Under the pieces are notes generated by a model that was not told the DNA's origin, searched no databases, and worked only from the letters and a program-made list of their open reading frames with translations. 64,000 nt of DNA from Halocalculus aciditolerans (GTDB taxonomy: Archaea > Halobacteriota > Halobacteria > Halobacteriales > Halobacteriaceae). This document shows positions 1 through 64,000 of the stretch, piece by piece. The stretch lies in NCBI RefSeq assembly GCF_014647475.1, contig NZ_BMPG01000002.1:558001-622000 (forward strand), read 5' to 3'. Positions within the stretch are counted from its first letter, which is position 1. Every line of letters starts with the position of its first letter. Made by a program: the position numbers and the translations under genes.

Positions 1-45
1 CACAGACAATAATAATTAACATCCACCGTGCGGATTGTTACCAGT

Positions 46-1095
46 ATGTACCGCCATCAGGGCGAGGACATCTTCGTCGTCGACGAGCACCTGCACGCCT
101 GGGACGCTACGGAGGAGAACATCATCCACGACGGCGGCGAACAGTTCATTCGGTGTTTCTACGACTACCACACCGGGTTCACGCCCGAGGACCGACAGTG
201 GACGCTCGACGAGTTCCGCACCTACACCGACGACCGACTCCTCGAAGACGTCTTCGGCCCCGGCAGCGTCGACATGGGCATCTTCCAGCCGACGTACCTC
301 AAGGAGTTCTACGAGAACGGCTTCAACACCATCGACGACTGCGGCGCGCTCGCCGACGAGTACAGCGAGCGCCTCATCACGAACGGCCGATTCGACCCGC
401 GCGAGGGCGAAGAAGGCCTCCGGGAGCTCGAACGGCAGAAGCGTGAGTACGATATCGACGGCGTCAAAGTGTACACTGCTGAGTGGCGGGGAGACTCGAA
501 GGGCTGGCGGCTCGACTCCGACGACGCCTTCGAGTTCCTCCAGAAGTGCGCCGACCTCGGCATCAAGAACGTCCATCCGCACAAAGGCCCGACCATCCGC
601 CCGCTCAACCGCGACGCCTTCGACGTCGCCGACGTCGACGACGCCGCCAGCAGCTTCCCCGAACTCAACTTCGTCGTCGAACACGTCGGTCTCCCCCAAC
701 TCGACGACTTCTGTTGGATCGCCACCCAGGAACCCAACGTGTACGGCGGGCTCGCCGTCGCCGCCCCAATGGCGCGCGACCGCCCCCAGAAGTTCCGAGA
801 GATCCTCGGCGAACTCCTCTACTGGCTCGGCGAGGACCGCGTCCTCTTCGGCAGCGACTACGCGATCTGGGAGCCCGACTGGGTCATCGAGGCCGTCCTC
901 AACACCGAGTTCACGGAGGAGGAGAAGGCAGAGTACGGCGTCGAGTTCGACATGGAGACGAAGAAGAAAGTCATGGGGGAGAACGCCGCCGACCTCTACG
1001 ACATCGACATCGAGGCGAAGAAAGAGGCGCTCGCGGGCGACTCTATTTCCGAGCGCTTCGACACCGGCGACCAGTACGCGGGGGCCGCCGACTGA
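46..1095 (+). CDS. Amidohydrolase-family (TIM-barrel) metal-dependent hydrolase or decarboxylase
   Basis: The 349-residue protein has the layout of the amidohydrolase_2 family, whose members are cytoplasmic metal-dependent hydrolases or non-oxidative decarboxylases. Visible metal-site candidates are DEHLHAWD near the N-terminus, NVHPHKGP, VEHVGLP and a late GSDYAIW whose Asp is typically the last ligand. An in-frame GTG lies 18 bases upstream at 28; I prefer the ATG because an AT-rich TATA-like stretch (8-19) is about 30 bases before it. The gene is followed one base later by a DUF59 gene, so the two are probably co-transcribed. The substrate cannot be told from the sequence; the cyclase gene further on suggests small-molecule or aromatic catabolism. 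Confidence 0.85.
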   Translation: MYRHQGEDIFVVDEHLHAWDATEENIIHDGGEQFIRCFYDYHTGFTPEDRQWTLDEFRTYTDDRLLEDVFGPGSVDMGIFQPTYLKEFYENGFNTIDDCGALADEYSERLITNGRFDPREGEEGLRELERQKREYDIDGVKVYTAEWRGDSKGWRLDSDDAFEFLQKCADLGIKNVHPHKGPTIRPLNRDAFDVADVDDAASSFPELNFVVEHVGLPQLDDFCWIATQEPNVYGGLAVAAPMARDRPQKFREILGELLYWLGEDRVLFGSDYAIWEPDWVIEAVLNTEFTEEEKAEYGVEFDMETKKKVMGENAADLYDIDIEAKKEALAGDSISERFDTGDQYAGAAD

Positions 1096-1096
1096 G

Positions 1097-1837
1097 ATGA
1101 GTACCCAGACGCCCGACGCGGCGGCCGTCCGCGAGGCCGTGCGTAGCGTCACCGACCCCGAGCTCGACCGGTCCATCGTCGAACTCGACTACCTCGCGGA
1201 GGTCGCCGTCGACGACGGAGACGTAACGCTCGCGCTCGTCCTCCCGACCGCGTGGTGTTCACCCGCGTTCGCGTGGATGATGGCGACCGACGCCCGGGAC
1301 GCTCTCCGCGACCACCCCGCGACCGACGCGGTCCGGATCGAGCTCCGCGACCACATGCACGCCGAGGAAGTCACCACCGGCGTGAACGAGGGGCTGTCGT
1401 TCGCGGAGGCGTTCGACACCGCCGACGGCGACGTGGCCGGGACGCGGGCGGAACTCGACCGCAAAGCCCGACTCGCGCGTCAACGCGACGCCGTCGACGC
1501 GCTCCGGGACGCCGGCCTGAGCGACGCCCAGGTCGCGGCTCTGAAGCGCGACGACCTCACCCTGGAGGACGGCCGCGCGACCGTGGCTCTCGACGGGTTC
1601 TACGTCACGCTCGACGCCGACCCGCTCGAACGCTACCTCGAGAAGGCGACCGCCGTCGGCGTCGGTGTCGAACCGGGAGACCGCGTGTTCGCCGACCGCG
1701 ACGGCGACTCGCTCACTCCCGAAGGGGTCGAAGAGGCCCAAAAGGCGGCGCGGCTCGCCCGCACGAACATGGGCGGCCAGGGCGGCGTCTGCGAGAGTCT
1801 TCACGCCGCGCGAAACCCGGAGCTCGCGGGAGACTAA
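1097..1837 (+). CDS. MIP18/DUF59-family (PaaD-like) iron-sulfur assembly protein with C-terminal extension
   Basis: This is a 246-residue protein. Residues about 5-100 match the MIP18/PaaD (DUF59) fold: a VTDPELDRSIVELDYL start and a conserved Cys in PTAWCSPAF. Such proteins help deliver Fe-S clusters or metals to target enzymes. The C-terminal 140 residues are Asp/Glu-rich and I recognise no domain in them; a standard DUF59 protein is only about 100-130 residues, so this is an extended version. It begins one base after the amidohydrolase stop, which suggests it matures or assists that enzyme. A T-run at 1849-1854 just after the stop could end the transcript. Confidence 0.75.
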   Translation: MSTQTPDAAAVREAVRSVTDPELDRSIVELDYLAEVAVDDGDVTLALVLPTAWCSPAFAWMMATDARDALRDHPATDAVRIELRDHMHAEEVTTGVNEGLSFAEAFDTADGDVAGTRAELDRKARLARQRDAVDALRDAGLSDAQVAALKRDDLTLEDGRATVALDGFYVTLDADPLERYLEKATAVGVGVEPGDRVFADRDGDSLTPEGVEEAQKAARLARTNMGGQGGVCESLHAARNPELAGD

Positions 1838-2001
1838 CCGAAGACGTATTTTTCGCTCGCCCGTCTCCGTCTAATCGTGACGGCCCGCCCACCGCCATCC
1901 ACGAGACCGACTCCGGCCGCGCGGCAGAGCACGATGCCGGGGGTAGTGACGCGGAACGACTCCAGGTCGGCCGAACCGGCCGGTAGCGCCAGGTTTGCGC
2001 G

Positions 2002-2631
2002 ATGACGCGCCACGACCTCACCCACCCCGTCACGGACGGAATGACGGTCTATCCGGGCGATCCACCCGTTAGCGTCGGCGACGCCGCGACGATGACCGAC
2101 GACGGCTACCGCGTCTCCCGCCTCGAACTCGGCAGTCACGCGGGGACGCACGTCGACGCGCCGGCGCACACCGAACCCGACGGGCGGACCCTCGACAGCT
2201 ACGACGTCGACGAGTTCGCGCTCGACGCGCGACTCGTCGCCGTGGACGCCGACGCGCGCGAACCAATCGAACCCGACGCCTTCCCCGAGCGCGTCGACGC
2301 CGACCTCCTCGTCATTCACACCGGCTGGGACGCCCACTGGGGCACGGAGCAGTACGAGAACCATCCCTACCTCACCGCGGCCGCGGCGGAGCGCGTGGTC
2401 GCGCTCGACTGCCACCTCGCCGTGGACTGCTTCAGCCCCGACCCGACGGGGAGGAAGGACGAGCGCGAACCCGAGGGCGTTCCGGCCCACCACGCGCTCC
2501 TCGGGAGTGAGAAACTCGTCTTCGAGAACCTCACGGGACTCGGCGCGCTCCCCGAATCGTTCCGGTTCCGGGCGTATCCGCTCCGGGTGGACGGCGACGG
2601 CGCGCCCGTCAGAGCCGTCGCAGAAGTGTAG
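2002..2631 (+). CDS. Cyclase-family metal-dependent hydrolase (kynurenine formamidase-like)
   Basis: The 209-residue protein belongs to the cyclase family (PF04199), which includes arylformamidase KynB and other amide or lactone hydrolases. The signature metal-binding HAGTHVDAPAH is at about residues 47-57, and a second conserved region is VIHTGWDAHWG. Length is normal. No other kyn genes are nearby, so the formamidase role is only family-level. It stands 164 bases after the DUF59 gene, and its stop is directly beside the stop of the convergent ribL gene. Confidence 0.8.
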   Translation: MTRHDLTHPVTDGMTVYPGDPPVSVGDAATMTDDGYRVSRLELGSHAGTHVDAPAHTEPDGRTLDSYDVDEFALDARLVAVDADAREPIEPDAFPERVDADLLVIHTGWDAHWGTEQYENHPYLTAAAAERVVALDCHLAVDCFSPDPTGRKDEREPEGVPAHHALLGSEKLVFENLTGLGALPESFRFRAYPLRVDGDGAPVRAVAEV

Positions 2632-3060
2632 TCAGCAGCGCTCCTCGCAGATGCGGTCGATGATGGTGCCCGTGGAGAGGAGTTCGCCCTCGTACTGTCT
2701 CTCTCGGGGGCCGGCGCGTTCGACGCGGCAGTCGACGCCGCGACGGCTGAGTTCGTCGACGATGGCGTCGGCGTCGTGGTGTTGGTCGTAGCCGAGCGCG
2801 ATGATATCGGGGTCGATGTCCTCGATGGGGGCGAAGATGTCGGTCTCGTGGCCGATGCGGGCGTGGTCGACGGGGTCGAGGGCGGCGACGACGTCGCGGC
2901 GCTGGCGGTTCGAGAGGATGGGTTTCTCCTTGTGGGTGACGTTCTCGCGGCGCGCGAGGATGACGTGGAGCTCGTCGCCCATCGCGGCGGCTTCGGTGAG
3001 GTAGTGGACGTGGCCGGGGTGGACGAGGTCGAACGTCCCCTGTGCGACGACGCGCGTCAT
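2632..3060 (-). CDS. ribL: Archaeal FAD synthase (cytidylyltransferase-like)
   Basis: The 142-residue protein is a small nucleotidyltransferase of the cytidylyltransferase superfamily. The N-terminal [14 protein letters not shown] carries the HxGH nucleotide-binding motif, and the C-terminal STGTIIDRI matches the usual (S/T)-T-x-x-I end. In archaea this architecture is FAD synthase (RibL), which makes FAD from FMN and ATP; glycerol-3-phosphate cytidylyltransferase is the main alternative. Its start overlaps the stop of the JAMM gene by four bases (ATGA), so translation is probably coupled. Another flavin-pathway gene, ribH, lies far away at 41.5 kb. Confidence 0.85.
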
Positions 3061-3545
3061 CGGTCCTCCAGTTCCGCGTCGATGTCGGCCTGGTCGAAGT
3101 CGAAGAACTCCTCGGGGTCGGGGAGGGAGACGTCGTAGACGTCGAAGTCGCGGGGTTCGCCCTTCCGGTCGAAGGCCGCCCAGTCGTCGCGCTCGTAGGG
3201 CGCGCCGATGATGATGTGCGCGCGGCCCTTCCCGAACGTCTGGACGTCCTGGTTGCTCGGGCGGAGGACGCCGTTCGGGTGGCTGTGGACGCTGCCGACG
3301 TTGTGGGAGTCGTTCGGCAGGAGGTCGGAGCGCATCGTCGCTTGCACGGGACTGGAGGTCGTGCCGGGCGCGAACACGACGTCGGTGACGATGTCGCCGT
3401 CTTCGTCGACGCCGAGTTCACGGGCGGGCGTTCCCCGCATCACGCCCATGTACTCGTTCGGGTGGGTGTCCGCGGCCGCGGACAGCGCGAACTCCAGCGT
3501 GTCCTCGGCGATGCCGAGGGCCGCTGGTCGCGAACCAAACAACAT
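3057..3545 (-). CDS. JAMM/MPN+ metalloprotease (possible desampylase)
   Basis: The 162-residue protein has a complete JAMM zinc-metalloprotease motif: Glu31 in NEYMGVM, His87 and His89 in HSHPNG, then Ser97 and Asp100 (HxH-x7-S-x2-D). In haloarchaea such proteins remove ubiquitin-like SAMP modifiers from proteins or from MoaD-type sulfur carriers; that is family knowledge and is not shown here. I chose the ATG at 3545 because the longer reading frame to 3704 runs across the divergent nuclease promoter. The gene overlaps ribL by four bases. Confidence 0.85.
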
Positions 3546-3620
3546 GACTCGAACTCGCCGCGCCGCGACCCTAACCGTTGCGGAAGCCGACTCAGCGCGC
3601 GGTGGCTCCCCATCGTACAC

Positions 3621-3628
3621 TTTAAACC
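3621..3628 (+). promoter_or_regulatory. TATA box of the S1-DHH nuclease gene
   Basis: TTTAAACC is centred about 28 bases before the ATG at 3652. The spacing puts transcription initiation very close to the start codon, so the message is probably leaderless. Confidence 0.5.
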
Positions 3629-3651
3629 GAGTCGTCCCGACTTTCGACATA

Positions 3652-5553
3652 ATGAGTGATTCTTCTTCGGGCGAGACGGTGTATCGGCTCGCGCCGGACT
3701 GCACAGCGGAGGACGTCGAGGTCGGCGAACGCTACCTCGGCACGGTGAACGGCGTCGTCGACTACGGCGTCTTCGTCGACCTCTCAGAGAACATCTCCGG
3801 GCTCGTCCACGAGTCCGAGCTGGACGGCGACCACGAGGTCGGCGACGAGTTCGTCGTCGAGCTCGTCGAGGTTCGAGAGAACGGCGACCTCGGGTTCTCC
3901 GAGGGCGACATCGACGACTACGCCGTCGAGGACCGCGACCACGACTACGACCCGACGCCGACGAGCGACCTCGACGGCCGCACGGGCGACCTCGTCCACC
4001 TCGAAGGCGAAGTCGTCCAGATTAAGCAGACCGGCGGGCCGACCATCTTCCGCGTCCGCGACGAGGACGGCGCGGTCCCCTGCGCCGCGTTCGCCGAAGC
4101 CGGCGTGCGCGCCTACGCCACCGTCGACGTCGGCGACGTCGTTCACGTCACCGGCGTCGTCGAAGGGACCGGCAGCGACCTCCAGGTCGAAGTCGAGAAC
4201 CTCGTCGCCCTCGAGGACGCCGCCGCGGAGAACGTCCGCGAGCGCCTCGAAGCCGCGCTCGTCGAGCGCGCCGAACCCGTCGACACGGAGCCGCTCGTCG
4301 AGTGGCCCGCGATGGAGAAACTCTACCCCGGCCTCCAGGACGTCGCGCGCATCCTCCGCCGCGCCGTCCTCGAAGGCCGCCCCATCCGCATGCGCCACCA
4401 CGCCGACGGCGACGGCATGTGCGCGAGCGTCCCCGTCCAGCTCGCCCTCGAACGGTTCATCGCTGACGTCCACCACGACACGCAGGCGACCCGTCACCTC
4501 CTCCGCCGCCTCCCGTCCAAGGCTCCCTACTACGAGATGGAGGACGCCACCCGCGACCTGAACTTCGCGCTCGGCGACCAGGCCCGGCACGGCCAGAAGC
4601 TCCCGCTCCTCCTCATGCTCGACAACGGCAGCACCGAGGAGGACACGCCCGCGTACAAGACCGTCTCGAACTACGACATCCCCGTCGTCGTCGTCGACCA
4701 CCACCACCCCGACCCCGAGGCCGTCGAGCCCTACGTCGAAGAGCACGTCAACCCCTACCTCCACGACGAGGACTACCGCGTCACCACCGGGATGATGTGC
4801 GTCGAGCTCGCGCGCATGCTCTCCCCCGGCCTCACCGACGACCTCCGGCACGTCCCCGCGGTCGCCGCGCTCTCCGACCGCTCGAAGGCCGACACCGTCG
4901 CCGACTACCTCGACCTCGCCGACGACGCCGGCTACGACGAGGCGTTCCTCCAGGACATCTCGGAGGCCCTCGACTACGAGGCCTTCCACCTCCGCTACGA
5001 CGCCGGCCGCGAACTCGTCAACGACATCCTCAACGTCGGCGACGCTCCGAGCGAGGAGGAGTCCCCGGAGGAGCGCGAGGAACGCCACCGCGAACTCGTC
5101 GACTTCCTCTCGACGCGCGCCGACGAGGACGTCGAGCACCAGCTCGACGCCGTGATGCCCCACGTCACCCACGAAGCCATCGACTCCGGCGCACACCTCT
5201 ACCGGCTCAACGTCGAGGACCACGCCCACCGCTTCACCTACCCCGCCCCGGGGAAGACGACCGGCGAGGTCCACGACCGCAAAGTCGTCGAGACCGGCGA
5301 ACCCGTCATCACCATCGGCTACGGCCCCGACTTCGCCGTCCTCCGCTCCGATGGTGTGCGCCTCGACATCCCCGAGATGGTCACCGAACTCAACGAGGAA
5401 CTCCCCGGTGCCGGCGTCTCCGGCGGCGGCCACCTCGTCGTCGGCTCCATCCGCTTCGTCCCCGGCATGCGCGAGGACGTCCTCGACCTCCTCGTCGAGA
5501 AGATGACCGACGCCGAAATCGACGAAGAGCTCCACTCGACCCTTACCCGATAA
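3652..5553 (+). CDS. S1- and OB-domain DHH phosphoesterase (archaeal RecJ-like nuclease)
   Basis: The 633-residue protein begins with an S1 RNA-binding domain (about 23-60, YLGTVNGVVDYGVFVDL), followed by an OB-fold (about 110-190). A DHH phosphoesterase core comes next, with HADGDGMCA near residue 250 and VVVVDHHHPDP near 346, and a DHHA1 module ends it with GGGHLVVGS near 592. This is the common haloarchaeal RecJ-like/GAN-type single-strand exonuclease, with Mn-dependent chemistry at the DHH motifs. The S1 domain suggests RNA or DNA end processing, possibly at the replisome. The ATG is set by a TATA box 28 bases upstream. It is divergent from the JAMM-ribL pair. Confidence 0.88.
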   Translation: MSDSSSGETVYRLAPDCTAEDVEVGERYLGTVNGVVDYGVFVDLSENISGLVHESELDGDHEVGDEFVVELVEVRENGDLGFSEGDIDDYAVEDRDHDYDPTPTSDLDGRTGDLVHLEGEVVQIKQTGGPTIFRVRDEDGAVPCAAFAEAGVRAYATVDVGDVVHVTGVVEGTGSDLQVEVENLVALEDAAAENVRERLEAALVERAEPVDTEPLVEWPAMEKLYPGLQDVARILRRAVLEGRPIRMRHHADGDGMCASVPVQLALERFIADVHHDTQATRHLLRRLPSKAPYYEMEDATRDLNFALGDQARHGQKLPLLLMLDNGSTEEDTPAYKTVSNYDIPVVVVDHHHPDPEAVEPYVEEHVNPYLHDEDYRVTTGMMCVELARMLSPGLTDDLRHVPAVAALSDRSKADTVADYLDLADDAGYDEAFLQDISEALDYEAFHLRYDAGRELVNDILNVGDAPSEEESPEEREERHRELVDFLSTRADEDVEHQLDAVMPHVTHEAIDSGAHLYRLNVEDHAHRFTYPAPGKTTGEVHDRKVVETGEPVITIGYGPDFAVLRSDGVRLDIPEMVTELNEELPGAGVSGGGHLVVGSIRFVPGMREDVLDLLVEKMTDAEIDEELHSTLTR

Positions 5554-5679
5554 CCGCACGCTCGGCCGTTCCTTCACGTTCTCTCCCACTCGCTCTGACG
5601 CACTCGACTTCGCGCTCGGTCGCGCTTTCCGTCGCTCTCTTCGCTGCCGGTAGCGGCGCTTTCGCGGCGTGTGAGGCGG

Positions 5680-7290
5680 TCACCGTCTCGTCGTACGCTC
5701 GAACTCGACGCCGCATCGGAGCCACGCTGTGGTGGTGAGGGCGGCGAGGAGCGTGACGAGGGCGAGCGGCCACGGGAGTTCGTTGCTGCCGCCGCGCCAG
5801 TCGGCGTCGAAGACGCGGGCGTAGTAGCGGGCGGCGTCGGGGTCGTGGAGGGCGAGGAGGGTTTCGCGGTTCTCGGTGCGGGCTTGTTCGTTCCAGTTGA
5901 GGCTGCCGACGACGGCGGTTCGGCCGTCGACGACGAGGCCTTTGGCGTGGACGGCGTCGAATCGGCCGTTGGGTCGGACGAGTTTCGCGCGGAGCGGGAG
6001 GTCGTCGCGGGCGGCGATGCGGTTGAGGCGGTCGACGGTGGCGGCGTTCTTCTCGCGGGCGTACCAGGCGTCGGAGAGGAGGATTCTGACCCGGACGCCG
6101 CGGCGGGCGGCGGCGACGACGCGCCGGAGGAGCGTGCCGTCGGAGACGGACATCTGTTCGAGGCGGATGTCGGACTCCGCGCCGTCGAGGAGGGCGGTGA
6201 GGCGGGGGCCGGCGTTGTCGGGGGTGACGAGGAGCGTGGCGTTCACCGGTTCGGTTTGCGGGTCGAACGAGCGCGGGTAGCGGTGGGTGTCGCTCTTCGT
6301 GGCGTTCTGGACGGTGAGCGTCGAGCGGGCGTCCCGCCACGGGCGCGCGCCGAGCGAGTCTGCGTCTGAGCGGAATATCGCGGTGAGTTCGCGGGCGAGG
6401 CGGGGCGAATCGACGGTGACGCCCCAGCCCCGGTGGCCCCGGCCGCCGATGCTCTGTGGCTCCCAGTTCTCCGTCGCGACGAGGACGCGCTCGCCGTCGA
6501 CGACGGCGTACTTGGCGTGGTGGTAGGCGTAGGGGTCGCCGTCGCCGGCGAGGACGGAGACCGTGATGCCGGCGCGGGCGAGCCGGGAGAGGATGCGGGC
6601 TTCGCGGGCGGGAATCCCCCCGATGGGGTGGCCTTCGAGGAGGACGTGAACGGCGACGCCGCGGTCGCGGAGCCGGTAGAGGGCGCGTTCGAGCCGCCGG
6701 GAGGTGAGGGTGTAGCCGGCGAGGAGGAGCGTGTCGTTGGCGGACGCGACGAACGCCCGGGCGCGTTCGGGGTCGTCGGGGAGGGCGAACGCCGTCGCGT
6801 TCACGCCGCGGACCGTGACCGGCGACCGGTCGGTTCGGCCGGGCGTCACCCACGACGCGTTCGCGTAGACGTCGCCTTCGGGCGCGTCCGGGTAGGTGAG
6901 CGCGTCGACGGTCGCGTTCCCCCGGCGGAGTCGAACGGTCTCCCCGCCGTTGGCGAGCGAGAGCATCGACGGCACGGCGAGGACGCGCGCGTCGGTGATT
7001 CGCCGCGTGCGGTTCGGCGTCGGGGTCACGGCGATTCGCCCGCTCGCGCTCGCGTTCGGAAGGTCGACGACGCCCTCGCCGTCGGTGAGCGCGTACCCGC
7101 TGAGCGTGGTGTTCCGCGGGACGTCGAGGACGACGAACTCGCCGACGTCGTCGTCGGCTGTGGGGTTCGGGTAGACCGCGTCGATGGTCGGCGTGTTCGC
7201 GCTCCCGGTCGCCGCGACCGGCGGCTGGCAGGCCGCGAGGAGGACGAGCGCGAGGAACACGCGGAGCGAGCGGGCGAGGCGAGCGCGCAC
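5680..7290 (-). CDS. Secreted phospholipase-D-like protein with lamin-tail domain
   Basis: The protein is 536 residues. It begins with a hydrophobic signal and a lipobox-like LLAAC. A lamin-tail (LTD) region follows (AVYPNPTADDDVGEFVVL and GYALTDGEGV). Two PLD catalytic HxKxxxxD motifs come next: HHAKYAVVDG and HAKGLVVDG, the latter followed by GSLNWNEQ. A C-terminal membrane helix (LALVTLLAALTTTAWL) precedes a basic tail. PLD-family enzymes cleave phosphodiesters of lipids or nucleic acids. I chose the GTG at 7290 because a TATA-like box at 7311-7320 sits about 25 bases upstream; the ATG at 7374 would overlap the neighbouring gene's control region. Having both a lipobox and a C-terminal anchor is odd. 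Confidence 0.8.
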   Translation of the reverse strand: MRARLARSLRVFLALVLLAACQPPVAATGSANTPTIDAVYPNPTADDDVGEFVVLDVPRNTTLSGYALTDGEGVVDLPNASASGRIAVTPTPNRTRRITDARVLAVPSMLSLANGGETVRLRRGNATVDALTYPDAPEGDVYANASWVTPGRTDRSPVTVRGVNATAFALPDDPERARAFVASANDTLLLAGYTLTSRRLERALYRLRDRGVAVHVLLEGHPIGGIPAREARILSRLARAGITVSVLAGDGDPYAYHHAKYAVVDGERVLVATENWEPQSIGGRGHRGWGVTVDSPRLARELTAIFRSDADSLGARPWRDARSTLTVQNATKSDTHRYPRSFDPQTEPVNATLLVTPDNAGPRLTALLDGAESDIRLEQMSVSDGTLLRRVVAAARRGVRVRILLSDAWYAREKNAATVDRLNRIAARDDLPLRAKLVRPNGRFDAVHAKGLVVDGRTAVVGSLNWNEQARTENRETLLALHDPDAARYYARVFDADWRGGSNELPWPLALVTLLAALTTTAWLRCGVEFERTTRR

Positions 7291-7310
7291 GCCACGGGAT
7301 GGCCGCCGCT

Positions 7311-7320
7311 TCGTATTTGA
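7311..7320 (-). promoter_or_regulatory. TATA-like element for the PLD gene
   Basis: Read leftward this is TCAAATACGA, about 20-25 bases before a GTG at 7290. This fits a leaderless haloarchaeal transcript and is the main reason for choosing that start. Confidence 0.45.
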
Positions 7321-7353
7321 AGGTTCGCCGCGCCCCGATGGGTATTTGTGCGT

Positions 7354-7370
7354 GGCAGTCGGCGACTGCC
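7354..7370. repeat. Perfect 8-bp inverted repeat directly before a start codon
   Basis: GGCAGTCG is separated by a single base from its exact reverse complement CGACTGCC. The palindrome ends two bases before the ATG at 7373 and lies downstream of a TATA-like GGTATTTG at 7340-7348. It could be a repressor operator over the transcription start or an RNA hairpin that hides the start codon. Confidence 0.6.
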
Positions 7371-7372
7371 AC

Positions 7373-7621
7373 ATGGTCTCGCTCTCGCTCGCGTTGACGC
7401 TCGCCGGCGACGCCGTCGGCGTCTTCGGCGGCCTCCTCGTCTTCGTGGAGTTCTTCCAGCTCCCGTCGTACCTCAGCTACGAACCGGAGTTCGACTCCTA
7501 CAACTTCGACATCAGCCCGCTCGACGTCACCGAACACACGTGGATCGGTCGTATCGGCGCGCTCTGCATCGCGCTCGGGTTCGCGCTGCGGTTCGCCGGC
7601 GGCATCTCGACGCTCGTCTGA
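7373..7621 (+). CDS. Small membrane protein, hypothetical
   Basis: An 82-residue protein with two predicted membrane segments: an N-terminal one (LALTLAGDAVGVFGGLLVFVEFF) and a C-terminal one (IGALCIALGFALRFAGGI). They flank a polar, aromatic-rich loop (YLSYEPEFDSYNFD). I do not recognise the family. It is transcribed divergently from the PLD lipoprotein and convergently with the HEAT-repeat gene. The ATG is placed by the TATA-like GGTATTTG about 30 bases upstream and the palindrome that touches it. Confidence 0.6.
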   Translation: MVSLSLALTLAGDAVGVFGGLLVFVEFFQLPSYLSYEPEFDSYNFDISPLDVTEHTWIGRIGALCIALGFALRFAGGISTLV

Positions 7622-7649
7622 GGAGAACAGTCGGTGGGTTCAGGCGAAC

Positions 7650-9077
7650 TCAGGCGAGGAGGTCTTTCGCGCGCTGGGCTTCGTGCTGGACGATGACGTT
7701 CGGTTCGTCGGCGTACGCCGCGGCGGTTTCGAGCGCGTCGGCGGTGCCGATCTGGACGAGCGCCCAGGCCGCGCTGGCGCGCACCGGGTCGGCTTCGGCG
7801 TCGTCAGCGAGGACGTCGCCGAGCGGCCGGATGGCGCGCGTGTCGCCGAGGAGTCCGAGGGCGCGCGCGGCCTGTCCGCGGACGCCGTCGTTCTCGGCGT
7901 CGAGTTCGTTCGCGACGTCCTGCGTGACGTCGGTGTCGCCGATTTCGCCGGCGGCCTTGAGCGCGGTCTTCTGGAGCGCGGGGTTCGAGTCGGCGTCGAG
8001 GTAGTCGCGGACGGCGTCGAGGCCCTCGGGGACGCCCATCTTCCCGATGGCTTCGATAGCGGGGATGTCGCGGCGTTTCGCCTTCTGCTTCATCGCGTCG
8101 AGCCCCGCGGGGTTCCCCATGCGCTTCATCGCTTCCTTCGAGTGGCGTTCGACGTGCTGGCTCTCCCCCATCAGGTCGAGGTAGAGCGCCACCATCTCTG
8201 CGTTGTCGCGCTTCGTCCACTCCTTCAGCGCCGACCACTCCGGCGGGAAGTCCTTGAACTTCTCGCCGAGCACGTCGTAGAACCCCTCGTACTGGAGTTT
8301 CTCGCGCGTGCTGAAGTCGCCGAACTCCTTCGCGTCGTCGAGCGCGGCGTCGAGGTCGTCGACCGCGTCGAGGAGCGTCTGAATCGTCTCGGCGTCCTCG
8401 TCCGCGTCCAGTTCGGCGTCCTCGACCGCGTCGACGGCCGCTTCGAGCGCGGACGAATCCACGTCCTCTCCTTCATCCTCGCCGTCGCGCGTGAGTGAGG
8501 TGCCGAGCGCGTCGTTGAGCGCGTCGAGGAAGGCCTCGATGGCGGCCGGGGCGTCGTCCTGTCCGGACTCCACCCAGCGCGTGTTCTCCACCGTCGACGT
8601 CGACCCCTGGATGCCGGAGACGACGTCCTCGCCGTACGGGCCGCGCTGGGCGTCGACGTCGTCCTGGAGGTCCTGAATCGTGTTCCCGAGCTCCTCTCGG
8701 GGGTCCTCGACCTCCTCGTCTTCGCCCTCGGGCTCCTCCGGTTCGGGGATGTCGGCGGCTTCGAGGTCGGATTCGATGGCTTCGAGCGTCGCGTCGAGCT
8801 CGTCGAGGTCCGCTTCCGTCTCGGCGGCCTCGACGCCGTCGGCGACCTCGCGGAGGCGTTCGCGGAACTGCTCGACGAGTTCCTCGCCGGTCGGCTCCTC
8901 GGTGGACTCGGCGGTTTCCTCGGTGGATTCGTCGGCTTCCGGCGATTCCTGTTCCGCTGCCGCCTCGGTCGACTCCTCGGTGGATTCGACGGGTTCCTCG
9001 GTGGACTCGGCGGCTTCCTCGGTGGACTCCGTGGGCTCGGAGGGGGCGTCCTCGGGTTCGTCGTCCCCGTCAGTCAT
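7650..9077 (-). CDS. Acidic HEAT-repeat protein with Ser-Thr-Glu-rich N-terminus
   Basis: The protein is 475 residues. Residues about 14-65 are a low-complexity stretch with five ESTEE units. Next comes an acidic, probably coiled-coil region (about 65-150) and then a helical middle. The C-terminal 170 residues are HEAT/PBS-lyase-type helical repeats (IEAIGKMGVPEGLDAVRDYL, LKAAGEIGDTDV, ARALGLLGDTRAIRPLGDVL, AWALVQIGTADALE). Such repeats usually form protein-binding scaffolds. There is no signal peptide, so it is likely cytoplasmic. Partner and role are unknown. Confidence 0.75.
   Translation of the reverse strand: MTDGDDEPEDAPSEPTESTEEAAESTEEPVESTEESTEAAAEQESPEADESTEETAESTEEPTGEELVEQFRERLREVADGVEAAETEADLDELDATLEAIESDLEAADIPEPEEPEGEDEEVEDPREELGNTIQDLQDDVDAQRGPYGEDVVSGIQGSTSTVENTRWVESGQDDAPAAIEAFLDALNDALGTSLTRDGEDEGEDVDSSALEAAVDAVEDAELDADEDAETIQTLLDAVDDLDAALDDAKEFGDFSTREKLQYEGFYDVLGEKFKDFPPEWSALKEWTKRDNAEMVALYLDLMGESQHVERHSKEAMKRMGNPAGLDAMKQKAKRRDIPAIEAIGKMGVPEGLDAVRDYLDADSNPALQKTALKAAGEIGDTDVTQDVANELDAENDGVRGQAARALGLLGDTRAIRPLGDVLADDAEADPVRASAAWALVQIGTADALETAAAYADEPNVIVQHEAQRAKDLLA
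8883..9038 (-). repeat. Degenerate tandem repeat encoding ESTEE units
   Basis: The DNA repeats variants of a Glu-Ser-Thr-Glu-Glu coding unit (read on the plus strand as cctcggtggactc) five or more times with irregular spacers. It is inside the HEAT-repeat gene and produces its disordered acidic N-terminus. Confidence 0.7.
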
Positions 9078-9119
9078 ACTCCGATTTTCCCGTGAGACGC
9101 CTATCAGCGTTTCCCTTCC

Positions 9120-9797
9120 CTACTCGCGCCGCGCGTACACCCGCGGGCCGAAGACGAGGTAGGCGACGGCGAACGCGAGGAGGACGCGCGGGAAGAGCCC
9201 GTCGAGGAGGCGGGGGAAGAGCACGACGACGGCCTGAACGGCCCCCATGACGAGCGCGTGTCTGGGCCGGAGGTCGGGGTAGCGACGCGTCGTCACCATC
9301 AGGGCGGCGAGCGCGACGGTGAGGGCGACGAGGCCGACGGGACTGGTGAAGCCGGCGAGGACGCCGACGGCGATGATGGTGCCGGCGAGCGTCGACGGAA
9401 CGCCCTCCGTGTGCGCGTTCTCGACGTCGTGGGCGGTGTAGAGGGCGAGGCGGACGACGGCCATTCCGACGAAGACCGCGCCGGCGATGACGGCGAGGGC
9501 GAAGGCGAGCGACGCGCTCCCCCACGCGGAGCGAGCGACGGCGACGACGACGGCCGCGGGGGCGACGCCGAACGAGGCGACGTCGGCGAGCGAGTCGAGG
9601 TAGGGGCCGACGTCCGTGCCGCCGTAGCGGCGCGCGAGCAGGCCGTCGACGGCGTCGAGGATGGCCGCGAGGAGGACGAGGCGCGCGGCGAGGCGCGGGG
9701 AGACCGCGGCCGCGGCGACCGCGCAGAAGCCGAGCGCGGCGTTCCCCGCGGTGACGGCGTCCGCCGCCCCGAGGCGACCCGCAAAGCGGGGTTGCAT
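9120..9797 (-). CDS. CDP-alcohol phosphatidyltransferase (archaetidylserine synthase-like)
   Basis: The 225-residue integral membrane enzyme carries the CDP-alcohol transferase signature DAVDGLLAR followed by GPYLDSLAD, whose Asp residues bind Mg and CDP. Several hydrophobic helices follow to the C-terminus. It would exchange CMP of CDP-archaeol for a polar alcohol to make a phospholipid headgroup. The early position of the motif and the GNAALGF start resemble phosphatidylserine-synthase-type members. The alcohol used, serine or another, cannot be decided. The gene is only 42 bases downstream of the HEAT-repeat gene and on the same strand as it. Confidence 0.8.
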   Translation of the reverse strand: MQPRFAGRLGAADAVTAGNAALGFCAVAAAAVSPRLAARLVLLAAILDAVDGLLARRYGGTDVGPYLDSLADVASFGVAPAAVVVAVARSAWGSASLAFALAVIAGAVFVGMAVVRLALYTAHDVENAHTEGVPSTLAGTIIAVGVLAGFTSPVGLVALTVALAALMVTTRRYPDLRPRHALVMGAVQAVVVLFPRLLDGLFPRVLLAFAVAYLVFGPRVYARRE

Positions 9798-9918
9798 ACC
9801 CGGGACTCACACGCCGAGGCGGCCTTGCCTCTTTCCATCCCGAGCGCGGCGGCCGACCGCCCGACGCTGCGGGTCCGTCGACAGCACGTTTTTCATCGCC
9901 CCCCGCGAAGCGAAGGGT

Positions 9919-11709
9919 ATGGCTCGCGAGCGCGCACAACTCGTCCTCATCGCGGGAATCGGTATCGCGGTGACGTTCGTCGCGCTCGCGCTCATCCTCA
10001 ACACCGTCATCTACACGGAGAACCTCGCGACGCGCTCCACTGCCGACGGCGAAGCCGCCATCACGGTCGAGGACGCGGCGATAACGGGCGTGAACGGCCT
10101 CATCAGCGAGGCGAACTACCACGACTACGACTCCTACGGCGCGCTCGCCCGCGCGTTCGACCGCGGCGTCGCGGCGTTCACACAGAGCGAGCAGGTACAC
10201 CGCGCCACCCACGGCACGCTGTTGAACGTCTCGGTCGACGGCACGACGAACGGCACGCACGTCGTCCAGGAGTCGAACCGGACGCTGGCGAACGCCGACG
10301 GCGACGCCAACTGGGACGCGGCGCGGAACGTCGACGGCGTTCGCGCGTTCCGCCTGAACCTCTCCGCGAACTCGCTCGACAGCGGCGACGCCCTCGGAGT
10401 CACCGTCGACGGCAGCGACCCCGGCGACGCGTGGACGGGGACGCTCAGCGCGGATAGCACCGGCACGCCCACGCTGACGACCGGCGGTGAGACCTACACC
10501 GCGACGGACGCCGGGCAGTGGGTGACCCTCGACGTGACCGGTGGAACGTTCAACGGTACGGCCCTCTCGGCCATCGACCTCCCGGAGAACGGCCCGTACA
10601 CCATCAAAATCGCGAACGGCGGCGACGCGACCGGCCGCTACGCGTTCGTCGTCGACCAGCGCTACAGCGACTTCGGGAGTCAGTACGGCGGCTTCTTCGA
10701 GCCCGAGTACCCCTACTCGAACACCGTGAGCGAGTCGCCGTACGCCGTTCGCGGCATCTACAGCGCCGACGTGACGTTCACCTACCGCAGCGAGAGCGTC
10801 GCGTACACGAACACGCCGACGCTCCGGCCGGAGGAGAAACCCGGCGGCGAGCCGTTCGCCGTCGCAGTGCCGCGGGGCATCCTGAACTACGTTACGGACG
10901 CGGGCGACACGCTGAACGCGTTCTACTCGAACGGCACGCACACCGGGTACGCGATGCCGGCGGGCGTGACCGCGACGAGCATCGGGCCGGAGACGAACCT
11001 CGACGGCGACGAGGCCGCGGAGTTCCCCGTCGTCTACGATAACAAGTCGGTCGCGCTCGTGGACGAATCGACCGGAGAGACCGACACGATCGCCGTCGAG
11101 CCGAACGCGCAGAGCTCGAACGCGCTCCTCTGGACGGGGTCGTTCCGCGGCGGGAGCACCGCCGTCTGGTACGCCGGCGACTCCAGGGACTTCATCCACA
11201 ACGCGACCACGAGCAGCGTGACCGCGGAAGCCTACGACGTGTCGAGCAACGGCATCTCGGCCGTCGCCGGCGCGGCGGACATCGACGGGAGCGGCGCGGA
11301 CGAACTCGTCTACGTCGACGGCAGCGGCCAGCTCCGCTACGTCACGGCGGCCGGCGTCACGGAGCAGAAGATCGAGAACGGCGGGACGGGAGCGAACTAC
11401 GGTCCCGGCGTCGGCCGGCCCTACGACTTCGACGGCGACGGCACCGCCCGCGTCCCGTTCGTCGACGGGTCGAACAACCTGAAGCTCATCGGCGCTGGCG
11501 GCACCCCGACGACGGTCGTCTCCGGGAACGTCGCGAAAGCCCCGCTCGGCGTTTTCGACGTCGACACCGACGGCAGCATGGAGATCGTCTTCGTTCAGGA
11601 CGGGTCGCTCTACTACGTCGACGACGTCACCGGGACGCCGAACGTCACCCAGCTCACGGACTCGGACGGCGACCCCGTCACGGTCGTCGAGGGCCCCGGT
11701 GCCGCTTAG
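9919..11709 (+). CDS. Membrane-anchored surface protein with pilin-like N-terminus and FG-GAP-type repeats
   Basis: The 596-residue protein begins MARERAQLVLIAGIGIAVTF, a short charged stretch and a hydrophobic helix like those of haloarchaeal type IV pilin-like proteins. The exported body contains many NxT/S sequons. From about residue 360 there are four Asp/Gly-rich FG-GAP/VCBS-type calcium-loop repeats (DGDEAAEFPVV, DIDGSGADELVYVD, DFDGDGTARVPFVD, DVDTDGSMEIVFV), suggesting a partial beta-propeller. I chose the ATG at 9919; the upstream in-frame extension is Arg/Ala-rich shadow sequence. No pilus genes are adjacent, so a role in adhesion is only a guess. Confidence 0.7.
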   Translation: MARERAQLVLIAGIGIAVTFVALALILNTVIYTENLATRSTADGEAAITVEDAAITGVNGLISEANYHDYDSYGALARAFDRGVAAFTQSEQVHRATHGTLLNVSVDGTTNGTHVVQESNRTLANADGDANWDAARNVDGVRAFRLNLSANSLDSGDALGVTVDGSDPGDAWTGTLSADSTGTPTLTTGGETYTATDAGQWVTLDVTGGTFNGTALSAIDLPENGPYTIKIANGGDATGRYAFVVDQRYSDFGSQYGGFFEPEYPYSNTVSESPYAVRGIYSADVTFTYRSESVAYTNTPTLRPEEKPGGEPFAVAVPRGILNYVTDAGDTLNAFYSNGTHTGYAMPAGVTATSIGPETNLDGDEAAEFPVVYDNKSVALVDESTGETDTIAVEPNAQSSNALLWTGSFRGGSTAVWYAGDSRDFIHNATTSSVTAEAYDVSSNGISAVAGAADIDGSGADELVYVDGSGQLRYVTAAGVTEQKIENGGTGANYGPGVGRPYDFDGDGTARVPFVDGSNNLKLIGAGGTPTTVVSGNVAKAPLGVFDVDTDGSMEIVFVQDGSLYYVDDVTGTPNVTQLTDSDGDPVTVVEGPGAA

Positions 11710-11881
11710 ACACGGGAGCGCGGCGAACGTTCGAGTGGACCGGCGAAAGCGAGTGGTTCGGTGAGAGAGAGGGACGCGGTGGAAGTGAGCGAGGAGCGGA
11801 ATCGGGAGCAAGAGCGGCGAGAGGGGGGAGAGCTTCGACTGGAGCCCCGGAGAGCCCCCGTCGGGGCGGATTCGAGAGCGG

Positions 11882-12484
11882 TTAGATCTCGCGGAACGCG
11901 CTCTCCATGCCGTCGACGTCCTCGAAGCCGTCGCGGGTGGCGGTTTCGAGTTCTTCGAGGCGTTCGCGGAGTTCGGCGAGCGCGTCGCTCTGCGATTGCT
12001 CGGTCGGGGTGAGTTGGGATTCGAGCGCGCCGACTTTCGCGGAGACGGCGTAGTACTCCTGGAGGTCCTCGTCGTAGGAGAGGCGGGCGTGGAGTTCTTC
12101 GACGACGTCGATGACGCCGTCGCGCTCGACGGGTTTCACGAGGTATTCGTCGAACTCCATCTCGACGATGTCCTCGCTGGGTTCGACGGCGGTGACCATG
12201 GAGACGCGGCAGTCGAGGCCGCGGTCGCGGATTTCGTCGAGGACGTCGCCGCCGGACATCTCGGGCATGCGGCGGTCGAGGAGGACGACGTCGATGTCGT
12301 CGTCGAGTTTTTCGAGCGCTTCTTCGCCGCCGTAGGCGGTTTCGACGTCGAACTCGCTGGTGAGCCAGAGCCGGAAGGTCTCGGCTAAGTCGGTGTCGTC
12401 GTCGACGACGAGGACTCGGGGTTCAGTCGCCTCCGGGCTCTCGGTAGACGCCTGACCACCACCATCAGGGTATTTCGATGACAT
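11882..12484 (-). CDS. HalX-domain response regulator
   Basis: The protein is 200 residues. The receiver domain (about 22-135) shows the acidic pocket VVDDDTD, phospho-acceptor Asp70 in VVLLDRRMP and the switch Lys in YLVKPV. The C-terminal part is the helical, coiled-coil-like HalX domain found in haloarchaeal regulators, so no classic DNA-binding output is evident. The ATG at 12484 is preferred to the longer frame because a TATA box lies at 12531-12537. It is next to, and downstream of, the histidine kinase at 12563-14473 on the same strand, so that kinase is a plausible partner, although the TATA box suggests separate transcription. Confidence 0.85.
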   Translation of the reverse strand: MSSKYPDGGGQASTESPEATEPRVLVVDDDTDLAETFRLWLTSEFDVETAYGGEEALEKLDDDIDVVLLDRRMPEMSGGDVLDEIRDRGLDCRVSMVTAVEPSEDIVEMEFDEYLVKPVERDGVIDVVEELHARLSYDEDLQEYYAVSAKVGALESQLTPTEQSQSDALAELRERLEELETATRDGFEDVDGMESAFREI

Positions 12485-12530
12485 AGGGGGGAGTGGGCTC
12501 CTTCTAGCTGGGCTAGAGGTAACCCGCACG

Positions 12531-12540
12531 GTATAATCTT
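12531..12540 (-). promoter_or_regulatory. TATA box of the HalX regulator
   Basis: Read leftward this is AAGATTATAC, about 47 bases before the ATG at 12484. It lies in the short gap after the kinase stop codon, so the regulator probably has its own promoter with a short leader. Confidence 0.45.
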
Positions 12541-12562
12541 GCGGCCGTAGTCAGACCGAGAA

Positions 12563-14473
12563 TTAGTCCGGAGTGCGGTCGCCACCGACGGCGTCGCGCT
12601 CGGCGTCGGCGAGCGGGAGTTCGACGGTGAAGACCGCGCCCTCGGGGTCGTTGTCGGCGACGGCGATGCGGCCGCCGTAGGTGTCGACGATCTCGCGGAC
12701 GAGGTAGAGGCCGAACCCGCTGCCGGGGCTGGAGAGGCCCTTGACGCCCTTATCGAAGACGTCGTCTTTCTCGTCGTCGGGGACGCCGGGGCCGTTGTCA
12801 GCGACGTGGACGACGGCGACGCCGGCGTCCGCGTCCGCGGTGGCCTCGATAGCGACCCGCGGGTCGGGTTTGTCGTTGTGCTGGACGGCGTTCGTGAGGA
12901 GGTTCTCGAAGAGCTCGGGGAGGAGGTCGTCGGCGAGCACGTCGACGGCGGGGAGGGCGTCGACGCGGACGGCGGCGGCGGGGTGGGCGTCGCGGAGTTT
13001 CGCGACTTCGCGTTCGAGGGTGTCGGCGAGCGCGACGGGTTCGAGTTCGTGGTCGGCGCGCTCGACGATAGTCTGCATGAAGGCGCGGATGGTCTCGATG
13101 AGGGAGACCATGTCGTCGACGCGGTCGTCGACGACGGCGAGGTGGTCTTCGTGCGATTCGTCGACGTTCCCCTTGAGGAGGTCGACGCGGGCGTCGACGA
13201 CGTTCATGCCGTTGAGGAGGTTGTGGCGGAGGATGCGGTTGATGAACTCGAGTCGTTCGCGCTCGTGTTGGACGCGCGCTTCGCGGTCGAGGCGGCGGAG
13301 CGTCTCGGTGAGGTGGGTGGTGAGGAGTTCGGCGGCGGTGCCGTCGCGTTCGTCGAAGACGTCGACGGGCCCCCAGGTCTGGAGCGCGCCGCGGTCGCCG
13401 ACGCCGGCGGTGACGACGGCGTACGTACGGCCGTCGCGCGTCGTCGTCCCGAAGACGGGGTCGCCGGTCTCGGCGGCCTCGGTGATGGCGTTCGGACAGA
13501 TCGGCTCCGCGGCGTTGCGGGCGGTGACGACGTCGCCGTCGAGGGAGAGGACCGCGCCTTCGAAGTCGAAGGCTTCGGCGACGGCGTCCATGGCGAGGGC
13601 GTGTGCGCGTTCGCGTTCGGTCGCGCCGCCGAGCTGCGAGGCGACGTCGTGGAGGTATTCGACGCGGTTGCGTTCGGCGCGCTCTTCGGCGAGGCGTTTC
13701 TGGTCGGTGACGTCGGTGTACACGACGTAGCCGCCGGTGTCGGATTCGAGCGGGACGAACCGGCGGAGGAAGAGGCGGTCGCCGGCGGCGGTCTCGCGGT
13801 GGACTTCGGACTCGGTGGCTTCGCGGACGTCGTCGGGTGTGACGCGGCGGTCGAGCGCGTCGCCGCTGGCGGGTTCGACGACGTCGCGGAGGCGGCGGCC
13901 TTCGGCGGCCCGCCCGTCGGCGAACGTCGAGCGGAACTGACCGTTCGCGTGAGTGACGACGGCGTCGCCGTCCGCGAAAGAGAGTTCGGCGACGCAGTCG
14001 GTGGTGTTCTCGAAGAGCGCGCCGAACCGGTCGCGTTCGGTTTCGAGGCGTTCCGTTCGCGCTTCGGTGCGGGCGTCGGAGACGCCGATGAAGATGCCGA
14101 GGACGGCGGCGGCGACGATGGCGTCGGCGGCGATGACGAAGGGCTTCAGGTCGTCCTGGACGACGAGTTGGATGCCGATGACCCAGACGTGGAGGGCGAC
14201 GGCGGCGACGACGGTGACGACGCCCCAGGCGGCGACGGTGTCGGCGTAGTCGGTGTCGCGGTCGCTCGCGGCGAGCCAGACGCCGGCGGCGACGACGAGG
14301 GCGGCGCAGAGCACGGGGAGCGCGTTCTCGAGGAGCGTGGAGAACGGGAGCTTCCGCTGGAGGTAGACGTCGGTGAAGACGTCGTAGACGGGGACGACGA
14401 CGAGGAGAGCGCCGAGAGCGATGAGCGCGCCCGGCCCGACGAAGGGGCGGACGCGCTCGGCGAGACGACTCAC
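12563..14473 (-). CDS. Membrane PAS-GAF-type sensor histidine kinase
   Basis: The 636-residue protein has four to five N-terminal membrane helices (about 12-135). A PAS domain follows (about 150-265, RFGALFENTTDCVAEL to YTDVTDQ), then a GAF-like region (about 285-395). The dimerisation helix carries the H-box Arg-His417-Asn in RILRHNLLNGM. The HATPase has an N-box (FENLLTNAVQHN), a G1 box (VADNGPGVP) and a G2 box (GSGFGLYLVREIV). It would autophosphorylate on His417 in response to an unknown membrane, redox or light cue. The adjacent HalX regulator is a candidate partner. Confidence 0.88.
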   Translation of the reverse strand: MSRLAERVRPFVGPGALIALGALLVVVPVYDVFTDVYLQRKLPFSTLLENALPVLCAALVVAAGVWLAASDRDTDYADTVAAWGVVTVVAAVALHVWVIGIQLVVQDDLKPFVIAADAIVAAAVLGIFIGVSDARTEARTERLETERDRFGALFENTTDCVAELSFADGDAVVTHANGQFRSTFADGRAAEGRRLRDVVEPASGDALDRRVTPDDVREATESEVHRETAAGDRLFLRRFVPLESDTGGYVVYTDVTDQKRLAEERAERNRVEYLHDVASQLGGATERERAHALAMDAVAEAFDFEGAVLSLDGDVVTARNAAEPICPNAITEAAETGDPVFGTTTRDGRTYAVVTAGVGDRGALQTWGPVDVFDERDGTAAELLTTHLTETLRRLDREARVQHERERLEFINRILRHNLLNGMNVVDARVDLLKGNVDESHEDHLAVVDDRVDDMVSLIETIRAFMQTIVERADHELEPVALADTLEREVAKLRDAHPAAAVRVDALPAVDVLADDLLPELFENLLTNAVQHNDKPDPRVAIEATADADAGVAVVHVADNGPGVPDDEKDDVFDKGVKGLSSPGSGFGLYLVREIVDTYGGRIAVADNDPEGAVFTVELPLADAERDAVGGDRTPD

Positions 14474-14521
14474 GACGGAACGGACGGGGGTTCGGCGGGA
14501 AAGTGTTTGGGCCCGGTCGTG

Positions 14522-14911
14522 TCAGGCTTCGCCGCAGACGATGACGGGGCGGGAGGAAGAGAGGATGACGCCCTGCGTGACGCTGCCGAAGAGGACTTTG
14601 CCGGCGGGGGTGCGTTTGCGGGCGGCGACGCAGACGGCGTCGACGTCGTGGTCGTCGGCGGCGTCGAGGATGGATTCGGTGGATTCGCCGCTGCCTTCGG
14701 CGAGCTGGACGGTGACGCCGGCGTCTTCGAGTTTCTCGCGGGCGCGGCGGACGGCGGCGACCTGGTTGACGGACGCGCCTTCGGGGTTGTCCTCGAAGTT
14801 GTGGAAGAGGATGGCTTCGACTTCGTCGCGGCCGGGCAGGTCGGCGATGGCTTCGGCCTGTTCGAGCGCTCGTTCGCGGTCGTCGTCGATAGCGACCAGT
14901 ACGGTGTACAT
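14522..14911 (-). CDS. Universal stress protein, UspA family
   Basis: The 129-residue single UspA domain begins MYTVLVAIDDD. Its C-terminal nucleotide-binding loop is degenerate but recognisable (LFGSVTQGVILSSSRPVIV, the usual G-2x-G-9x-S/T region). Such proteins are cytoplasmic stress or energy-state sensors that bind ATP or similar ligands. It lies 48 bases upstream of the kinase gene on the same strand and is divergent from PEP carboxylase. Confidence 0.85.
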   Translation of the reverse strand: MYTVLVAIDDDRERALEQAEAIADLPGRDEVEAILFHNFEDNPEGASVNQVAAVRRAREKLEDAGVTVQLAEGSGESTESILDAADDHDVDAVCVAARKRTPAGKVLFGSVTQGVILSSSRPVIVCGEA

Positions 14912-15019
14912 GCCCCGTCTTTCTCACCGGGGGGTTGTAACCGTTTGCCACACGGAGTTACTACGGTAATACTCAATCCATCCCGGGGATTGAAGCGTCA
15001 TGCTATCGAGTGCCACGCC

Positions 15020-17689
15020 ATGGCAGGGGACGACCGGTCAGTGACGAGTGACGTGCGACGACTCGGCGACACGCTCGGCGAGGTGCTGTCGACGCACGAG
15101 CCGCCGGCGGCGTTCGCGGCCGTCGAGAACGCGCGGACGGCCGCCATCGACTACCGGCGCGGGGACGCGGGCGACCACTCCGCCGTGAGAGCCGCCGTGG
15201 AGGAGACGCCGCCGAGCGAGCGGGAGTCGCTCGCGCGGGCGTTCACGGCGTACTTCGAGCTGGTGAACGTCGCGGAGGACCGAGAGCGCGTCCGACAGCT
15301 CCGCGAGCGCTCGCGAGACGGCCCCGCGCCGGGCGGGGTGGCGGACGCAATCGGGGCGCTCGCCGACGCGCTCGACGCGGACGACCTCGCCGACGTGCTG
15401 GAAAGCGTCGAGGTGACGCCGACGTTCACGGCGCACCCGACGGAGGCGCGACGGAAGACGGTGAAGAGCCTGCTCGGCCGGGTGGCGGACGTGCTCGAAG
15501 ACGTCGACGAGCGGCAGCTGACGGCGGCGGAGCGAGAGCGCGAGGAAGCCCGGCTCGCGGCGGCGGTCGAGGCGCTGTGGACGGCGCGGCACGTGCGGAC
15601 GCGGCGGCCGGAGCCGCTGGACGAGGCGCGCGACGTCCACCACTATCTCGCGGGCACGGTGTTCGACGGCGTGCCGGCGCTCTACGACGCGGTAGAGCGC
15701 GCGCTCGACGACGCCTACGACGACCCGCCGGCCGTCCCGGAGCTCCTCTCCTTCCGGTCGTGGGCGGGGAGCGACCGCGACGGCAACCCCTACGTCACGG
15801 TGGACACGACGAGCGAGGTGCTCGCCCGCCAGCGCGCGCTCGTCGTCGAGCGGTACGACGAGGCGCTCGCGGACGTCGAGGACGCGCTGGCGGTGGACGG
15901 AGCGCGCGTCGCGGACGCCGACCTGCCGAGTCCGCCGCCGGGGAGCACGGCGGGAGACCGCCATCCGGACGAGCCGTTCCGGCGCGCTGTCGCGGGGATG
16001 CGCGAGCGCCTCGACCGGGTGGGCGGCGTCCGCGCCGGCGAGTACGGTGACGCGGACGCGTTCCGCGCGGACCTCGGCCGGGTCGAGGACGCGCTGCGGG
16101 CGAACGGGCTCGACCGACTCGCGGACGTGCACGTCGTCCCGCTCCGCCGGCAGGCGGCGACGTTCGGGTTCCACCTCGCGGCGCTCGACCTCCGCGACCA
16201 CGCGGACAACCACACCGAGGCCGTGAGCGAGGCGCTCGCCGCGCAGGGCGTCGACTACGCGGGGATGACGGAGGCGGAGCGCCAGCGCGTGCTCACGGAC
16301 GCCATCGACCGAGACGCCCCCGTGGTCGACGTCGAGGTCGAGCGCGACGCGTACGGCGAGACGACAACGCGGGTGCTCCGGCGGTTCGCCGCGCTCGCGG
16401 ACTGGCAGGCGGAGTACGGCGAGGACGCCATCGACGCCTACGCGGTGAGCATGACGGAGGAGCCGAGTCACGTCCTCGAAGTCCTCTTCCTCGCCGACCA
16501 GGCGGGCGTCGTCGCGCTCCCCGACCATTCGGGTATCGACGTCGTCCCGCTCCTCGAAACCGAATCCGCGCTCTCCGGCGCGCGCGACTTCCTCACGGCG
16601 CTCTTCGAGAACGACGCCTACCGCGCCGCCCTCGACGCGCGGGACGGGGTTCAGGAGGTGATGCTCGGCTACTCGGACTCGACGAAGGAGAACGGCTTCC
16701 TCGCCTCGAACTGGCGGTTGAACGACGCGCAGCGCCGGCTCGCCGAGATAACCGACGAACACGACGTGGACCTGCGGTTGTTCCACGGGCGCGGCGGCTC
16801 CGTCTCCCGCGGCGGCGGGCCGACGGACGACGCGCTGCGCGCGCTCCCGCCGGAGACGGCGACAGGCCCGGTAAAGTTCACGCAGCAGGGGGAGACCATC
16901 GCGGAGCATTACGCGACGCGGGGGCTGGCGGAGCGGACGCTGGAGCAGGTCGTGGGCGCGCAGGTGCAGGCGGTCGGGGCGGCGGCGTCCGACGCCGCCG
17001 TGCGCCCGAGAGATGCGTGGGTGGAGGGGGCGGCGGCGATGGCGGACGCGGCCCGCGACGAGTACCGCGACCTCCTCGAAACCGAGGGGTTCGTGGCGTA
17101 CTACGAGCAGGCGACGCCCATCGACGTGGTGGAGACGCTGCATCTCGGGTCGCGGCCGGCGTCGCGGACCGGGGAGCGAACGGTGGAGGACCTGCGGGCG
17201 ATTCCGTGGGTGTTCTCGTGGACGCAGGCGCGCTGCATCGTCCCGGGCTGGTACGGGTTCGGGACGGGCGTCGACGCCGCGCCCGTCGAGACGGAGGCGC
17301 TCGGCGAGCTCTACGAGTCGTGGCCGTTCTTCCGGTCGGTCGTGGACCGGGCGGCGCACGCGCTCGCGCGGACGGAGCTCGGCGTCGCGGCCGAGTACGC
17401 CGACCTCGCGGACGACGACCTCCGCGAGCGGTTCTTCCCGCGGCTCGAAGCCGAGTACGAGCGGTCGGTTGAGGCGGTGCTCGCCATCACGGGGCGGGAC
17501 GCGCTCGTCGAGCGGGAGTGGTTCGCGGAGAACCTCGCGCGCCGGAACCCCTACGTCGACCCGCTGAACCACCTGCAGGTCGAACTGCTGGAAGAAGCGC
17601 GGCAGAGCGGAGAGACGCCGGCGGCGGTCGACCGCGCGCTCCGCCTGACGGTAAAGGGAATCGCGGCGGGGATGCGGACGACCGGCTGA
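15020..17689 (+). CDS. ppc: Phosphoenolpyruvate carboxylase
   Basis: The 889-residue protein is a full-length bacterial-type PEP carboxylase, which forms oxaloacetate from PEP and bicarbonate to refill the citric-acid cycle. Signatures seen are FTAHPTEARR with the catalytic His near 138, SWAGSDRDGNP, GYSDSTKENGF, FHGRGGSVSRGGGPT near 588 and FTQQGETIAEHY. The usual C-terminal QNTG is replaced by RTTG. The start is the ATG at 15020; another ATG at 15000 is out of frame. A TATA-like GGTAATACTC (14965-14974) lies upstream. It is divergent from the UspA gene. Confidence 0.95.
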   Translation: MAGDDRSVTSDVRRLGDTLGEVLSTHEPPAAFAAVENARTAAIDYRRGDAGDHSAVRAAVEETPPSERESLARAFTAYFELVNVAEDRERVRQLRERSRDGPAPGGVADAIGALADALDADDLADVLESVEVTPTFTAHPTEARRKTVKSLLGRVADVLEDVDERQLTAAEREREEARLAAAVEALWTARHVRTRRPEPLDEARDVHHYLAGTVFDGVPALYDAVERALDDAYDDPPAVPELLSFRSWAGSDRDGNPYVTVDTTSEVLARQRALVVERYDEALADVEDALAVDGARVADADLPSPPPGSTAGDRHPDEPFRRAVAGMRERLDRVGGVRAGEYGDADAFRADLGRVEDALRANGLDRLADVHVVPLRRQAATFGFHLAALDLRDHADNHTEAVSEALAAQGVDYAGMTEAERQRVLTDAIDRDAPVVDVEVERDAYGETTTRVLRRFAALADWQAEYGEDAIDAYAVSMTEEPSHVLEVLFLADQAGVVALPDHSGIDVVPLLETESALSGARDFLTALFENDAYRAALDARDGVQEVMLGYSDSTKENGFLASNWRLNDAQRRLAEITDEHDVDLRLFHGRGGSVSRGGGPTDDALRALPPETATGPVKFTQQGETIAEHYATRGLAERTLEQVVGAQVQAVGAAASDAAVRPRDAWVEGAAAMADAARDEYRDLLETEGFVAYYEQATPIDVVETLHLGSRPASRTGERTVEDLRAIPWVFSWTQARCIVPGWYGFGTGVDAAPVETEALGELYESWPFFRSVVDRAAHALARTELGVAAEYADLADDDLRERFFPRLEAEYERSVEAVLAITGRDALVEREWFAENLARRNPYVDPLNHLQVELLEEARQSGETPAAVDRALRLTVKGIAAGMRTTG

Positions 17690-17763
17690 GAGCGTTCACT
17701 AGTGCGGGGCGTCCGGCCGGCAGAAGAACGGGTCCCGCGGATGGCTGGCGGGAGCCGAGTCGA

Positions 17764-18525
17764 TTATTCGGCCTGGTCGGTCCAGGACGGGGCGGCGACG
17801 GACGCGTCGGTGTCGTAGCTCCACGTCTGGGTGACGTGGACGGGTTCGCCGTCGGCGGTGGCGGTGTAGGTGACGGAGAGGCTGGTGAGCGTGCCGTCAG
17901 CCTGAACGACCGCGGTGGCCTGCGTGTCGGTGACGTTGGCGAGGCCGTGGTGGGTCGTCACCGTGAAGCCGGAGGCGGTGAGGTGCGTCGCGTCGTCCTC
18001 GATGGTGGCGTTCGTCTCGTCGGCGGAGGCGAAGGTGAGGTAGACGAAGTCGTCGTCGACGACGCCGAGCTTGCCGAAGCGGCTCGCGGCCGGTTCGGAG
18101 TCGACGCCGACAGACGCGTTCCCGTCAGCGACCGTGCGCGTGTAGACCGCGGAGTCGTTCGCGGGCGTGAAGTACGTCGTCGCGGAGTCGGAGACGCTCG
18201 CGCCCGTCTGAGCGTCGGTGAGGTTGTAGTGCGTCTTCGAGGCGACGTTCCCGTCGAGCGTCGTCTGCACGTCGGTCGTGCCGTTCTCGAAGGCGACCGT
18301 CGTGTTCTGGGAGACGGCGTAGGACGTGTTCGAGAGCGCGTCCGCGTACGCCGTGGAGAGCGCCGGGGCGCTCGTCACACCCGTCTCGTTCACGCCGGGC
18401 GCGTACGTCGCGCTCGCCGCGTCGCTGGTCGTCGTGTTGTTCGCCGCGGGGCCCGTGCCGCCGGTACAGCCGGCGAGCGCGAGCACCGCGACGAGTGCTA
18501 CAGTGAGGAGGACCTTTCGTCGCAT
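17764..18525 (-). CDS. Lipoprotein of a haloarchaeal hypothetical family
   Basis: The 253-residue protein has a signal peptide (MRRKVLLTVALVAVLALAGC) whose LAGC lipobox marks it for lipid anchoring outside the cell. The mature part is Thr/Ser/Asn-rich with many NxT/S sequons and beta-strand-like repeats (LTSLSVTYTATADGEP, HVTQTWSYD). I do not recognise a catalytic motif. Overall layout recalls haloarchaeal lipoproteins of the DUF7537 type, at low certainty. I chose the ATG at 18525, since the longer frame lacks a signal-like start. Confidence 0.75.
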   Translation of the reverse strand: MRRKVLLTVALVAVLALAGCTGGTGPAANNTTTSDAASATYAPGVNETGVTSAPALSTAYADALSNTSYAVSQNTTVAFENGTTDVQTTLDGNVASKTHYNLTDAQTGASVSDSATTYFTPANDSAVYTRTVADGNASVGVDSEPAASRFGKLGVVDDDFVYLTFASADETNATIEDDATHLTASGFTVTTHHGLANVTDTQATAVVQADGTLTSLSVTYTATADGEPVHVTQTWSYDTDASVAAPSWTDQAE

Positions 18526-18740
18526 CGACGGAGAGTTACCCGTCTCGTGATAAAGCCCTTCTCCTTCGAACCGAAACATCGCCGTCGTCTTGCGGTTTCA
18601 CACCACGGTACGAGTTGGCAACCAGCGGTCAACTATCGGTCAGTGGTAGCGCGTGTCGCGGGCCGGCGGCGCGTGCGAGTGGCGGTTCGCGCGGCCGTGT
18701 TCACCACCCTTAACCGTCGAAGCGCCGTCGATTCGCGTAG

Positions 18741-19700
18741 ATGCCTCCGGCGATTCGCACGCGGAACCTCGAGAAGGAGTACGGCGACGTCCGAGCGCTC
18801 GACGGTCTCGACCTCGACGTCCCCGAAGGCTCCTTCTTCGGCCTGCTCGGACCGAACGGCGCGGGGAAGACGACCTTCATCAACATCCTCGTTGGACTCG
18901 TCCGGAAGACCGGCGGAAGCGCCGAAGTCTTCGGGAACGACGTCGAAGACGACTATCAGGCGGCGCGCGACGCCATCGGCCTCGCCCCGCAGGAGTTCAA
19001 CGTCGACCGCTTCTTCCCGATCCGCGAAGTCCTCGAACACAAGGCCGGCTACCACGGAATCACCGGCGAGGAAGCCACCCGGCGCGCCGACGACGCCCTG
19101 CGGACCGTCGATATCTACGACAAGCGCGACACGCGCTTCGACTGGCTCTCCGGCGGCATGAAACGCCGGTTCATGCTCGCCCGCGCGATGGTCACCGACC
19201 CCGACCTCCTCATCCTCGACGAACCCACCGCCGGCGTCGACGTCGAACTCCGCCACGACCTCTGGGACCTCATCACCGACCTCAACGACCGCGGGACCAC
19301 CATCCTCCTCACCACGCACTACATCGAGGAGGCCGAACGGCTCTGCGACGAGGTCGCCATCATCGACTCCGGGCGGAACGTCACCGTCGCGACGCCCGAC
19401 GAACTCACCGAGCGCGGCGTCGACACCCTCGCCGTCCACCTCGACCGCGCTCCCGACAGCGTTCCCGCCATCGAGGACGACCGCGTCGACGACCTCGAAC
19501 TCGACGGGAACGTCCTCCGCGTCCAGACCGGCAACGCCAGCGCGCTCGCCCCCGAAGCCGTCCGCCAGCTCGACGCACAAGGCCTGCGCGCCGTCGACAT
19601 CGACATCTCCCGCACCAGCCTCGAAGAGGTCTTCGTCGAGATGACGCGACCCGAGAAAGACGAAGCCGACGACGAACCCGCACTGGAGGTGTCGCCGTGA
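18741..19700 (+). CDS. ABC transporter ATP-binding protein (DrrA-type exporter)
   Basis: The 319-residue ATPase shows Walker A GPNGAGKTTF, signature LSGGMKRRFMLAR, Walker B LLILDEPTAGVD and the switch His in LLTTHYIEEA. The C-terminal extension after about residue 225 is typical of drug/polymer-exporter ATPases (DrrA/CcmA type). It energises export by the permease encoded immediately downstream, with which it overlaps by four bases (GTGA). The substrate is unknown. Confidence 0.9.
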   Translation: MPPAIRTRNLEKEYGDVRALDGLDLDVPEGSFFGLLGPNGAGKTTFINILVGLVRKTGGSAEVFGNDVEDDYQAARDAIGLAPQEFNVDRFFPIREVLEHKAGYHGITGEEATRRADDALRTVDIYDKRDTRFDWLSGGMKRRFMLARAMVTDPDLLILDEPTAGVDVELRHDLWDLITDLNDRGTTILLTTHYIEEAERLCDEVAIIDSGRNVTVATPDELTERGVDTLAVHLDRAPDSVPAIEDDRVDDLELDGNVLRVQTGNASALAPEAVRQLDAQGLRAVDIDISRTSLEEVFVEMTRPEKDEADDEPALEVSP

Positions 19701-20464
19701 GCGTCCTCTCAGCCGGCTTCAAGACGCTCACCGAACGCGAGATTCTCCGCTTCGTCCGCCGCCCCCGGAACACGTTCGTCCCGCCGCTCATCACGAACGT
19801 CCTCTACTTCGCCGTCTTCGGCGTCATCCTCGGCGGCCGCATCGATCAACAAGGAGGCGTCCCCTACATCCAGTTCATCCTCCCCGGTCTCGTCGTCCTC
19901 GGTGCCATCGGGAACGCCTTCGAGAACGCCTCCTTCAGCATCTTCCACGGCCGCTGGAACGAGTACATCCACGAGACGCTGACGAGCCCGATGGCGTACT
20001 GGGAGATGGTCGCCGCCTACGTCATCGCGTCCGCAGCACGCGGCGTCGTCATCGGCGTGATGATCACCGTCATCGGCCTCTTCTTCACCGACGTTTCCTT
20101 CGCCGCCGTCGGCTACGTCGTCGCGTTCATGCTCGTCATCACCGTGCTCTTCGCCGGGTTCGGCGTCATGGGCGGCCTCTGGGCGGAGGACTTCGACCAC
20201 CTCACAGTCCTGAATCAGTTCATCATCCGGCCGCTCGTCTTCTTCGGCGGCGTCTTCTACTCGCTCTCCGAGCTCCCGGGCGTCTGGCGCGAGGTCAGCC
20301 TCCTCAACCCGATGGTCTACATGGTGAACGGCGTGCGCTACGGCTTCCTCGGCTCCGCCGACCTCCGCCCGGAGACCGCGCTCGTCGTCCTCACCGGCCT
20401 CACAATCGTCGTCCTCGCCGTCGACGTCTATCTCTTCCGCCGCGGCTACGGCCTCACCGACTGA
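19697..20464 (+). CDS. ABC-2 type transporter permease
   Basis: The 255-residue membrane protein has about six hydrophobic helices and the ABC2_membrane layout. It includes the conserved cytoplasmic stretch HGRWNEYIHETLTSPMAYWE and a final NPMVYMVNGVRYGFLG region. It starts at a GTG overlapping the ATPase stop, so the pair forms one exporter. The C-terminus lies five bases before a DUF422 membrane protein. Confidence 0.88.
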   Translation: MSVLSAGFKTLTEREILRFVRRPRNTFVPPLITNVLYFAVFGVILGGRIDQQGGVPYIQFILPGLVVLGAIGNAFENASFSIFHGRWNEYIHETLTSPMAYWEMVAAYVIASAARGVVIGVMITVIGLFFTDVSFAAVGYVVAFMLVITVLFAGFGVMGGLWAEDFDHLTVLNQFIIRPLVFFGGVFYSLSELPGVWREVSLLNPMVYMVNGVRYGFLGSADLRPETALVVLTGLTIVVLAVDVYLFRRGYGLTD

Positions 20465-20469
20465 CCGGA

Positions 20470-20961
20470 ATGGCGCGCTCGCACCGCTCGCACCCGTCGC
20501 ATCGCTCGCTCATCACTGCCCTCTTCGCCGCACTCGTCGCCGTCCACGCCGGTTTATCGTGGCCGCCCGCCCTCGTCGTCGCCTTCTTCTCCGGCGGGAT
20601 GGCGCTGGCCTTCCTCGCGGAGGCCGTCGGCGTCGCGCTCGGCCTCGTCCGCCACCACACGCGGCCGCGCGTCGCGGGCGTCCCCCTGCACGTCGTCGCC
20701 GCGTGGCCCGCTGTCGGCTATCTCGCGTACCGGTTCGCCCGCGTGTTCGTCCCGGCGGACGCCCGCGCGGTCCTCGTCGCCGCGCTCGTCGCGACCGCCG
20801 TCGACGCCTTCCTCGACCCGCTCGGCGTCGACGCCGAAGCGTGGTCCTACCCCGACCACCCGCTCTCGGGGCTTCGGTTTCGGGGCGTGCCGTGGTGGAA
20901 CGCCGTGGCGTGGTTCGTCCTCGTCGCGCTCACCGCGTCAATTCCGCTCCTGTGGCGCTGA
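20470..20961 (+). CDS. DUF422/CruF-like membrane protein, short
   Basis: The 163-residue membrane protein has four to five helices. The segment LDPLGVDAEAWSYPDHP...FRGVPWWNAVAWF resembles the DUF422 carotenoid-hydratase-like (CruF) signature, but CruF proteins are nearly twice as long. It could be a shortened relative with another function. It follows the ABC permease by five bases, suggesting one operon. Its last 32 bases overlap the convergent rtcA gene. Membership in DUF422 is by motif only. Confidence 0.6.
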   Translation: MARSHRSHPSHRSLITALFAALVAVHAGLSWPPALVVAFFSGGMALAFLAEAVGVALGLVRHHTRPRVAGVPLHVVAAWPAVGYLAYRFARVFVPADARAVLVAALVATAVDAFLDPLGVDAEAWSYPDHPLSGLRFRGVPWWNAVAWFVLVALTASIPLLWR

Positions 20962-21952
20962 GGCGGAGCGCGTCCGACTCCTCGATGGAGACCGGAGCGC
21001 CGAAGGCGTCGAGGAGGCGCGCGCAGGTCTCGACGTGCCGCGTGCGCTCCGGAGCCGTGACGCTCCCGCCGGCGAGCGCGAGGTACGGGAGGAGCTGGTC
21101 GGCGAGGTGGCGGTCGACCGCGCCCGGCTCGCCGGCGAATCGGCGGAAGCCCGCGGCGGCCGCGAGCCCGACGTCCTCCGCGGGACGGCCGCGCTCGCCG
21201 AGCGCCGTGAAGCCCGCGCGGTGCGTCCCGTAGTCCGCGACGACCGTCACAACGCTCCCCGTCGAGCGCGTCGACACGTACTCGGCCGCCTCCCGGACCG
21301 GGACGTCGAGGTCGATTCCCTCGCGAACGCCCGATATCTGGCGTTCGGCGACGTCCGCGTCCGCGAGGTCGTTCGACGCGGCGGAGTGGACGGCGACCTG
21401 CGCGAGCCGGCCGCGCTCCGAGAGTTCGACGGAGTCGAGCGTCGACGGCCGGAGCGTGAGGGTGAGTTCGCCGCCGCCCGCGGGGTAGAATCCGCGGCGG
21501 TCGATCTCTAGTTCGGCGTCGAGGCCGAGCGAGCGGAGGGCCGGGAGTTTGACGTGACGGAGGTAGTCGAGCGAGGGCGCGTGCCGAACGTCGGTTCCGC
21601 CCGCGAGTTCGACGGTCACGGGTTCGGGGAGGCCGACAGCGAGCGGGAGGAGCGCGTCGACGACGAGTGGGAGGCTCTCCGCGGTGCCGACGTCGAAGGC
21701 GAAGTCGCCGCCGCGAAGCGTACCAGGATCGACGACGACGCGTTCGCTGCCGACGTCGACGCCGGTGGTGTCGGCGTCACAGAGCGTCGCGGCGGCGCGG
21801 ACGGCGGTGGCGTGCTGGGCGCGCAGGCCCGGCGGGTCGCGATTCCCGCGGACGCCCGTCATCTCGAAGCCCTCGCCGGTCAGCGCGGCGAGCGACGCGG
21901 CCGTGCGGACGAGCTGCCCGCCGCCCGCGCTCCCGTCGAGTGCGAGCGTCAC
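20930..21952 (-). CDS. rtcA: RNA 3'-terminal phosphate cyclase
   Basis: The 340-residue protein matches RtcA, which uses ATP to convert RNA 3'-phosphate ends to 2',3'-cyclic phosphates through a covalent His-AMP. Characteristic segments are LDGSAGGGQLVRTAASLAALTG at the N-terminus, NRDPPGLRAQH, and GRGF-like RRGFYPAGGGE. The C-terminal HLADQLLPYLALAGG contains the candidate nucleophile His. Length is typical. RtcB is not in the window. It is convergent with the DUF422 gene. Confidence 0.92.
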   Translation of the reverse strand: MTLALDGSAGGGQLVRTAASLAALTGEGFEMTGVRGNRDPPGLRAQHATAVRAAATLCDADTTGVDVGSERVVVDPGTLRGGDFAFDVGTAESLPLVVDALLPLAVGLPEPVTVELAGGTDVRHAPSLDYLRHVKLPALRSLGLDAELEIDRRGFYPAGGGELTLTLRPSTLDSVELSERGRLAQVAVHSAASNDLADADVAERQISGVREGIDLDVPVREAAEYVSTRSTGSVVTVVADYGTHRAGFTALGERGRPAEDVGLAAAAGFRRFAGEPGAVDRHLADQLLPYLALAGGSVTAPERTRHVETCARLLDAFGAPVSIEESDALRLSATGAELTR

Positions 21953-22117
21953 CGCGCGACACCCCGCATCGGCTCGTGATTCGGGCGCAGTCCGGTCGCG
22001 GCGCGGCGAACGTGCATAGTTGAGTGGTGGACGCGGCGGCCCTTAGCCGCTTCCCGTTCGCGGCACAGCCCGCGGCGGAGCGCGTCGCTTACGGCGCGCG
22101 GTCCCGAAGCCCGTGGT

Positions 22118-22684
22118 ATGGCCGAATCCGACCTCGACCTCGACGCGTGGCGCGACAGAGTCCGAGACTACCGCGAGCGGAAGGACGCGTTCCTCGAACG
22201 CGACGACGACTCGCCGCTCGCCGGCCGAGACGGATTCGACGGGCTCGACTACTACGAACCGGACCCCGAGTATCGAGTGGTCGCGCGCTACGAGCCGCGA
22301 CAGACGCCGGAGACAGTCGTGCTTGAGATGGCGAAAGGGAGCGATGGCGGCGACGGGCCGTCCGAGGCGGAGTACGAGGCCGCGGCGGCGTTCGGGTTCA
22401 CCGTCGGCGGCGAGTTCACGACGCTCACCGGCTACCGGACGCCCGGGCAGGAGACGCTGCTCGTGCCGTTCACGGACGAGACGACCGGCGATACGACGCC
22501 CGCGATGGGGCGGTATCTCGACGTGGACGTCGAGGGCGTCGACGCCCGCGACGAGGTCGCGCTCGACTTCAACCTCGCGTACGCGCCGTTCGCGCACTAC
22601 GACGACGCCTACGCCAGCCCCCTCCCGCCGACCGACAACCACGTTCCCGCGCGCATCGACGCCGGCGAGCGGACACTCGACTGA
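22118..22684 (+). CDS. DUF1684 domain protein
   Basis: The 188-residue protein matches the C-terminal landmarks of DUF1684: GRYLDVDVEGVD, LDFNLAYAPFAHYDDAYASPLPP and a final ARIDAGE. The function of the family is not established. The usual Cys of the N-P-x-C-x-Y segment is replaced here by Phe-Ala-His (APFAHY), so any metal or Cys chemistry at that site would be absent. No signal peptide. Its stop codon directly abuts the stop of the convergent GrpB gene with no spacer. Confidence 0.78.
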   Translation: MAESDLDLDAWRDRVRDYRERKDAFLERDDDSPLAGRDGFDGLDYYEPDPEYRVVARYEPRQTPETVVLEMAKGSDGGDGPSEAEYEAAAAFGFTVGGEFTTLTGYRTPGQETLLVPFTDETTGDTTPAMGRYLDVDVEGVDARDEVALDFNLAYAPFAHYDDAYASPLPPTDNHVPARIDAGERTLD

Positions 22685-23203
22685 TTAGTCAAGCGCGTCG
22701 TCGAGGACGGATTCGACGAATTCGCTCTTCGCCGCGGTGTAGGTCGCCCGGTCGTCGCCGTGCTCGGCCGCGAGGTCGCGTTTCAGGTCGGCGTACGCGT
22801 CTCGAACGTCGGGGTGTGCGCGGAGGGAGTCTCGGAAGGCGAGCTGTTCGCGGTAGCAGTCGCTGTCGGGCGTGACGACCGAGAGGTAGTGGGTGCGGTT
22901 CGACGGCGGGCCGCGCGCGAGGAAGATCCGCCCGTCGACGTCGTCGTTCGGCCGGCGCTCGTAGCCGTGTTCGATCAGCGTGTTGGCGACGCGCTCGCCG
23001 GCTTCTCGGTCGGGAACGACGGCGAGCAGGTCGATGATCGGTTTCGCCGGGAGGCCGGGAATCGCCGTGCTGCCGACGTGGGCGAACGCCTCGACGGCCT
23101 CGCCGACGAGCGCGTCGAGCCGCTCGGCTTCGCGCTCGTAGACCGCCACCCACGACTCGTCGTACGGTTCGAGTTCGACGGTCCCGCGCGCGAGGCCGAC
23201 CAT
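22685..23203 (-). CDS. GrpB-family (UPF0157) nucleotidyltransferase-fold protein
   Basis: The 172-residue protein has the GrpB/UPF0157 signature: an N-terminal PYDESWVAVYEREAERL, then HVGSTAIPGLPAKPIIDLLAVV, which carries the nucleotidyltransferase-like Gly-Ser and Asp residues. A later RTHYLSVV and AFRDSLRAHP follow. The family fold suggests nucleotide transfer but its substrate is unknown in general. A TATA-like GAAGTATTTTCCC (leftward, about 23228-23240) lies about 30 bases before the start. Confidence 0.85.
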   Translation of the reverse strand: MVGLARGTVELEPYDESWVAVYEREAERLDALVGEAVEAFAHVGSTAIPGLPAKPIIDLLAVVPDREAGERVANTLIEHGYERRPNDDVDGRIFLARGPPSNRTHYLSVVTPDSDCYREQLAFRDSLRAHPDVRDAYADLKRDLAAEHGDDRATYTAAKSEFVESVLDDALD

Positions 23204-23463
23204 ACCACGAGCAGTCGGAGTACGCGGGAAAATACTTCGGTGCGTGAGATGAGCGGTCGACGTGCGGGCGCGACGCCGCGGCCACGACCCCGAACGCGCG
23301 AGAGCGAATCAGGTCACAGACCCAGCGAGAGACATTGCGGATTCGGCGGGCGGAAACAGGACGGAAAACCGGCGTGCGGCAGCGGAGGCGGAGTGGTCGC
23401 GGAGGCGGGCGGTAGTTGTAGCGGAGCAGTAGCGGAGCGGTTAGTTCACCGCGTGATGCCGCG

Positions 23464-23483
23464 GGGCGGCCGTTAGGCCGCCC
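23464..23483. repeat. 8-bp perfect stem with GTTA loop
   Basis: GGGCGGCC, loop GTTA, GGCCGCCC. It lies 30-odd bases from the terminator hairpin. It may be part of a structured RNA or a second termination element. Confidence 0.55.
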
Positions 23484-23524
23484 GCTTGCGTCCCCCGACG
23501 GGAAGGGTGGGACATAAAAAGGGG

Positions 23525-23551
23525 AAAACCGTCGGCGAAGCCGACGGTTTT
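23525..23551. terminator. Terminator hairpin downstream of TFB
   Basis: A perfect 12-bp inverted repeat (AAAACCGTCGGC at 23525-23536 and its complement at 23540-23551) with a GAA loop. Read leftward from TFB it is followed by a T-rich run (23516-23520), and read rightward by CTTTTT (23555-23560). It can therefore end transcripts from either side, with TFB the obvious user. Confidence 0.7.
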
Positions 23552-23558
23552 GGGCTTT

Positions 23559-24518
23559 TTAGGCAGTCGCTTCCAGCAGTTCCTGGTAGCGGTTGCGGAT
23601 GGTGACCTCACTGACGTCGGTGACGTCGGAGACGGCGGATTGGGTGACCTTCTGGTTGGTGAGGAGGCTGGCGGCGTAGATGGCGGCGGCGGCGAGGCCG
23701 ACAGGGCTCTTCCCGCTGGTGACGCCGGTCTCCTGGGCGGTCGTGAGGAGGTCGCGGGCTTGGCGTTCGACTTCCTCGGAGAGGTCGAGTTCGCTGGCGA
23801 AGCGCGGGACGTAGCTCGCGGGGTCAGCGGGGGCGACTTCGAGGGAGAGTTCGCGCACGATGTAGCGGTAGGTGCGTTTGAACTCCATCTCGTCGATGCG
23901 TGAGACGACGGCGACTTCGTCGATGGAGCGCGGGGTCTGCATCTGTCGGGCGGCGGCGTAGACGGCGGCGGTGGCGACGCCTTCGATGCTGCGGCCGGGG
24001 AGGAGGTCCTCGTTGAGCGCGCGGCGGTAGATGACGGACGCGGTCTCGCGGACCTCCTTGGGGAGGCCGAGCGCCGAGCTCATGCGTTCGATTTCGCCGA
24101 GCGCCTGCTTGAGGTTGCGCTCCTTGCTGTCGCGGGTGCGGAAGCGCTCGTTCCACGTGCGGAGGCGCTGCATCTTCTGGCGCTGGCGGCTGGAGAGGGA
24201 GTTCCCGTAGGCGTCCTTGTTCTGCCAGCCGATGTTCGTCGACAGCCCCTTGTCGTGCATCATGTTAGTCGTCGGCGCTCCCACTCTGCTCTTCTTGTCC
24301 TTCTCGGCGGAGTCGAAGGCGCGCCACTCGGGGCCGCGGTCGATACCGTCCTCTTCGACGACGAGACCGCAGTCGGCGCAGACGGTCTCGCCGTGTTCGG
24401 CGTCGTGGCGGACGTCGCCGCCGCACTCGGGGCAGACGTCGGTGTCGACCTGCTCTTCTTCTCGTTCTGTCGTACTGGTCTGCTCGCCGCTGTAGGTTCG
24501 GATGCTGGTGTCGCTCAT
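23559..24518 (-). CDS. tfb: Transcription initiation factor IIB (TFB)
   Basis: The 319-residue general transcription factor recruits RNA polymerase to TBP-bound promoters. The N-terminal zinc ribbon uses CPECGGD and CADCGL. The B-finger region follows (RGPEWRAFDSAEKDKKSRVGAP). Two cyclin-like repeats come after it (about 125-215 and 225-315, each with the A-x-Y-AAR/AAS helix). Haloarchaea carry several tfb genes; which paralogue this is cannot be told. A strong TATA box sits upstream at 24547-24555 and a hairpin terminator follows. Confidence 0.95.
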   Translation of the reverse strand: MSDTSIRTYSGEQTSTTEREEEQVDTDVCPECGGDVRHDAEHGETVCADCGLVVEEDGIDRGPEWRAFDSAEKDKKSRVGAPTTNMMHDKGLSTNIGWQNKDAYGNSLSSRQRQKMQRLRTWNERFRTRDSKERNLKQALGEIERMSSALGLPKEVRETASVIYRRALNEDLLPGRSIEGVATAAVYAAARQMQTPRSIDEVAVVSRIDEMEFKRTYRYIVRELSLEVAPADPASYVPRFASELDLSEEVERQARDLLTTAQETGVTSGKSPVGLAAAAIYAASLLTNQKVTQSAVSDVTDVSEVTIRNRYQELLEATA

Positions 24519-24546
24519 GGTGTATCACTGAAGCCGCCCGGGAAAA

Positions 24547-24555
24547 CGTATAAAT
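24547..24555 (-). promoter_or_regulatory. TATA box of the tfb gene
   Basis: Read leftward this is ATTTATACG with a purine-rich BRE-like CGGAACGG just upstream, 29-37 bases before the tfb ATG. A second A/T box (CATTTAAG leftward, about 24600-24607) lies further up and may be an additional promoter. Confidence 0.6.
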
Positions 24556-24802
24556 CCGTTCCGGGGGGCGCTTCCTAACCATTGATAAGACCGACACCTA
24601 CTTAAATGTTTCGCAAAATATACTGGTGGGTGGGAGCTAGTAACACGCTAGAGAGGCGGGTTACACCCGAAAATACGGCGCTCCGTTGGCTCGGTTTCGC
24701 GGCCGCCCGCGAGAGAAAGATATAACTGTTCGGTAGTGTTGCGGTTCGGAAAACCCGGGGGAAGGCTTTTGCCCACCAGTTTCCTAAATAGTCTCAATAC
24801 CA

Positions 24803-25477
24803 ATGGGTAGCGGGCATGAAACAAACCTGGACGGCGAGGCGGGAGGCCGTAGCGACCGCCAGACGGCACAGGGGAACGCCCGGTCCGCCGCGGCAGGGGC
24901 GAGCGCCGAGGTGGCGACTCCGACCGTACTGGCCGTCGACGACCTGCCGGAGTACCTGAAACTCTACGAGGCGCGCCTCGGTGACGCCTACGACGTCCGA
25001 ACGGCGGCGAACGGGGAGGAAGCCCTGGAGTCACTCGACGACGCCGTCGACATCGTCCTCCTCGACCGGAGCATGCCGGGGCTCTCCGGCGACGACGTCC
25101 TCGAACGCATCCGCGACGCCGACGAGGACTGCCGCGTCGCGATGGTCACCGCCGTCGAACCCGACTTCGACATCATCGACCTCGGCTTCGACGCGTACCT
25201 GACGAAACCCGTGTCGAAGGACACGCTCCTCTCGACCGTCGACCGCCTGCTCACCCGGACGACGTACTCGGAGACCCTGAGCGAACTCTACACGCTCTGC
25301 TCGAAGCGCGCCGTCCTGAAGCGCGCGAAGGACGAGGAGGAGCTGGCGGCCTCCGAGAAGTACCAGGACCTCCAGGCGCGCATCGCGGAGCTCCGCATCG
25401 AGGTCGACTCGACCGCGTCCGCGTTCGAGCGCGACGACTACCGCGCGACCTTCCGCGACCTCTCCTTCGACGACTAA
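24803..25477 (+). CDS. HalX-domain response regulator
   Basis: The protein is 224 residues. A Gly/Ala-rich leader of about 38 residues precedes a receiver domain with VLAVDDLPEY, phospho-acceptor Asp88 in IVLLDRSMPG and YLTKPVSKD. A C-terminal HalX helical domain follows (about 155-215, with ITELR-like RIAELRIEVDS). No kinase is adjacent, so it is an orphan. It is the second HalX regulator in the window and its receiver closely resembles that at 12 kb. Upstream, the 284 bases to tfb hold divergent promoters only. Confidence 0.85.
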   Translation: MGSGHETNLDGEAGGRSDRQTAQGNARSAAAGASAEVATPTVLAVDDLPEYLKLYEARLGDAYDVRTAANGEEALESLDDAVDIVLLDRSMPGLSGDDVLERIRDADEDCRVAMVTAVEPDFDIIDLGFDAYLTKPVSKDTLLSTVDRLLTRTTYSETLSELYTLCSKRAVLKRAKDEEELAASEKYQDLQARIAELRIEVDSTASAFERDDYRATFRDLSFDD

Positions 25478-25539
25478 CGGTCAAATCGCGGTTTCACCCG
25501 CCCCCTCGACTTATCACGCCCGAGTGACACCTACGGAGT

Positions 25540-26415
25540 GTGAGAGTGAGACGCACGTTCGTCGTCGTCGCGGTCGCCGCCCTCCTCGTCCTCGCCGGCT
25601 GTTTGGGCGCGGGCGGCGGGCCCCTCGACGGCGGGAGCGGTGGCGACGCGGTCGAGGCGACCCCGGCGGCGGGTGATGCGAGCGCCGGAACGACCGTCCA
25701 GTCCGGGAGCAACTCCGGCGAGCAGTCGATGAGCGCGGCCGCGGACGCCCGGTTCCGGATTCGAACCGCCGAAGCGAGCGTGACCGTCGACGACTTCGGC
25801 ACCGCCCGCCGGTCGCTCGTCGCCGAGACGCGGTCGCTCGGCGGCTACCTCGGCTCCTCCCGCCAGCAACAACACCACGCGGACAACCAGACGTGGACCA
25901 CCGGCACGGTCGTCCTCCGGGTCCCCGCCGAGAACTACTCCGTCCTCCTCGACGCCGTCCGCGCGAGCGGCGACGTCGACCGCGTCTCCACCGACACGCG
26001 GGACGTGACGAAGCGGGCCGTCGACCTCCGCGCGCGCCTGGAGAACCTGAAAGCCCAGCGCGACCGCCTGCGCGAGATGTACAACGAGACGGACTCCACC
26101 GAGGAAGCCCTCGCGGTGCAAGAACGCCTCTCCGAGGTCCAGACCGAGATCGAGCAGGTGCAGGGCGAACTCCAGGTGCTCGAACACCGCGTCGCCTACT
26201 CGACCGTCACCGTCCACCTCGACGAACAGCGCCCCGACCGCTCCGCCGTCGCATCGCGGCCCGGCATCGTCGGCGCGTTCGTCTCCTCAGTCTACGGCGT
26301 CGTCGACGCGCTCCACACGCTCGCGCTCCTCGCGGCCTACGCCATCCCCTACCTCGTCGTCTTCCTCCTCCCCGTCGGCGCGGTCGTCTACGGCGTCCGC
26401 CGCTACCGGAGCTAA
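25540..26415 (+). CDS. DUF4349 lipoprotein
   Basis: The 291-residue protein has a short signal peptide with an LVLAGC lipobox. A DUF4349 domain follows (about 75-230, RTAEASVTVDDFGTARRSL to VAYSTVTVHLDEQ), with a central coiled coil (about 165-210). One membrane helix lies near the C-terminus (LLAAYAIPYLVVFLLPVGAVVYGV) before a basic tail. In other organisms DUF4349 proteins are envelope proteins of unknown role. The start is a GTG at 25540 about 28 bases after a CTTATCAC box, so it looks near-leaderless; a second in-frame GTG follows at 25546. Confidence 0.8.
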   Translation: MRVRRTFVVVAVAALLVLAGCLGAGGGPLDGGSGGDAVEATPAAGDASAGTTVQSGSNSGEQSMSAAADARFRIRTAEASVTVDDFGTARRSLVAETRSLGGYLGSSRQQQHHADNQTWTTGTVVLRVPAENYSVLLDAVRASGDVDRVSTDTRDVTKRAVDLRARLENLKAQRDRLREMYNETDSTEEALAVQERLSEVQTEIEQVQGELQVLEHRVAYSTVTVHLDEQRPDRSAVASRPGIVGAFVSSVYGVVDALHTLALLAAYAIPYLVVFLLPVGAVVYGVRRYRS

Positions 26416-26418
26416 CGC

Positions 26419-26856
26419 TCAGCCGTCCAGGTCGCGGGCGATGTCGGCGAGTGAGCTCTTGGGTTTCTCGGTGGCCGTGTATCGAGCGGTTTCGCCGGGC
26501 GCGCGGACGCCGTATTTGAAGTCGGGTTCGACGACGTCGACGTGGACGGTGCGGCCGATATCTAGGTCGGTGGACTGGAGCCACTCGCGGAGGTGGTTGG
26601 TGCCGTCGCGGGAGCGGGCGAGGCGCGGGGTGTCGTATGCGCCGCGGAAGGCGGCGCGGCCGTCGGACGTTTCGGCGACGCGGGCGCGGTATTCGTGGCC
26701 GTCGACGACGAGGCGGACGACCTCGCCTTCGTCGGGGAACCGGTCGCGGGCGTCGGCGGGGGCGACGACCTGCGGGCGGCGGGTGCCGCCGTAGCGTTCG
26801 AGGGTCGCGTCGACCGTGGTGACGCTCGGGTTGTCGCTCGTGACGCGGTCGGCCAT
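26419..26856 (-). CDS. Conserved haloarchaeal hypothetical protein
   Basis: The 145-residue cytoplasmic protein begins MADRVTSDNPSVTTVDATLERYGGTRRPQVV, and a beta-rich region (VVRLVVDGHEYRARVAET) follows. It contains no motif I recognise and resembles a haloarchaea-specific hypothetical family, possibly DUF7112. It ends three bases after the convergent DUF4349 stop. Codon use is like the neighbours, so it is probably a real gene. Confidence 0.6.
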   Translation of the reverse strand: MADRVTSDNPSVTTVDATLERYGGTRRPQVVAPADARDRFPDEGEVVRLVVDGHEYRARVAETSDGRAAFRGAYDTPRLARSRDGTNHLREWLQSTDLDIGRTVHVDVVEPDFKYGVRAPGETARYTATEKPKSSLADIARDLDG

Positions 26857-26961
26857 ACGCGGAGAATGCGCGCGGAAGGGGATACGGGTGACGCTCCGAG
26901 CGTCGAGAAAACACGTCGCGCGTGGAGTCGCCCGAGCAGGCGACGACCACCGGCGGGCGAG

Positions 26962-27369
26962 TTAGTCGTGTGCGATTCGGCGGCGGGCTTCGCGGGCGGC
27001 GACGCCGAGCGCGCGCCGGGCGTAGACGCCGGCGGCGACGACGACGCCCGCGACGGCCGCCGTGACCGCGAAGACGAACGCGAGCGACCCCGTGAACGCG
27101 AGTAGTCCGCCGGCGAGCGAGCCGACCGCGAGGCCGAGCGCGGCGGTGACGAGCAGCGCCGCGCCGGCCTTCTCGAAGAACCCGGCGTTCCCGAGCCGGT
27201 CGACGAGGGCGTCCAGGGGGTCGTCTCCGAAGCTCCGATGCGTCTGCGAGTCGGCCGTGGACCGCTCGTAGACGTCAGCCACGTTCCGGACGTGCGCCCG
27301 GAGACGCTTCAACCCTGCGACAAAACGTACGCGTATTATTCTCAGTGACGACTCGCTCGGCTCGCTCAA
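26962..27369 (-). CDS. Small membrane protein with two helices, hypothetical
   Basis: The 135-residue frame has a basic N-terminal region, a polar segment (STADSQTHRSFGDDPLDALVDRL) and two membrane helices (AGAALLVTAALGLAVGSLAGGLLAF and LAFVFAVTAAVAGVVVAAGVYA). A basic tail follows. The start is uncertain: a TATA-like AATAATACGC lies inside the frame (near 27335), so translation could begin at an internal TTG (27306) or GTG instead. Family unknown. Confidence 0.5.
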   Translation of the reverse strand: MSEPSESSLRIIRVRFVAGLKRLRAHVRNVADVYERSTADSQTHRSFGDDPLDALVDRLGNAGFFEKAGAALLVTAALGLAVGSLAGGLLAFTGSLAFVFAVTAAVAGVVVAAGVYARRALGVAAREARRRIAHD

Positions 27370-27517
27370 ACGCCTACTACGGCGCGTTTCAGCGGTCGAA
27401 ATCCCATCGAGTAGTTCGTCTCCACGCCCGATTCACGTCTATCGGCCTCGTGTCAGTTCTTCGAATGCCGGATCGGTTCGGGGGAGGGCTTTTTCCCTCG
27501 GCGTGCGAGCTGTGCGC

Positions 27518-28162
27518 ATGACGTTCTCAGTCTGCTTCCGCGAGGAGACGCCCGACGGACCTGTGTTCGCGGCCGGCGCGGCGACCGACGCGCCCGCCGT
27601 CGGCGCGCTCTGCCCGTACGCGACCGAGCGCGGCGTTATCTGCACGCAGAGCTTCGTCAACGTCCGCCTCGGCCGCCGCGGCATCGACCTCCTCGACGAC
27701 CTCTCCGTCTCCGACGCCGTCGAGGGCCTGCTCGCACAGGACGACCACGCGGAGCTCCGCCAGGTCCACGGCCTCGACGCGCGCGGCGACGCCTTCGCCT
27801 ACTCCGGCGAAGGGTGCGACGGCTGGTTCGGCCACCGCGTCGAGGGCGACCGGACCGCCGCCGGGAACATGCTCACCGGCCCGGAGACGCTCGACGCCGC
27901 CCTCGACGCTCTCGACGGTGACTTCGACGACCACGTCGACCGCCTGCTCGCCGCGCTCGCCGCGGGCAAGGACGCGGGCGGCGACAAACGCGGCCACTCC
28001 TCCGCCGCCGTCGTCGTCTGGGCCCCGAAGACCGAAGCCTACCACGACCTCCGCGTCGACGAACACGACGCGCCCATCGCGGAACTCCGCGGCGTCTACG
28101 AACGCACCAAGGAACGGAGCGGCGACTTCTCCGAAGACTCGAAATCCCGAATCTTCGACTGA
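27518..28162 (+). CDS. DUF1028 protein (predicted Ntn-hydrolase fold)
   Basis: The 214-residue protein starts MTFSVCFRE and continues with the family landmarks AVGALCPYATERGVICTQSFVNVRLGRRGIDLL and AGNMLTGPETLDA. DUF1028 proteins are predicted N-terminal-nucleophile-type hydrolases in which Thr2 would be the nucleophile after Met removal; activity is unproven. I chose the ATG at 27518 so that Thr is residue 2; the frame's first ATG is 15 bases earlier. DUF1028 genes sometimes accompany amidases or peptide ABC systems, and here an ABC-creatininase operon lies convergently next to it. Confidence 0.82.
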   Translation: MTFSVCFREETPDGPVFAAGAATDAPAVGALCPYATERGVICTQSFVNVRLGRRGIDLLDDLSVSDAVEGLLAQDDHAELRQVHGLDARGDAFAYSGEGCDGWFGHRVEGDRTAAGNMLTGPETLDAALDALDGDFDDHVDRLLAALAAGKDAGGDKRGHSSAAVVVWAPKTEAYHDLRVDEHDAPIAELRGVYERTKERSGDFSEDSKSRIFD

Positions 28163-28221
28163 GACGCACGAGCCGGTTCGCCAGACGGCGAGAGCTGGAT
28201 GCGAGCCGGTTTTGCGGTCGG

Positions 28222-28962
28222 TTAGGCGGTGACGCCGAGTTCGGCGCGGATTTCGTCGGCGAGGTAGTCGGCGGTTTCGCGGATGATGGTTTCGCCTTGT
28301 TCGACGCTGGCTCGTTCGGGGTCGCCGAGGACGCCGTTGGGGGCGAGGGTGTCGATGCCGGCGGCGATGTCTTTGCCGGTGAACTCGCCGAGGAAGCCGG
28401 TGGTGTCGGTGGTGTCCTGGACGAGTTCGGGGTCGGTCTGCATGATGAAGGCGGTCTCGGCCGCGCCGGCGTGCGCGCCGGCTTCGGCGGGCGGGACGTC
28501 GAACGACGCCATGGCGCGTTCGCGTGTGCCGGTGATGCCGTCTCTGGTGCCGGCGACGAAGGCGTTGACGCCGACGTCCGCGGCGATGTCGGGGACGGCG
28601 TCGTCGAGGAGGTCGGTGTTGCCGCCGTGGCTCGTGAAGTACGCGACGTGCTCGAAGCCGTGGTCGGCGAGGCTCGCGGCGTAGTCGCGGAGGACGCCGC
28701 GGAACGTCTCGGGGCGGAGCGTGATGGTGCCGGGGAACGCCATGTGGTGGTCGGAGCGCCCGGGTCGCACGGTCGGCGCGACGAAGCAGTCGAGCCGGTC
28801 GGCGATGCGGCGGCCGAGGACGTTCGCGCGGATGGTGTCGACGGCGAGCGGGAGGTGCGGGCCGTGCTGTTCGATGCTGGCTGTCGGAACGACGACGAGG
28901 CGGGAGTCGTCGAGGGCGTCCTCGACGTCGGGCCACGTCATCTCTTCGAGTACGTATGGCAT
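28222..28962 (-). CDS. Creatininase-family amidohydrolase
   Basis: The 246-residue protein shows creatininase-family metal and active-site motifs: SIEQHGPHLPLAVDT, GRSDHHMAFPGTITL, FTSHGGNTDL and HAGAAETAFIM. Known members open cyclic amides (creatinine) or cleave formamides in flavin/F420 synthesis. It is the last gene of the ABC operon, 60 bases after the second ATPase, so it most likely acts on what the transporter imports. Length is typical. Confidence 0.87.
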   Translation of the reverse strand: MPYVLEEMTWPDVEDALDDSRLVVVPTASIEQHGPHLPLAVDTIRANVLGRRIADRLDCFVAPTVRPGRSDHHMAFPGTITLRPETFRGVLRDYAASLADHGFEHVAYFTSHGGNTDLLDDAVPDIAADVGVNAFVAGTRDGITGTRERAMASFDVPPAEAGAHAGAAETAFIMQTDPELVQDTTDTTGFLGEFTGKDIAAGIDTLAPNGVLGDPERASVEQGETIIRETADYLADEIRAELGVTA

Positions 28963-29022
28963 AGGGGGTGGGTGTGCGGGCGGGGCGGAACGACCGCCCC
29001 GCGCGAGGGGGTCCGGTGAGGG

Positions 29023-30321
29023 TTACTCCGGGGTGTCGGGGTAGTCGTCTGTGAGTCGGTGGCAGGCGGCGGTGTGGTCGGTGTCGATCACGGACGCTTC
29101 GGGCGGGTCGCCGGCGCAGGGCGACGGGAACGCGTCCTGCACGACGTCGACGGCTCGCTCCTCGTCGTCGTCGACGAGCGCGCGCGCCGCCTCGGTGACG
29201 GCGTTCGCGGCGTCGGCGGGGAGCGCGTCGACCTCGTGGTCGAGGCTCGATTCGACGAGGTAGTCGGCGACGGCGTCGTCGCTCGCGTCCTGCCCTTCGG
29301 ATTCGAGGCGGGTGCGGGCCGCCTCGGCGTCGAGTTCGCCGGCTTCGACGCGCGAGCGGAAGCGGAACGCGTCGCGGAACGCTTCCTGGCTGCCCTGCCA
29401 GCCGTCGCCGGGGATGACCTGCGGGCAACGCGTGTGGAACCGGCAGCCCGCGGGCGGGTTCGCCGGCGACGGCACCGTCCCTTCGAGGAGGACGCGGTCC
29501 TCCCGGTTGTCCGGGTCGATGCGCGGCACCGCGGACAGCAGCGCCTGCGTGTAGGGGTGCTGTGGGTTCGCGAAGAGTTCGCGCGTCGGCGCGACCTCCA
29601 CGATTTCACCGAGGTACATCACGGCGACCCGGTCGGCGACCTGCTGGACGACCGAGAGGTCGTGACTGATGAAGAGCAGGGAGAGCCCCAGTTCCGTCTT
29701 CAGCTCGTCGAGCAGCCCGAGGAGCTGTGCCTGCACGCTCACGTCGAGCGCGCTCACGGGCTCGTCGGCGACGATGAGCTCCGGTTCGACGGCGAGCGCG
29801 CGGGCGATGCCGACGCGCTGTTGTTGCCCGCCGGAGAACTGGTGGGGGTAGCGGTCGATGTGGGAGTCCTTCAGGCCGACGCGCTCTAAGAGGTCTTTCG
29901 CGCGCTCCACGCGGTCCGCCTGCGAGTCGCCGATGTCGTGAACGGCCATCGGCGTCGTCAAGATATCCCTGACGGTCTTCCGGGGGTTCAGGGACGCGAG
30001 CGGGTCCTGGAAGACCATCTGCATCTCGCGGCGGTACGGCCGCATGTCGCTCCCGGAGAGCCCCGTGATGTCGTCGCCGCGGAACTCGATGGTCCCGCCG
30101 GTGACGGTTTCGAGGTTGAGGACGGTGCGCGCGAGCGTCGACTTCCCGCAGCCGGACTCGCCGACGACGGCGACCGTCTCGCCGTCGCGCACCGTGAGGT
30201 CCACGCCGTCGACGGCGCGAACGTCCGAGGGGCCGCCGAGGACGCTATCGAGGACGCCACCGCTGCGCTCGTAGTACTTCTTCAGGTCGTTCACGCGGAG
30301 AATCGGGCTGTCCGCGCTCAC
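29023..30321 (-). CDS. Peptide/nickel-type ABC transporter ATPase (OppF/DppF-like)
   Basis: This is a 432-residue protein. Walker A GESGCGKST, Q-loop MVFQDPLASLNPR, signature FSGGQQQRVGIARAL, Walker B LIVADEPVSALD and switch FISHDLSVV are all intact. The C-terminal oligopeptide-transporter Cys region begins CRFHTRC but is interrupted by about 90 acidic residues before the later Cys residues (SPCAG and TAACH). That makes the protein roughly 100 residues longer than usual. It pairs with the ATPase encoded upstream, with which it overlaps by four bases. Confidence 0.9.
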   Translation of the reverse strand: MSADSPILRVNDLKKYYERSGGVLDSVLGGPSDVRAVDGVDLTVRDGETVAVVGESGCGKSTLARTVLNLETVTGGTIEFRGDDITGLSGSDMRPYRREMQMVFQDPLASLNPRKTVRDILTTPMAVHDIGDSQADRVERAKDLLERVGLKDSHIDRYPHQFSGGQQQRVGIARALAVEPELIVADEPVSALDVSVQAQLLGLLDELKTELGLSLLFISHDLSVVQQVADRVAVMYLGEIVEVAPTRELFANPQHPYTQALLSAVPRIDPDNREDRVLLEGTVPSPANPPAGCRFHTRCPQVIPGDGWQGSQEAFRDAFRFRSRVEAGELDAEAARTRLESEGQDASDDAVADYLVESSLDHEVDALPADAANAVTEAARALVDDDEERAVDVVQDAFPSPCAGDPPEASVIDTDHTAACHRLTDDYPDTPE

Positions 30322-31574
30322 TGCGCGTCACCTCCGAAGTCCGCATCGATGACACGGCCGCCGTCAGTCTCGGCGACTTCTCTCGTTCCCTCGAGGTGGG
30401 CGTCCGCGTCGTCGCCGCGCCGGAGGCAGGCGGCCACGTGGCCCTCGGTCCGGCCGACGTCGCGGAAGTCCGGTTCGATTTCGTAGCACTCCCGGGTCGC
30501 TTCCGGGCAGCGCGGCGCGAAGTGGCACGCGTACGGGATGTCGACGAGGTCGGGGACGTTCCCCGGGATGGGTTCGACCTCCGCGTCGGGGTCGCTCATC
30601 CGCGGCGTCGAGGCGATGAGCCCCTGCGTGTAGGGGTGTTGCGGGTTCCCGAAGAGCTCGCTGGCGCTCGCGCGCTCCACGATCTCCCCGGCGTACATGA
30701 CGTTCACGCGGTCGCACGTCTCCGCGACGACCGCGAGGTCGTGAGTAATCATCAGGATGGCCGTGTCGAATACGTCCTTGAGGTCTTCGAGCTCGTCGAG
30801 AATCTGGGCTTGAATCGTCACGTCGAGCGCCGTCGTCGGCTCGTCGGCGACGAGCAGGTCGGGTTCGCAGGAGAGCGCCATCGCGATCATCGCGCGCTGG
30901 CGCATCCCGCCCGAGAACTCGTGCGGGAACTCCTCCGCGCGGCGCTCCGGCTCCGGGATGGAGACGGCTTCGAGCATCTCGACGGCGCGCCGCCACGCCT
31001 GCGAGTTCTTCGCCGCGCCGAACAGCTTGCGCTTGAACTCCGCGCCGAGACTCACCGACTCGCCGACGTCCTGGTGGAGACGGACGGTCTCGGCGATCTG
31101 TTCGCCCACCGTGAGAGTGGGGTTGAGGCTGTTCATCGGGTCTTGGAAGACCATCGCGATGTCGCTCCCGCGGACGTGCTGGAGCGCCGCGTCGGACGCG
31201 TGCGCGAGGTCGACGTATCCCGCAGCGATCTCGCCGCTCGCGTCGCGTTCTTCGACGACGACGAACGCGTCCGGGTCGTCGGCGTCCGGGTCGTCGGCGT
31301 CCGCGACCGCGTTCGGGAAGCGCTCGGCGAGCTCGCGGACGGTCGCCGTCGACCGGAACTTGACTTCGCCGTCCGGGATGACGCCGGGGTCCTCGACGAT
31401 GCCCATGAGGGCCTGCGCGAGGACGCTCTTCCCGCTGCCGGACTCGCCGACGAGCCCGACGATTTCGCCGCGGTCGATGGTGAGGTCGACGCCGTCGTTC
31501 GCCGTGACGACGCCGCGCTCGGTGTAGAACTCCGTTCTGAGGCCGTCGACTTCGAGCAGATGTTGTGCAGTCAT
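30318..31574 (-). CDS. Peptide/nickel-type ABC transporter ATPase (OppD/DppD-like)
   Basis: The 418-residue ATPase has Walker A GESGSGKSV, Q-loop MVFQDPMNSLNP, signature FSGGMRQRAMIAMAL, Walker B LLVADEPTTALD, and the C-terminal CHFAPRCPEAT...C...C cluster typical of this family. An acidic insertion with a tandem DADDP repeat (about residues 90-105) sits between Walker A and the Q-loop. It overlaps the permease gene upstream and the OppF-like gene downstream by four bases each. Confidence 0.9.
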   Translation of the reverse strand: MTAQHLLEVDGLRTEFYTERGVVTANDGVDLTIDRGEIVGLVGESGSGKSVLAQALMGIVEDPGVIPDGEVKFRSTATVRELAERFPNAVADADDPDADDPDAFVVVEERDASGEIAAGYVDLAHASDAALQHVRGSDIAMVFQDPMNSLNPTLTVGEQIAETVRLHQDVGESVSLGAEFKRKLFGAAKNSQAWRRAVEMLEAVSIPEPERRAEEFPHEFSGGMRQRAMIAMALSCEPDLLVADEPTTALDVTIQAQILDELEDLKDVFDTAILMITHDLAVVAETCDRVNVMYAGEIVERASASELFGNPQHPYTQGLIASTPRMSDPDAEVEPIPGNVPDLVDIPYACHFAPRCPEATRECYEIEPDFRDVGRTEGHVAACLRRGDDADAHLEGTREVAETDGGRVIDADFGGDAQ

Positions 31575-32602
31575 CGGTCTTCAACCTCGCCTTCGTTGAC
31601 GTCGAAGATGTCGCGGAGGCCGTCGCCCAGCATGTTGAACGCGAGGACGACGACCATGATGGCGATGCCGGGCATGATGGAGATCCACCACGCTTGGCTG
31701 ATGAACTGCCGGCCGTCGGAGAGGAGGAGCCCCCACGTCGGCGTCGTCGGTTTGACGCCGAGGCCGAGGAAGCTCAGGCCCGCTTCGGCGAGGATGGCGA
31801 GCGGAATCATCAGTGTCGCCTGCACGATGAGTGGGGCGACGGCGTTCGGCAGAATCTCTTTGAACATGATGCGGGAGTTCGACATGCCGACCGCGCGCGC
31901 GGCGGTGATATACTCCTCTTCGCGTATCGAGAGGACTTCGCCGCGGATGAGGCGGGCGAAGTCGTCGATGTACGCGATGCCGATGGCGATGATGACGTTC
32001 GTCACCCCCAACCCGCCGGAGAGGGCGATGATGCCGACGCCGAGGATCAGCTCGGGGAACGCCCACTGGAAGTCGACGTAGCGCATGAGGAGGCTGTCGA
32101 TGAGGCCGCCGTAGAAGCCGGCGGCGAGGCCGATGGTCGTCCCGACGGTGAACGCGACGGCGACCGTCGCGAGCGCGACGAGGAGGCTCACGCGCGCCCC
32201 GAAGATGAGACGGGAGAGGATGTCGTGGCCGAAGGAGTCCGTGCCGAGGTAGTGGGTGACGGTCTCCATCTGGCCGTCGCCGTTGAAGTCGCCGGTCGTC
32301 TGACTCATCGGCGGCTGCATGAAGCCGTAGGTGGCTTCGGGGTTGTGCGGCGCGACGATGGGCGCGAGCGCGGCGACGAGGAGGAACGCGATGACGACGA
32401 CTGCGCCGAAGAGCGCCATCTTGTCGGAGACGAGGCCGCCGACGATGCGCTCGGTGAGCGACTCGTGTTCGTCGATGTACTCCTCGGTCTCGTACTCGGG
32501 CGGAACGTCCGGCGGGCCGGGTTCTGCGTGCGTGTTCGGGCCGACGCCGGGGCTGTTCGACGCGGTCCCCGGGTCGTCGGAGGGAGAGTGTTCTTCGGTC
32601 AT
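31571..32602 (-). CDS. ABC transporter permease (DppC-like)
   Basis: The 343-residue permease has an acidic N-terminal tail of about 55 residues, then a first helix (ALFGAVVVIAFLLVAALAPIV). The family LGTDSFGHDILSRL motif and the EAA-loop (EEEYITAARAVGMSNSRIMFKEILPN) are present, with about six helices. Unusually, the exported loop before LGTD contains DFNGDGQME, which looks like a calcium-binding dockerin/EF-type loop. It overlaps dppB-like and dppD-like neighbours by four bases. Confidence 0.9.
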   Translation of the reverse strand: MTEEHSPSDDPGTASNSPGVGPNTHAEPGPPDVPPEYETEEYIDEHESLTERIVGGLVSDKMALFGAVVVIAFLLVAALAPIVAPHNPEATYGFMQPPMSQTTGDFNGDGQMETVTHYLGTDSFGHDILSRLIFGARVSLLVALATVAVAFTVGTTIGLAAGFYGGLIDSLLMRYVDFQWAFPELILGVGIIALSGGLGVTNVIIAIGIAYIDDFARLIRGEVLSIREEEYITAARAVGMSNSRIMFKEILPNAVAPLIVQATLMIPLAILAEAGLSFLGLGVKPTTPTWGLLLSDGRQFISQAWWISIMPGIAIMVVVLAFNMLGDGLRDIFDVNEGEVEDR

Positions 32603-33552
32603 TGCTCATCACCGTAGCGGATACGCGGGTCGATTGCGGTGTACGCGATGTCCACCGCGAGGTTCGTGAACACCATGACGGCGGCCACCAGGAGGATGAC
32701 GGCCTGCGTCACGGGGTAGTTGCGGTCCAGCATCGAGTCGACGAGCAGCCGGCCGAGGCCCTTGATGCCGAAGACGATCTCCACCGTCACGCTCCCGACG
32801 AGCACGAGCGCGAGCTGGATGCCCGCGACCGTGATGACGGGGATGAGGGCGTTCTGGAACGCGTGCTTGTAGAGGCGGACGTTCCCGGAGAGGCCTTTCG
32901 CGCGTGCGGTGCGCATGTAGGGTTTGTCGAGGACTTCCAGCAGGCTGGAGCGCATCATCCGCATGATGACCGCGGCGTACGGCAGGCCGACGGCGATACC
33001 GGGGAGGATGATGCTCTTGAGCCACGGGACGACGCCCGCGGAGAGCGGCGTGTACCCGACGATGGGCAGCCAGTTCAGCTGGACGCCGAAGATGATGGCG
33101 AGGACGATGCCGACGAAGAACGCGGGCGCGGACACGCCGGTGAACGCGGCGATGGTCGCGAGGTAGTCGACGGGCTGGCGTTTCCGCGTCGCGGAGACGA
33201 TGCCCGTCGGAATCGCGACGGCGAGGCCGACGACGATAGCGACGATGGCGATGCTCGCGGTGCGCGGCGCGGCCTGCGACATGACGGTGCTGACCGCCTG
33301 CCCGTTCACGAGGCTCTGTCCGAACTGCCCCGTCGCCATGTCGGTGATCCAGTTGACGTACTGGACGGGGAGCGGTTGGTTCAAGCCGAGTTGCTCGCGG
33401 AGCGCGGCAACCGCCTCGGGCGTGGCCTCCTGGCCGAGCATCGTCCGGACGGGACCGCCCGGGATGGCGCGCAGGCCGAAGAAGACCGTCGTCGCGACCA
33501 GCCACATGATAAAGACCGCGTGGAGGACGCGTTTAGCGATGTATCGACGCAT
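32599..33552 (-). CDS. ABC transporter permease (DppB-like)
   Basis: The 317-residue permease matches the DppB layout. It has a single N-terminal helix (VLHAVFIMWLVATTVFFGLRAIPGGP), a large exported loop (QLGLNQPLPVQYVNWI) and five further helices. The EAA-loop carries YMRTARAKGLSGNVRLYKHAFQNALIPV. It starts 24 bases after the solute-binding gene in the same leftward operon. Confidence 0.92.
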   Translation of the reverse strand: MRRYIAKRVLHAVFIMWLVATTVFFGLRAIPGGPVRTMLGQEATPEAVAALREQLGLNQPLPVQYVNWITDMATGQFGQSLVNGQAVSTVMSQAAPRTASIAIVAIVVGLAVAIPTGIVSATRKRQPVDYLATIAAFTGVSAPAFFVGIVLAIIFGVQLNWLPIVGYTPLSAGVVPWLKSIILPGIAVGLPYAAVIMRMMRSSLLEVLDKPYMRTARAKGLSGNVRLYKHAFQNALIPVITVAGIQLALVLVGSVTVEIVFGIKGLGRLLVDSMLDRNYPVTQAVILLVAAVMVFTNLAVDIAYTAIDPRIRYGDEQ

Positions 33553-33576
33553 AGAGAGAGAGGGTTTGGGGTGTGG

Positions 33577-35250
33577 TTACTCGGAGAGCGAGACCGTGTG
33601 GAAGTTACGGAGGAAGGGGATGTGCTGGAACCCCTGGACGGAGTCGCTGACGCCGGCGAGGTCGTCCTGGTGGACGAGGTAGGCGTGCGGGACGTCCGTG
33701 ATGAGTTTGTCCTCGAGCTGCTGGAGGATGGACTTCCGTTCCTCGCGGTCGAGCGCGCGGCGCTGGTCGGCGAGGAGCTGGTGGACTTCGTCGTCCTCGT
33801 AGTTCGTCCAGTTCCACGGGCCGCCCTTCCGGTAGAAGTTCCAGAGGGACTGGTCGGGGTCGGGGTCGCCGACGCTCCCGGAGATGGTGACGTCGTAGTC
33901 GCCGTTCTCGTAGCGCTCCCAGTACGTCGAGGACGTGACCTGCTCGATGTCGACGTCGAAGCCGGCGCTGTTCAGCTGCTGGCGCATGACTTTCGCGCCG
34001 CGGAGGCTGGACTTCGTCGTCAGGATGCTGAAGGACGCGCCGGACGCGCCGGAGTCCTCTAGGAGCTGCTGGGCGGCCTCCGGGTCGTAGGCCTGGTCGT
34101 CGGGTTTGTCCTCGCGGTACACCCAGTTCGTCGCCTTGTTGATGGGGCCCTGCGCGGAGATGGCGTTCCCGAAGTAGGCGGCCTGGATGAACTGCTCGTT
34201 GTTGATGGACTTCGCGATGCCCATGCGGGCGTCGACGTCGCCGAAGGGCTCGCGCTCCTGGTTCATCGCGAGGCCGTACCAGTTCACGCCGGGCGCGGAG
34301 TCGACGGAGACGCCGGACGCGGATTCGACGCTGTCGACGTTCTGGAGCGGAATCAGGTTCGCGATGTCGATGTCGCCGGACTTGAGCGCGTTGACGATGG
34401 TGGACGGGTCGGGAATCGGCTTGATGTCGACGCCGTCGAGGTACGGGAGCTGGTTCCCGTCCTCGTCCGTCTCGAAGTAGTCGTCGTAGGCGTCGAGGGT
34501 GAGCTGGCTGCCGACCTGGTGTTCGGCCACCTCGAACGGGCCGGTGCCGACGGGCGTGATGGCGTACTGGTCTTCGCCCATCTCCTCGATGGCGTCCTGG
34601 CAGACGATGGTCGCCGCGCGACCCGGGCCGCGCGTGAGGTAGATGAGCGCGGGGGCCATCGCCTGCTTGAAGTTCAGTTGCACCGTGTAGTCGTCCTGCA
34701 CGACGACGCCGCCGTCGTCGACGGGTTTCAGGGTCGAGAGCTTCGACGCCGCCGGCGCTTCCTTCTCGATGGTGCGGTTAATCGTGTATTTGACGTCGTC
34801 GGCGGTGAAGTCCGAGCCGTTGTGGAACGTCACGCCCTCGCGGAGCTGGAACGTGAAGGTCTTCCCGCCGTTCGTGACCTCCCAGTCCTTCGCGAGGTCG
34901 CCGCGGACCGTGAGGTCGTCCTTCAGGGTGACGAGCCCGCTGAAGATGTTCGCCGCGGCCTGGAAGTACTGGCCGACGCTGATGTAGGGCGGGTCGAGCA
35001 CGTCGATGCTGCCCGTGAACCAGCCGGCCTGCAGGCGGCCGCCGGTCTGCGCGCCGCCGGACGACTCAGTCGTCGTCGTCTCCTCCCCACCGCTGCTCGT
35101 AGTCGTCTCCCCGCTCCCCCCGGAGTCGCCGCCGCCGGAACACCCCGCGAGCGCGCCGAGACCGGCAGCGCCGAGGAGTGAGACGGTCGTACGACGGTCG
35201 ACGACGGGGCCCGAGAGGGCCTCGTCCGTGAATTCGCTATCGTCTGCCAT
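33577..35250 (-). CDS. ABC transporter solute-binding lipoprotein, family 5
   Basis: The 557-residue protein has a Tat-type signal (VVDRRTTVSLLGAAGLGALAGC) with a lipobox Cys, then a Gly/Ser/Thr-rich linker. The SBP_bac_5 fold follows, with landmarks LAKDWEVTNGGKTFTFQLREGVTFHNG, ADDVKYTINR and the C-terminal YDVTISGSVGDPDPDQSLWNFY. It captures the ligand outside the cell for the two permeases. Family-5 proteins bind peptides, nickel or other small organics; with the creatininase at the operon end, a cyclic amide or amide compound is an open possibility. Confidence 0.92.
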   Translation of the reverse strand: MADDSEFTDEALSGPVVDRRTTVSLLGAAGLGALAGCSGGGDSGGSGETTTSSGGEETTTTESSGGAQTGGRLQAGWFTGSIDVLDPPYISVGQYFQAAANIFSGLVTLKDDLTVRGDLAKDWEVTNGGKTFTFQLREGVTFHNGSDFTADDVKYTINRTIEKEAPAASKLSTLKPVDDGGVVVQDDYTVQLNFKQAMAPALIYLTRGPGRAATIVCQDAIEEMGEDQYAITPVGTGPFEVAEHQVGSQLTLDAYDDYFETDEDGNQLPYLDGVDIKPIPDPSTIVNALKSGDIDIANLIPLQNVDSVESASGVSVDSAPGVNWYGLAMNQEREPFGDVDARMGIAKSINNEQFIQAAYFGNAISAQGPINKATNWVYREDKPDDQAYDPEAAQQLLEDSGASGASFSILTTKSSLRGAKVMRQQLNSAGFDVDIEQVTSSTYWERYENGDYDVTISGSVGDPDPDQSLWNFYRKGGPWNWTNYEDDEVHQLLADQRRALDREERKSILQQLEDKLITDVPHAYLVHQDDLAGVSDSVQGFQHIPFLRNFHTVSLSE

Positions 35251-35272
35251 GCGTGTTACACCCTCCCGTTAC

Positions 35273-35350
35273 CATGTGAACTGTATACACATGTCGCCGG
35301 ATATATTTGGGTCCGACCGAACGGCGTAAGTTCACACGCACCTCACTTAC
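35273..35350. promoter_or_regulatory. Divergent control region with shared TATA and inverted repeats
   Basis: Between the ABC operon and the bat-type regulator lies CCGGATATATTTGGG (TATA at about 35299-35310, usable in both directions). It is flanked by CATGTG-N9-CACATG (35273-35293) and GTAAGT-N13-ACTTAC (35326-35350). A further TGTGAA (35275) and TTCACA (35331) pair spans the box. The repeats overlap both expected initiation sites, as operators would. Confidence 0.55.
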
Positions 35351-35354
35351 ACGT

Positions 35355-36050
35355 ATGCGCGAAGTCACCCTCCGCATCCGCCACCAGGGCCAACCGGAGA
35401 GCGAAGTGAGCCGCGCCCACCCGGACGTGACGCTCCGGTCGGTCTCCTCGCTCACCGGGAGCGCCGCCGAGCGGAAGCGCATCGTCGAGCTCACCGGTCC
35501 CGCCGGGGAAGTCGCGGCGTTCCTCGACGAGTTCGGGAACGCCGAACCCGTCCTCGACGTCGAGCCGTTCTCCCCGCTGACGAACGACCGCGTCTTCGCC
35601 GGCGTCACTATCGACTTCTACCGGTGGGACAGCATCGCCCAGCGCCTCACCGACCTCGGCGTCCACTACCGCATGGGGACGACCATCAAGGACGGCTGGG
35701 AGCACTGGACGCTCTACCTCGACGACGACGACTCGCTCTCCGACATCGTGGGCTCCATCGAGGACGCCGGAAACACCGCCGAGCTCCTCCGCGACGTCTC
35801 CTTAGAGGAGGTCGAGGGCCGCGAGCACCTCGCGCTCTCCCGGATGCTCGACGACCTCACGGACCGCCAGCGGGAAGTCCTCTCCGTCGCCATCGACCTC
35901 GGCTACTACGAGCCGGGCGCGGACGTCGCCGTGAAGGACATCGGCGACGCCGTCGGCATCGCGCCGACGACCGCGTGGGAACACCTCGTCCGCGCGGAAG
36001 GAAAAGTGATGGACGAGGTGGGCGAGCACATCACGTCGCACGGCATGTAG
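35355..36050 (+). CDS. Bacterio-opsin-activator-type HTH regulator
   Basis: The 231-residue regulator has an N-terminal beta-rich ligand or oligomerisation region like those of haloarchaeal bat-type proteins (MREVTLRIRHQGQPE, VLDVEPFSPLTNDRVFAGVTID). The C-terminal HTH_10 domain carries LTDRQREVLSVAIDLGYYE...VKDIGDAVGIAPTTAWEHLVRAEGKVM. It is divergent from the ABC operon and probably controls it and itself through the repeats in the shared region. The ATG at 35355 is chosen over an upstream in-frame ATG at 35307 because that one would lie over the promoter. Confidence 0.87.
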   Translation: MREVTLRIRHQGQPESEVSRAHPDVTLRSVSSLTGSAAERKRIVELTGPAGEVAAFLDEFGNAEPVLDVEPFSPLTNDRVFAGVTIDFYRWDSIAQRLTDLGVHYRMGTTIKDGWEHWTLYLDDDDSLSDIVGSIEDAGNTAELLRDVSLEEVEGREHLALSRMLDDLTDRQREVLSVAIDLGYYEPGADVAVKDIGDAVGIAPTTAWEHLVRAEGKVMDEVGEHITSHGM

Positions 36051-36122
36051 TGGATGGCAGACCGCCGTGGCGTGTGCGCTCACTGAACACCAGACACCCC
36101 TTGCTAATGAGTGACAACCCCG

Positions 36123-36129
36123 ATATATT
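36123..36129 (+). promoter_or_regulatory. TATA box of the MFS gene
   Basis: CGATATATTCG is about 40 bases before the first ATG at 36166 and fits a short-leader transcript. Confidence 0.5.
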
Positions 36130-36165
36130 CGTGCCGGGGCTTTACCCCGACCGAGAACTGGAACG

Positions 36166-37419
36166 ATGCATAGTATGAGTTCTAACGTCGACCACGCCGA
36201 CCGCGCCCGCGAGGTGCTCGGGCACTCCCGGTGGTGGCTCATCCTCGCCGCCGCCGCGATGATGGCCGTCGTCGGCCCCTACCAGTACGTCTGGTCCGTC
36301 ATCCGCCAGCCCGTCGCCGCACAGATCGGAATCAACGAAGCCGCGCTCTCCACCGTCTTCACCCTCTTCGTCATCTTCCAGGCCGGCAGCCAGTTCCCCG
36401 TCGGCTCCTGGCGCGACGAACACGGCCCGCGCGCCATCACCTACCTCGCCGCCGTCCTCGCCGGCGGCGGCTACCTCGGCGTCGCCTACGCCACGAGCGT
36501 CTGGCAGGTCTACCTCTTCTACTCCCTCGGCGCGGTCGGCGTCGGCATCGTCTACACCGTCGCCGTAAATACGGCGATCAAGTGGTTCCCCGACCGCCGC
36601 GGCCTCACGTCCGGCGTCGGGACGATGGCGTTCGCCGGCGGGAGCGCCGCGCTCGTCCCCTACCTCCGCTGGCAGTTCGGCCCCGGCGCACCGCCCGGCA
36701 CCTACGTCAGCGTGCTCCGGAACCTCGGAATCGGTATCTTCCTCGTCATCCTCGTCGGCGCGTACTTCCTCCGCGACCCGCCGAGCGGGTGGCTCGACAC
36801 CGATGACGGCGAGAGCAGCGGGATTCGGCGGGTCCAGTTCACGTGGCGGGAGATGCTCCGCACCTGGCAGTTCTGGGTGATGTACGCGATGTTCGTCTGC
36901 GTCTCCGGCGCGGGCCTCATGCTCACCGAGAAAATCGTCGCGTACAACGACCAGCTCGGCCTCCTCCCCGTCGTCGGCACGCTCGCCGCGACCGTCCTCC
37001 CGCTCGCCGGCGGCGTCGGCCGCCTCGTCCTCGGCGGCGTCTCCGACCGCGTCGACCGCGAGAACGCCATGGCCGCCGCGTTCGCGCTCTGCGGCCTCGG
37101 CCTCTACGCCGTCGTCTACTTCGGCGTGCGCGGCATGGCCGCGCTCTTCATCGTCGCCGTCGTCGTCGCGACGTTCTTCTGGAGCCCGCAGTACACGCTC
37201 TTCCCGAGCGTCGTCGGCGACTACTACGGCGACGAGAACTCCTCCGCGAACTACGCCCTCCTCTACTCCGGGAAGATGTGGGGCGGCGTCTTCGGCGGCA
37301 CGATAACGGGCTTCCTCGTCACCGACCTCGGCTGGGACGCGACCTTCCTCCTCGGCGGCACCCTCGCGCTCCTCTCCGGGTTCGCCGCGCTCGCCCTCCG
37401 ACCCCCGAGCAAGGACTGA
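36166..37419 (+). CDS. MFS transporter, oxalate/formate antiporter (OFA) type
   Basis: The 417-residue protein has 12 predicted membrane helices. The OFA-family N-terminal pattern (WWLILAAAAMMAVVGPYQYVWSVI), the loop WRDEHGPR and NTAIKWFPDRRGLTSG are visible, and GRLVLGGVSDRVDRENAM lies in the second half. Members exchange small carboxylates across the cytoplasmic membrane. The substrate is unknown. A second ATG follows nine bases after the first. The gene is downstream of the bat-type regulator but has its own TATA box. Confidence 0.85.
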   Translation: MHSMSSNVDHADRAREVLGHSRWWLILAAAAMMAVVGPYQYVWSVIRQPVAAQIGINEAALSTVFTLFVIFQAGSQFPVGSWRDEHGPRAITYLAAVLAGGGYLGVAYATSVWQVYLFYSLGAVGVGIVYTVAVNTAIKWFPDRRGLTSGVGTMAFAGGSAALVPYLRWQFGPGAPPGTYVSVLRNLGIGIFLVILVGAYFLRDPPSGWLDTDDGESSGIRRVQFTWREMLRTWQFWVMYAMFVCVSGAGLMLTEKIVAYNDQLGLLPVVGTLAATVLPLAGGVGRLVLGGVSDRVDRENAMAAAFALCGLGLYAVVYFGVRGMAALFIVAVVVATFFWSPQYTLFPSVVGDYYGDENSSANYALLYSGKMWGGVFGGTITGFLVTDLGWDATFLLGGTLALLSGFAALALRPPSKD

Positions 37420-37495
37420 CCGAACGACCAAGAACAGATAACTCCGGTCCCGATACCGCGGGTCGGTGAATACGCAGAGGTGAACGGCCAGTTCG

Positions 37496-37509
37496 TTTAT
37501 ACGGGTTCC
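37496..37509 (+). promoter_or_regulatory. TATA-containing 14-mer before the small ORF at 37529
   Basis: TTTATACGGGTTCC, with the ATG of the 44-residue ORF 33 bases after its first base. The identical 14 bases recur at 40136-40149 on the far side of the CHAT gene. Confidence 0.55.
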
Positions 37510-37528
37510 TCGCGGACAGGAATATACG

Positions 37529-37663
37529 ATGAGCGCGACGACGCACACTGATTATCTCGCAGCCCACCCCCGGACGATCGGCATGCTCTTCGCCTGCGGT
37601 CTCGCCCTCTCCAGCGCCGCCCGCTTCGGTGCCAGCAACCTCGGCACCATCAGCGGTCCCTGA
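37529..37663 (+). CDS. Small hydrophobic protein, 44 residues
   Basis: The short frame reads MSATTHTDYLAAHPRTIGML...ISGP. It has a polar N-terminus and one hydrophobic stretch (TIGMLFACGLALSSAARFG). It resembles the tiny haloarchaeal proteins with a HPR-x-IG-x-L-F pattern ending in GP (DUF7503-like, from memory). A TATA box lies 33 bases upstream. The function is unknown; it could be a membrane peptide. It is next to the CHAT gene, which ends 220 bases further on and points towards it. Confidence 0.65.
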   Translation: MSATTHTDYLAAHPRTIGMLFACGLALSSAARFGASNLGTISGP

Positions 37664-37682
37664 ACGCGAACGCGAACGCGAA
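37663..37682. repeat. Tandem AACGCG hexamer
   Basis: Three adjoining copies of AACGCG start at the last base of the small ORF's stop codon. The 220 bases between the ORF and the CHAT gene otherwise show nothing I can name. Confidence 0.6.
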
Positions 37683-37883
37683 GGCTGACCCACACTGACT
37701 GTTCCGACCGTCGGCGTTCTCTTCGCATTCTCTCCGCCGCCTCGCCGCGCCACGCGGGACGTACGTATCTCCTTCCTACCCTCGACGGCGAAGTCCGAAC
37801 GGTGAGAGCCACGGCAGCGACTCCGTCGCGCGAGACGGGGAGAACACGCGGAGGGAAGCGGAACGGAGGCGCGTCAAACCCTC

Positions 37884-40079
37884 TCAGAGCGCGTCGAGGG
37901 CGAACTCGGTGCTCCACGTGAGGTCGCCGTCGACGCGGAGCGGGACGTCCTGGAGGGTGAGGAACTCGATGAGGTCGCCGTGGTCGAGCGTGAACTCGCT
38001 GACGCGCCCGGAGTTGAGGAAGTACTGGTCGTTCCCGTCGAAGTAGGGGACGGTCATGCTGCCCATGCCGGCGTCGCTCGTCGGGTAGGCGTCGATGCCG
38101 ACGGTGTAGGTGTCGTCGGCGTGCTCGTCGACCTCGTAGACCGCGGGGGTGCGACCGCGGGTGGGGGCGAGGGAGAATCCGCCGTCGCCGACGACGACGT
38201 ATCGATTCGACATGAAGGACTCCTCGCCCGCGACGTCGAGCGCGGCGGTGATGGGGAAGCCGTGATTGAGGAGGCGCGCCAGCGTCTGGCCGATGGCGGT
38301 CGCGCCGCGGTTCACGACGTCGCGGACGGTGACGACGCCCGCGATGCTCCCGCGTTCGAGGAGCGCCATGCCCTGCTCGTAGGACCGGCAGGCGTTGAGG
38401 AGGAAGGCGTCGACGCCGACCGCGTCGTCGTCGAGGGTGCGGGCGTCGAGGAGGCCGTCCGGGCATTTGAAGCCCTCGCCGTCGATGTGGCCGATGAAGT
38501 GGAGGAAGTCCACGTCGGAGGCGAGGAGGTCGCGGAGGGCGTCCGTGTGGAGGCGCTCGTAGACGGTGACGTTCATCGCGACGTCGCCGCGGAGTTCGTA
38601 GGCGTCGTTGACGACGTCGCCCTCGGCGTTCATCGCGTCGTCGTTGCAGACGACGGCGACGTCGACGTCGCCGTCGGAGGGCGTGCGGCCGAGCGCGTTC
38701 TCGAACGCGTCCCGCGTGGGTTTGCTCGCGCCGAGCGGCGCGCCCTCGCCGATCCACGACTGCTCGATTGACGGCGTGTGTTCGGGGCGGACGGTGCGCG
38801 GAACGGCCGTGGCCGACCCGGGCGTCGACGCGCCCGTGGACCGCATGAAGTCGCGGACGGCGTCGGTCTTCGCGTCGGCGTCGCCGAGCGCTCGCGTCTG
38901 CGGCGGGCGGACGAGCGCGAGGTCGTTCACCACGTGCGGGAGGAGTTCGACGCTGTCCGGCGTCGGCGCGACGTGCGTCGTCTGCTTCCACTCCGGCACG
39001 TGCGGGGCGACCGTCTCGAAGGGGACGGCGAAGTACGCGGCGAGGCGCGCCTCCGCGTCGGCGTCGTAGAGCGCGGGGAAGTCGAGGTCGACGGCGGCGT
39101 CGAGTTCGTCGCGCTCGTGGAGGTCGACGTCGTAGACCCCCTCGGTCCGCGTCGCGCAGTCGAGGATGAACACCTGCTTGAGCGCTTCCTCGACGCCCGC
39201 CGCGAGGCCGTCGCGGTGGTCGAGGGAGTGCGTGAAGTCGCCGGCGACGAGTCGCGGGTCGTCGCCCGGAACGACGTCCGCGCCGAGGTAGTAGGCGAGC
39301 GGCGCGACGACGAAAACCGATTCGTAGTCCGCGGGGACTTCGACGCGGACGCCCGTGTCGGGGCGTTCGAGGTGGTCGGGCGCGTCGAACTCGTCGCCGA
39401 GCTCGACGAGCGGCGGGTGGCCGCGGAGCGTCGGGTAGGAGCGCTCGGGCGTCGTCGTCTTCAGCGCGCTCCCGAGGAGGGAGACGGCGCGCATCACGTC
39501 CGCGGGGTCGGTCGTCGTCGTGATGGTGCCCGCGGGGTGTTCGTGCCGGGAGCGCGCGCCGATGCGAACAGTCGTTTCGTCCGCGAAGTCGAGGCGCGTC
39601 TGCCCGGGTTCGACGGCGAGGTCGAAGCCGGCGTCGACGCGGACGTAGAGTTTGAGCGCCGCGCAGAACTCGACGCTGTACGTGCCGGCGTCGAAGGAGC
39701 GCGTCGTCGTCGGGCGGGCTTCCGTGACCGTCTCACCGTCGGCGTCGCGAACGATGACGGGGACGCCGTCGTCGAAGGAAATCGAAGTCGTCGACGCCGT
39801 CACGGCGGTGTCGACCGGGAAGACGAAGTCGCCCATACTCGCCGGTTCGACGGACGGCGAGGTGTCGGTACTTTCGGGTTTGGCAGACAGCGAGTTCTCA
39901 GCCGTCGCTTCGGGAGTGGGGGGGTGGGGGGTGGCGTGGGGGGAGGCACCGTCGCCGGCGAGGGCCAGCGAGCAGCGGCGTCGCTCGACGGGGTCTATCA
40001 CGGTGACCCCGGCCGGTGACGGTGTGATGGTCAGGGGGCCGTCGGCGTCCGGCACGCCCCCGTTCCGGTGTGAATCCAT
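37884..40079 (-). CDS. CHAT-domain (caspase-like) protein
   Basis: The 731-residue protein has a Pro/Thr/Ser-rich linker (about 40-85), a beta-rich middle (about 85-330) and a C-terminal CHAT-type peptidase domain. The His-Cys dyad is visible as His531 in FLHFIGHIDGEG and Cys564 in FLLNACRSYEQG, followed by GVVTVRDVVNRGATAIGQT. CHAT proteases are clan CD enzymes, several of which act in immune or cell-death systems elsewhere. Here no TPR, gasdermin or other known partner is adjacent, only two tiny ORFs. No signal peptide. The ATG at 40079 fits a leftward TATA (40135-40142). The role is unknown. Confidence 0.8.
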   Translation of the reverse strand: MDSHRNGGVPDADGPLTITPSPAGVTVIDPVERRRCSLALAGDGASPHATPHPPTPEATAENSLSAKPESTDTSPSVEPASMGDFVFPVDTAVTASTTSISFDDGVPVIVRDADGETVTEARPTTTRSFDAGTYSVEFCAALKLYVRVDAGFDLAVEPGQTRLDFADETTVRIGARSRHEHPAGTITTTTDPADVMRAVSLLGSALKTTTPERSYPTLRGHPPLVELGDEFDAPDHLERPDTGVRVEVPADYESVFVVAPLAYYLGADVVPGDDPRLVAGDFTHSLDHRDGLAAGVEEALKQVFILDCATRTEGVYDVDLHERDELDAAVDLDFPALYDADAEARLAAYFAVPFETVAPHVPEWKQTTHVAPTPDSVELLPHVVNDLALVRPPQTRALGDADAKTDAVRDFMRSTGASTPGSATAVPRTVRPEHTPSIEQSWIGEGAPLGASKPTRDAFENALGRTPSDGDVDVAVVCNDDAMNAEGDVVNDAYELRGDVAMNVTVYERLHTDALRDLLASDVDFLHFIGHIDGEGFKCPDGLLDARTLDDDAVGVDAFLLNACRSYEQGMALLERGSIAGVVTVRDVVNRGATAIGQTLARLLNHGFPITAALDVAGEESFMSNRYVVVGDGGFSLAPTRGRTPAVYEVDEHADDTYTVGIDAYPTSDAGMGSMTVPYFDGNDQYFLNSGRVSEFTLDHGDLIEFLTLQDVPLRVDGDLTWSTEFALDAL

Positions 40080-40135
40080 CTGTTCTATTCGTCTTCGTAC
40101 TCTCGTAAGAAGCTGGTGGCCGGAGCCGGTACGCA

Positions 40136-40149
40136 TTTATACGGGTTCC
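40136..40149 (+). promoter_or_regulatory. Second copy of the TATA-containing 14-mer
   Basis: TTTATACGGGTTCC, identical to 37496-37509. Read rightward it precedes a 33-residue ORF by 37 bases. Read leftward its GTATAAAT forms the TATA box of the CHAT gene, so it may serve both directions. Confidence 0.55.
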
Positions 40150-40165
40150 CGGTGAGCACCGGGAA
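40146..40165. repeat. 8-bp perfect stem-loop in the CHAT upstream region
   Basis: TTCCCGGT, loop GAGC, ACCGGGAA. It begins inside the 14-mer promoter element, at the expected rightward initiation zone. Confidence 0.6.
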
Positions 40166-40171
40166 TTCGAC

Positions 40172-40185
40172 AATGTGCGCACATT
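40172..40185. repeat. 14-bp perfect palindrome over a start codon
   Basis: AATGTGCGCACATT contains the ATG of the 33-residue ORF. Such a symmetrical site could be an operator. The surrounding 200 bases are clearly more AT-rich than the rest of the window. Confidence 0.6.
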
Positions 40186-40274
40186 CTGAGGGATTCAGCA
40201 TATGTTTCAGATATTACTGGAACGAAGAGAAATCGGGAGAAGCGTTCGCACGGCCGATTCTAATTCACTCATAA
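40173..40274 (+). CDS. Possible 33-residue small protein
   Basis: The frame begins MCAHSEGFSICFRYYWNEEK and ends RPILIHS. It contains two Cys and many aromatic residues, unlike the acidic style of neighbouring proteins, and lies in AT-richer DNA. Its support is the TATA element 37 bases upstream, the same geometry as the 44-residue ORF at 37529. It may also be chance. The remaining bases to 40379 hold no gene I can support. Confidence 0.25.
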   Translation: MCAHSEGFSICFRYYWNEEKSGEAFARPILIHS

Positions 40275-40379
40275 AGGTTTTCGGGGGAGTGAGCGAGCGT
40301 CGTCGAACGGGTCGTCAAGCCCGTCGCTCGTCGCGGGCGATGTCGTGGGCGCGCGGAGAAAGTCGGGGCGGGCGGTGGG

Positions 40380-41534
40380 TTAGTCGAGGAAGCCGGCGTC
40401 GGCGAGGCGGTCGACGGCTTCGTTGAGGCGTTCCTGGCTGGCCGCGTAGGAGATGCGGGCGTAGCCGGGCGTGCCGAAGGCGCTGCCGGGGACGGTGGCG
40501 ACGTGCGCCTCCTCTAAGGCCTCGGTGCACCAGGCCTGGTCGTCGTCGTCGGTGGGGAGGAGGAGGTAGAACGCGCCGTCGGGGACGGCGACGTCGACGC
40601 CGTGGTCGGCGAGGCGGTCGACGAGGAGGTCGCGGCGGTCCTCGAAGGCGTCGACCATCTCGTCGACCGCGTCGTCGGTGTTCTCGAGCGCTTCGACGCC
40701 GGCGCGCTGGACGAAGTTCGTCGCGGAGGAGACGGAGTGCGACTGGACCTTCCCCGCCTGCGAGATGACCTCGTCGGGGGCGGCGAGGTAGCCGAGCCGC
40801 CAGCCCGTCATCGAGTACGCCTTCGAGAAGCCGTTCACTGTTACCGTCCGGTCTTCCATGCCGTCGAGGGTGCCGAGGGAGACGTGTTCCGCGCCGTAGT
40901 TGATGTGCTGGTAGATCTCGTCGGAAATCACGGTGATATCGTGTTCGACGGCGAGGTCGCGGACGCCCTCCATGGCGGCGCGAGAGAACACCGCGCCGCT
41001 CGGGTTGCTCGGCGAGTTCACGACGAGGAGGGTCGTCTCGTCGCTCACGACGGCGGCGAGGTCGTCGAGCGCGGGTTCGAGCTGGAAGCCGTGCGGTTCG
41101 AGGTCGACGCGGGAGATGTCGCCGCCGGCGAGCGTCGCCATCGCCTCGTAGGAGACCCACGCGGGGTCCATCAGGACGACTTCGTCGCCCTCGTCCACGA
41201 GCGCCTGGAAGGTCTCGTAGAGCGCCTGCTTCGCGCCGGGCGTGACGATGATCTGGTCGGACTCGTAGGCGAGCCCGTCGCCCTGGAGTTTCTCGGCGAT
41301 TGCGTCCTTGAGCTCGGGGACGCCGTTCGACGGCGCGTACCCCGTGTGGCCGGCCTCCATCGCGTCCTCGGCGGCGTCGACGATGTTCTCCGGCGTCGGG
41401 AAGTCGGGTTCGCCGACGGAGAGGTCGACGACGTCGACGCCTTCGGCTTCGAGCTCGGACGCGAGGTTACTGACGGCGAGCGTCGCCGACGGTTCGACGT
41501 TCGTGACGCGGCGCGCGAAGTCGAACGCCGTCAT
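40380..41534 (-). CDS. PLP-dependent class I/II aminotransferase (aspartate aminotransferase-like)
   Basis: The 384-residue protein is a fold-type I aminotransferase. PLP-binding landmarks are GAKQALYETFQAL, NSPSNPSGAVF, SDEIYQHINYG, the Schiff-base Lys238 in NGFSKAYSMTGWRLGY and the C-terminal substrate Arg in YARISYAAS. The closest fit is archaeal-type aspartate or aromatic aminotransferase; exact specificity is open. Its ATG overlaps the ribH stop by four bases. The longer upstream frame is the shadow of ribH. Confidence 0.9.
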   Translation of the reverse strand: MTAFDFARRVTNVEPSATLAVSNLASELEAEGVDVVDLSVGEPDFPTPENIVDAAEDAMEAGHTGYAPSNGVPELKDAIAEKLQGDGLAYESDQIIVTPGAKQALYETFQALVDEGDEVVLMDPAWVSYEAMATLAGGDISRVDLEPHGFQLEPALDDLAAVVSDETTLLVVNSPSNPSGAVFSRAAMEGVRDLAVEHDITVISDEIYQHINYGAEHVSLGTLDGMEDRTVTVNGFSKAYSMTGWRLGYLAAPDEVISQAGKVQSHSVSSATNFVQRAGVEALENTDDAVDEMVDAFEDRRDLLVDRLADHGVDVAVPDGAFYLLLPTDDDDQAWCTEALEEAHVATVPGSAFGTPGYARISYAASQERLNEAVDRLADAGFLD

Positions 41535-41941
41535 GCCGCCACCCCCGTGTTCACGAGGTCGAGCGCCGCGTCGACGGCGTGCGCGCCGTTCTCCGTCCGC
41601 GCGTACGCTTCGTCGCCGGACATCCCGGGGCCGGTGATGCCGAGCGTGACTGGTTTGTCGCGGTCCAGACTCACCTGCTGGAGGGTGCGCGCCGTCGAGC
41701 GGGTGATGACTTGGTCGTGATCCGTGTCGCCCGTGACGACCGCGCCGAGCACGGCGACGGCGTCGACGTCGTCTCTCCGCGCGAGGCGGTCCGCGACGAG
41801 CGGCGCGTCGAACGCGCCCGGGACGTGCTCGACGGCCGCGACGTCCGCGTCGGCGGCGTCGGCCGCGTCCAGCGCCGCCGACTCCATCTCTTCGGTGACC
41901 GGTCGGTTGAACCGCGCCACCACGATTCCGAGTGCAACCAT
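41531..41941 (-). CDS. ribH: 6,7-dimethyl-8-ribityllumazine synthase
   Basis: The 136-residue lumazine synthase condenses a ribitylamino-uracil with a four-carbon phosphate in riboflavin synthesis. Motifs seen are VVARFNRPVTEEM, VPGAFDAPLVA, AVLGAVVTGDTDHDQVI with the catalytic His, and PVTLGI. It is slightly shorter than bacterial RibH, as in other archaea. It forms a tight pair with the aminotransferase gene downstream, whose link to flavin synthesis is not obvious. Confidence 0.92.
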   Translation of the reverse strand: MVALGIVVARFNRPVTEEMESAALDAADAADADVAAVEHVPGAFDAPLVADRLARRDDVDAVAVLGAVVTGDTDHDQVITRSTARTLQQVSLDRDKPVTLGITGPGMSGDEAYARTENGAHAVDAALDLVNTGVAA

Positions 41942-42021
41942 ACCTGTCCCTTCCGCGGGGCGAGTAAAACGCTACCGCTCTCCGGAAACTTTGTACCCCT
42001 CCCGGTCCCGAGTCCCGGTAG

Positions 42022-43746
42022 ATGAACGAGTCGGACCGCCGCACCGCCCTCGGCGTCGCGCTCGCCGCCGCCGTCGCGCTCGTCCTCCGTTTCGCCCTCC
42101 TCGACGCGCGGATGTTCCACTGGGACGAAGCGCGCGTCGGCTACCTCACCCTCCAGTTCGCCGCGACCGGCCACTACGAGTACCGCCCCATCGTCCACGG
42201 CCCCTTCCTCTTCCTCGTGAACCGCGTCGTCTTCGACGTCTTCGGCGCGACCGACTACGCCGCGCGCGCCGTCGTCGCGCTCGTCGGCGGCCTCTTCCCG
42301 CTCACCGCCTGGCTCTACCGCGACCACCTCGACCGCGCCGAGACCGTCTGCTTCGCCGCGCTCCTCGCGCTCAACCCCGTCCTCCTCTACTACTCGCGGT
42401 TCATGCGGAACGACGTCCTCGTGGCCGCGTTCGCCGTCGCCACCGTCGGCCTCTGTCTCCGCGCTCGCGCGACCGGCCGCCACGGCTACCTCTACGCCGC
42501 CGCCGTCGCGTTCGCGCTCGCCTTCAGCACGAAGGAGAACGCTCTCCTCTACCTCTTCTGCTGGCTCGGCGCGCTCGCCGTCCTCCTCGACCACTACATC
42601 CTCCGCGCCCGCGCCACCGGCGGCGACGCCCTCCAGCCGTACGTCGACCTGCTCGGCGGGCTCTGGGACGCCGTGAACCGCCGGGAGACGCCGGCCGCCG
42701 AGCGGGCGAGACGCCGGCTCCGCGTGCCGCCCGCGGTCGCCGAGCGGTGGCCGCCGGCCGTCGTCGCGCTCCTCGTCTTCGTCGTCGCGTGGATATTCCT
42801 GTTCGCGCCGCGCCCCGACGTCTACCAGCCGTCCGCCTACCCGCATCTCCTCGACGACGCGACGGTCGGCGCGGTCCGGTCCTTCCTCGACCAGTGGGGG
42901 TCAGGCCACGAGTCCTCCTACTCCTCGTTCTTCGTCGACCAAGGGAAGGTCCTCGCGGAGGCGGCGTTCGTCACGACGCTGCTCGCCGTTCTCGGCTTCT
43001 TCGCGGACCGCTACCGCGAGCGGGGGCCGCGTCCGCTCGTGACGTTCGCCGCCGCGTGGGCGCTCGCGAGCCTCCTCGGCTACCCCGCCATCACGGACAT
43101 CTCCGGCCACTGGTCGGTCGTCCACGTCGTCGTCCCGCTCGCGCTCCTCGGCGGCGTCGGCGGCGGCCTGCTCGTCCGCCGAAGCGCTCGCGCCGTCCGC
43201 GCCGGCGACACCGTCGGCGTCGCGCTCGCCGTCGTCGTCCTCGTCGCCGCCGTCGGCCAGGTCGGCGTCGTCGCCGCGCAGACCTCGTACACGAACCACT
43301 CCGACCCCGACAACGTCCTCGTCCAGTACGGTCAGCCCGCCTACGACGTCCGCCCGGCCCTCGACGACACGGCGCGCATCGCCGCCGACCACGAAGGCAC
43401 GGACCTCCTCTTCTACGGCTCGCACTTCAACGTCGCGAACGAACCCTCGATACGGGATACCGACCTGCCGGCCGGGAACTGGTACAACCGCCTGCCGCTC
43501 CCGTGGTATCTCGCGCGCTCGAACGTCACCGTCGACTCGACGACGAACCTCGCGGCCGTGAACGACACGGCCCCGCCCGTCGTCCTCGCGAAAGCCGAGC
43601 ACTACCAGGAGCTGAGCGAGACGCTCCCCGGCTACGACGCCCGAACCTATCGGCTGACGTCGACGAACACCGTCATCGTCGTCTTCGTCGACCCGGCCGC
43701 CCTGCCCGAGCCACAGGCACGTGACGGCACGGACGTGCACACCTGA
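42022..43746 (+). CDS. agl23: Flippase-activity-associated membrane protein, Agl23 type
   Basis: The 574-residue protein has about ten membrane helices and the GT-C-like start FHWDEARVGYLTLQF...YRPIVHGPFLFLVNRVVF with the exported acidic pair. The stretch LLYYSRFMRNDVLVAAFAV matches the TIGR03663 (Agl23) family implicated in haloarchaeal lipid-linked glycan handling for N-glycosylation. The C-terminal 130 residues are a soluble exported domain. No other agl genes are adjacent. It is divergent from ribH. Confidence 0.82.
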   Translation: MNESDRRTALGVALAAAVALVLRFALLDARMFHWDEARVGYLTLQFAATGHYEYRPIVHGPFLFLVNRVVFDVFGATDYAARAVVALVGGLFPLTAWLYRDHLDRAETVCFAALLALNPVLLYYSRFMRNDVLVAAFAVATVGLCLRARATGRHGYLYAAAVAFALAFSTKENALLYLFCWLGALAVLLDHYILRARATGGDALQPYVDLLGGLWDAVNRRETPAAERARRRLRVPPAVAERWPPAVVALLVFVVAWIFLFAPRPDVYQPSAYPHLLDDATVGAVRSFLDQWGSGHESSYSSFFVDQGKVLAEAAFVTTLLAVLGFFADRYRERGPRPLVTFAAAWALASLLGYPAITDISGHWSVVHVVVPLALLGGVGGGLLVRRSARAVRAGDTVGVALAVVVLVAAVGQVGVVAAQTSYTNHSDPDNVLVQYGQPAYDVRPALDDTARIAADHEGTDLLFYGSHFNVANEPSIRDTDLPAGNWYNRLPLPWYLARSNVTVDSTTNLAAVNDTAPPVVLAKAEHYQELSETLPGYDARTYRLTSTNTVIVVFVDPAALPEPQARDGTDVHT

Positions 43747-43794
43747 CGGTCGGAACCGGGAGCGTTATGCACTCCCGGCCACACTCGTCGGGTG

Positions 43795-44973
43795 ATGACG
43801 GTTCTCGTTCCGGACGCGACGCTTGGTGTCGTCGGCGGCGGACAGCTCGGGCGGATGCTCGCCGAGGCGGCGAGCCCGCTCGGCGTCGACGTCGTCGTGC
43901 TCGACCCGACGCCGGACTGTCCCGCCGCGCCGCCCGCCGCGGCGCAGATACAGGGCGACTTCGACGACCCGGAGGCGCTCGACGAACTCGCCGCGCGGAG
44001 CGACGCGCTCACGTTCGAAATCGAACTCGCCGACCCGGACGTACTCGCCGAAGTAAGCGACACACACGACGTCCCTGTCCACCCGGACCCCGACACGCTC
44101 CGCACGATACAGGACAAGTACGTGCAGGACTCGCACTTCGCCGACGCCGGCGTTCCCGGCCCCGCGTTCAGGCAGGTGGACGACGCCGACGACCTCGAAG
44201 CCGCGTTCGAGGAACTCGGCTCGCCCCTGATGCTCAAAGCCCGCACCGGCGGGTACGACGGCCGCGGGAACGCGCCCGCAGAGACGGTCGAAGACGCCGA
44301 GGAGTACTTCGGCGGCCTCGAGGGACTCGTCGCCGAGGCGTTCGTGGACTTCGAACGCGAGCTCTCCATCATCGGCGTCGTCGGCGACGGCGAGCGCGCC
44401 GCCTACCCCGTCGTGGAGAACATCCACGAAGCGGAAATCCTCCGGGAGACGGTCGCGCCCGCCCGCACCACCGACGCGGTGGCGGAGCGCGCCCGCGACG
44501 TCGCGATGGACGTCCTCGACGCCCTCGACGGCCGCGGCGTCTACGGCATCGAACTCTTCGAGACGAGCGAGGGCGAAGTGCTCGTGAACGAGGTCGCGCC
44601 GCGCCCGCACAACTCCGGCCACTACACCATCGAAGCCGGGCACGCGAGCCAGTTCGAACAGCACGCGCGCGCCGTCCTCGGCCTCCCGCTCGCCCCGACC
44701 GCCCTCCGCGATGCTGCCGTTTCCGCGAACATCCTCGGCACCGTCGACGAAACGCGCCCCGCGAAGCTCACCGGCGTCCGGGACGTCCTCGCCGAACCCG
44801 GCGTCCACCTCCACTGGTACGGCAAAGACGACGTCCGCCCCCTCCGAAAGATGGGGCACCTCACGCTCGTCGGGAGTGGCCCGTCTGTCGAACCGGACCA
44901 CACCGATGGCGAGAACCGCGAAGAGATGCTCTCGCGCGCACGAGCGGCGCGTGACGCCCTCGACTTCGACTGA
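43795..44973 (+). CDS. purK: N5-carboxyaminoimidazole ribonucleotide synthase
   Basis: The 392-residue ATP-grasp enzyme carboxylates AIR with bicarbonate and ATP. The N-terminal LGVVGGGQLGRMLAEAA, the glycine loop KARTGGYDGRGN, EAFVDFERELSIIGV and the metal-binding NEVAPRPHNSGHYT...SQFEQH are diagnostic. A GTG three bases before the ATG could also start it. It precedes purE by 19 bases, the usual operon pair for this purine step. Confidence 0.95.
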   Translation: MTVLVPDATLGVVGGGQLGRMLAEAASPLGVDVVVLDPTPDCPAAPPAAAQIQGDFDDPEALDELAARSDALTFEIELADPDVLAEVSDTHDVPVHPDPDTLRTIQDKYVQDSHFADAGVPGPAFRQVDDADDLEAAFEELGSPLMLKARTGGYDGRGNAPAETVEDAEEYFGGLEGLVAEAFVDFERELSIIGVVGDGERAAYPVVENIHEAEILRETVAPARTTDAVAERARDVAMDVLDALDGRGVYGIELFETSEGEVLVNEVAPRPHNSGHYTIEAGHASQFEQHARAVLGLPLAPTALRDAAVSANILGTVDETRPAKLTGVRDVLAEPGVHLHWYGKDDVRPLRKMGHLTLVGSGPSVEPDHTDGENREEMLSRARAARDALDFD

Positions 44974-44992
44974 CGACTCACCGCTCACAGCT

Positions 44993-45598
44993 ATGACCAC
45001 CGAGACTGACCTCATCGAGCGACTCGAATCGGAAGCCGAACGCGACCTCGCCACCGCCCCCGACGTCGGTATCGTGATGGGGAGCGACTCCGACCTCGAC
45101 GTCATGAAGGGCGCGGCCGACGCCCTCGACGAGCTCGGGTTCGCCGAGTGCACGGACGTCGAAACCACGTATGACGCGGACTACACCTACGAGACGTGGG
45201 TGGTGTCGGCGCACCGGACGCCCGACCTGATGTACGCCTACGCGGACACCGCGGAAGCGCGCGGCGTCGACGTCATCGTCGCGGGCGCGGGCGGGAAATC
45301 CGCCGACCTCCCGAACATGACCGCGAGCATCGCCTATCCCGTTCCCGTCGTCGGCGTCCCCGTCCAGGAGAAGTCGGTGGACTCCGTCATCGGGATGCCG
45401 ACGGGCGCGCCGCTCACCGCCGTCGACGCCGGGAAATCCTACAACGCCGGGCTGTCCGCCGCCCAAGTGCTCGCGCGCTCCGACGACGCGCTCCGCGAGC
45501 GCCTCGTCGCCTTCCACGACGACCAGAAGTCGGGCGTCGCCGACGTCTCCGAGCGCCTCCACGACGACGGAATCGACGGGTTCATACAGAACCGCTGA
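44993..45598 (+). CDS. purE: N5-carboxyaminoimidazole ribonucleotide mutase
   Basis: This 201-residue protein is a class I PurE. The motifs GIVMGSDSDLDVM, VSAHRTPDLMYAYA and GAGGKSADLPNM hold the substrate-phosphate and catalytic residues (the SAHR His). An N-terminal extension of about 22 acidic residues precedes the core. It acts directly after PurK and is co-transcribed with it. Confidence 0.95.
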   Translation: MTTETDLIERLESEAERDLATAPDVGIVMGSDSDLDVMKGAADALDELGFAECTDVETTYDADYTYETWVVSAHRTPDLMYAYADTAEARGVDVIVAGAGGKSADLPNMTASIAYPVPVVGVPVQEKSVDSVIGMPTGAPLTAVDAGKSYNAGLSAAQVLARSDDALRERLVAFHDDQKSGVADVSERLHDDGIDGFIQNR

Positions 45599-45645
45599 AT
45601 TCGCGGAATCCGGCCGCCACGCCGCGAGATTTGGAAGAATCAACG

Positions 45646-45651
45646 TTTATA
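45646..45651 (+). promoter_or_regulatory. TATA box of the nuo operon
   Basis: CGTTTATAGG is about 40 bases before the nuoA ATG and is the only good TATA box close upstream of the eleven-gene run. Confidence 0.6.
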
Positions 45652-45687
45652 GGAGTTCGGCTGGAAGCGTCACACGATACGACGATT

Positions 45688-46092
45688 ATGAATCCATGGA
45701 TCGCCATCGGCGCGCTGGCGGTAGTGGCAGTCCTCATTCCGCTGAGCATGATGGGACTGTCGAGCCTGCTCCGTCCGAGCGTGCCCGAACAAGGGAAGCG
45801 AGCCGTCTACGAGAGCGGCGAAGTCCCCACGGGCGGGACGCGTCTCCGGTTCAACGTGCAGTACTACATGGTCGCGTTGCTGTTCGTCGTCTTCGACGTC
45901 GAGACCGTCCTCATCTTCCCGTGGACGCTTATCTATCGCGACGCCGTCGCATCGGTCGGCCTCCTTCCCGCGCTCGTCCCCATGCTCGCGTTCATCGGCG
46001 TTCTCGTCGTCGGGCTCGCGTGGGCGTGGCGGAACGGCGCCGTCCGCTGGGTGCGCAACCCACGCTACGGAGAACACGGACACTATGAGTAG
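45688..46092 (+). CDS. nuoA: Complex I subunit A
   Basis: The 134-residue NuoA has three membrane helices and the conserved loop YESGEVPTGGTRLRFNVQYYMVALLFVVFDVETVLIFPW, whose acidic residues line the quinone-site entry. It is the first gene of the operon and overlaps nuoB by eight bases. Confidence 0.93.
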   Translation: MNPWIAIGALAVVAVLIPLSMMGLSSLLRPSVPEQGKRAVYESGEVPTGGTRLRFNVQYYMVALLFVVFDVETVLIFPWTLIYRDAVASVGLLPALVPMLAFIGVLVVGLAWAWRNGAVRWVRNPRYGEHGHYE

Positions 46093-46792
46093 TGACACAC
46101 CCCGGGACAGCATCGTCGAGAGTAAGGAACCGCTCCGGAAGACACAGGACGCCCGCGCCGGAGTCGGCCGCGGCGACCGATTCAACTCGAAGCTCCGGGA
46201 GGCGTTCGGCTCCACGCCGTTCATCCTCACGAAGTTCGATAAGTTCGTGGACTGGGCACGGGGGAACTCGATGTTCATGCTCCAGTTCGGCATCGCGTGC
46301 TGCAGCATCGAGATGATGCACACGTACGCCGTGAAACACGACCTCGACCGCTTCGGGTCCGGCGTCCCGCGCGCCAGCCCCCGGCAGGCGGACGTGATGA
46401 TCGTCCCCGGGACGATCGTCTCGAAGTTCGCGCCGCGCATGAAGCGCGTCTACGACCAGATGCCCGAGCCGAAGTTCGTCGTCGGCATGGGCTCGTGCAC
46501 CATCTCCGGCGGCCCCTTCCAGGAGGGATACAACGTCCTGAAGGGCGCAGAGGAGGTCATCCCGGTCGACATCCACGTCCCCGGGTGTCCGCCGCGGCCG
46601 GAGGCGCTCGTCTACGGCGTGCAGAAACTCCAAGAGCGCGTTCGCGAGGGCGAGACCGCGCCGGTGACGGTCAAGCCGTACGAGCTGGAGGAGTTCGGCG
46701 ACTTAGAGCGCGACGAGTTCGTCCGCCAGCTCGCGGACGACATCGACGAGGACGACCTCGTGATGCGGTACAACTGGGCTGATTCGCCATGA
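46085..46792 (+). CDS. nuoB: Complex I subunit B (N2 cluster)
   Basis: The 235-residue NuoB carries the ligands of the terminal [4Fe-4S] cluster N2: the double Cys in GIACCSIEMM, then MGSCTISGG and VPGCPPRPEAL. It passes electrons to quinone. It has an N-terminal extension of about 45 residues relative to bacterial NuoB. It overlaps nuoCD by four bases. Confidence 0.95.
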   Translation: MSSDTPRDSIVESKEPLRKTQDARAGVGRGDRFNSKLREAFGSTPFILTKFDKFVDWARGNSMFMLQFGIACCSIEMMHTYAVKHDLDRFGSGVPRASPRQADVMIVPGTIVSKFAPRMKRVYDQMPEPKFVVGMGSCTISGGPFQEGYNVLKGAEEVIPVDIHVPGCPPRPEALVYGVQKLQERVREGETAPVTVKPYELEEFGDLERDEFVRQLADDIDEDDLVMRYNWADSP

Positions 46793-48474
46793 GCACGCAG
46801 GAAGAAACGCCCGAGGAGGGCGACGTCGAGGTCGAAGAGCCGCCCGTCGAGGGCGTCGACTACGACGCGCTCGAAGCGCTCCTCGGCGACGCCGTCACGG
46901 GCCGAGAGACGCATCTGAACGCGGAGGCGTTCCGCGTGCGCTCGGACCGCGTGCAGGACGCCCTCTCCGCGCTGAGAGAGGACGCCGGGTTCGACCACCT
47001 CTCCGCCGTCACGGCACAGGAGTACGAGACGCACTTCGAGTCGATCTACCACCTGAAGAAGTACGACGACCCGACGGAGGAAGTGAGCGTCGTCGTGCCG
47101 ACGCCCCGGGACGACCCGGTCAGTGAGTCCGGCTCGCCCGTGTTCGAGACCGCGAACTGGCACGAGCGCGAGGCCTACGACCTCGTCGGGATTAACTACG
47201 ACGACCACCCGGACCTCCGCCGCATCCTCCTCCCGGAGACCTGGCAGGGCCACCCGATGGGGCTCGACTACAACCAGGACAAACCCCAGATCGTCTCCTT
47301 CGAGGAGCACGAGAACCCGCTCGCGGACAGCCACCGCGGGGAGAACGCAGACACGATGTTCCTCAACATCGGCCCGCACCACCCGGCGACGCACGGCGTC
47401 CTCCACCTGAAGACCGTGCTCGACGGCGAGCAGGTGGCGCACGTCGAACCCGACATCGGCTACCTCCACCGCTGCGAGGAGCAGATGGCACAGAACGGCG
47501 ACTACCGCCACCAGATCATGCCGTACCCGGACCGCTGGGACTACGCGTCAGCCGGCCTGCTGAACGAGTGGGCGTACGCCCGCGTCGCCGAGGACCTCAA
47601 CGACATCGAGGTCCCCGAGTACGCGCAGGTCATCCGGACGATGGGCGCGGAGCTCTGCCGCATCGCCTCCCACCTCCTCGCGCTCGGCACGTTCTGCCTC
47701 GACATCTACGGCGACTTCACCGCCATCTTCATGTACGCGATGCAGGACCGCGAGCGCGTCCAGAAACTCCTCGAGGACCTCACCGGCCAGCGGATGATGT
47801 TCAACTACTTCCGCCTCGGCGGGGTCGTCTGGGACATTCCGGAGCCGCGCGATCAGTTCTTCGCGAACGTCCGCGAGTTCCTCGACGGCATTCCGAACCG
47901 GATGGACGAGTACCACGACCTCATCACGGAGAACGAGCTCTTCCAGCTCCGCACCGTGGGCACGGGCATCCTCGAACCCGAAATCGCGAAGCAGTACGGC
48001 GTCACCGGGCCGGTCGCCCGCGCGTCCGGCATCGACTACGACCTCCGCCGCGACGACCCCTACGGGTACTACGAGAACCTCGAGTGGGACGTCATCACGG
48101 ACTCCGGGAAGGACAACTACTCCCGGCTCCTCGTCCGCATGAAGGAGGTTGAGCAGTCCGCGCGCATCGTCGAGCAGTGCGTCGACCTCCTCGAGAACTG
48201 GGACGAGGAGGACCGCACGGTCCAGTCGAACGTCCCGCGCACGCTCACGCCCGAGGAGGACGCCGAAGTCTACCGCGCCGTCGAGGGCGCGAAGGGCGAA
48301 CTCGGCATCTACATCCGCTCCGACGGCACCTCGCAGCCCGGGCGGTTCAAGATTCGGAGCCCCTGCTTCAGTAACCTCTCCGCGCTCCACGAGATGAGCG
48401 AGGGCGAGTACATCCCCGACCTCATCGCGACGCTCGGCAGCCTCGACATCATCCTCGGCGAGGTGGATCGATGA
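46789..48474 (+). CDS. nuoCD: Complex I fused subunits C and D
   Basis: The 561-residue protein joins an N-terminal NuoC (about 30-165, ending WHEREAYDLVGINYDDHPDLRRILLP) to NuoD (about 185-561). NuoD shows FLNIGPHHPATHGVLHL and DIGYLHRCEEQMAQN for the quinone cavity, and it ends in LGSLDIILGEVDR. The first 25 residues are acidic and probably disordered. The fusion is common in haloarchaea. Confidence 0.95.
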   Translation: MSTQEETPEEGDVEVEEPPVEGVDYDALEALLGDAVTGRETHLNAEAFRVRSDRVQDALSALREDAGFDHLSAVTAQEYETHFESIYHLKKYDDPTEEVSVVVPTPRDDPVSESGSPVFETANWHEREAYDLVGINYDDHPDLRRILLPETWQGHPMGLDYNQDKPQIVSFEEHENPLADSHRGENADTMFLNIGPHHPATHGVLHLKTVLDGEQVAHVEPDIGYLHRCEEQMAQNGDYRHQIMPYPDRWDYASAGLLNEWAYARVAEDLNDIEVPEYAQVIRTMGAELCRIASHLLALGTFCLDIYGDFTAIFMYAMQDRERVQKLLEDLTGQRMMFNYFRLGGVVWDIPEPRDQFFANVREFLDGIPNRMDEYHDLITENELFQLRTVGTGILEPEIAKQYGVTGPVARASGIDYDLRRDDPYGYYENLEWDVITDSGKDNYSRLLVRMKEVEQSARIVEQCVDLLENWDEEDRTVQSNVPRTLTPEEDAEVYRAVEGAKGELGIYIRSDGTSQPGRFKIRSPCFSNLSALHEMSEGEYIPDLIATLGSLDIILGEVDR

Positions 48475-49526
48475 CCACGACGGGGATTCTCTCGCAGTGG
48501 CTCGGCTACGGCGCGAACCCCCCGCTCTGGGTCGAGGTCGCGCTGAGCTTCGTCGTCGCCGTCGTCGTCGCCACCATCATGATGCTCATGTCGGCGCTCG
48601 CCGGCCCGTGGGCGAAGCGGAAGATCACGGCGGCGTTCACGGACCGTATCGCCGTCGACCGCGTCGGCCCCTGGGGGCTGTTCATCATCATCGCGTCCGC
48701 GATACAGCTCTCCGCGAAGGAGCTCATCATCCCCGAAGGCGCGGACCGCCCCGCCTACGACCTCGCGCCGTTCGTCCTCCCGTTCTCGGCGTTCATGGGC
48801 TTCGCCGTCATCCCGTTCGGGAGCGGCCTCCAGCTCGCCGACCCGGAGACCGGCGTCGTCTACCTCTTCGCCGTCGCCAGCATCGCGAGCGTCGGCCTCG
48901 TCATGGGCGGCTACTCCTCCGGGAGTAAGTACAGCCTCCTCGGGAGCCTGCGCGCGGTCGCGCAGAACATCGCCTACGAGATTCCGCTCGTCGTCCTCGC
49001 GGCGTCCGTGGTGCTCTTCGCCGGGTCCCTCCAGATCAGCGAGATCGTCGCCGCCCAGCAGGGCGCGCTCCTCGCGCTCGGCCCGGTCACCATCCCGCAG
49101 TGGTACGCGTTCGTGAACCCGTTCGCGTTCGTGCTCTTCGTCATCGCGAACCTCGCGGAGGTCGGCCGGAACCCCTTCGACCTCCCGGAGGCGGCGACGG
49201 AGATCGTCGGCGGCTACATCACCGAGTACTCGAGCGTCTACTTCGTGCTGTTCTTCCTCGGGGAGTTCCTCCACATCTTCCTCGGCGGCGCGATCATCGC
49301 GACGCTCTTCCTCGGCGGCCCCGCCGGGCCCGGCCCCGAGTGGCTCGGCATCGTCTGGTTCATCGTGAAGATCTGGGGCGTCTTCCTCTTCACGCAGTGG
49401 TGTCGCTCCGCGGTCCCGCGACTCCGCATGGACCAGGTCATCGAGGTCGGGTGGAAGTTCCTGCTCGTCCTCGCGTTCGCGAACCTCGTCCTCACGGCGG
49501 TCATCGTGGGGGTGTTCCAGCTATGA
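48471..49526 (+). CDS. nuoH: Complex I subunit H
   Basis: The 351-residue membrane subunit has eight or more helices. The quinone-channel loop EVGRNPFDLPEAATEIVGGYITEYSS is strongly conserved. It links the peripheral arm with the proton-pumping arm. It overlaps nuoCD and nuoI by four bases each. Confidence 0.95.
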   Translation: MTTTGILSQWLGYGANPPLWVEVALSFVVAVVVATIMMLMSALAGPWAKRKITAAFTDRIAVDRVGPWGLFIIIASAIQLSAKELIIPEGADRPAYDLAPFVLPFSAFMGFAVIPFGSGLQLADPETGVVYLFAVASIASVGLVMGGYSSGSKYSLLGSLRAVAQNIAYEIPLVVLAASVVLFAGSLQISEIVAAQQGALLALGPVTIPQWYAFVNPFAFVLFVIANLAEVGRNPFDLPEAATEIVGGYITEYSSVYFVLFFLGEFLHIFLGGAIIATLFLGGPAGPGPEWLGIVWFIVKIWGVFLFTQWCRSAVPRLRMDQVIEVGWKFLLVLAFANLVLTAVIVGVFQL

Positions 49527-49984
49527 TCGGAGTTCTGAAATCGATGGCGACGACGATGAAGCACGCGCTCGACGGGCAGACCTTCACGGTCGACTACCCC
49601 GACGAAGCGCCGGACGTCAGCCCGCGCTTCCGCGGCATCCACAAGTTCAGCCAGGAACGCTGTATCTGGTGCCGCCAGTGCGAGAAGGTCTGTCCGAACG
49701 ACACGATCCACATCGTCACCGACGACAAGCGACAGGGCGAACAGTACAACCTCCACGTCGGCCAGTGCATCTACTGCCGGCTCTGCGAGGAGGTCTGCCC
49801 GGTGGACGCGATTCTCCTCACGGAGAACTTCGAGTTCACGGGCGACACGAAGCACGAGCTCGCCTACAACAAGGAGATGCTGCGGAACGTCCCGTGGTAC
49901 AAGGACGTCGACCCGCTCGCGGCGCGCGAACCCGACCGCGGGGCGTGGGTCGGCGAGGGCGACGGCGAGGTGGACTACCAATGA
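49523..49984 (+). CDS. nuoI: Complex I subunit I (two 4Fe-4S clusters)
   Basis: The 153-residue ferredoxin-like subunit has CIWCRQCEKVCP and CIYCRLCEEVCP, each with CxxCxxCxxxCP ligands for one [4Fe-4S] cluster. Because NuoEFG are missing from this operon, NuoI is the likely entry point for electrons, perhaps from ferredoxin. It overlaps both neighbours by four bases. Confidence 0.95.
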   Translation: MIGVLKSMATTMKHALDGQTFTVDYPDEAPDVSPRFRGIHKFSQERCIWCRQCEKVCPNDTIHIVTDDKRQGEQYNLHVGQCIYCRLCEEVCPVDAILLTENFEFTGDTKHELAYNKEMLRNVPWYKDVDPLAAREPDRGAWVGEGDGEVDYQ

Positions 49985-50238
49985 TCGCGGAGACCGCGGC
50001 GTTCGCGGTGTTCGCGCTGGTGACGCTCGTCGGGAGTCTCGGCGTCGTGCTCGCGCGCGACGTCTGGCACTCGGCGCTCTTCCTCGGCGTCACGCTGCTC
50101 TCCGTCGCCGTGCACTTCGTGATGCTACAGGCGGAGTTCCTCGCGGCGATGCAGGTGCTCGTCTACGTCGGTGGCGTCCTCATCCTCATCGCGTTCGCCG
50201 TGATGTTCACGCAGGGCGAACGGGGGGTGGCGGCGTGA
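49981..50238 (+). CDS. nuoJ1: Complex I subunit J, N-terminal half
   Basis: The 85-residue membrane protein corresponds to the first three helices of NuoJ (FALVTLVGSLGVVLARDVWHSALFLGVTLLSVA, then AEFLAAMQVLVYVGGVLILIAFAVMF). It ends at MFTQGERGVAA. The second half is a separate gene that overlaps it by four bases, a split known from haloarchaea. Confidence 0.9.
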   Translation: MIAETAAFAVFALVTLVGSLGVVLARDVWHSALFLGVTLLSVAVHFVMLQAEFLAAMQVLVYVGGVLILIAFAVMFTQGERGVAA

Positions 50239-50558
50239 CGAAACGACCGCGCTTCGCGGACGACGTCCACTGGGCCCCCGGCCTCGTGGCCGTCGCGCTC
50301 TTCGCCGTGTTCGCCGCCGTCTTCCTCACGCAGGGCTTCGCGCCCGCCGCGGGCTTCTCCCCGGACGTGGCGCTCACGGAGAGCATCGGCTACCTGCTCT
50401 TCGACATGCCCGGGCAGGCGGCCGTCGACGGCACCGGCTTCCTCGCCGCCTTCGAGATGATCGACTTCTTCCTGGTCGGCGCGCTCGTCGCCGCCGTCCT
50501 GCTCGCGCGCCGCGAATCCGACGGCGCGCCGCTCGAGAAGAGCGGAGGTGAGCGGTGA
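50235..50558 (+). CDS. nuoJ2: Complex I subunit J, C-terminal half
   Basis: The 107-residue protein starts at a GTG overlapping nuoJ1. It has two helices (LVAVALFAVFAAVFLTQGF and AAFEMIDFFLVGALVAAVLLARR) matching the end of NuoJ. Its stop shares one base with the nuoK ATG, and its final codons carry the nuoK ribosome-binding GGAGGTGA. Confidence 0.85.
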   Translation: MTKRPRFADDVHWAPGLVAVALFAVFAAVFLTQGFAPAAGFSPDVALTESIGYLLFDMPGQAAVDGTGFLAAFEMIDFFLVGALVAAVLLARRESDGAPLEKSGGER

Positions 50559-50860
50559 TGGTGCCGGTCGAATACTACCTCGTGCTGTCCGCCGCCGTCT
50601 TCTGCGTCGGCGTCTTCGGCGCGCTCGCGCGCCGGAACACGCTCGTCTTCCTGATGAGCGTCGAACTCATGTTGAACGCGGCGAACCTCAACTTCGCCGC
50701 GTTCTCCGCACAGTGGGGGAACCTCATCGGCCAGACCTTCGGCCTCTTCACGCTCGCGCTCGCCGCGGGGGAAGTGGCTGTCGGTCTCGGCATCGTCCTC
50801 GTCCTCTACCGGAACTTCGGGACGACGGACTTCTCCGTTCCAGAGGGGATGAAGTGGTAA
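50558..50860 (+). CDS. nuoK: Complex I subunit K
   Basis: The 100-residue subunit has three helices with the buried Glu residues in VFLMSVELMLNAANLNF and LALAAGEVAVGLGIVLVLYR, used in proton transfer. A clear Shine-Dalgarno GGAGGTGA sits 8-10 bases before the ATG, unusual among the leaderless genes around it. A GTG three bases earlier is an alternative start. Confidence 0.93.
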   Translation: MVPVEYYLVLSAAVFCVGVFGALARRNTLVFLMSVELMLNAANLNFAAFSAQWGNLIGQTFGLFTLALAAGEVAVGLGIVLVLYRNFGTTDFSVPEGMKW

Positions 50861-50861
50861 C

Positions 50862-52886
50862 ATGTCGGAACTAGCTAATCTCGCGACCGCCGTACCGCTC
50901 CTCCCGTTCGTCGCGTTCCTCATCGCGCTGCTCGCGGGACACTACCTGCCGCGCGTCCTCCCGAAACAGGGCGCGGTGCCGGGCGTCATCGCGACCGCCG
51001 GGTCGCTCCTCCTCTCCGCCTGGCTCGCCCTCTCGGTCGCCGGCGGCGAAGTCATCAACGAGACCGTGTGGACGTGGGTCGCGCCCACCGGGGAGACCTA
51101 CGGGCTCTCCTTCGGCGTGCTCGTCGACCCGCTCTCCGCCCTCATGGCGGTCATCGTCTCCACCGTCGCGCTCCTCGTCTTCGTCTTCAGCCTCGGCTAC
51201 ATGAACGACGAGGGCGAGCCCGGTCTCCCGCGGTACTACGCGGGCCTCGCGCTCTTCTCGGCGAGCATGCTCGCGTTCACGCTGTCGACGACGCTCGTGC
51301 AGGCGTTCGTCTTCTTCGAGCTCGTCGGCTTCTGCTCGTGGTGGCTCATCGGCCACTGGTTCCGCGAACCCGGCCCCGCGAGCGCCGCGAAGAAGGCCTT
51401 CCTGGTGACGCGCTTCGGCGACTACTTCCTGCTCGTCGGCGTCGTCGCCGTCCTCGGCACGTTCGGCACCGCCGCGTTCGCGGGCGAGGGGTCGTTCCCC
51501 GCGCTCGCCCACGCCGCCCTCACCGGCGGCGAGTCGGTGCGGACGTTCCTCGGTCTCGACGCGGCGAACTGGTTCCCCGTCATCGGGCTGCTCGTGCTCG
51601 GCGGCGTCATCGGGAAATCGAGTCAGTTCCCGCTCCACACCTGGCTCCCCGACGCGATGGAGGGCCCGACGCCGGTCTCCGCGCTCATCCACGCCGCGAC
51701 GATGGTCGCCGCCGGCGTCTACCTCGTCGCGCGCATGTACGGGTTCTACGCCCTGCTCCCGCAGGTCCTCGCCGTCATCGCGGTCGTCGGCGCGTTCACC
51801 GCGCTCTTCGCCGCGACGATGGCGCTCGTCAAGCGCGAAATCAAGCAGGTGCTCGCGTACTCCACCATCAGCCAATACGGCTACATCATGCTCGGCCTCG
51901 GCGCTGGCGGCTACGTCGCCGGCGTCTTCCACCTGCTCACGCACGCGACGTTCAAAGCGCTCCTCTTCCTCGGCGCGGGTGCCGTCATCGTGGCGATGCA
52001 CCACGACGAGGACATGTGGAACATGGGCGGGCTCAGAGACCGCATGCCGGTCGTCTACTACGCGTTCCTCTCCGGGTCGCTCGCGCTCGCCGGTATCGTG
52101 CCCTTCGCGGGCTTCTGGTCGAAGGACGCCGTCCTCTACCACGCGCTCGCCGTCGGCCTCGACGGCAACCCCGCGATCCTGCTCGCGTACGTCCTCGGCC
52201 TCGTCGCCGTGGTCTTCACGGGCTTCTACACCTTCCGCATGGTCGTCCTCACCTTCCACGGTGAGCCGCGGAGCAGCGCCGCCGAGAACGCGGACGCCGC
52301 CTCGCTCTCCATGCGGGTTCCGGTCGCCGTGCTCGGCGTCGGCGCGCTCCTCGTCGGCCTCCTGAACGTCGACACCTTCGCCGAGTACATCCCGCACGAA
52401 TACCTCCTCCTCGAACAGTGGCTCATCGGCCCCGAGGAGCTCACGAGCGCCGAACACTACGCGACGCTCGTCCACGACGTCGCCGGGTTCCACGAAGCCG
52501 GCGTGTCGATGCTCGCCTCCGCGGGCATCTCCCTCGTCGTCGCGCTCGTCGGCGTCGCCGCCGCGCTCGCCCTCTACCGCGGCGAGCCCGTCGAGCACAC
52601 CGACAAGCTCGGCCCCGCGAAGACCGTACTGTACAACAACTACTACCAGGACGAGTTCCAGGTCTGGCTCGCGGACGGCGTCGCACAGCCCGTCGCCCGC
52701 GCTGTCGACCGATTCGACGGCGCAGTCGTCGACGGCGTCGTGAACGCCGCGTCGAGCGTCAGCCTGTTCGCCGGGTCGCGCGTCAAACGCATCCAGGACG
52801 GACACGCGAGCCACTACGTCGCGTACGCCGCGACCGGCATCGTCCTGCTCGCGGTCGCCCTCGGTCTCTACGGGGGGTGGTTCTAG
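50862..52886 (+). CDS. nuoL: Complex I subunit L (antiporter-like)
   Basis: The 674-residue pump subunit has 15 or more helices. The antiporter-like core shows FFELVGFCSWWLIG, GKSSQFPLHTWLPDAMEGPTPVSALIHAATMVAAGVYLV and KRxIKQVLAYSTISQYGYI, with conserved Lys, Glu and His residues of the proton path. The C-terminal half carries the lateral-helix region. It begins one base after nuoK. Confidence 0.95.
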   Translation: MSELANLATAVPLLPFVAFLIALLAGHYLPRVLPKQGAVPGVIATAGSLLLSAWLALSVAGGEVINETVWTWVAPTGETYGLSFGVLVDPLSALMAVIVSTVALLVFVFSLGYMNDEGEPGLPRYYAGLALFSASMLAFTLSTTLVQAFVFFELVGFCSWWLIGHWFREPGPASAAKKAFLVTRFGDYFLLVGVVAVLGTFGTAAFAGEGSFPALAHAALTGGESVRTFLGLDAANWFPVIGLLVLGGVIGKSSQFPLHTWLPDAMEGPTPVSALIHAATMVAAGVYLVARMYGFYALLPQVLAVIAVVGAFTALFAATMALVKREIKQVLAYSTISQYGYIMLGLGAGGYVAGVFHLLTHATFKALLFLGAGAVIVAMHHDEDMWNMGGLRDRMPVVYYAFLSGSLALAGIVPFAGFWSKDAVLYHALAVGLDGNPAILLAYVLGLVAVVFTGFYTFRMVVLTFHGEPRSSAAENADAASLSMRVPVAVLGVGALLVGLLNVDTFAEYIPHEYLLLEQWLIGPEELTSAEHYATLVHDVAGFHEAGVSMLASAGISLVVALVGVAAALALYRGEPVEHTDKLGPAKTVLYNNYYQDEFQVWLADGVAQPVARAVDRFDGAVVDGVVNAASSVSLFAGSRVKRIQDGHASHYVAYAATGIVLLAVALGLYGGWF

Positions 52887-54395
52887 ATGCTACTCGAACT
52901 CCTACTCGCCGTCACCCTCGTCGGTGCCGCAGCCGTCCTGCTCGCCCCCGAATCGTGGGCGGAACGCCTCGCGTACTACGCGAGCCTGCTCCCGCTCCTC
53001 GGGAGCCTCGCGCTCTACGCGTCCTTCGACGCGACCGGGAACGCGCTTACAGGCCGGCCGGCGTTCGAGACGCAGATTCCGTGGTTCGAGTTCGGCGGCG
53101 TCGCGGCGAGCTTCCACCTCGGCCTCGACGGCCTGAGCCTCCCGCTCGTCATCCTCACCACGCTCCTGACGACCGTCGCAATCTTCGCGAGCCGCCCGTA
53201 CGTCGCGGAGAAGAAGCGCGTCTACTACGCGCTCCTCCTCTTCACGGAGTTCTCCCTCATCGGCGTGTTCTCCGCGCTCGACTTCCTCCTCTGGTTCGTC
53301 TTCTGGGAGTTCGTCCTCGCGCCGCTCTACCTCCTCGTCTCGATGTACGGCGGCCCGCGGCGGACGTACGCCGCGATCAAGTTCTTCGTCTACACGAACG
53401 TCGCGAGCCTCGTCCTCTTCCTCGGCGTGTCCGCGCTCGTCTACGCGAGCGGCACGCCCTCCTTCGACCTCGGCGCAATCGCCGCGGCCGCCGGGACGGG
53501 GATGGGGACGTACTACGGCGTCCCCGTGGCGCAGCTCGCGTTCGCCCTGCTCTTCTTCGGGTTCGCCGTGAAGAGCGCGTTCGTCCCCGTGCACACCTGG
53601 CTGCCGGACGTCTACGTCGAAGCGCCGACGCCCGTCACCGTCGTCCTCGCGGGCGTCGTGACGAAGATGGGGACGTACTCGCTCGTCCGCTTCAACTACA
53701 CGATGCTCCCCGAGGTCGCCCAGCAGTGGGCCCCCTACATCGCGGGCGTCGCGACGCTCACCGTCCTCTACGGCGCGTTCGTCGCGCTCAGCCAGCAGGA
53801 CGCGAAACGCCTCGTCGCCTACACGTCCATCCCCTCGATGGGTTTCTTACTGCTCGGCCTCGCCGCCGGCACGCCGTACGGGCTCGCCGGCGCGGGCTTC
53901 CAGATGGTGAGCCACGGCCTCCTCATCGCCGTGCTCTTCCTCGGCGTCGGCATCCTCGAACGCGTCACGGGGACGCGCACTATCGACAAGCTGTCCGGGC
54001 TCGCCGACCGCCTCCCCGTCACCGCGGCCGTCGTCGTGGCGGGCGCGTTCGGCTACATGGGCCTCCCGCTCCTCAGCGGGTTCGCCGCGGAGTTCCTCGT
54101 CTTCACGGGCTCCTTCGCCGCGACCTACCCCGGCGCGCAGGTCATCACGGCCGTCGCGATGTTCGGCATCGTCGTCGTCGCCGGCTACCTGCTCTACTTC
54201 CTCCAGCGCGTCCTCTTCGGGCCGTTCGCGCACGACGTCGACGGCGACCTCGGCACGCCCTCGTTCTACGAGGTCGCGCCGGCGGTCGTTCTCGTCGTGC
54301 TCGCGGTCGCGCTCGGGACCGCGCCGGACCTCGTGCTCGGCGCGATTCAATCCGCCGTCCACCCGCTCGCGGCGGCACTCGGAGGTGGTCTCTAG
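52887..54395 (+). CDS. nuoM: Complex I subunit M (antiporter-like)
   Basis: The 502-residue pump subunit has about 14 helices. Conserved parts are FLLWFVFWEFVLAPLYLLVSMYGG with the key Glu, VKSAFVPVHTWLPDVYVEAPTPVTVVLAGVVTKMGTY, and QQDAKRLVAYTSIPSMGF. It starts directly at the nuoL stop with no gap and is followed directly by nuoN. Confidence 0.95.
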   Translation: MLLELLLAVTLVGAAAVLLAPESWAERLAYYASLLPLLGSLALYASFDATGNALTGRPAFETQIPWFEFGGVAASFHLGLDGLSLPLVILTTLLTTVAIFASRPYVAEKKRVYYALLLFTEFSLIGVFSALDFLLWFVFWEFVLAPLYLLVSMYGGPRRTYAAIKFFVYTNVASLVLFLGVSALVYASGTPSFDLGAIAAAAGTGMGTYYGVPVAQLAFALLFFGFAVKSAFVPVHTWLPDVYVEAPTPVTVVLAGVVTKMGTYSLVRFNYTMLPEVAQQWAPYIAGVATLTVLYGAFVALSQQDAKRLVAYTSIPSMGFLLLGLAAGTPYGLAGAGFQMVSHGLLIAVLFLGVGILERVTGTRTIDKLSGLADRLPVTAAVVVAGAFGYMGLPLLSGFAAEFLVFTGSFAATYPGAQVITAVAMFGIVVVAGYLLYFLQRVLFGPFAHDVDGDLGTPSFYEVAPAVVLVVLAVALGTAPDLVLGAIQSAVHPLAAALGGGL

Positions 54396-55874
54396 ATGAC
54401 TGATGCACTGTTCACACTCCCCGCGCTCACCCCGGTCTACCTGTTCGGGCTGACCGCGCTCCTCGTCCTCGGTATCGACACGCTCGCGCCCGCCGCGCGG
54501 AAGAACGGCCTGCTCGCCGCGACGACCGCGCTCGGCGCGCTCGCCGCGACCGGCGTCGCCGCCTGGTTCCTCGGGAAACCCGGCACGTCGAGTTCGGTGT
54601 TCACGCCGTTCGAGAACGCCATCGTCGTCGACCCGTTCGCGCTGTTCTTCGTCGCGCTCTTCGGCGTCGTCACCGCGCTCGTCGCCGTCGCGAGCTACGA
54701 CTACGTCCGCGACCTGCCACACCAGGCGTCCTACTACGCGCTCGTCCTCCTCGCGGGGACGGGGATGGCGCTGATGGCGGTCGCGAACGACCTCGCCGCC
54801 GTCTTCATCGCGCTCGAACTCGTCAGCCTCCCCTCGTACGCGCTCGTCGCGTACCTCAAACACAACGAGGGGAGCGTCGAAGGCGCGTTAAAGTACTTCC
54901 TCGTCGGCGCGCTGTCGTCGGCGACGATGCTCTACGGCGTCAGCCTCGTCTACGGCGCGACCGGGACGATGCGCCTCGGCGGTATCGCGGACGCCGTCAC
55001 GTCGGGGACGCCCGGCGGCCTGCTCGGCCTCGGCGTCGTCCTCGTCGCCGTCGGCTTCCTCTTCAAGACCGCGTCCGTGCCCGTCCACTTCTGGGCACCG
55101 GAGGCCTACGAGGGCGCGCCCGCGCCCGTGTCGGCGTTCCTCTCCTCCGCCTCGAAGGCGGCCGGGTTCGCCGCCGCCTTCCGCGTGTTCACCGTCGCGT
55201 TCCCGCTCTCCGCGGTCTCCGCGACGGTCGACTGGGCGCTCCTCTTCGCCGTCCTCGCGGCGGTGACGATGACGCTCGGGAACTTCGCCGCGGCCACGCA
55301 GACGAACGTCAAACGCATGCTCGCCTACTCCAGCATCGGGCAGGCGGGCTACGTCCTCATCGGCCTCGCCGCCGTCGCCGGGAGCGTCGACTCCCAGGTC
55401 GTCGGCGCGTCGATGACGCACCTCTTCGTCTACGGCTTCATGAACACCGGCGCGTTCCTCTTCGTCGCCCTCGTCGAACACTGGGGCGTCGGCCGGACCT
55501 TCGCGGACTACGACGGCCTCGCGAAGCGCGCGCCCGTCGCCTGCGCCGCGATGACCGTCGTGCTGTTCAGCCTCGCCGGCCTCCCCGTCGGCGCGGGCTT
55601 CCTCTCGAAGTACGTCCTCTTCCTCTCCGCGTGGGGCGCAGGCTTCGGCTGGCTCGTCGCCATCGCCATCGTGAACAGCGCGCTCTCCGTCTTCTACTAC
55701 TCCCGCGTCGTCAAGGCGATGTGGGTGAACGACGCCGACGACGGCTTCGACCTCCCCGGGACGCCCGCCGGCCTCTACGCCGGTGTCCTCGCCGCCGCCG
55801 TCGGCACCGTCCTCCTCCTCGGCGGCTTCGGCGCGGTCTACGAGACCGCCCAGCACGCCGCCAGCCTCCTCTGA
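54396..55874 (+). CDS. nuoN: Complex I subunit N (antiporter-like)
   Basis: The 492-residue last subunit of the operon has about 14 helices. It shows the IALELVSLPSYALVAY Glu, KYFLVGALSSATMLYG, VPVHFWAPEAYEGAPAPVSAFLSSASKAAGF and QTNVKRMLAYSSIGQAGYVLIG. It closes the membrane arm. The 116 bases after it hold only the promoter of the RCK-DHH gene. Confidence 0.95.
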   Translation: MTDALFTLPALTPVYLFGLTALLVLGIDTLAPAARKNGLLAATTALGALAATGVAAWFLGKPGTSSSVFTPFENAIVVDPFALFFVALFGVVTALVAVASYDYVRDLPHQASYYALVLLAGTGMALMAVANDLAAVFIALELVSLPSYALVAYLKHNEGSVEGALKYFLVGALSSATMLYGVSLVYGATGTMRLGGIADAVTSGTPGGLLGLGVVLVAVGFLFKTASVPVHFWAPEAYEGAPAPVSAFLSSASKAAGFAAAFRVFTVAFPLSAVSATVDWALLFAVLAAVTMTLGNFAAATQTNVKRMLAYSSIGQAGYVLIGLAAVAGSVDSQVVGASMTHLFVYGFMNTGAFLFVALVEHWGVGRTFADYDGLAKRAPVACAAMTVVLFSLAGLPVGAGFLSKYVLFLSAWGAGFGWLVAIAIVNSALSVFYYSRVVKAMWVNDADDGFDLPGTPAGLYAGVLAAAVGTVLLLGGFGAVYETAQHAASLL

Positions 55875-55990
55875 CTCGACCCGGGGTTTCTCGGCTTCGC
55901 GACGCCGTCTCTAGTTACTCTGACGGTCAGGACGCCGAGCGCGGCGAAAGGTACACCTTTTACCGCTCGCATCCCGCAACCCTGAGTAGA

Positions 55991-57394
55991 ATGGTGACGC
56001 GTCTGCTCTTGGGCTGTGGGGCGACCGGCCACGACGTCCTCGACCGCATCGAGGGCTGGCACGGGGACGTCCTCGTCCTCGACCCGGACGCGAGCCGCGT
56101 GGAGTCACTGCGGAACGAGAAGACGCCGGCGGAGCGCGTGGACGTCACCGACGCGGACGCGCTCGACGAGTACGACGCGGACATCGTCTTCGTCGCGAGC
56201 GACGACGCCGGGCAGAACGTCGCCGCGGCGCGCGCCGCGGACGCCGCGTTCGCTGACGCGTGCTGCGTCGGCTACACGGGCCTCGACGCGACGACCCAGC
56301 AGCGGGACGCGCTCGGGGCCGCGGCGGACCGCGTCGTCTCGCTCGGCGACGCGCTCGCGGACCGAGTGGCGGACGCCGCGAGCGGGAGCGCGGACGCGCG
56401 CCTCCGCCGCCTCCGCGAAGTACTCGCGGACGTGGAGGGGACGCTCGGCGTGTTCGCGCACGACAACCCCGACCCGGACGCCATCGCGGCGGCCGTGACG
56501 CTCTGCCGCCTCGCGGAGACCGTCGACGTCGACGCGGAGGCCTGCTACTTCGGCGACATCAGCCACCAGGAGAACCGCGCGTTCGTCAACCTCCTCGACA
56601 TCGAGCTCACGAACGTCGAAGCGGGCGAGACGCCGGATTTCGACGCGGTCGCGCTCGTCGACCACTCGCACCCGGGCGTGAACGACCAGCTCGACCCGGA
56701 CACCGAGATCTCCGTCGTCGTCGACCACCACCCGAGCGCCGAGGAGCCGGACGCGGACTTCGTGGACGTCCGGGTGGACGCGGGGTCGACGAGCACGATC
56801 CTCGTGGACTACCTCGAACGGTTCAACGTCGACTTCGACCGCGACATCGCGACCGCGCTCCTCTACGGGATTCGCGTCGACACCGACGACTTCCGCCGAG
56901 AGGTGAGCGTCGCGGACTTCGAGGCCGCGGCCACGCTCACCGAGCACGCCGACTGGGACGTCCTCGAACGCATCGAGACGCCGAGCGTCTCCGCCGACAC
57001 CCTCGACGTCATCGCGACCGCTATCGGCGAACGCGAAGTCCGCGGGAACGTCCTCTCGACGTGCGTCGGCCGCATCAACGACCGGGACGCGCTCGCGCAG
57101 GCCGCCGACCGCCTGCTCGCGATGCAGGGGCTCTCCGTGACGTTCGTCTACGGGTTCATGGACGGGACGGTGTACGCGTCGGCGCGCGCTCGCGGCGCGG
57201 ACGTCGACCTCGGTGAGGCGCTCCGCACCGCCTTCGACGAGATGGGGAGCGCGGGCGGACACGCGGACATGGCGGGCGCGCAACTCGACCTCGGCCTCTT
57301 CGACCAAGTCGAGGAGGACGCCGAGGAGACGCTCCGCGCGATGCTGGAGGAATCCGTCGGCGGCCGGTTCTTCGAGGCCGTGCAGTCCCGGTAG
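55991..57394 (+). CDS. RCK-like Rossmann domain fused to a DHH phosphoesterase
   Basis: The 467-residue protein has an N-terminal TrkA-N-type Rossmann domain (GCGATGHDVLDRI at about 8, DIVFVASDDAGQNVAAAR near 70). A DHH domain follows, with DNPDPDAIAAA near 157, VDHSHPG near 220 and VVDHHPS near 243. A C-terminal DHHA1 region carries GSAGGHADMAGAQL near 418. DHH-DHHA1 proteins hydrolyse small nucleotides or short RNA. The fused nucleotide-binding domain suggests control by NAD(H) or a cyclic dinucleotide. A TATA-like CCTTTTACC lies about 35 bases upstream. Confidence 0.85.
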   Translation: MVTRLLLGCGATGHDVLDRIEGWHGDVLVLDPDASRVESLRNEKTPAERVDVTDADALDEYDADIVFVASDDAGQNVAAARAADAAFADACCVGYTGLDATTQQRDALGAAADRVVSLGDALADRVADAASGSADARLRRLREVLADVEGTLGVFAHDNPDPDAIAAAVTLCRLAETVDVDAEACYFGDISHQENRAFVNLLDIELTNVEAGETPDFDAVALVDHSHPGVNDQLDPDTEISVVVDHHPSAEEPDADFVDVRVDAGSTSTILVDYLERFNVDFDRDIATALLYGIRVDTDDFRREVSVADFEAAATLTEHADWDVLERIETPSVSADTLDVIATAIGEREVRGNVLSTCVGRINDRDALAQAADRLLAMQGLSVTFVYGFMDGTVYASARARGADVDLGEALRTAFDEMGSAGGHADMAGAQLDLGLFDQVEEDAEETLRAMLEESVGGRFFEAVQSR

Positions 57395-57441
57395 TGCGAC
57401 GGTAGAAGCTTTTTGCGCACGGCGGCCGTAGCGAGACCGTG

Positions 57442-58245
57442 ATGGATTCGGGGCTGGACGCGAACGGCCGGAAACCGACCGTGAAGGAGTACATGACGCG
57501 GGACGTCGCGACAGTCTCGCCGGACGACACGGTCGGTAACGTGAAACGACGCATCGCGGAGAGCGACGGCCACAACGGCTTCCCCGTTACCGACGGCCGG
57601 AAGGTCGAGGGGTTCGTGACGGCGCGAGACCTCCTGCTCGCCGCGGACTCGGAGCCGATATTCAAGGTGATGACGGACGAGCTCATCGTCGCGCACCCCG
57701 ACATGGACGTGAACGAGGCCGCGCGCGTCATCCTCCGGTCCGGCATCCAGAAACTCCCGGTCGTCGACGACGCCGGCCATCTCGTGGGAATCATCTCGAA
57801 CGCGGACGTCATCCGCTCGCAGATCGAGCGCGCCACTCCGGAGAAAGTCGGGAAGCTGATGCGGACGCTGGAGACGATTCACGGCATCGACGTCCACGAG
57901 GAGCGCCGCACGGTCAGCATCGACGCGCTCGTGCCGACGCAGTCGAAGGTCTACGCGGACGAACTCGAAGGCCGGAGCTACGAGTTAGAGCACGGGCTGA
58001 CGGAGCCGCTCGTCGTCATCGACAACAACGGGACGCTCCTGCTCGCCGACGGCCACCACCGCGTGATGGCGGCGAAGCGCCAGGGCATCGACGACATGGA
58101 CGCCTACGTCATCGTCCTCGACGAACGCGTCGACCTCGGGATGGCGCGCACGGCCGAGAAGGAGGGGCTCCGCCACGTCGAAGACATCAGCGTCGTCGAC
58201 TACGCCCGCCACCCGCTCGTCGAGACCACCGAACGCTTCCGGTGA
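57442..58245 (+). CDS. CBS-pair protein with ParB/Srx-like C-terminal domain
   Basis: The 267-residue protein has two CBS repeats (about 15-65, YMTRDVATVSPDDTVGNVKRRI, and 75-130, VMTDELIVAHPDMDVNEAARVI), which usually bind adenosyl ligands. A ParB/sulfiredoxin-like domain follows (about 155-225), with LVVIDNNGTLLLADGHHRVMAAKRQG containing the GHHR signature. The pairing suggests an adenylate-regulated nuclease or kinase-like enzyme; the true activity is unknown. A GTG lies three bases before the ATG. It follows the RCK-DHH gene by 47 bases on the same strand. Confidence 0.8.
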   Translation: MDSGLDANGRKPTVKEYMTRDVATVSPDDTVGNVKRRIAESDGHNGFPVTDGRKVEGFVTARDLLLAADSEPIFKVMTDELIVAHPDMDVNEAARVILRSGIQKLPVVDDAGHLVGIISNADVIRSQIERATPEKVGKLMRTLETIHGIDVHEERRTVSIDALVPTQSKVYADELEGRSYELEHGLTEPLVVIDNNGTLLLADGHHRVMAAKRQGIDDMDAYVIVLDERVDLGMARTAEKEGLRHVEDISVVDYARHPLVETTERFR

Positions 58246-58338
58246 CCGACGAGTAGGCGGCGTTCGCCGTCGACGACGGCTTCGAGGTGCGCTCGGTATC
58301 GCGGAACCTTGATTATCGTTCCGGCGAATTTTACGAGT

Positions 58339-60042
58339 ATGTACGACGAGGACGAGCTCGCGGCGATCCGCGAGAGTCGCGAGGCGTGGGAGGCTGAGTC
58401 GCTCGACCCGGTACTGGAGAAGCACGGCGAGCGGAAAGACCGATTCGCCACCGTCTCCAACGAGGAAGTCGACCGGCTGTACACGCCGGCGGACGTCGAC
58501 GGCGTCGACTACGAGGACGACCTCGGATTCCCCGGCGAACACCCGTACACGCGCGGGGTCTACCCGACGGGGTACCGCGGGCGGACGTGGACGATGCGGC
58601 AGTTCGCCGGGTTCGGCACGGCCGAAGAGACGAACGACCGCTTCCACTACCTCATCGAGAACGGCCAGACGGGACTGTCGACGGCGTTCGACATGCCGAC
58701 GCTGATGGGCCTCGATTCCGACGACCCGATGAGCCTCGGGGAGGTCGGGAAGGAGGGCGTCGCCGTGGACACGCTCCGCGACATGGAGATTCTCTTCGAC
58801 GGCATCGACGTCGACGAAGTCAGCACGTCCTTCACCATCAATCCGAGCGCGCCCGTCATCTACGCGATGTACGTCGCGCTCGCCGACCAGCAGGGCGTCG
58901 ACAGGGAGGAGCTCCGCGGGACGCTCCAGAACGACATGCTGAAGGAGTTCATCGCGCAGAAGGAGTGGGTGACGCCGCCCGAGTCGAGCCTCGACCTCGT
59001 CACGGACACGGTCGAATACTGCGCGCAGGAGACGCCGAAGTTCCACCCCATCAGCGTCTCGGGGTATCACATCCGGGAGGCGGGGTCGACGGCGGCCCAG
59101 GAGCTCGCGTTCACGCTCGCGGACGGGTTCGCGTACGTCGAGGACGGCATCGACCGCGGGATGGACGTCGACGAGTTCGCGCCCACGCTGAGCTTCTTCT
59201 TCAACTCCCACAACTCCATCTTCGAGGAGATCGCGAAGTTCCGCGCGGCGCGCCGCATCTACGCACGCGTGATGGAGGACTGGTACGCGGCGGAGTCGGA
59301 GGCGTCGAAGCAGTTGAAGTTCCACACGCAGACCGCCGGGCAGAGCCTCACCGCACAGCAGCCGCTGAACAACATCGTGCGCGTGACGCTGCAGGCGCTC
59401 GCGGCCGTGCTCGGCGGGACGCAGAGCCTGCACACGAACTCGTACGACGAGGCGCTCGCACTCCCGTCCGAGGACGCGGTGCGGGTCGCGCTCCGCACGC
59501 AGCAGATTATCGCGGAGGAGTCGGGCGCGGCGGACATCGTCGACCCGCTCGGCGGGAGTTTCGCCATCGAAGCCCTCACTGAGGAGATGGAGGCGCGGGT
59601 GATGGCGTACATCGAGGAGATTCGGGAGATGGGCGACGGCTCCGTGCGCGACGGCGTCCTCGCCGGCATCGAGGAGGGGTACTTCCACCGCGAGATTCAG
59701 GAGGCCGCCTACGAGTACCAGCGCCGCGTCGACGAGGACGAAGAGACGGTCGTCGGCGTGAACAGGTACGCGGTGGACGAGGACACGAGCCCGGACACGC
59801 TCCACGTGGACGAAGAGCGGGCGCGCGAGGTGCAGCTCGGCCGTCTCGCGGACGTGAAGGCGGAGCGCGACGACGACGCCGTGGCGGAGACGCTCGCCGC
59901 GCTCGCGGACGCGGTCGAGGCGGGCGAGAACGCGATGCCGTACATCGTCGACGCCGTGAAGGCGTACGCGACCATGGGTGAGATCATGAACGTGTTCGAA
60001 TCCGAACACGGTAGCTATCAGGAGACCGCGTCGGTCGCTTAA
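58339..60042 (+). CDS. Methylmalonyl-CoA mutase, large subunit
   Basis: The 567-residue protein is the substrate-binding TIM-barrel part of an adenosylcobalamin mutase. It has the MMCM signature VYPTGYRGRTWTMRQFAGFGTAEETNDRF with the catalytic Tyr region, STAFDMPTLMGLDSDDP, PISVSGYHIREAGSTAAQELAFTLADG with the key His, and LPSEDAVRVALRTQQIIAEE. It lacks the C-terminal cobalamin-binding domain, so a separate small subunit is needed and none is in the window. It interconverts methylmalonyl- and succinyl-CoA. The acs gene follows. An in-frame ATG at 58309 is an alternative start. Confidence 0.93.
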   Translation: MYDEDELAAIRESREAWEAESLDPVLEKHGERKDRFATVSNEEVDRLYTPADVDGVDYEDDLGFPGEHPYTRGVYPTGYRGRTWTMRQFAGFGTAEETNDRFHYLIENGQTGLSTAFDMPTLMGLDSDDPMSLGEVGKEGVAVDTLRDMEILFDGIDVDEVSTSFTINPSAPVIYAMYVALADQQGVDREELRGTLQNDMLKEFIAQKEWVTPPESSLDLVTDTVEYCAQETPKFHPISVSGYHIREAGSTAAQELAFTLADGFAYVEDGIDRGMDVDEFAPTLSFFFNSHNSIFEEIAKFRAARRIYARVMEDWYAAESEASKQLKFHTQTAGQSLTAQQPLNNIVRVTLQALAAVLGGTQSLHTNSYDEALALPSEDAVRVALRTQQIIAEESGAADIVDPLGGSFAIEALTEEMEARVMAYIEEIREMGDGSVRDGVLAGIEEGYFHREIQEAAYEYQRRVDEDEETVVGVNRYAVDEDTSPDTLHVDEERAREVQLGRLADVKAERDDDAVAETLAALADAVEAGENAMPYIVDAVKAYATMGEIMNVFESEHGSYQETASVA

Positions 60043-60100
60043 CGGCTTCCAGCGGGCGTTCTGGGTCGTTTCGCCCGGGTATTCGCTGCCGGGCTAACAC

Positions 60101-60106
60101 TTATAC
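60101..60106 (+). promoter_or_regulatory. TATA box of acs
   Basis: CACTTATACTC is centred about 28 bases before the acs ATG at 60133, suggesting a near-leaderless transcript separate from the mutase gene. Confidence 0.55.
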
Positions 60107-60132
60107 TCGGGGTCTACGATGGTTGTTGATGT

Positions 60133-62118
60133 ATGTCTGGTGACGACGTCGAACTTGAGGCACGACTCGAAGACCGGGACGTCTTCGAACCGCCGGCGGA
60201 GTTCGTCGAGCAGGCGAACGCCGGCGACCCCGAAATCTACGAGGAGTTCGAGGAGAACTGGCCGGAGTGCTGGGAGAACGCCGCCGACCTCCTCGACTGG
60301 GACTCCGGATACGACGAAGTCCTCGACGACTCGAACCCGCCGTTCTACGAGTGGTTCACCGACGGAAAGCTGAACGCCGCCTACAACTGCATCGACCGTC
60401 ACGTAGAGGCCGGAGAGAAGAACCGCGTCGCCATCAAGTGGGAAGGCGAGCACGGTGACACGCGCACCTACACCTACCAGGACCTCTATCGAGAGGTGAA
60501 CGAGTTCGCGGCGACGCTCCGAGACCTCGGCGTCGAGGAGGACGACGTCGTCACGCTCTACATGCCGATGGTTCCCGAGCTCCCAATCGCGATGCTGGCG
60601 TGCGCGCGGATCGGCGCGCCGCACTCCGTCGTCTTCGCCGGGTTCTCCGCGGACGCGCTCGCGACCCGCATGAACGCCGCGGACTCGGAGTTCCTCGTCA
60701 CCGCGAACGGCTACTACCGCCGCGGCGACGCCCTCGACCACCTCGAGAAGACGAACGAGGGCCTCGACGGCGTCGACCACGGCGTCGAAGCGACCGTCGT
60801 CGTCGACCGCCTCGGCGACGACGACTTCGGCCACGACCTCACCGCGAGCCAGCACGACTGGGACGAGCTCATGGCCGAGCACCGCGGCGAGCGCGTCGAC
60901 CCCGTCTCCCGGGACGCAGAAGACATGCTCTTCTTGATGTATACGTCCGGGACGACCGGGCAGCCGAAGGGGGTGAAACACACCACGGCCGGCTACCTCT
61001 CGTGGTCGGCGTGGACGAGTCAGAACGTCCTCGACTTGAAGAGAGAGGACACCTACTGGTGCAGCGCGGACATCGGGTGGATCACCGGGCACTCCTACAT
61101 CGTCTACGGGCCGCTCGCGCTCGGCACGACGACCGTGATGTACGAGGGGACGCCGGACTTCCCGGACCGCGACCGGCTCTGGGAGATCGTCGAGAAGTAC
61201 AGCGTCGACGTCTTCTACACCGCGCCGACCGCGATCCGCTCGTTCATGAAGTGGGGCGAGCGATTCCCGAACGAGCACGACCTCTCCAGCCTCCGTCTCC
61301 TCGGCACCGTCGGCGAACCCATCAATCCCCGCGCGTGGAAGTGGTACTACAAGCACATCGGGAACGAGTCCACGCCCATCGTGGACACGTGGTGGCAGAC
61401 CGAGACCGGCGGCCACATGATCACGACGCTGCCGGGGGTGAAGGACATGAAACCGGGCTCCGCGGGCCCGCCGCTCCCCGGCCTCGACGTCCGCATCGTC
61501 GACACGAACGGCGACGAGGTCGAACCGGGCCGCGCCGGCTACCTCACGGTGAACAAGCCGTGGCCGGGGATGCTCCGCACGCTCTATCAGAACGACGAGC
61601 GCTTCATCGATGAGTACTGGGCGGAGTACTCCGACACCGACTCGGACGACCCCGACGACTGGGTGTACTTCCCGGAGGACGGCGCGAAGATCGACGAGGA
61701 CGGCTACATCACCGTGCTCGGCCGCGTCGACGACGTCATCAACGTCTCCGGCCACCGGCTGGGGACGATGGAGATCGAGTCCGCCATCGTCGGCGTCGAG
61801 GGCGTCGCCGAGGCCGCCGTCGTCGGCGGCGACCACGACATCAAGGGCGAAGCCGTCTACGCCTACGTCATCACCGAGGACGGCTACGAGGGCGACGAGG
61901 AGATGAGACAGCGCATCGTCGACGGCGTCGAGGACGCCATCGGCCCCATCGCGCGCCCCGAGGACGTCATCTTCACGCCCGAACTCCCGAAGACCCGCTC
62001 CGGGAAGATCATGCGCCGCCTCCTCGAAGACATCGCGAACGAGGCCGAACTCGGCGACACCTCCACCCTCCGGAACCCCGAAATCGTCGAGGAGATCCGG
62101 CAGAAAGTCCAGCGGTAA
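60133..62118 (+). CDS. acs: Acetyl-CoA synthetase, AMP-forming
   Basis: The 661-residue Acs activates acetate to acetyl-CoA through acetyl-AMP. The adenylation P-loop YTSGTTGQPKGVKHT is near residue 270. WCSADIGWITGHSYIVYGPL, TWWQTETGG and VDDVINVSGHRLGT follow, and the catalytic C-terminal Lys625 is in PKTRSGKIMRR, the usual site of regulatory acylation. Full length. Together with the preceding mutase it points to use of acetate and propionate-type carbon. Confidence 0.95.
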   Translation: MSGDDVELEARLEDRDVFEPPAEFVEQANAGDPEIYEEFEENWPECWENAADLLDWDSGYDEVLDDSNPPFYEWFTDGKLNAAYNCIDRHVEAGEKNRVAIKWEGEHGDTRTYTYQDLYREVNEFAATLRDLGVEEDDVVTLYMPMVPELPIAMLACARIGAPHSVVFAGFSADALATRMNAADSEFLVTANGYYRRGDALDHLEKTNEGLDGVDHGVEATVVVDRLGDDDFGHDLTASQHDWDELMAEHRGERVDPVSRDAEDMLFLMYTSGTTGQPKGVKHTTAGYLSWSAWTSQNVLDLKREDTYWCSADIGWITGHSYIVYGPLALGTTTVMYEGTPDFPDRDRLWEIVEKYSVDVFYTAPTAIRSFMKWGERFPNEHDLSSLRLLGTVGEPINPRAWKWYYKHIGNESTPIVDTWWQTETGGHMITTLPGVKDMKPGSAGPPLPGLDVRIVDTNGDEVEPGRAGYLTVNKPWPGMLRTLYQNDERFIDEYWAEYSDTDSDDPDDWVYFPEDGAKIDEDGYITVLGRVDDVINVSGHRLGTMEIESAIVGVEGVAEAAVVGGDHDIKGEAVYAYVITEDGYEGDEEMRQRIVDGVEDAIGPIARPEDVIFTPELPKTRSGKIMRRLLEDIANEAELGDTSTLRNPEIVEEIRQKVQR

Positions 62119-62165
62119 ACGCCGTTCCTCGGTTCGGATACATTCAACTCCTCGGGTCGTTTTTT
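62119..62165 (+). terminator. T-rich terminator of acs
   Basis: Six T residues at 62160-62165 lie 42 bases after the acs stop with only a weak stem before them. Oligo-T runs are the normal archaeal termination signal. Confidence 0.45.
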
Positions 62166-62236
62166 CGCGGTCAGTCGTCGACGGCCTCTACGCCGCGGTC
62201 CGTAGACCTTTCCCGTCGGCGGCCGACACGCCGCGT

Positions 62237-62905
62237 ATGCCGGAAGCGCTCTGCTTCGACGTGTACGGAACCGTGTGTGACGTGTCGAGCGTGCGGTCGA
62301 CGATTCGGGAGACGCTCGACGTGCCGGCCGGCGTGGCGGGCGACGTCGACGCGCATTGGCGGCGCAAGCAACTGGAGTACGCTTTCCAGCGCGCCGCGAT
62401 GGACGACTACGCGTCGTTCTTCGAAGTGACGGGGGACGCACTCGACTACGCGCTCGACTACCACGCGCTAGACGCGAGCGCGGCGGAGCGCGACACCATC
62501 CTCGGCGCGTACGACCAGCTGGAGCCGTATCCGGACGCGGTGGACGCGCTCGACGCGCTCGGCGAGACGTACGAGGTCGTCGCGCTCTCGAACGGCAACC
62601 CCGAGATGCTCGCGCGGCTCGTGGAGAACGCCGGCCTGGAGGAGTGTTTCGCGGACGTGTTGAGTGCGGACGCCGCGGGGACGCTGAAGCCCGCGCCCGG
62701 CGTCTACGAGACGGCGGCCGACGCGCTCGGCTACGACGTGGAGGAGTGCATGCTGGTGTCGTCGAACGCGTGGGACGTCGCCGGGTCGAGCGCCGCCGGC
62801 ATGCAGGCGGCGTGGGTGAATCGCGGGAACGACCCCGCAGAGCGCGTCGGCGGCGACGCCGACATCGAAGCGGCGTCGCTCGCGGCGCTCGCGGAAGCGC
62901 TCTAG
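62237..62905 (+). CDS. HAD-family 2-haloacid dehalogenase type II
   Basis: The 222-residue HAD hydrolase has the nucleophile Asp8 in CFDVYGTVCD, RRKQLEYAFQRA, ALSNGNPEML, LKPAPGVYETA and VSSNAWDVAGSSAAGMQAAWVNR. The SSNAWD and NGNP segments mark L-2-haloacid dehalogenases, which hydrolyse halo- or related 2-substituted acids. Broader phosphatase or glycolate-type activity cannot be excluded. Its stop overlaps the stop of the convergent membrane-protein gene. Confidence 0.85.
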   Translation: MPEALCFDVYGTVCDVSSVRSTIRETLDVPAGVAGDVDAHWRRKQLEYAFQRAAMDDYASFFEVTGDALDYALDYHALDASAAERDTILGAYDQLEPYPDAVDALDALGETYEVVALSNGNPEMLARLVENAGLEECFADVLSADAAGTLKPAPGVYETAADALGYDVEECMLVSSNAWDVAGSSAAGMQAAWVNRGNDPAERVGGDADIEAASLAALAEAL

Positions 62906-63195
62906 TTCTCGCTCGACCCCCGGGACTCGTGGCGGGTCGCGTAGCCGGCGGCGAGGAAGAAGACGCCGAGCGTGATCGCGGTCATGACCGCGCCGTAGAC
63001 CGCGAGGTTCAGCGGCGTCAACGCGAACGTTATCGGGCCGAGCGACCCGACGTTCGACGCGCCGTTCGCGGCCAGGTTCGGCTGGATGACGACGCCGACG
63101 ATCAGGCCGAGAATCGCCATCAGCGACACGGCGACTACGTAGAGGTACCCGACCATCCGCCGCCCGCCCGTCTCCGCGTGGGTCTCGACGCTCAC
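62902..63195 (-). CDS. Small membrane protein, hypothetical
   Basis: The 97-residue protein has two membrane helices (VGYLYVVAVSLMAILGLIVGVVI and LNLAVYGAVMTAITLGVFFLAAGYA) joined by a Gly/Asn-rich loop. The family is not recognised. It lies near the cytochrome oxidase gene on the same strand, which suggests but does not prove a respiratory role. It is divergent from a 29-residue membrane peptide across 58 bases. Confidence 0.65.
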   Translation of the reverse strand: MSVETHAETGGRRMVGYLYVVAVSLMAILGLIVGVVIQPNLAANGASNVGSLGPITFALTPLNLAVYGAVMTAITLGVFFLAAGYATRHESRGSSEN

Positions 63196-63253
63196 ACTCG
63201 CGTCTTCACACCGGAGCGATTAGCCTTTTGCGCTCCGCGGCGAACACCCACGT

Positions 63254-63343
63254 ATGCAGGAGAAGGATTACCTGATGCTCGCGCTCGTCGCCACCGCACT
63301 CCTCGTCATGCTCGCGGGCTTCGCCGTCGTCTTCCAACACTAA
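63254..63343 (+). CDS. 29-residue single-helix membrane peptide
   Basis: MQEKDYLMLALVATALLVML followed by AGFAVVFQH: a charged start and one membrane helix. Tiny single-helix subunits accompany many heme-copper oxidases, and subunit I lies next to it. An A/T box (GATTAGCC at 63217-63224) lies about 35 bases upstream. Codon use and the strong hydrophobic design support it; the role is inferred from position only. The 175 bases between it and the oxidase gene show nothing I can name. Confidence 0.6.
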   Translation: MQEKDYLMLALVATALLVMLAGFAVVFQH

Positions 63344-63518
63344 CGGCGCACTCCCGCGGCCCCCGCGTACTTCCAGCCCCCTCTCGACAGGGCCACCACT
63401 CGTTCGTGTAGGGTCACACACCGAATCCCCCTTCTCGCCGGCACTGCTCCGAGTAGCCGTCGCTCTCCGAGTCAGCTGAGAGCGAAACGAAAAACGGCGA
63501 CGGCGGGTCAGTCGTGCG

Positions 63519-64000
63519 TCAGTCCGCGGTCTGAGAGGCGTCGGTGTCGGCGTCCGCGTCGACGTCCTCGCCGCCGTCGGCGAGCATCGTCTGGCGCTTG
63601 CGCTCGAACCACTGCCAGTCGTTCGTGAACTGCCCGGACTCCTTGAGGTTCCACGGATCGGCGCTGTCGATGGTGCGGCCGGCGCGCCACGCCTGGAAGG
63701 CGTTCCAGACCCAGACCGCCGTGCTGATCGTGATGAGGATCGCGCCGAGCGTCGCGACTTCGTGCCACGTCGTGAAGCGCGGGAGGTAGGTCGCGTACCG
63801 CCGCGGCATCCCGCCGTAGCCGAGGATGAGCATCGCGAAGAACGTCACGTTCGACCCGACGAGGCCGGTCCAGAAGTGCCAGCGGGCGAGCTTCTTGTTG
63901 TACATCCGTCCCGTGAGCATCGGGAAGAAGTAGTAGAACGCGCCCATGAGCGCGAACCCGATCATGCCGTAGACGATGAAGTGGAAGTGGCCGACGACGT
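63519..64000 (-). CDS. coxA: Cytochrome c oxidase subunit I (partial, C-terminal part)
   Basis: The open frame runs off the right edge; about 160 C-terminal residues are present. It reads VVGHFHFIVYGMIGFALMGA at the edge, where the His pair is the heme-ligand helix of heme-copper oxidases. Three more membrane helices follow (FALMGAFYYFFPMLTG, FWTGLVGSNVTFFAMLILGY and LGAILITISTAVWVWNAF), with WHFWTGLVGSN typical of subunit I. The tail after about 60 residues is acidic (VDADADTDAS). It is the terminal electron acceptor complex of aerobic respiration. Confidence 0.88.
   Translation of the reverse strand, partial: VVGHFHFIVYGMIGFALMGAFYYFFPMLTGRMYNKKLARWHFWTGLVGSNVTFFAMLILGYGGMPRRYATYLPRFTTWHEVATLGAILITISTAVWVWNAFQAWRAGRTIDSADPWNLKESGQFTNDWQWFERKRQTMLADGGEDVDADADTDASQTAD

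Follow-up and report, generated by a model that had tools for sequence, protein, structure and literature searches.

The window analysed here, a stretch of 64,000 nucleotides from the haloarchaeon Halocalculus aciditolerans, harbours a gene for a CHAT-like protein, a very short gene converging with it and several elements upstream of the former. The features are as follows (positions are those of the window).

37496..37509, plus strand: 14-mer TTTATACGGGTTCC, beginning 33 nt before the ATG of DUF7503 and containing the putative TATA box of that gene
37529..37663, plus strand: gene of the 44-residue partner protein, DUF7503 (PF24335; Pfam score 56.8 bits, cut-off 27)
37884..40079, minus strand: gene of the CHAT-like protein of 731 residues, a predicted caspase-fold cysteine protease (AlphaFold model) with the dyad His531/Cys564
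40136..40149: second copy of the 14-mer, reading GGAACCCGTATAAA on the minus strand, the putative TATA region of the protease gene
40146..40165: operator-like inverted repeat TTCCCGGTG-AG-CACCGGGAA ahead of the protease gene
40172..40185: perfect palindrome AATGTGCGCACATT, upstream of the protease gene, holding the start codon of the 33-residue ORF
40173-40274, plus strand: 33-residue ORF, judged not to be a gene

The coordinates and residues that a sequence-only reading had given for the CHAT-type ORF, including the intact His531 (in FLHFIGH) and Cys564 (in LLNAC), were confirmed, and both short ORFs and the two identical 14-mers lie where it had placed them. The protease and DUF7503 genes are convergent, and 220 bp separate their stop codons. 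An alternative in-frame ATG at 40136, which would lengthen the CHAT-like protein to 750 residues, falls within the likely promoter. The gene upstream of the protease encodes an aminotransferase; the HalOD1-DUF7504 gene that occurs elsewhere (see below) was not found in that position.

Shared 14-mer and 33-residue ORF

It had been proposed that both short ORFs form a system with the protease, the identical 14-mers marking a three-gene regulon (CHAT, 44-residue ORF and 33-residue ORF). In support of this proposal, the 14-mer occurs exactly twice in the 3.38-Mb genome, at 37496 and 40136, and its presence in both promoters exceeds chance here, as none of 600 mispaired promoter pairs shares at least 14 nucleotides. 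The distances of 33 and 37 bases to the ATG include the 14-mer itself; from its end to the ATG there are only 19 and 23 bases. However, none of the fetched loci contains a homologue of the 33-residue ORF (best tblastn E 1.2), and Pfam, NCBIfam and PADLOC gave no match to it. With its start codon inside the palindrome upstream of the CHAT gene, it was rejected as a gene, and thereby as a member of the system. Moreover, no such sharing between the two promoters was found in 83 other pairs, which resemble the mispaired controls; the 14-mer is therefore a peculiarity of this genome, and we rejected it as a conserved, system-wide promoter. The three-gene regulon, to which we give hardly any credence, is thus largely refuted. 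More plausibly, the minus strand of the second 14-mer provides a TATA box for the CHAT gene itself, 57 nt ahead of the ATG, so that the two copies hint at most that, in this species, the two real genes are co-regulated.

A CHAT-like protease paired with DUF7503 across Halobacteria

The AlphaFold model of the window protease (731 residues, pLDDT 75.9, pTM 0.72) comprises an N-terminal beta-sandwich (about residues 13-178), a middle alpha/beta region and a C-terminal catalytic CHAT domain (about 467-639). The C-terminal domain is predicted to adopt a caspase-like catalytic fold (CHAT / clan CD; Foldseek E 7e-7), in which His531 and Cys564 make up the His-Cys dyad. Its nearest structures are SAVED-CHAT of a type III CRISPR system (8tl0; Z 18.2, rmsd 2.3 over 171 residues, 17% identity), gingipain R (RgpB, 4ief; Z 17.6) and separase (5fc2; Z 17.1), and the clan CD members separase (of the separase-securin pair) and gingipains R and K share the same catalytic fold with Z values of 14-18. 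The dyad is kept in nearly all of 150 partner-linked homologues (His in 149, Cys in 148), and is lost in the partner-linked CHAT of locus L028. The N-terminal 400 residues are modelled as beta-sandwich and alpha/beta structure, with no TPR fold; the N-terminal domain bears a weak likeness to beta-supersandwiches (best Z 8.2). The protein has no signal peptide. We regard it as a cytosolic cysteine protease of the caspase/separase/gingipain fold, for which proteolysis is predicted. Because it scores below the gathering threshold of PF12770 (13 bits versus 24, E 0.07; the homologue at locus L154 reaches 22.8 bits), we name it CHAT-like, without PF12770 membership.

The 44-residue ORF is a real gene, judging from its DUF7503 match, the only one returned by the Pfam, NCBIfam and PADLOC searches, and from the family pN/pS of 0.10. 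DUF7503 was found in 250 of 292 Halobacteria genomes, and Haloferax volcanii carries it. The CHAT-like family occurs with an intact dyad throughout Haloferax and in nearly the entire class. In the taxonomic family of the window, CHAT homologues are present in 22 of 26 genomes, and DUF7503 in those same 22. All sampled DUF7503 genomes carry a CHAT match, and half of those devoid of DUF7503 (21 of 42, out of 292) have no CHAT match either.

The pairing was examined from both sides. First, we sampled 120 DUF7503 loci (30 from the taxonomic family of the window and 90 from the class, namely the 30 best-scoring and 60 from many genera among the matches listed): a CHAT homologue is convergent with DUF7503 at 118 of them, mostly less than 100 bp away, and the two unpaired loci belong to a family of short, nearly identical copies dispersed in a single genome (G023). 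Second, as the DUF7503 alignment is too poorly conserved for pattern scanning, CHAT was used as the bait in a search of loci from GTDB species genomes (Haloferax, Haloarcula, Halorussus, Haladaptatus, Halobellus and others). At 75 of these 80 named CHAT loci, a convergent small ORF ending in Gly-Pro lies within 300 bp, as compared with 49 of 2903 random positions (1.7%). The other five keep DUF7503, which in four cases adjoins CHAT and has an altered C-terminus of its own and in one lies 2.7 kb off. Counted by ORFs, a convergent DUF7503 lies no more than 1.1 kb from 73 of the 82 CHAT ORFs at the 80 loci. Third, in 150 distinct pairs the median intergenic gap is 1 bp, the stop codons of 32 pairs share an overlap of exactly 4 bp, and the distance matrices are correlated (r 0.54, versus a permutation maximum of 0.08).

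The gene pairing is thus well supported. The earlier view of the 44-residue ORF as part of a compact protease/small-protein system is upheld, more strongly than it had been put, and the recurrence of the small ORFs beside CHAT homologues, which had been put forward as a check, was observed for the 44-residue ORF in most genomes and not for the 33-residue one. The system had also been called undescribed, and we agree, as far as we could find: neither DUF7503 nor DUF7504 is mentioned in the literature searched, and no paper there combines "CHAT domain" with haloarchaea or Haloferax, subscription papers being mostly beyond its reach.

At 35 of the 80 named loci, a gene encoding HalOD1 and DUF7504 (PF24336) lies directly upstream of CHAT, with a median gap of 33 bp. 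Together with genes for Usp, an M50 peptidase and a HalX response regulator, it is among the top recurrent identified neighbours. In the relatives of Haloferax, the CHAT loci, as far as their neighbourhood was read, have Usp, HalOD1-DUF7504, the HalX response regulator and others, rdfA and sph3 not being among them. HalOD1 is also found in DdfA of H. volcanii (PMC10869688); we claim no connection of the CHAT locus with DdfA or quorum sensing. Copies of the family occur on 25 haloarchaeal plasmid records. Phage records and viral contigs yielded no match, and a phage or virus origin was rejected on this ground. None of the three window ORFs matches a PADLOC model of known anti-phage defence.

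The Gly-Pro end of the partner protein

DUF7503 of the window is made, in that order, of an N-terminal segment, an HPR motif, a single hydrophobic helix, a variable tail and a C-terminal Gly-Pro. The consensus of the family is [HN]P[RK]MxG[VA]LFT, a leucine-rich helix, QAG, a stretch of small residues resembling A-x-A, a variable linker of 6-8 residues and the C-terminal Gly-Pro. Among 114 distinct cores, 112 end in Gly-Pro and all keep P-[RK] ahead of the helix (93 R, 21 K), and 184 sequences display 166 different tails in front of the fixed end. In close pairs, pN/pS is 0.27 for the N-terminus, 0.058 for the core, 0.21 for the tail and 0.002 for the final Gly-Pro, the codons of which show 230 synonymous differences and a single non-synonymous one. 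By this measure, the C-terminal Gly-Pro is the most constrained part of DUF7503, and the linker preceding it is variable. As the Gly, Pro and stop codons differ among homologues, selection bears on the end of the protein and not on the codons. Sequence comparison establishes that the protease and its small partner are passed on together and that selection, acting at the protein level, is strongest at the C-terminal Gly-Pro.

These values bear on the possibility that the pair operates through translation or RNA, either because the C-terminal Gly-Pro slows termination, as in SecM or TnaC, or because the convergent overlapping transcripts act as mutual antisense RNAs. Known arrest peptides include ends of the Gly-Pro type, and the stop codons of the two genes do abut or overlap. 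Nevertheless, we consider such a device very improbable, given the free variation of the Gly, Pro and stop codons, the amino-acid constraint that spans the whole helix, the persistence of Gly-Pro in pairs whose genes lie tens to hundreds of bp apart and the internal Gly-Pro of the repeated partners described hereafter.

Several genomes with a partner-type CHAT and no Pfam match to DUF7503 have another ORF ending in Gly-Pro in the same convergent position, the Pfam model leaving out partners that have no transmembrane helix or that carry repeats. In Haloplanus (genus g45; six genomes and two named loci covered), the partner has no transmembrane segment and consists of 4-13 tandem units such as TADGNSGGISGP, with the pattern [TN]ADGN[GS][GS]GISGP; its start (MSxxDSGTV) is like that of DUF7503 from another Haloplanus species. 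The units are uniform inside a species and different among species, and in one genome (G095) the DNA copies are 83% alike and the peptides almost identical. The Halococcus partner has 41 residues, no HPR helix and the end CTYSGP, and the Halomarina partner has HPK, a weak helix and the end NNGP or NPGP. Other divergent partners ending in Gly-Pro, likewise convergent to CHAT, occur in two genomes of genus g74, at several of the 12 CHAT loci of genome G137 and at locus L157, genomes G247 and G273 being among those with such divergent forms. Since the partners are replaced while their end stays, the Gly-Pro tail is the shared element, and the membrane helix is usual and dispensable.

There are exceptions. 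No Gly-Pro partner was found for the CHAT paralogues of loci L030, L035, L003, L155 and L158, and partner-less paralogues belong to other clades (tandem pairs L030-L035, L003). A few DUF7503 proteins, in Natronococcus, have lost Gly-Pro.

Possible roles of the pair

Knowing that the Gly-Pro end outlasts the remainder of the partner, we propose, with a probability of roughly 0.4, a two-gene module in which a cytosolic CHAT-like protease works with a dedicated, usually membrane-anchored DUF7503 protein whose Gly-Pro tail docks on it as a ligand. The working part of DUF7503 would be its flexible tail with the Gly-Pro end, presented by the membrane helix; some genera would use other scaffolds or tandem copies instead. 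The docked tail, acting as a tether, a pseudo-substrate inhibitor or a substrate, would keep the protease placed or poised until a signal releases it, and the HalOD1-DUF7504 protein could provide that signal. In this mechanism, we infer a physical binding, a direction of regulation, a trigger and downstream targets. The predicted topology counts against docking and could overturn it: the invariant Arg/Lys just ahead of the helix predicts a cytosolic N-terminus of DUF7503, which would place the Gly-Pro tail outside the cell, apart from a protease devoid of a signal peptide. Other observations that speak against docking are the presence of HalOD1-DUF7504 at fewer than half of the loci, the partner-less CHAT paralogues, the dyad-less L028 protein and the DUF7503 proteins of Natronococcus that lack Gly-Pro.

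The single hydrophobic helix and the strict P-[RK] preceding it could also be read as the marks of an executioner, i.e. upon infection or stress CHAT would cleave a membrane-active DUF7503, for instance after the invariant Arg/Lys bordering the helix, and the product would permeabilise the membrane. Caspase-fold proteases in other systems cleave pore formers, and the nearest folds include the Arg/Lys-specific gingipains and the Arg-specific separase. Likewise, bacterial gasdermin-protease operons place the gene of a caspase-fold protease beside that of a membrane-active candidate; unlike them, the haloarchaeal module has convergent genes, a 44-residue partner with no gasdermin-family match and a nearly universal distribution in its class. 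We hold this role to be doubtful, because the Haloplanus partners have no transmembrane helix and those of Halococcus and Halomarina are weakly hydrophobic, because near-ubiquity with neither a PADLOC match nor a homologue in phage records or viral contigs is housekeeping-like rather than defence-like, and because the Gly-Pro end is left unexplained.

Alternatively, DUF7503 could be a pre-peptide, made of a signal sequence, an A-x-A site and a mature peptide of 8-9 residues ending in Gly-Pro, which would be exported and then sensed or processed by CHAT. The proposal likens DUF7503 to the peptide pheromones of Gram-positive bacteria. The residues at -3 (A/V) and -1 (A in 108, G in 6 of the 114 cores) before the tail do resemble a signal-peptidase site, the tail is hypervariable with a fixed end, and the multi-copy Haloplanus precursors, species-uniform and differing between species, fit the proposal as well. 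However, the Haloplanus and Halococcus forms have no signal sequence, the n-region is long and rich in acidic residues, and no conserved peptide importer appears among the identified recurrent neighbours. With regard to the exported precursor of RRNPP-like systems, DUF7503 has an A-x-A-like site and a variable tail, and signal-less variants exist; on the receptor side, the CHAT-like protein is modelled with a beta-sandwich N-terminus in place of TPRs. We find peptide signalling unlikely. The partners that lack a transmembrane helix or a signal sequence weaken this reading and the executioner one alike. The quorum signal of H. volcanii is resistant to proteinase K and smaller than 3 kDa (PMC12240190), and we accordingly claim no link between it and DUF7503.

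Regarding the docking of a Gly-Pro tail, the closest functional analogy is separase, held by a partner protein of its own, securin. The latter is a pseudo-substrate, long and disordered, unlike DUF7503, which is short, usually membrane-anchored and terminated by Gly-Pro. In Craspase (type III-E), the CHAT protease Csx29 likewise has a dedicated neighbouring protein, Csx30; the haloarchaeal partner is unrelated to it, no type III-E component is among the identified recurrent neighbours, and the haloarchaeal pair is near-universal in Halobacteria. As for SAVED-CHAT, the match is limited to the catalytic domain, whereas the haloarchaeal N-terminal half is a predicted beta-sandwich plus alpha/beta region, the partner is a protein of about 44 residues ending in Gly-Pro, and nothing related to CRISPR was seen among the identified recurrent neighbours.

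Through its pairing with the CHAT-like protease, the class-wide small protein family DUF7503 gains a partner and a testable function. Among the regulators of caspase-fold proteases considered here, a C-terminal Gly-Pro tail would be a new type of partner, which persists even in partners whose remainder has been replaced or has become a series of tandem repeats. Archaea were said to have no clear caspase homologues, and H. volcanii is reported to display very high caspase-like activity, with suggested roles in housekeeping and stress (PMC3615174). As a hypothesis, the CHAT-like/DUF7503 pair is a candidate source of this unexplained haloarchaeal activity. More tentatively than the docking itself, we suggest that throughout this archaeal class a separase/caspase-fold protease may recognise a dedicated and often membrane-anchored peptide by its C-terminal Gly-Pro and be regulated in this way, and that the gene of this protease is possibly the one behind the caspase-like activity. 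If true, this would add a new principle to the control of caspase-fold proteases or to peptide signalling in archaea. The occurrence of the CHAT-like family with an intact dyad across Haloferax makes the question of the caspase-like activity directly testable by genetics.

Further copies of the protease and its partner

The window's own genome carries a second convergent CHAT-DUF7503 pair (G000:C2:418876-420939; L002, L006), with a gap of 6 bp and a CHAT identity of 44%. The His-Cys dyad is lost in the CHAT paralogues L004, L005 and L028, the first two of which form a tandem pair in this same genome (G000:C3:3416-6844).

Five almost identical orphan copies of DUF7503 occur in a Halospeciosus flavus-like genome (G023). 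The two that were read (L062 and L063) have no CHAT gene in their vicinity and have in common a unit of about 214 bp, 89% identical between them, which resembles a dispersed short element bearing the DUF7503 gene. Another genome (G137, with loci L259, L267, L270, L273 and L275-L280) holds about 12 CHAT-like matches and no DUF7503 match; divergent partners ending in Gly-Pro lie convergently to several of these matches.

The Haloplanus repeat partner

In Haloplanus (L154, L163-L168, L180 and L186), a tandem-repeat protein devoid of TM segments stands in place of DUF7503, and its gene retains the convergent orientation to CHAT.

L154 3483-4049, (-) strand: Haloplanus TM-less repeat protein

The repeat unit, [TN]ADGN[GS][GS]GISGP, is present in 4-13 tandem copies, which are the same throughout one species and differ from species to species; L180 carries a GAVSGP variant of the unit, seen there two or more times.

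Neighbouring genes and the CHAT upstream region

Window 32599-35250, (-) strand: ABC transporter permease and lipoprotein
Window 40146-40185: pair of palindromes preceding CHAT

The transporter genes, which look like a peptide/dipeptide uptake system, lie about 2.3 kb from the window's DUF7503 gene and are not among the neighbours identified as recurrent at other loci.

The motif CAGAATGTGC from the window's CHAT upstream region also precedes the CHAT gene of the closest homologue (L008), and is perhaps an operator common to both genes. A HalOD1-DUF7504 signalling-protein gene occurs immediately upstream of CHAT at L247 (6732-7844) and 34 other named loci, with a median gap of 33 bp, and in many genera it probably belongs to the module as a third gene.
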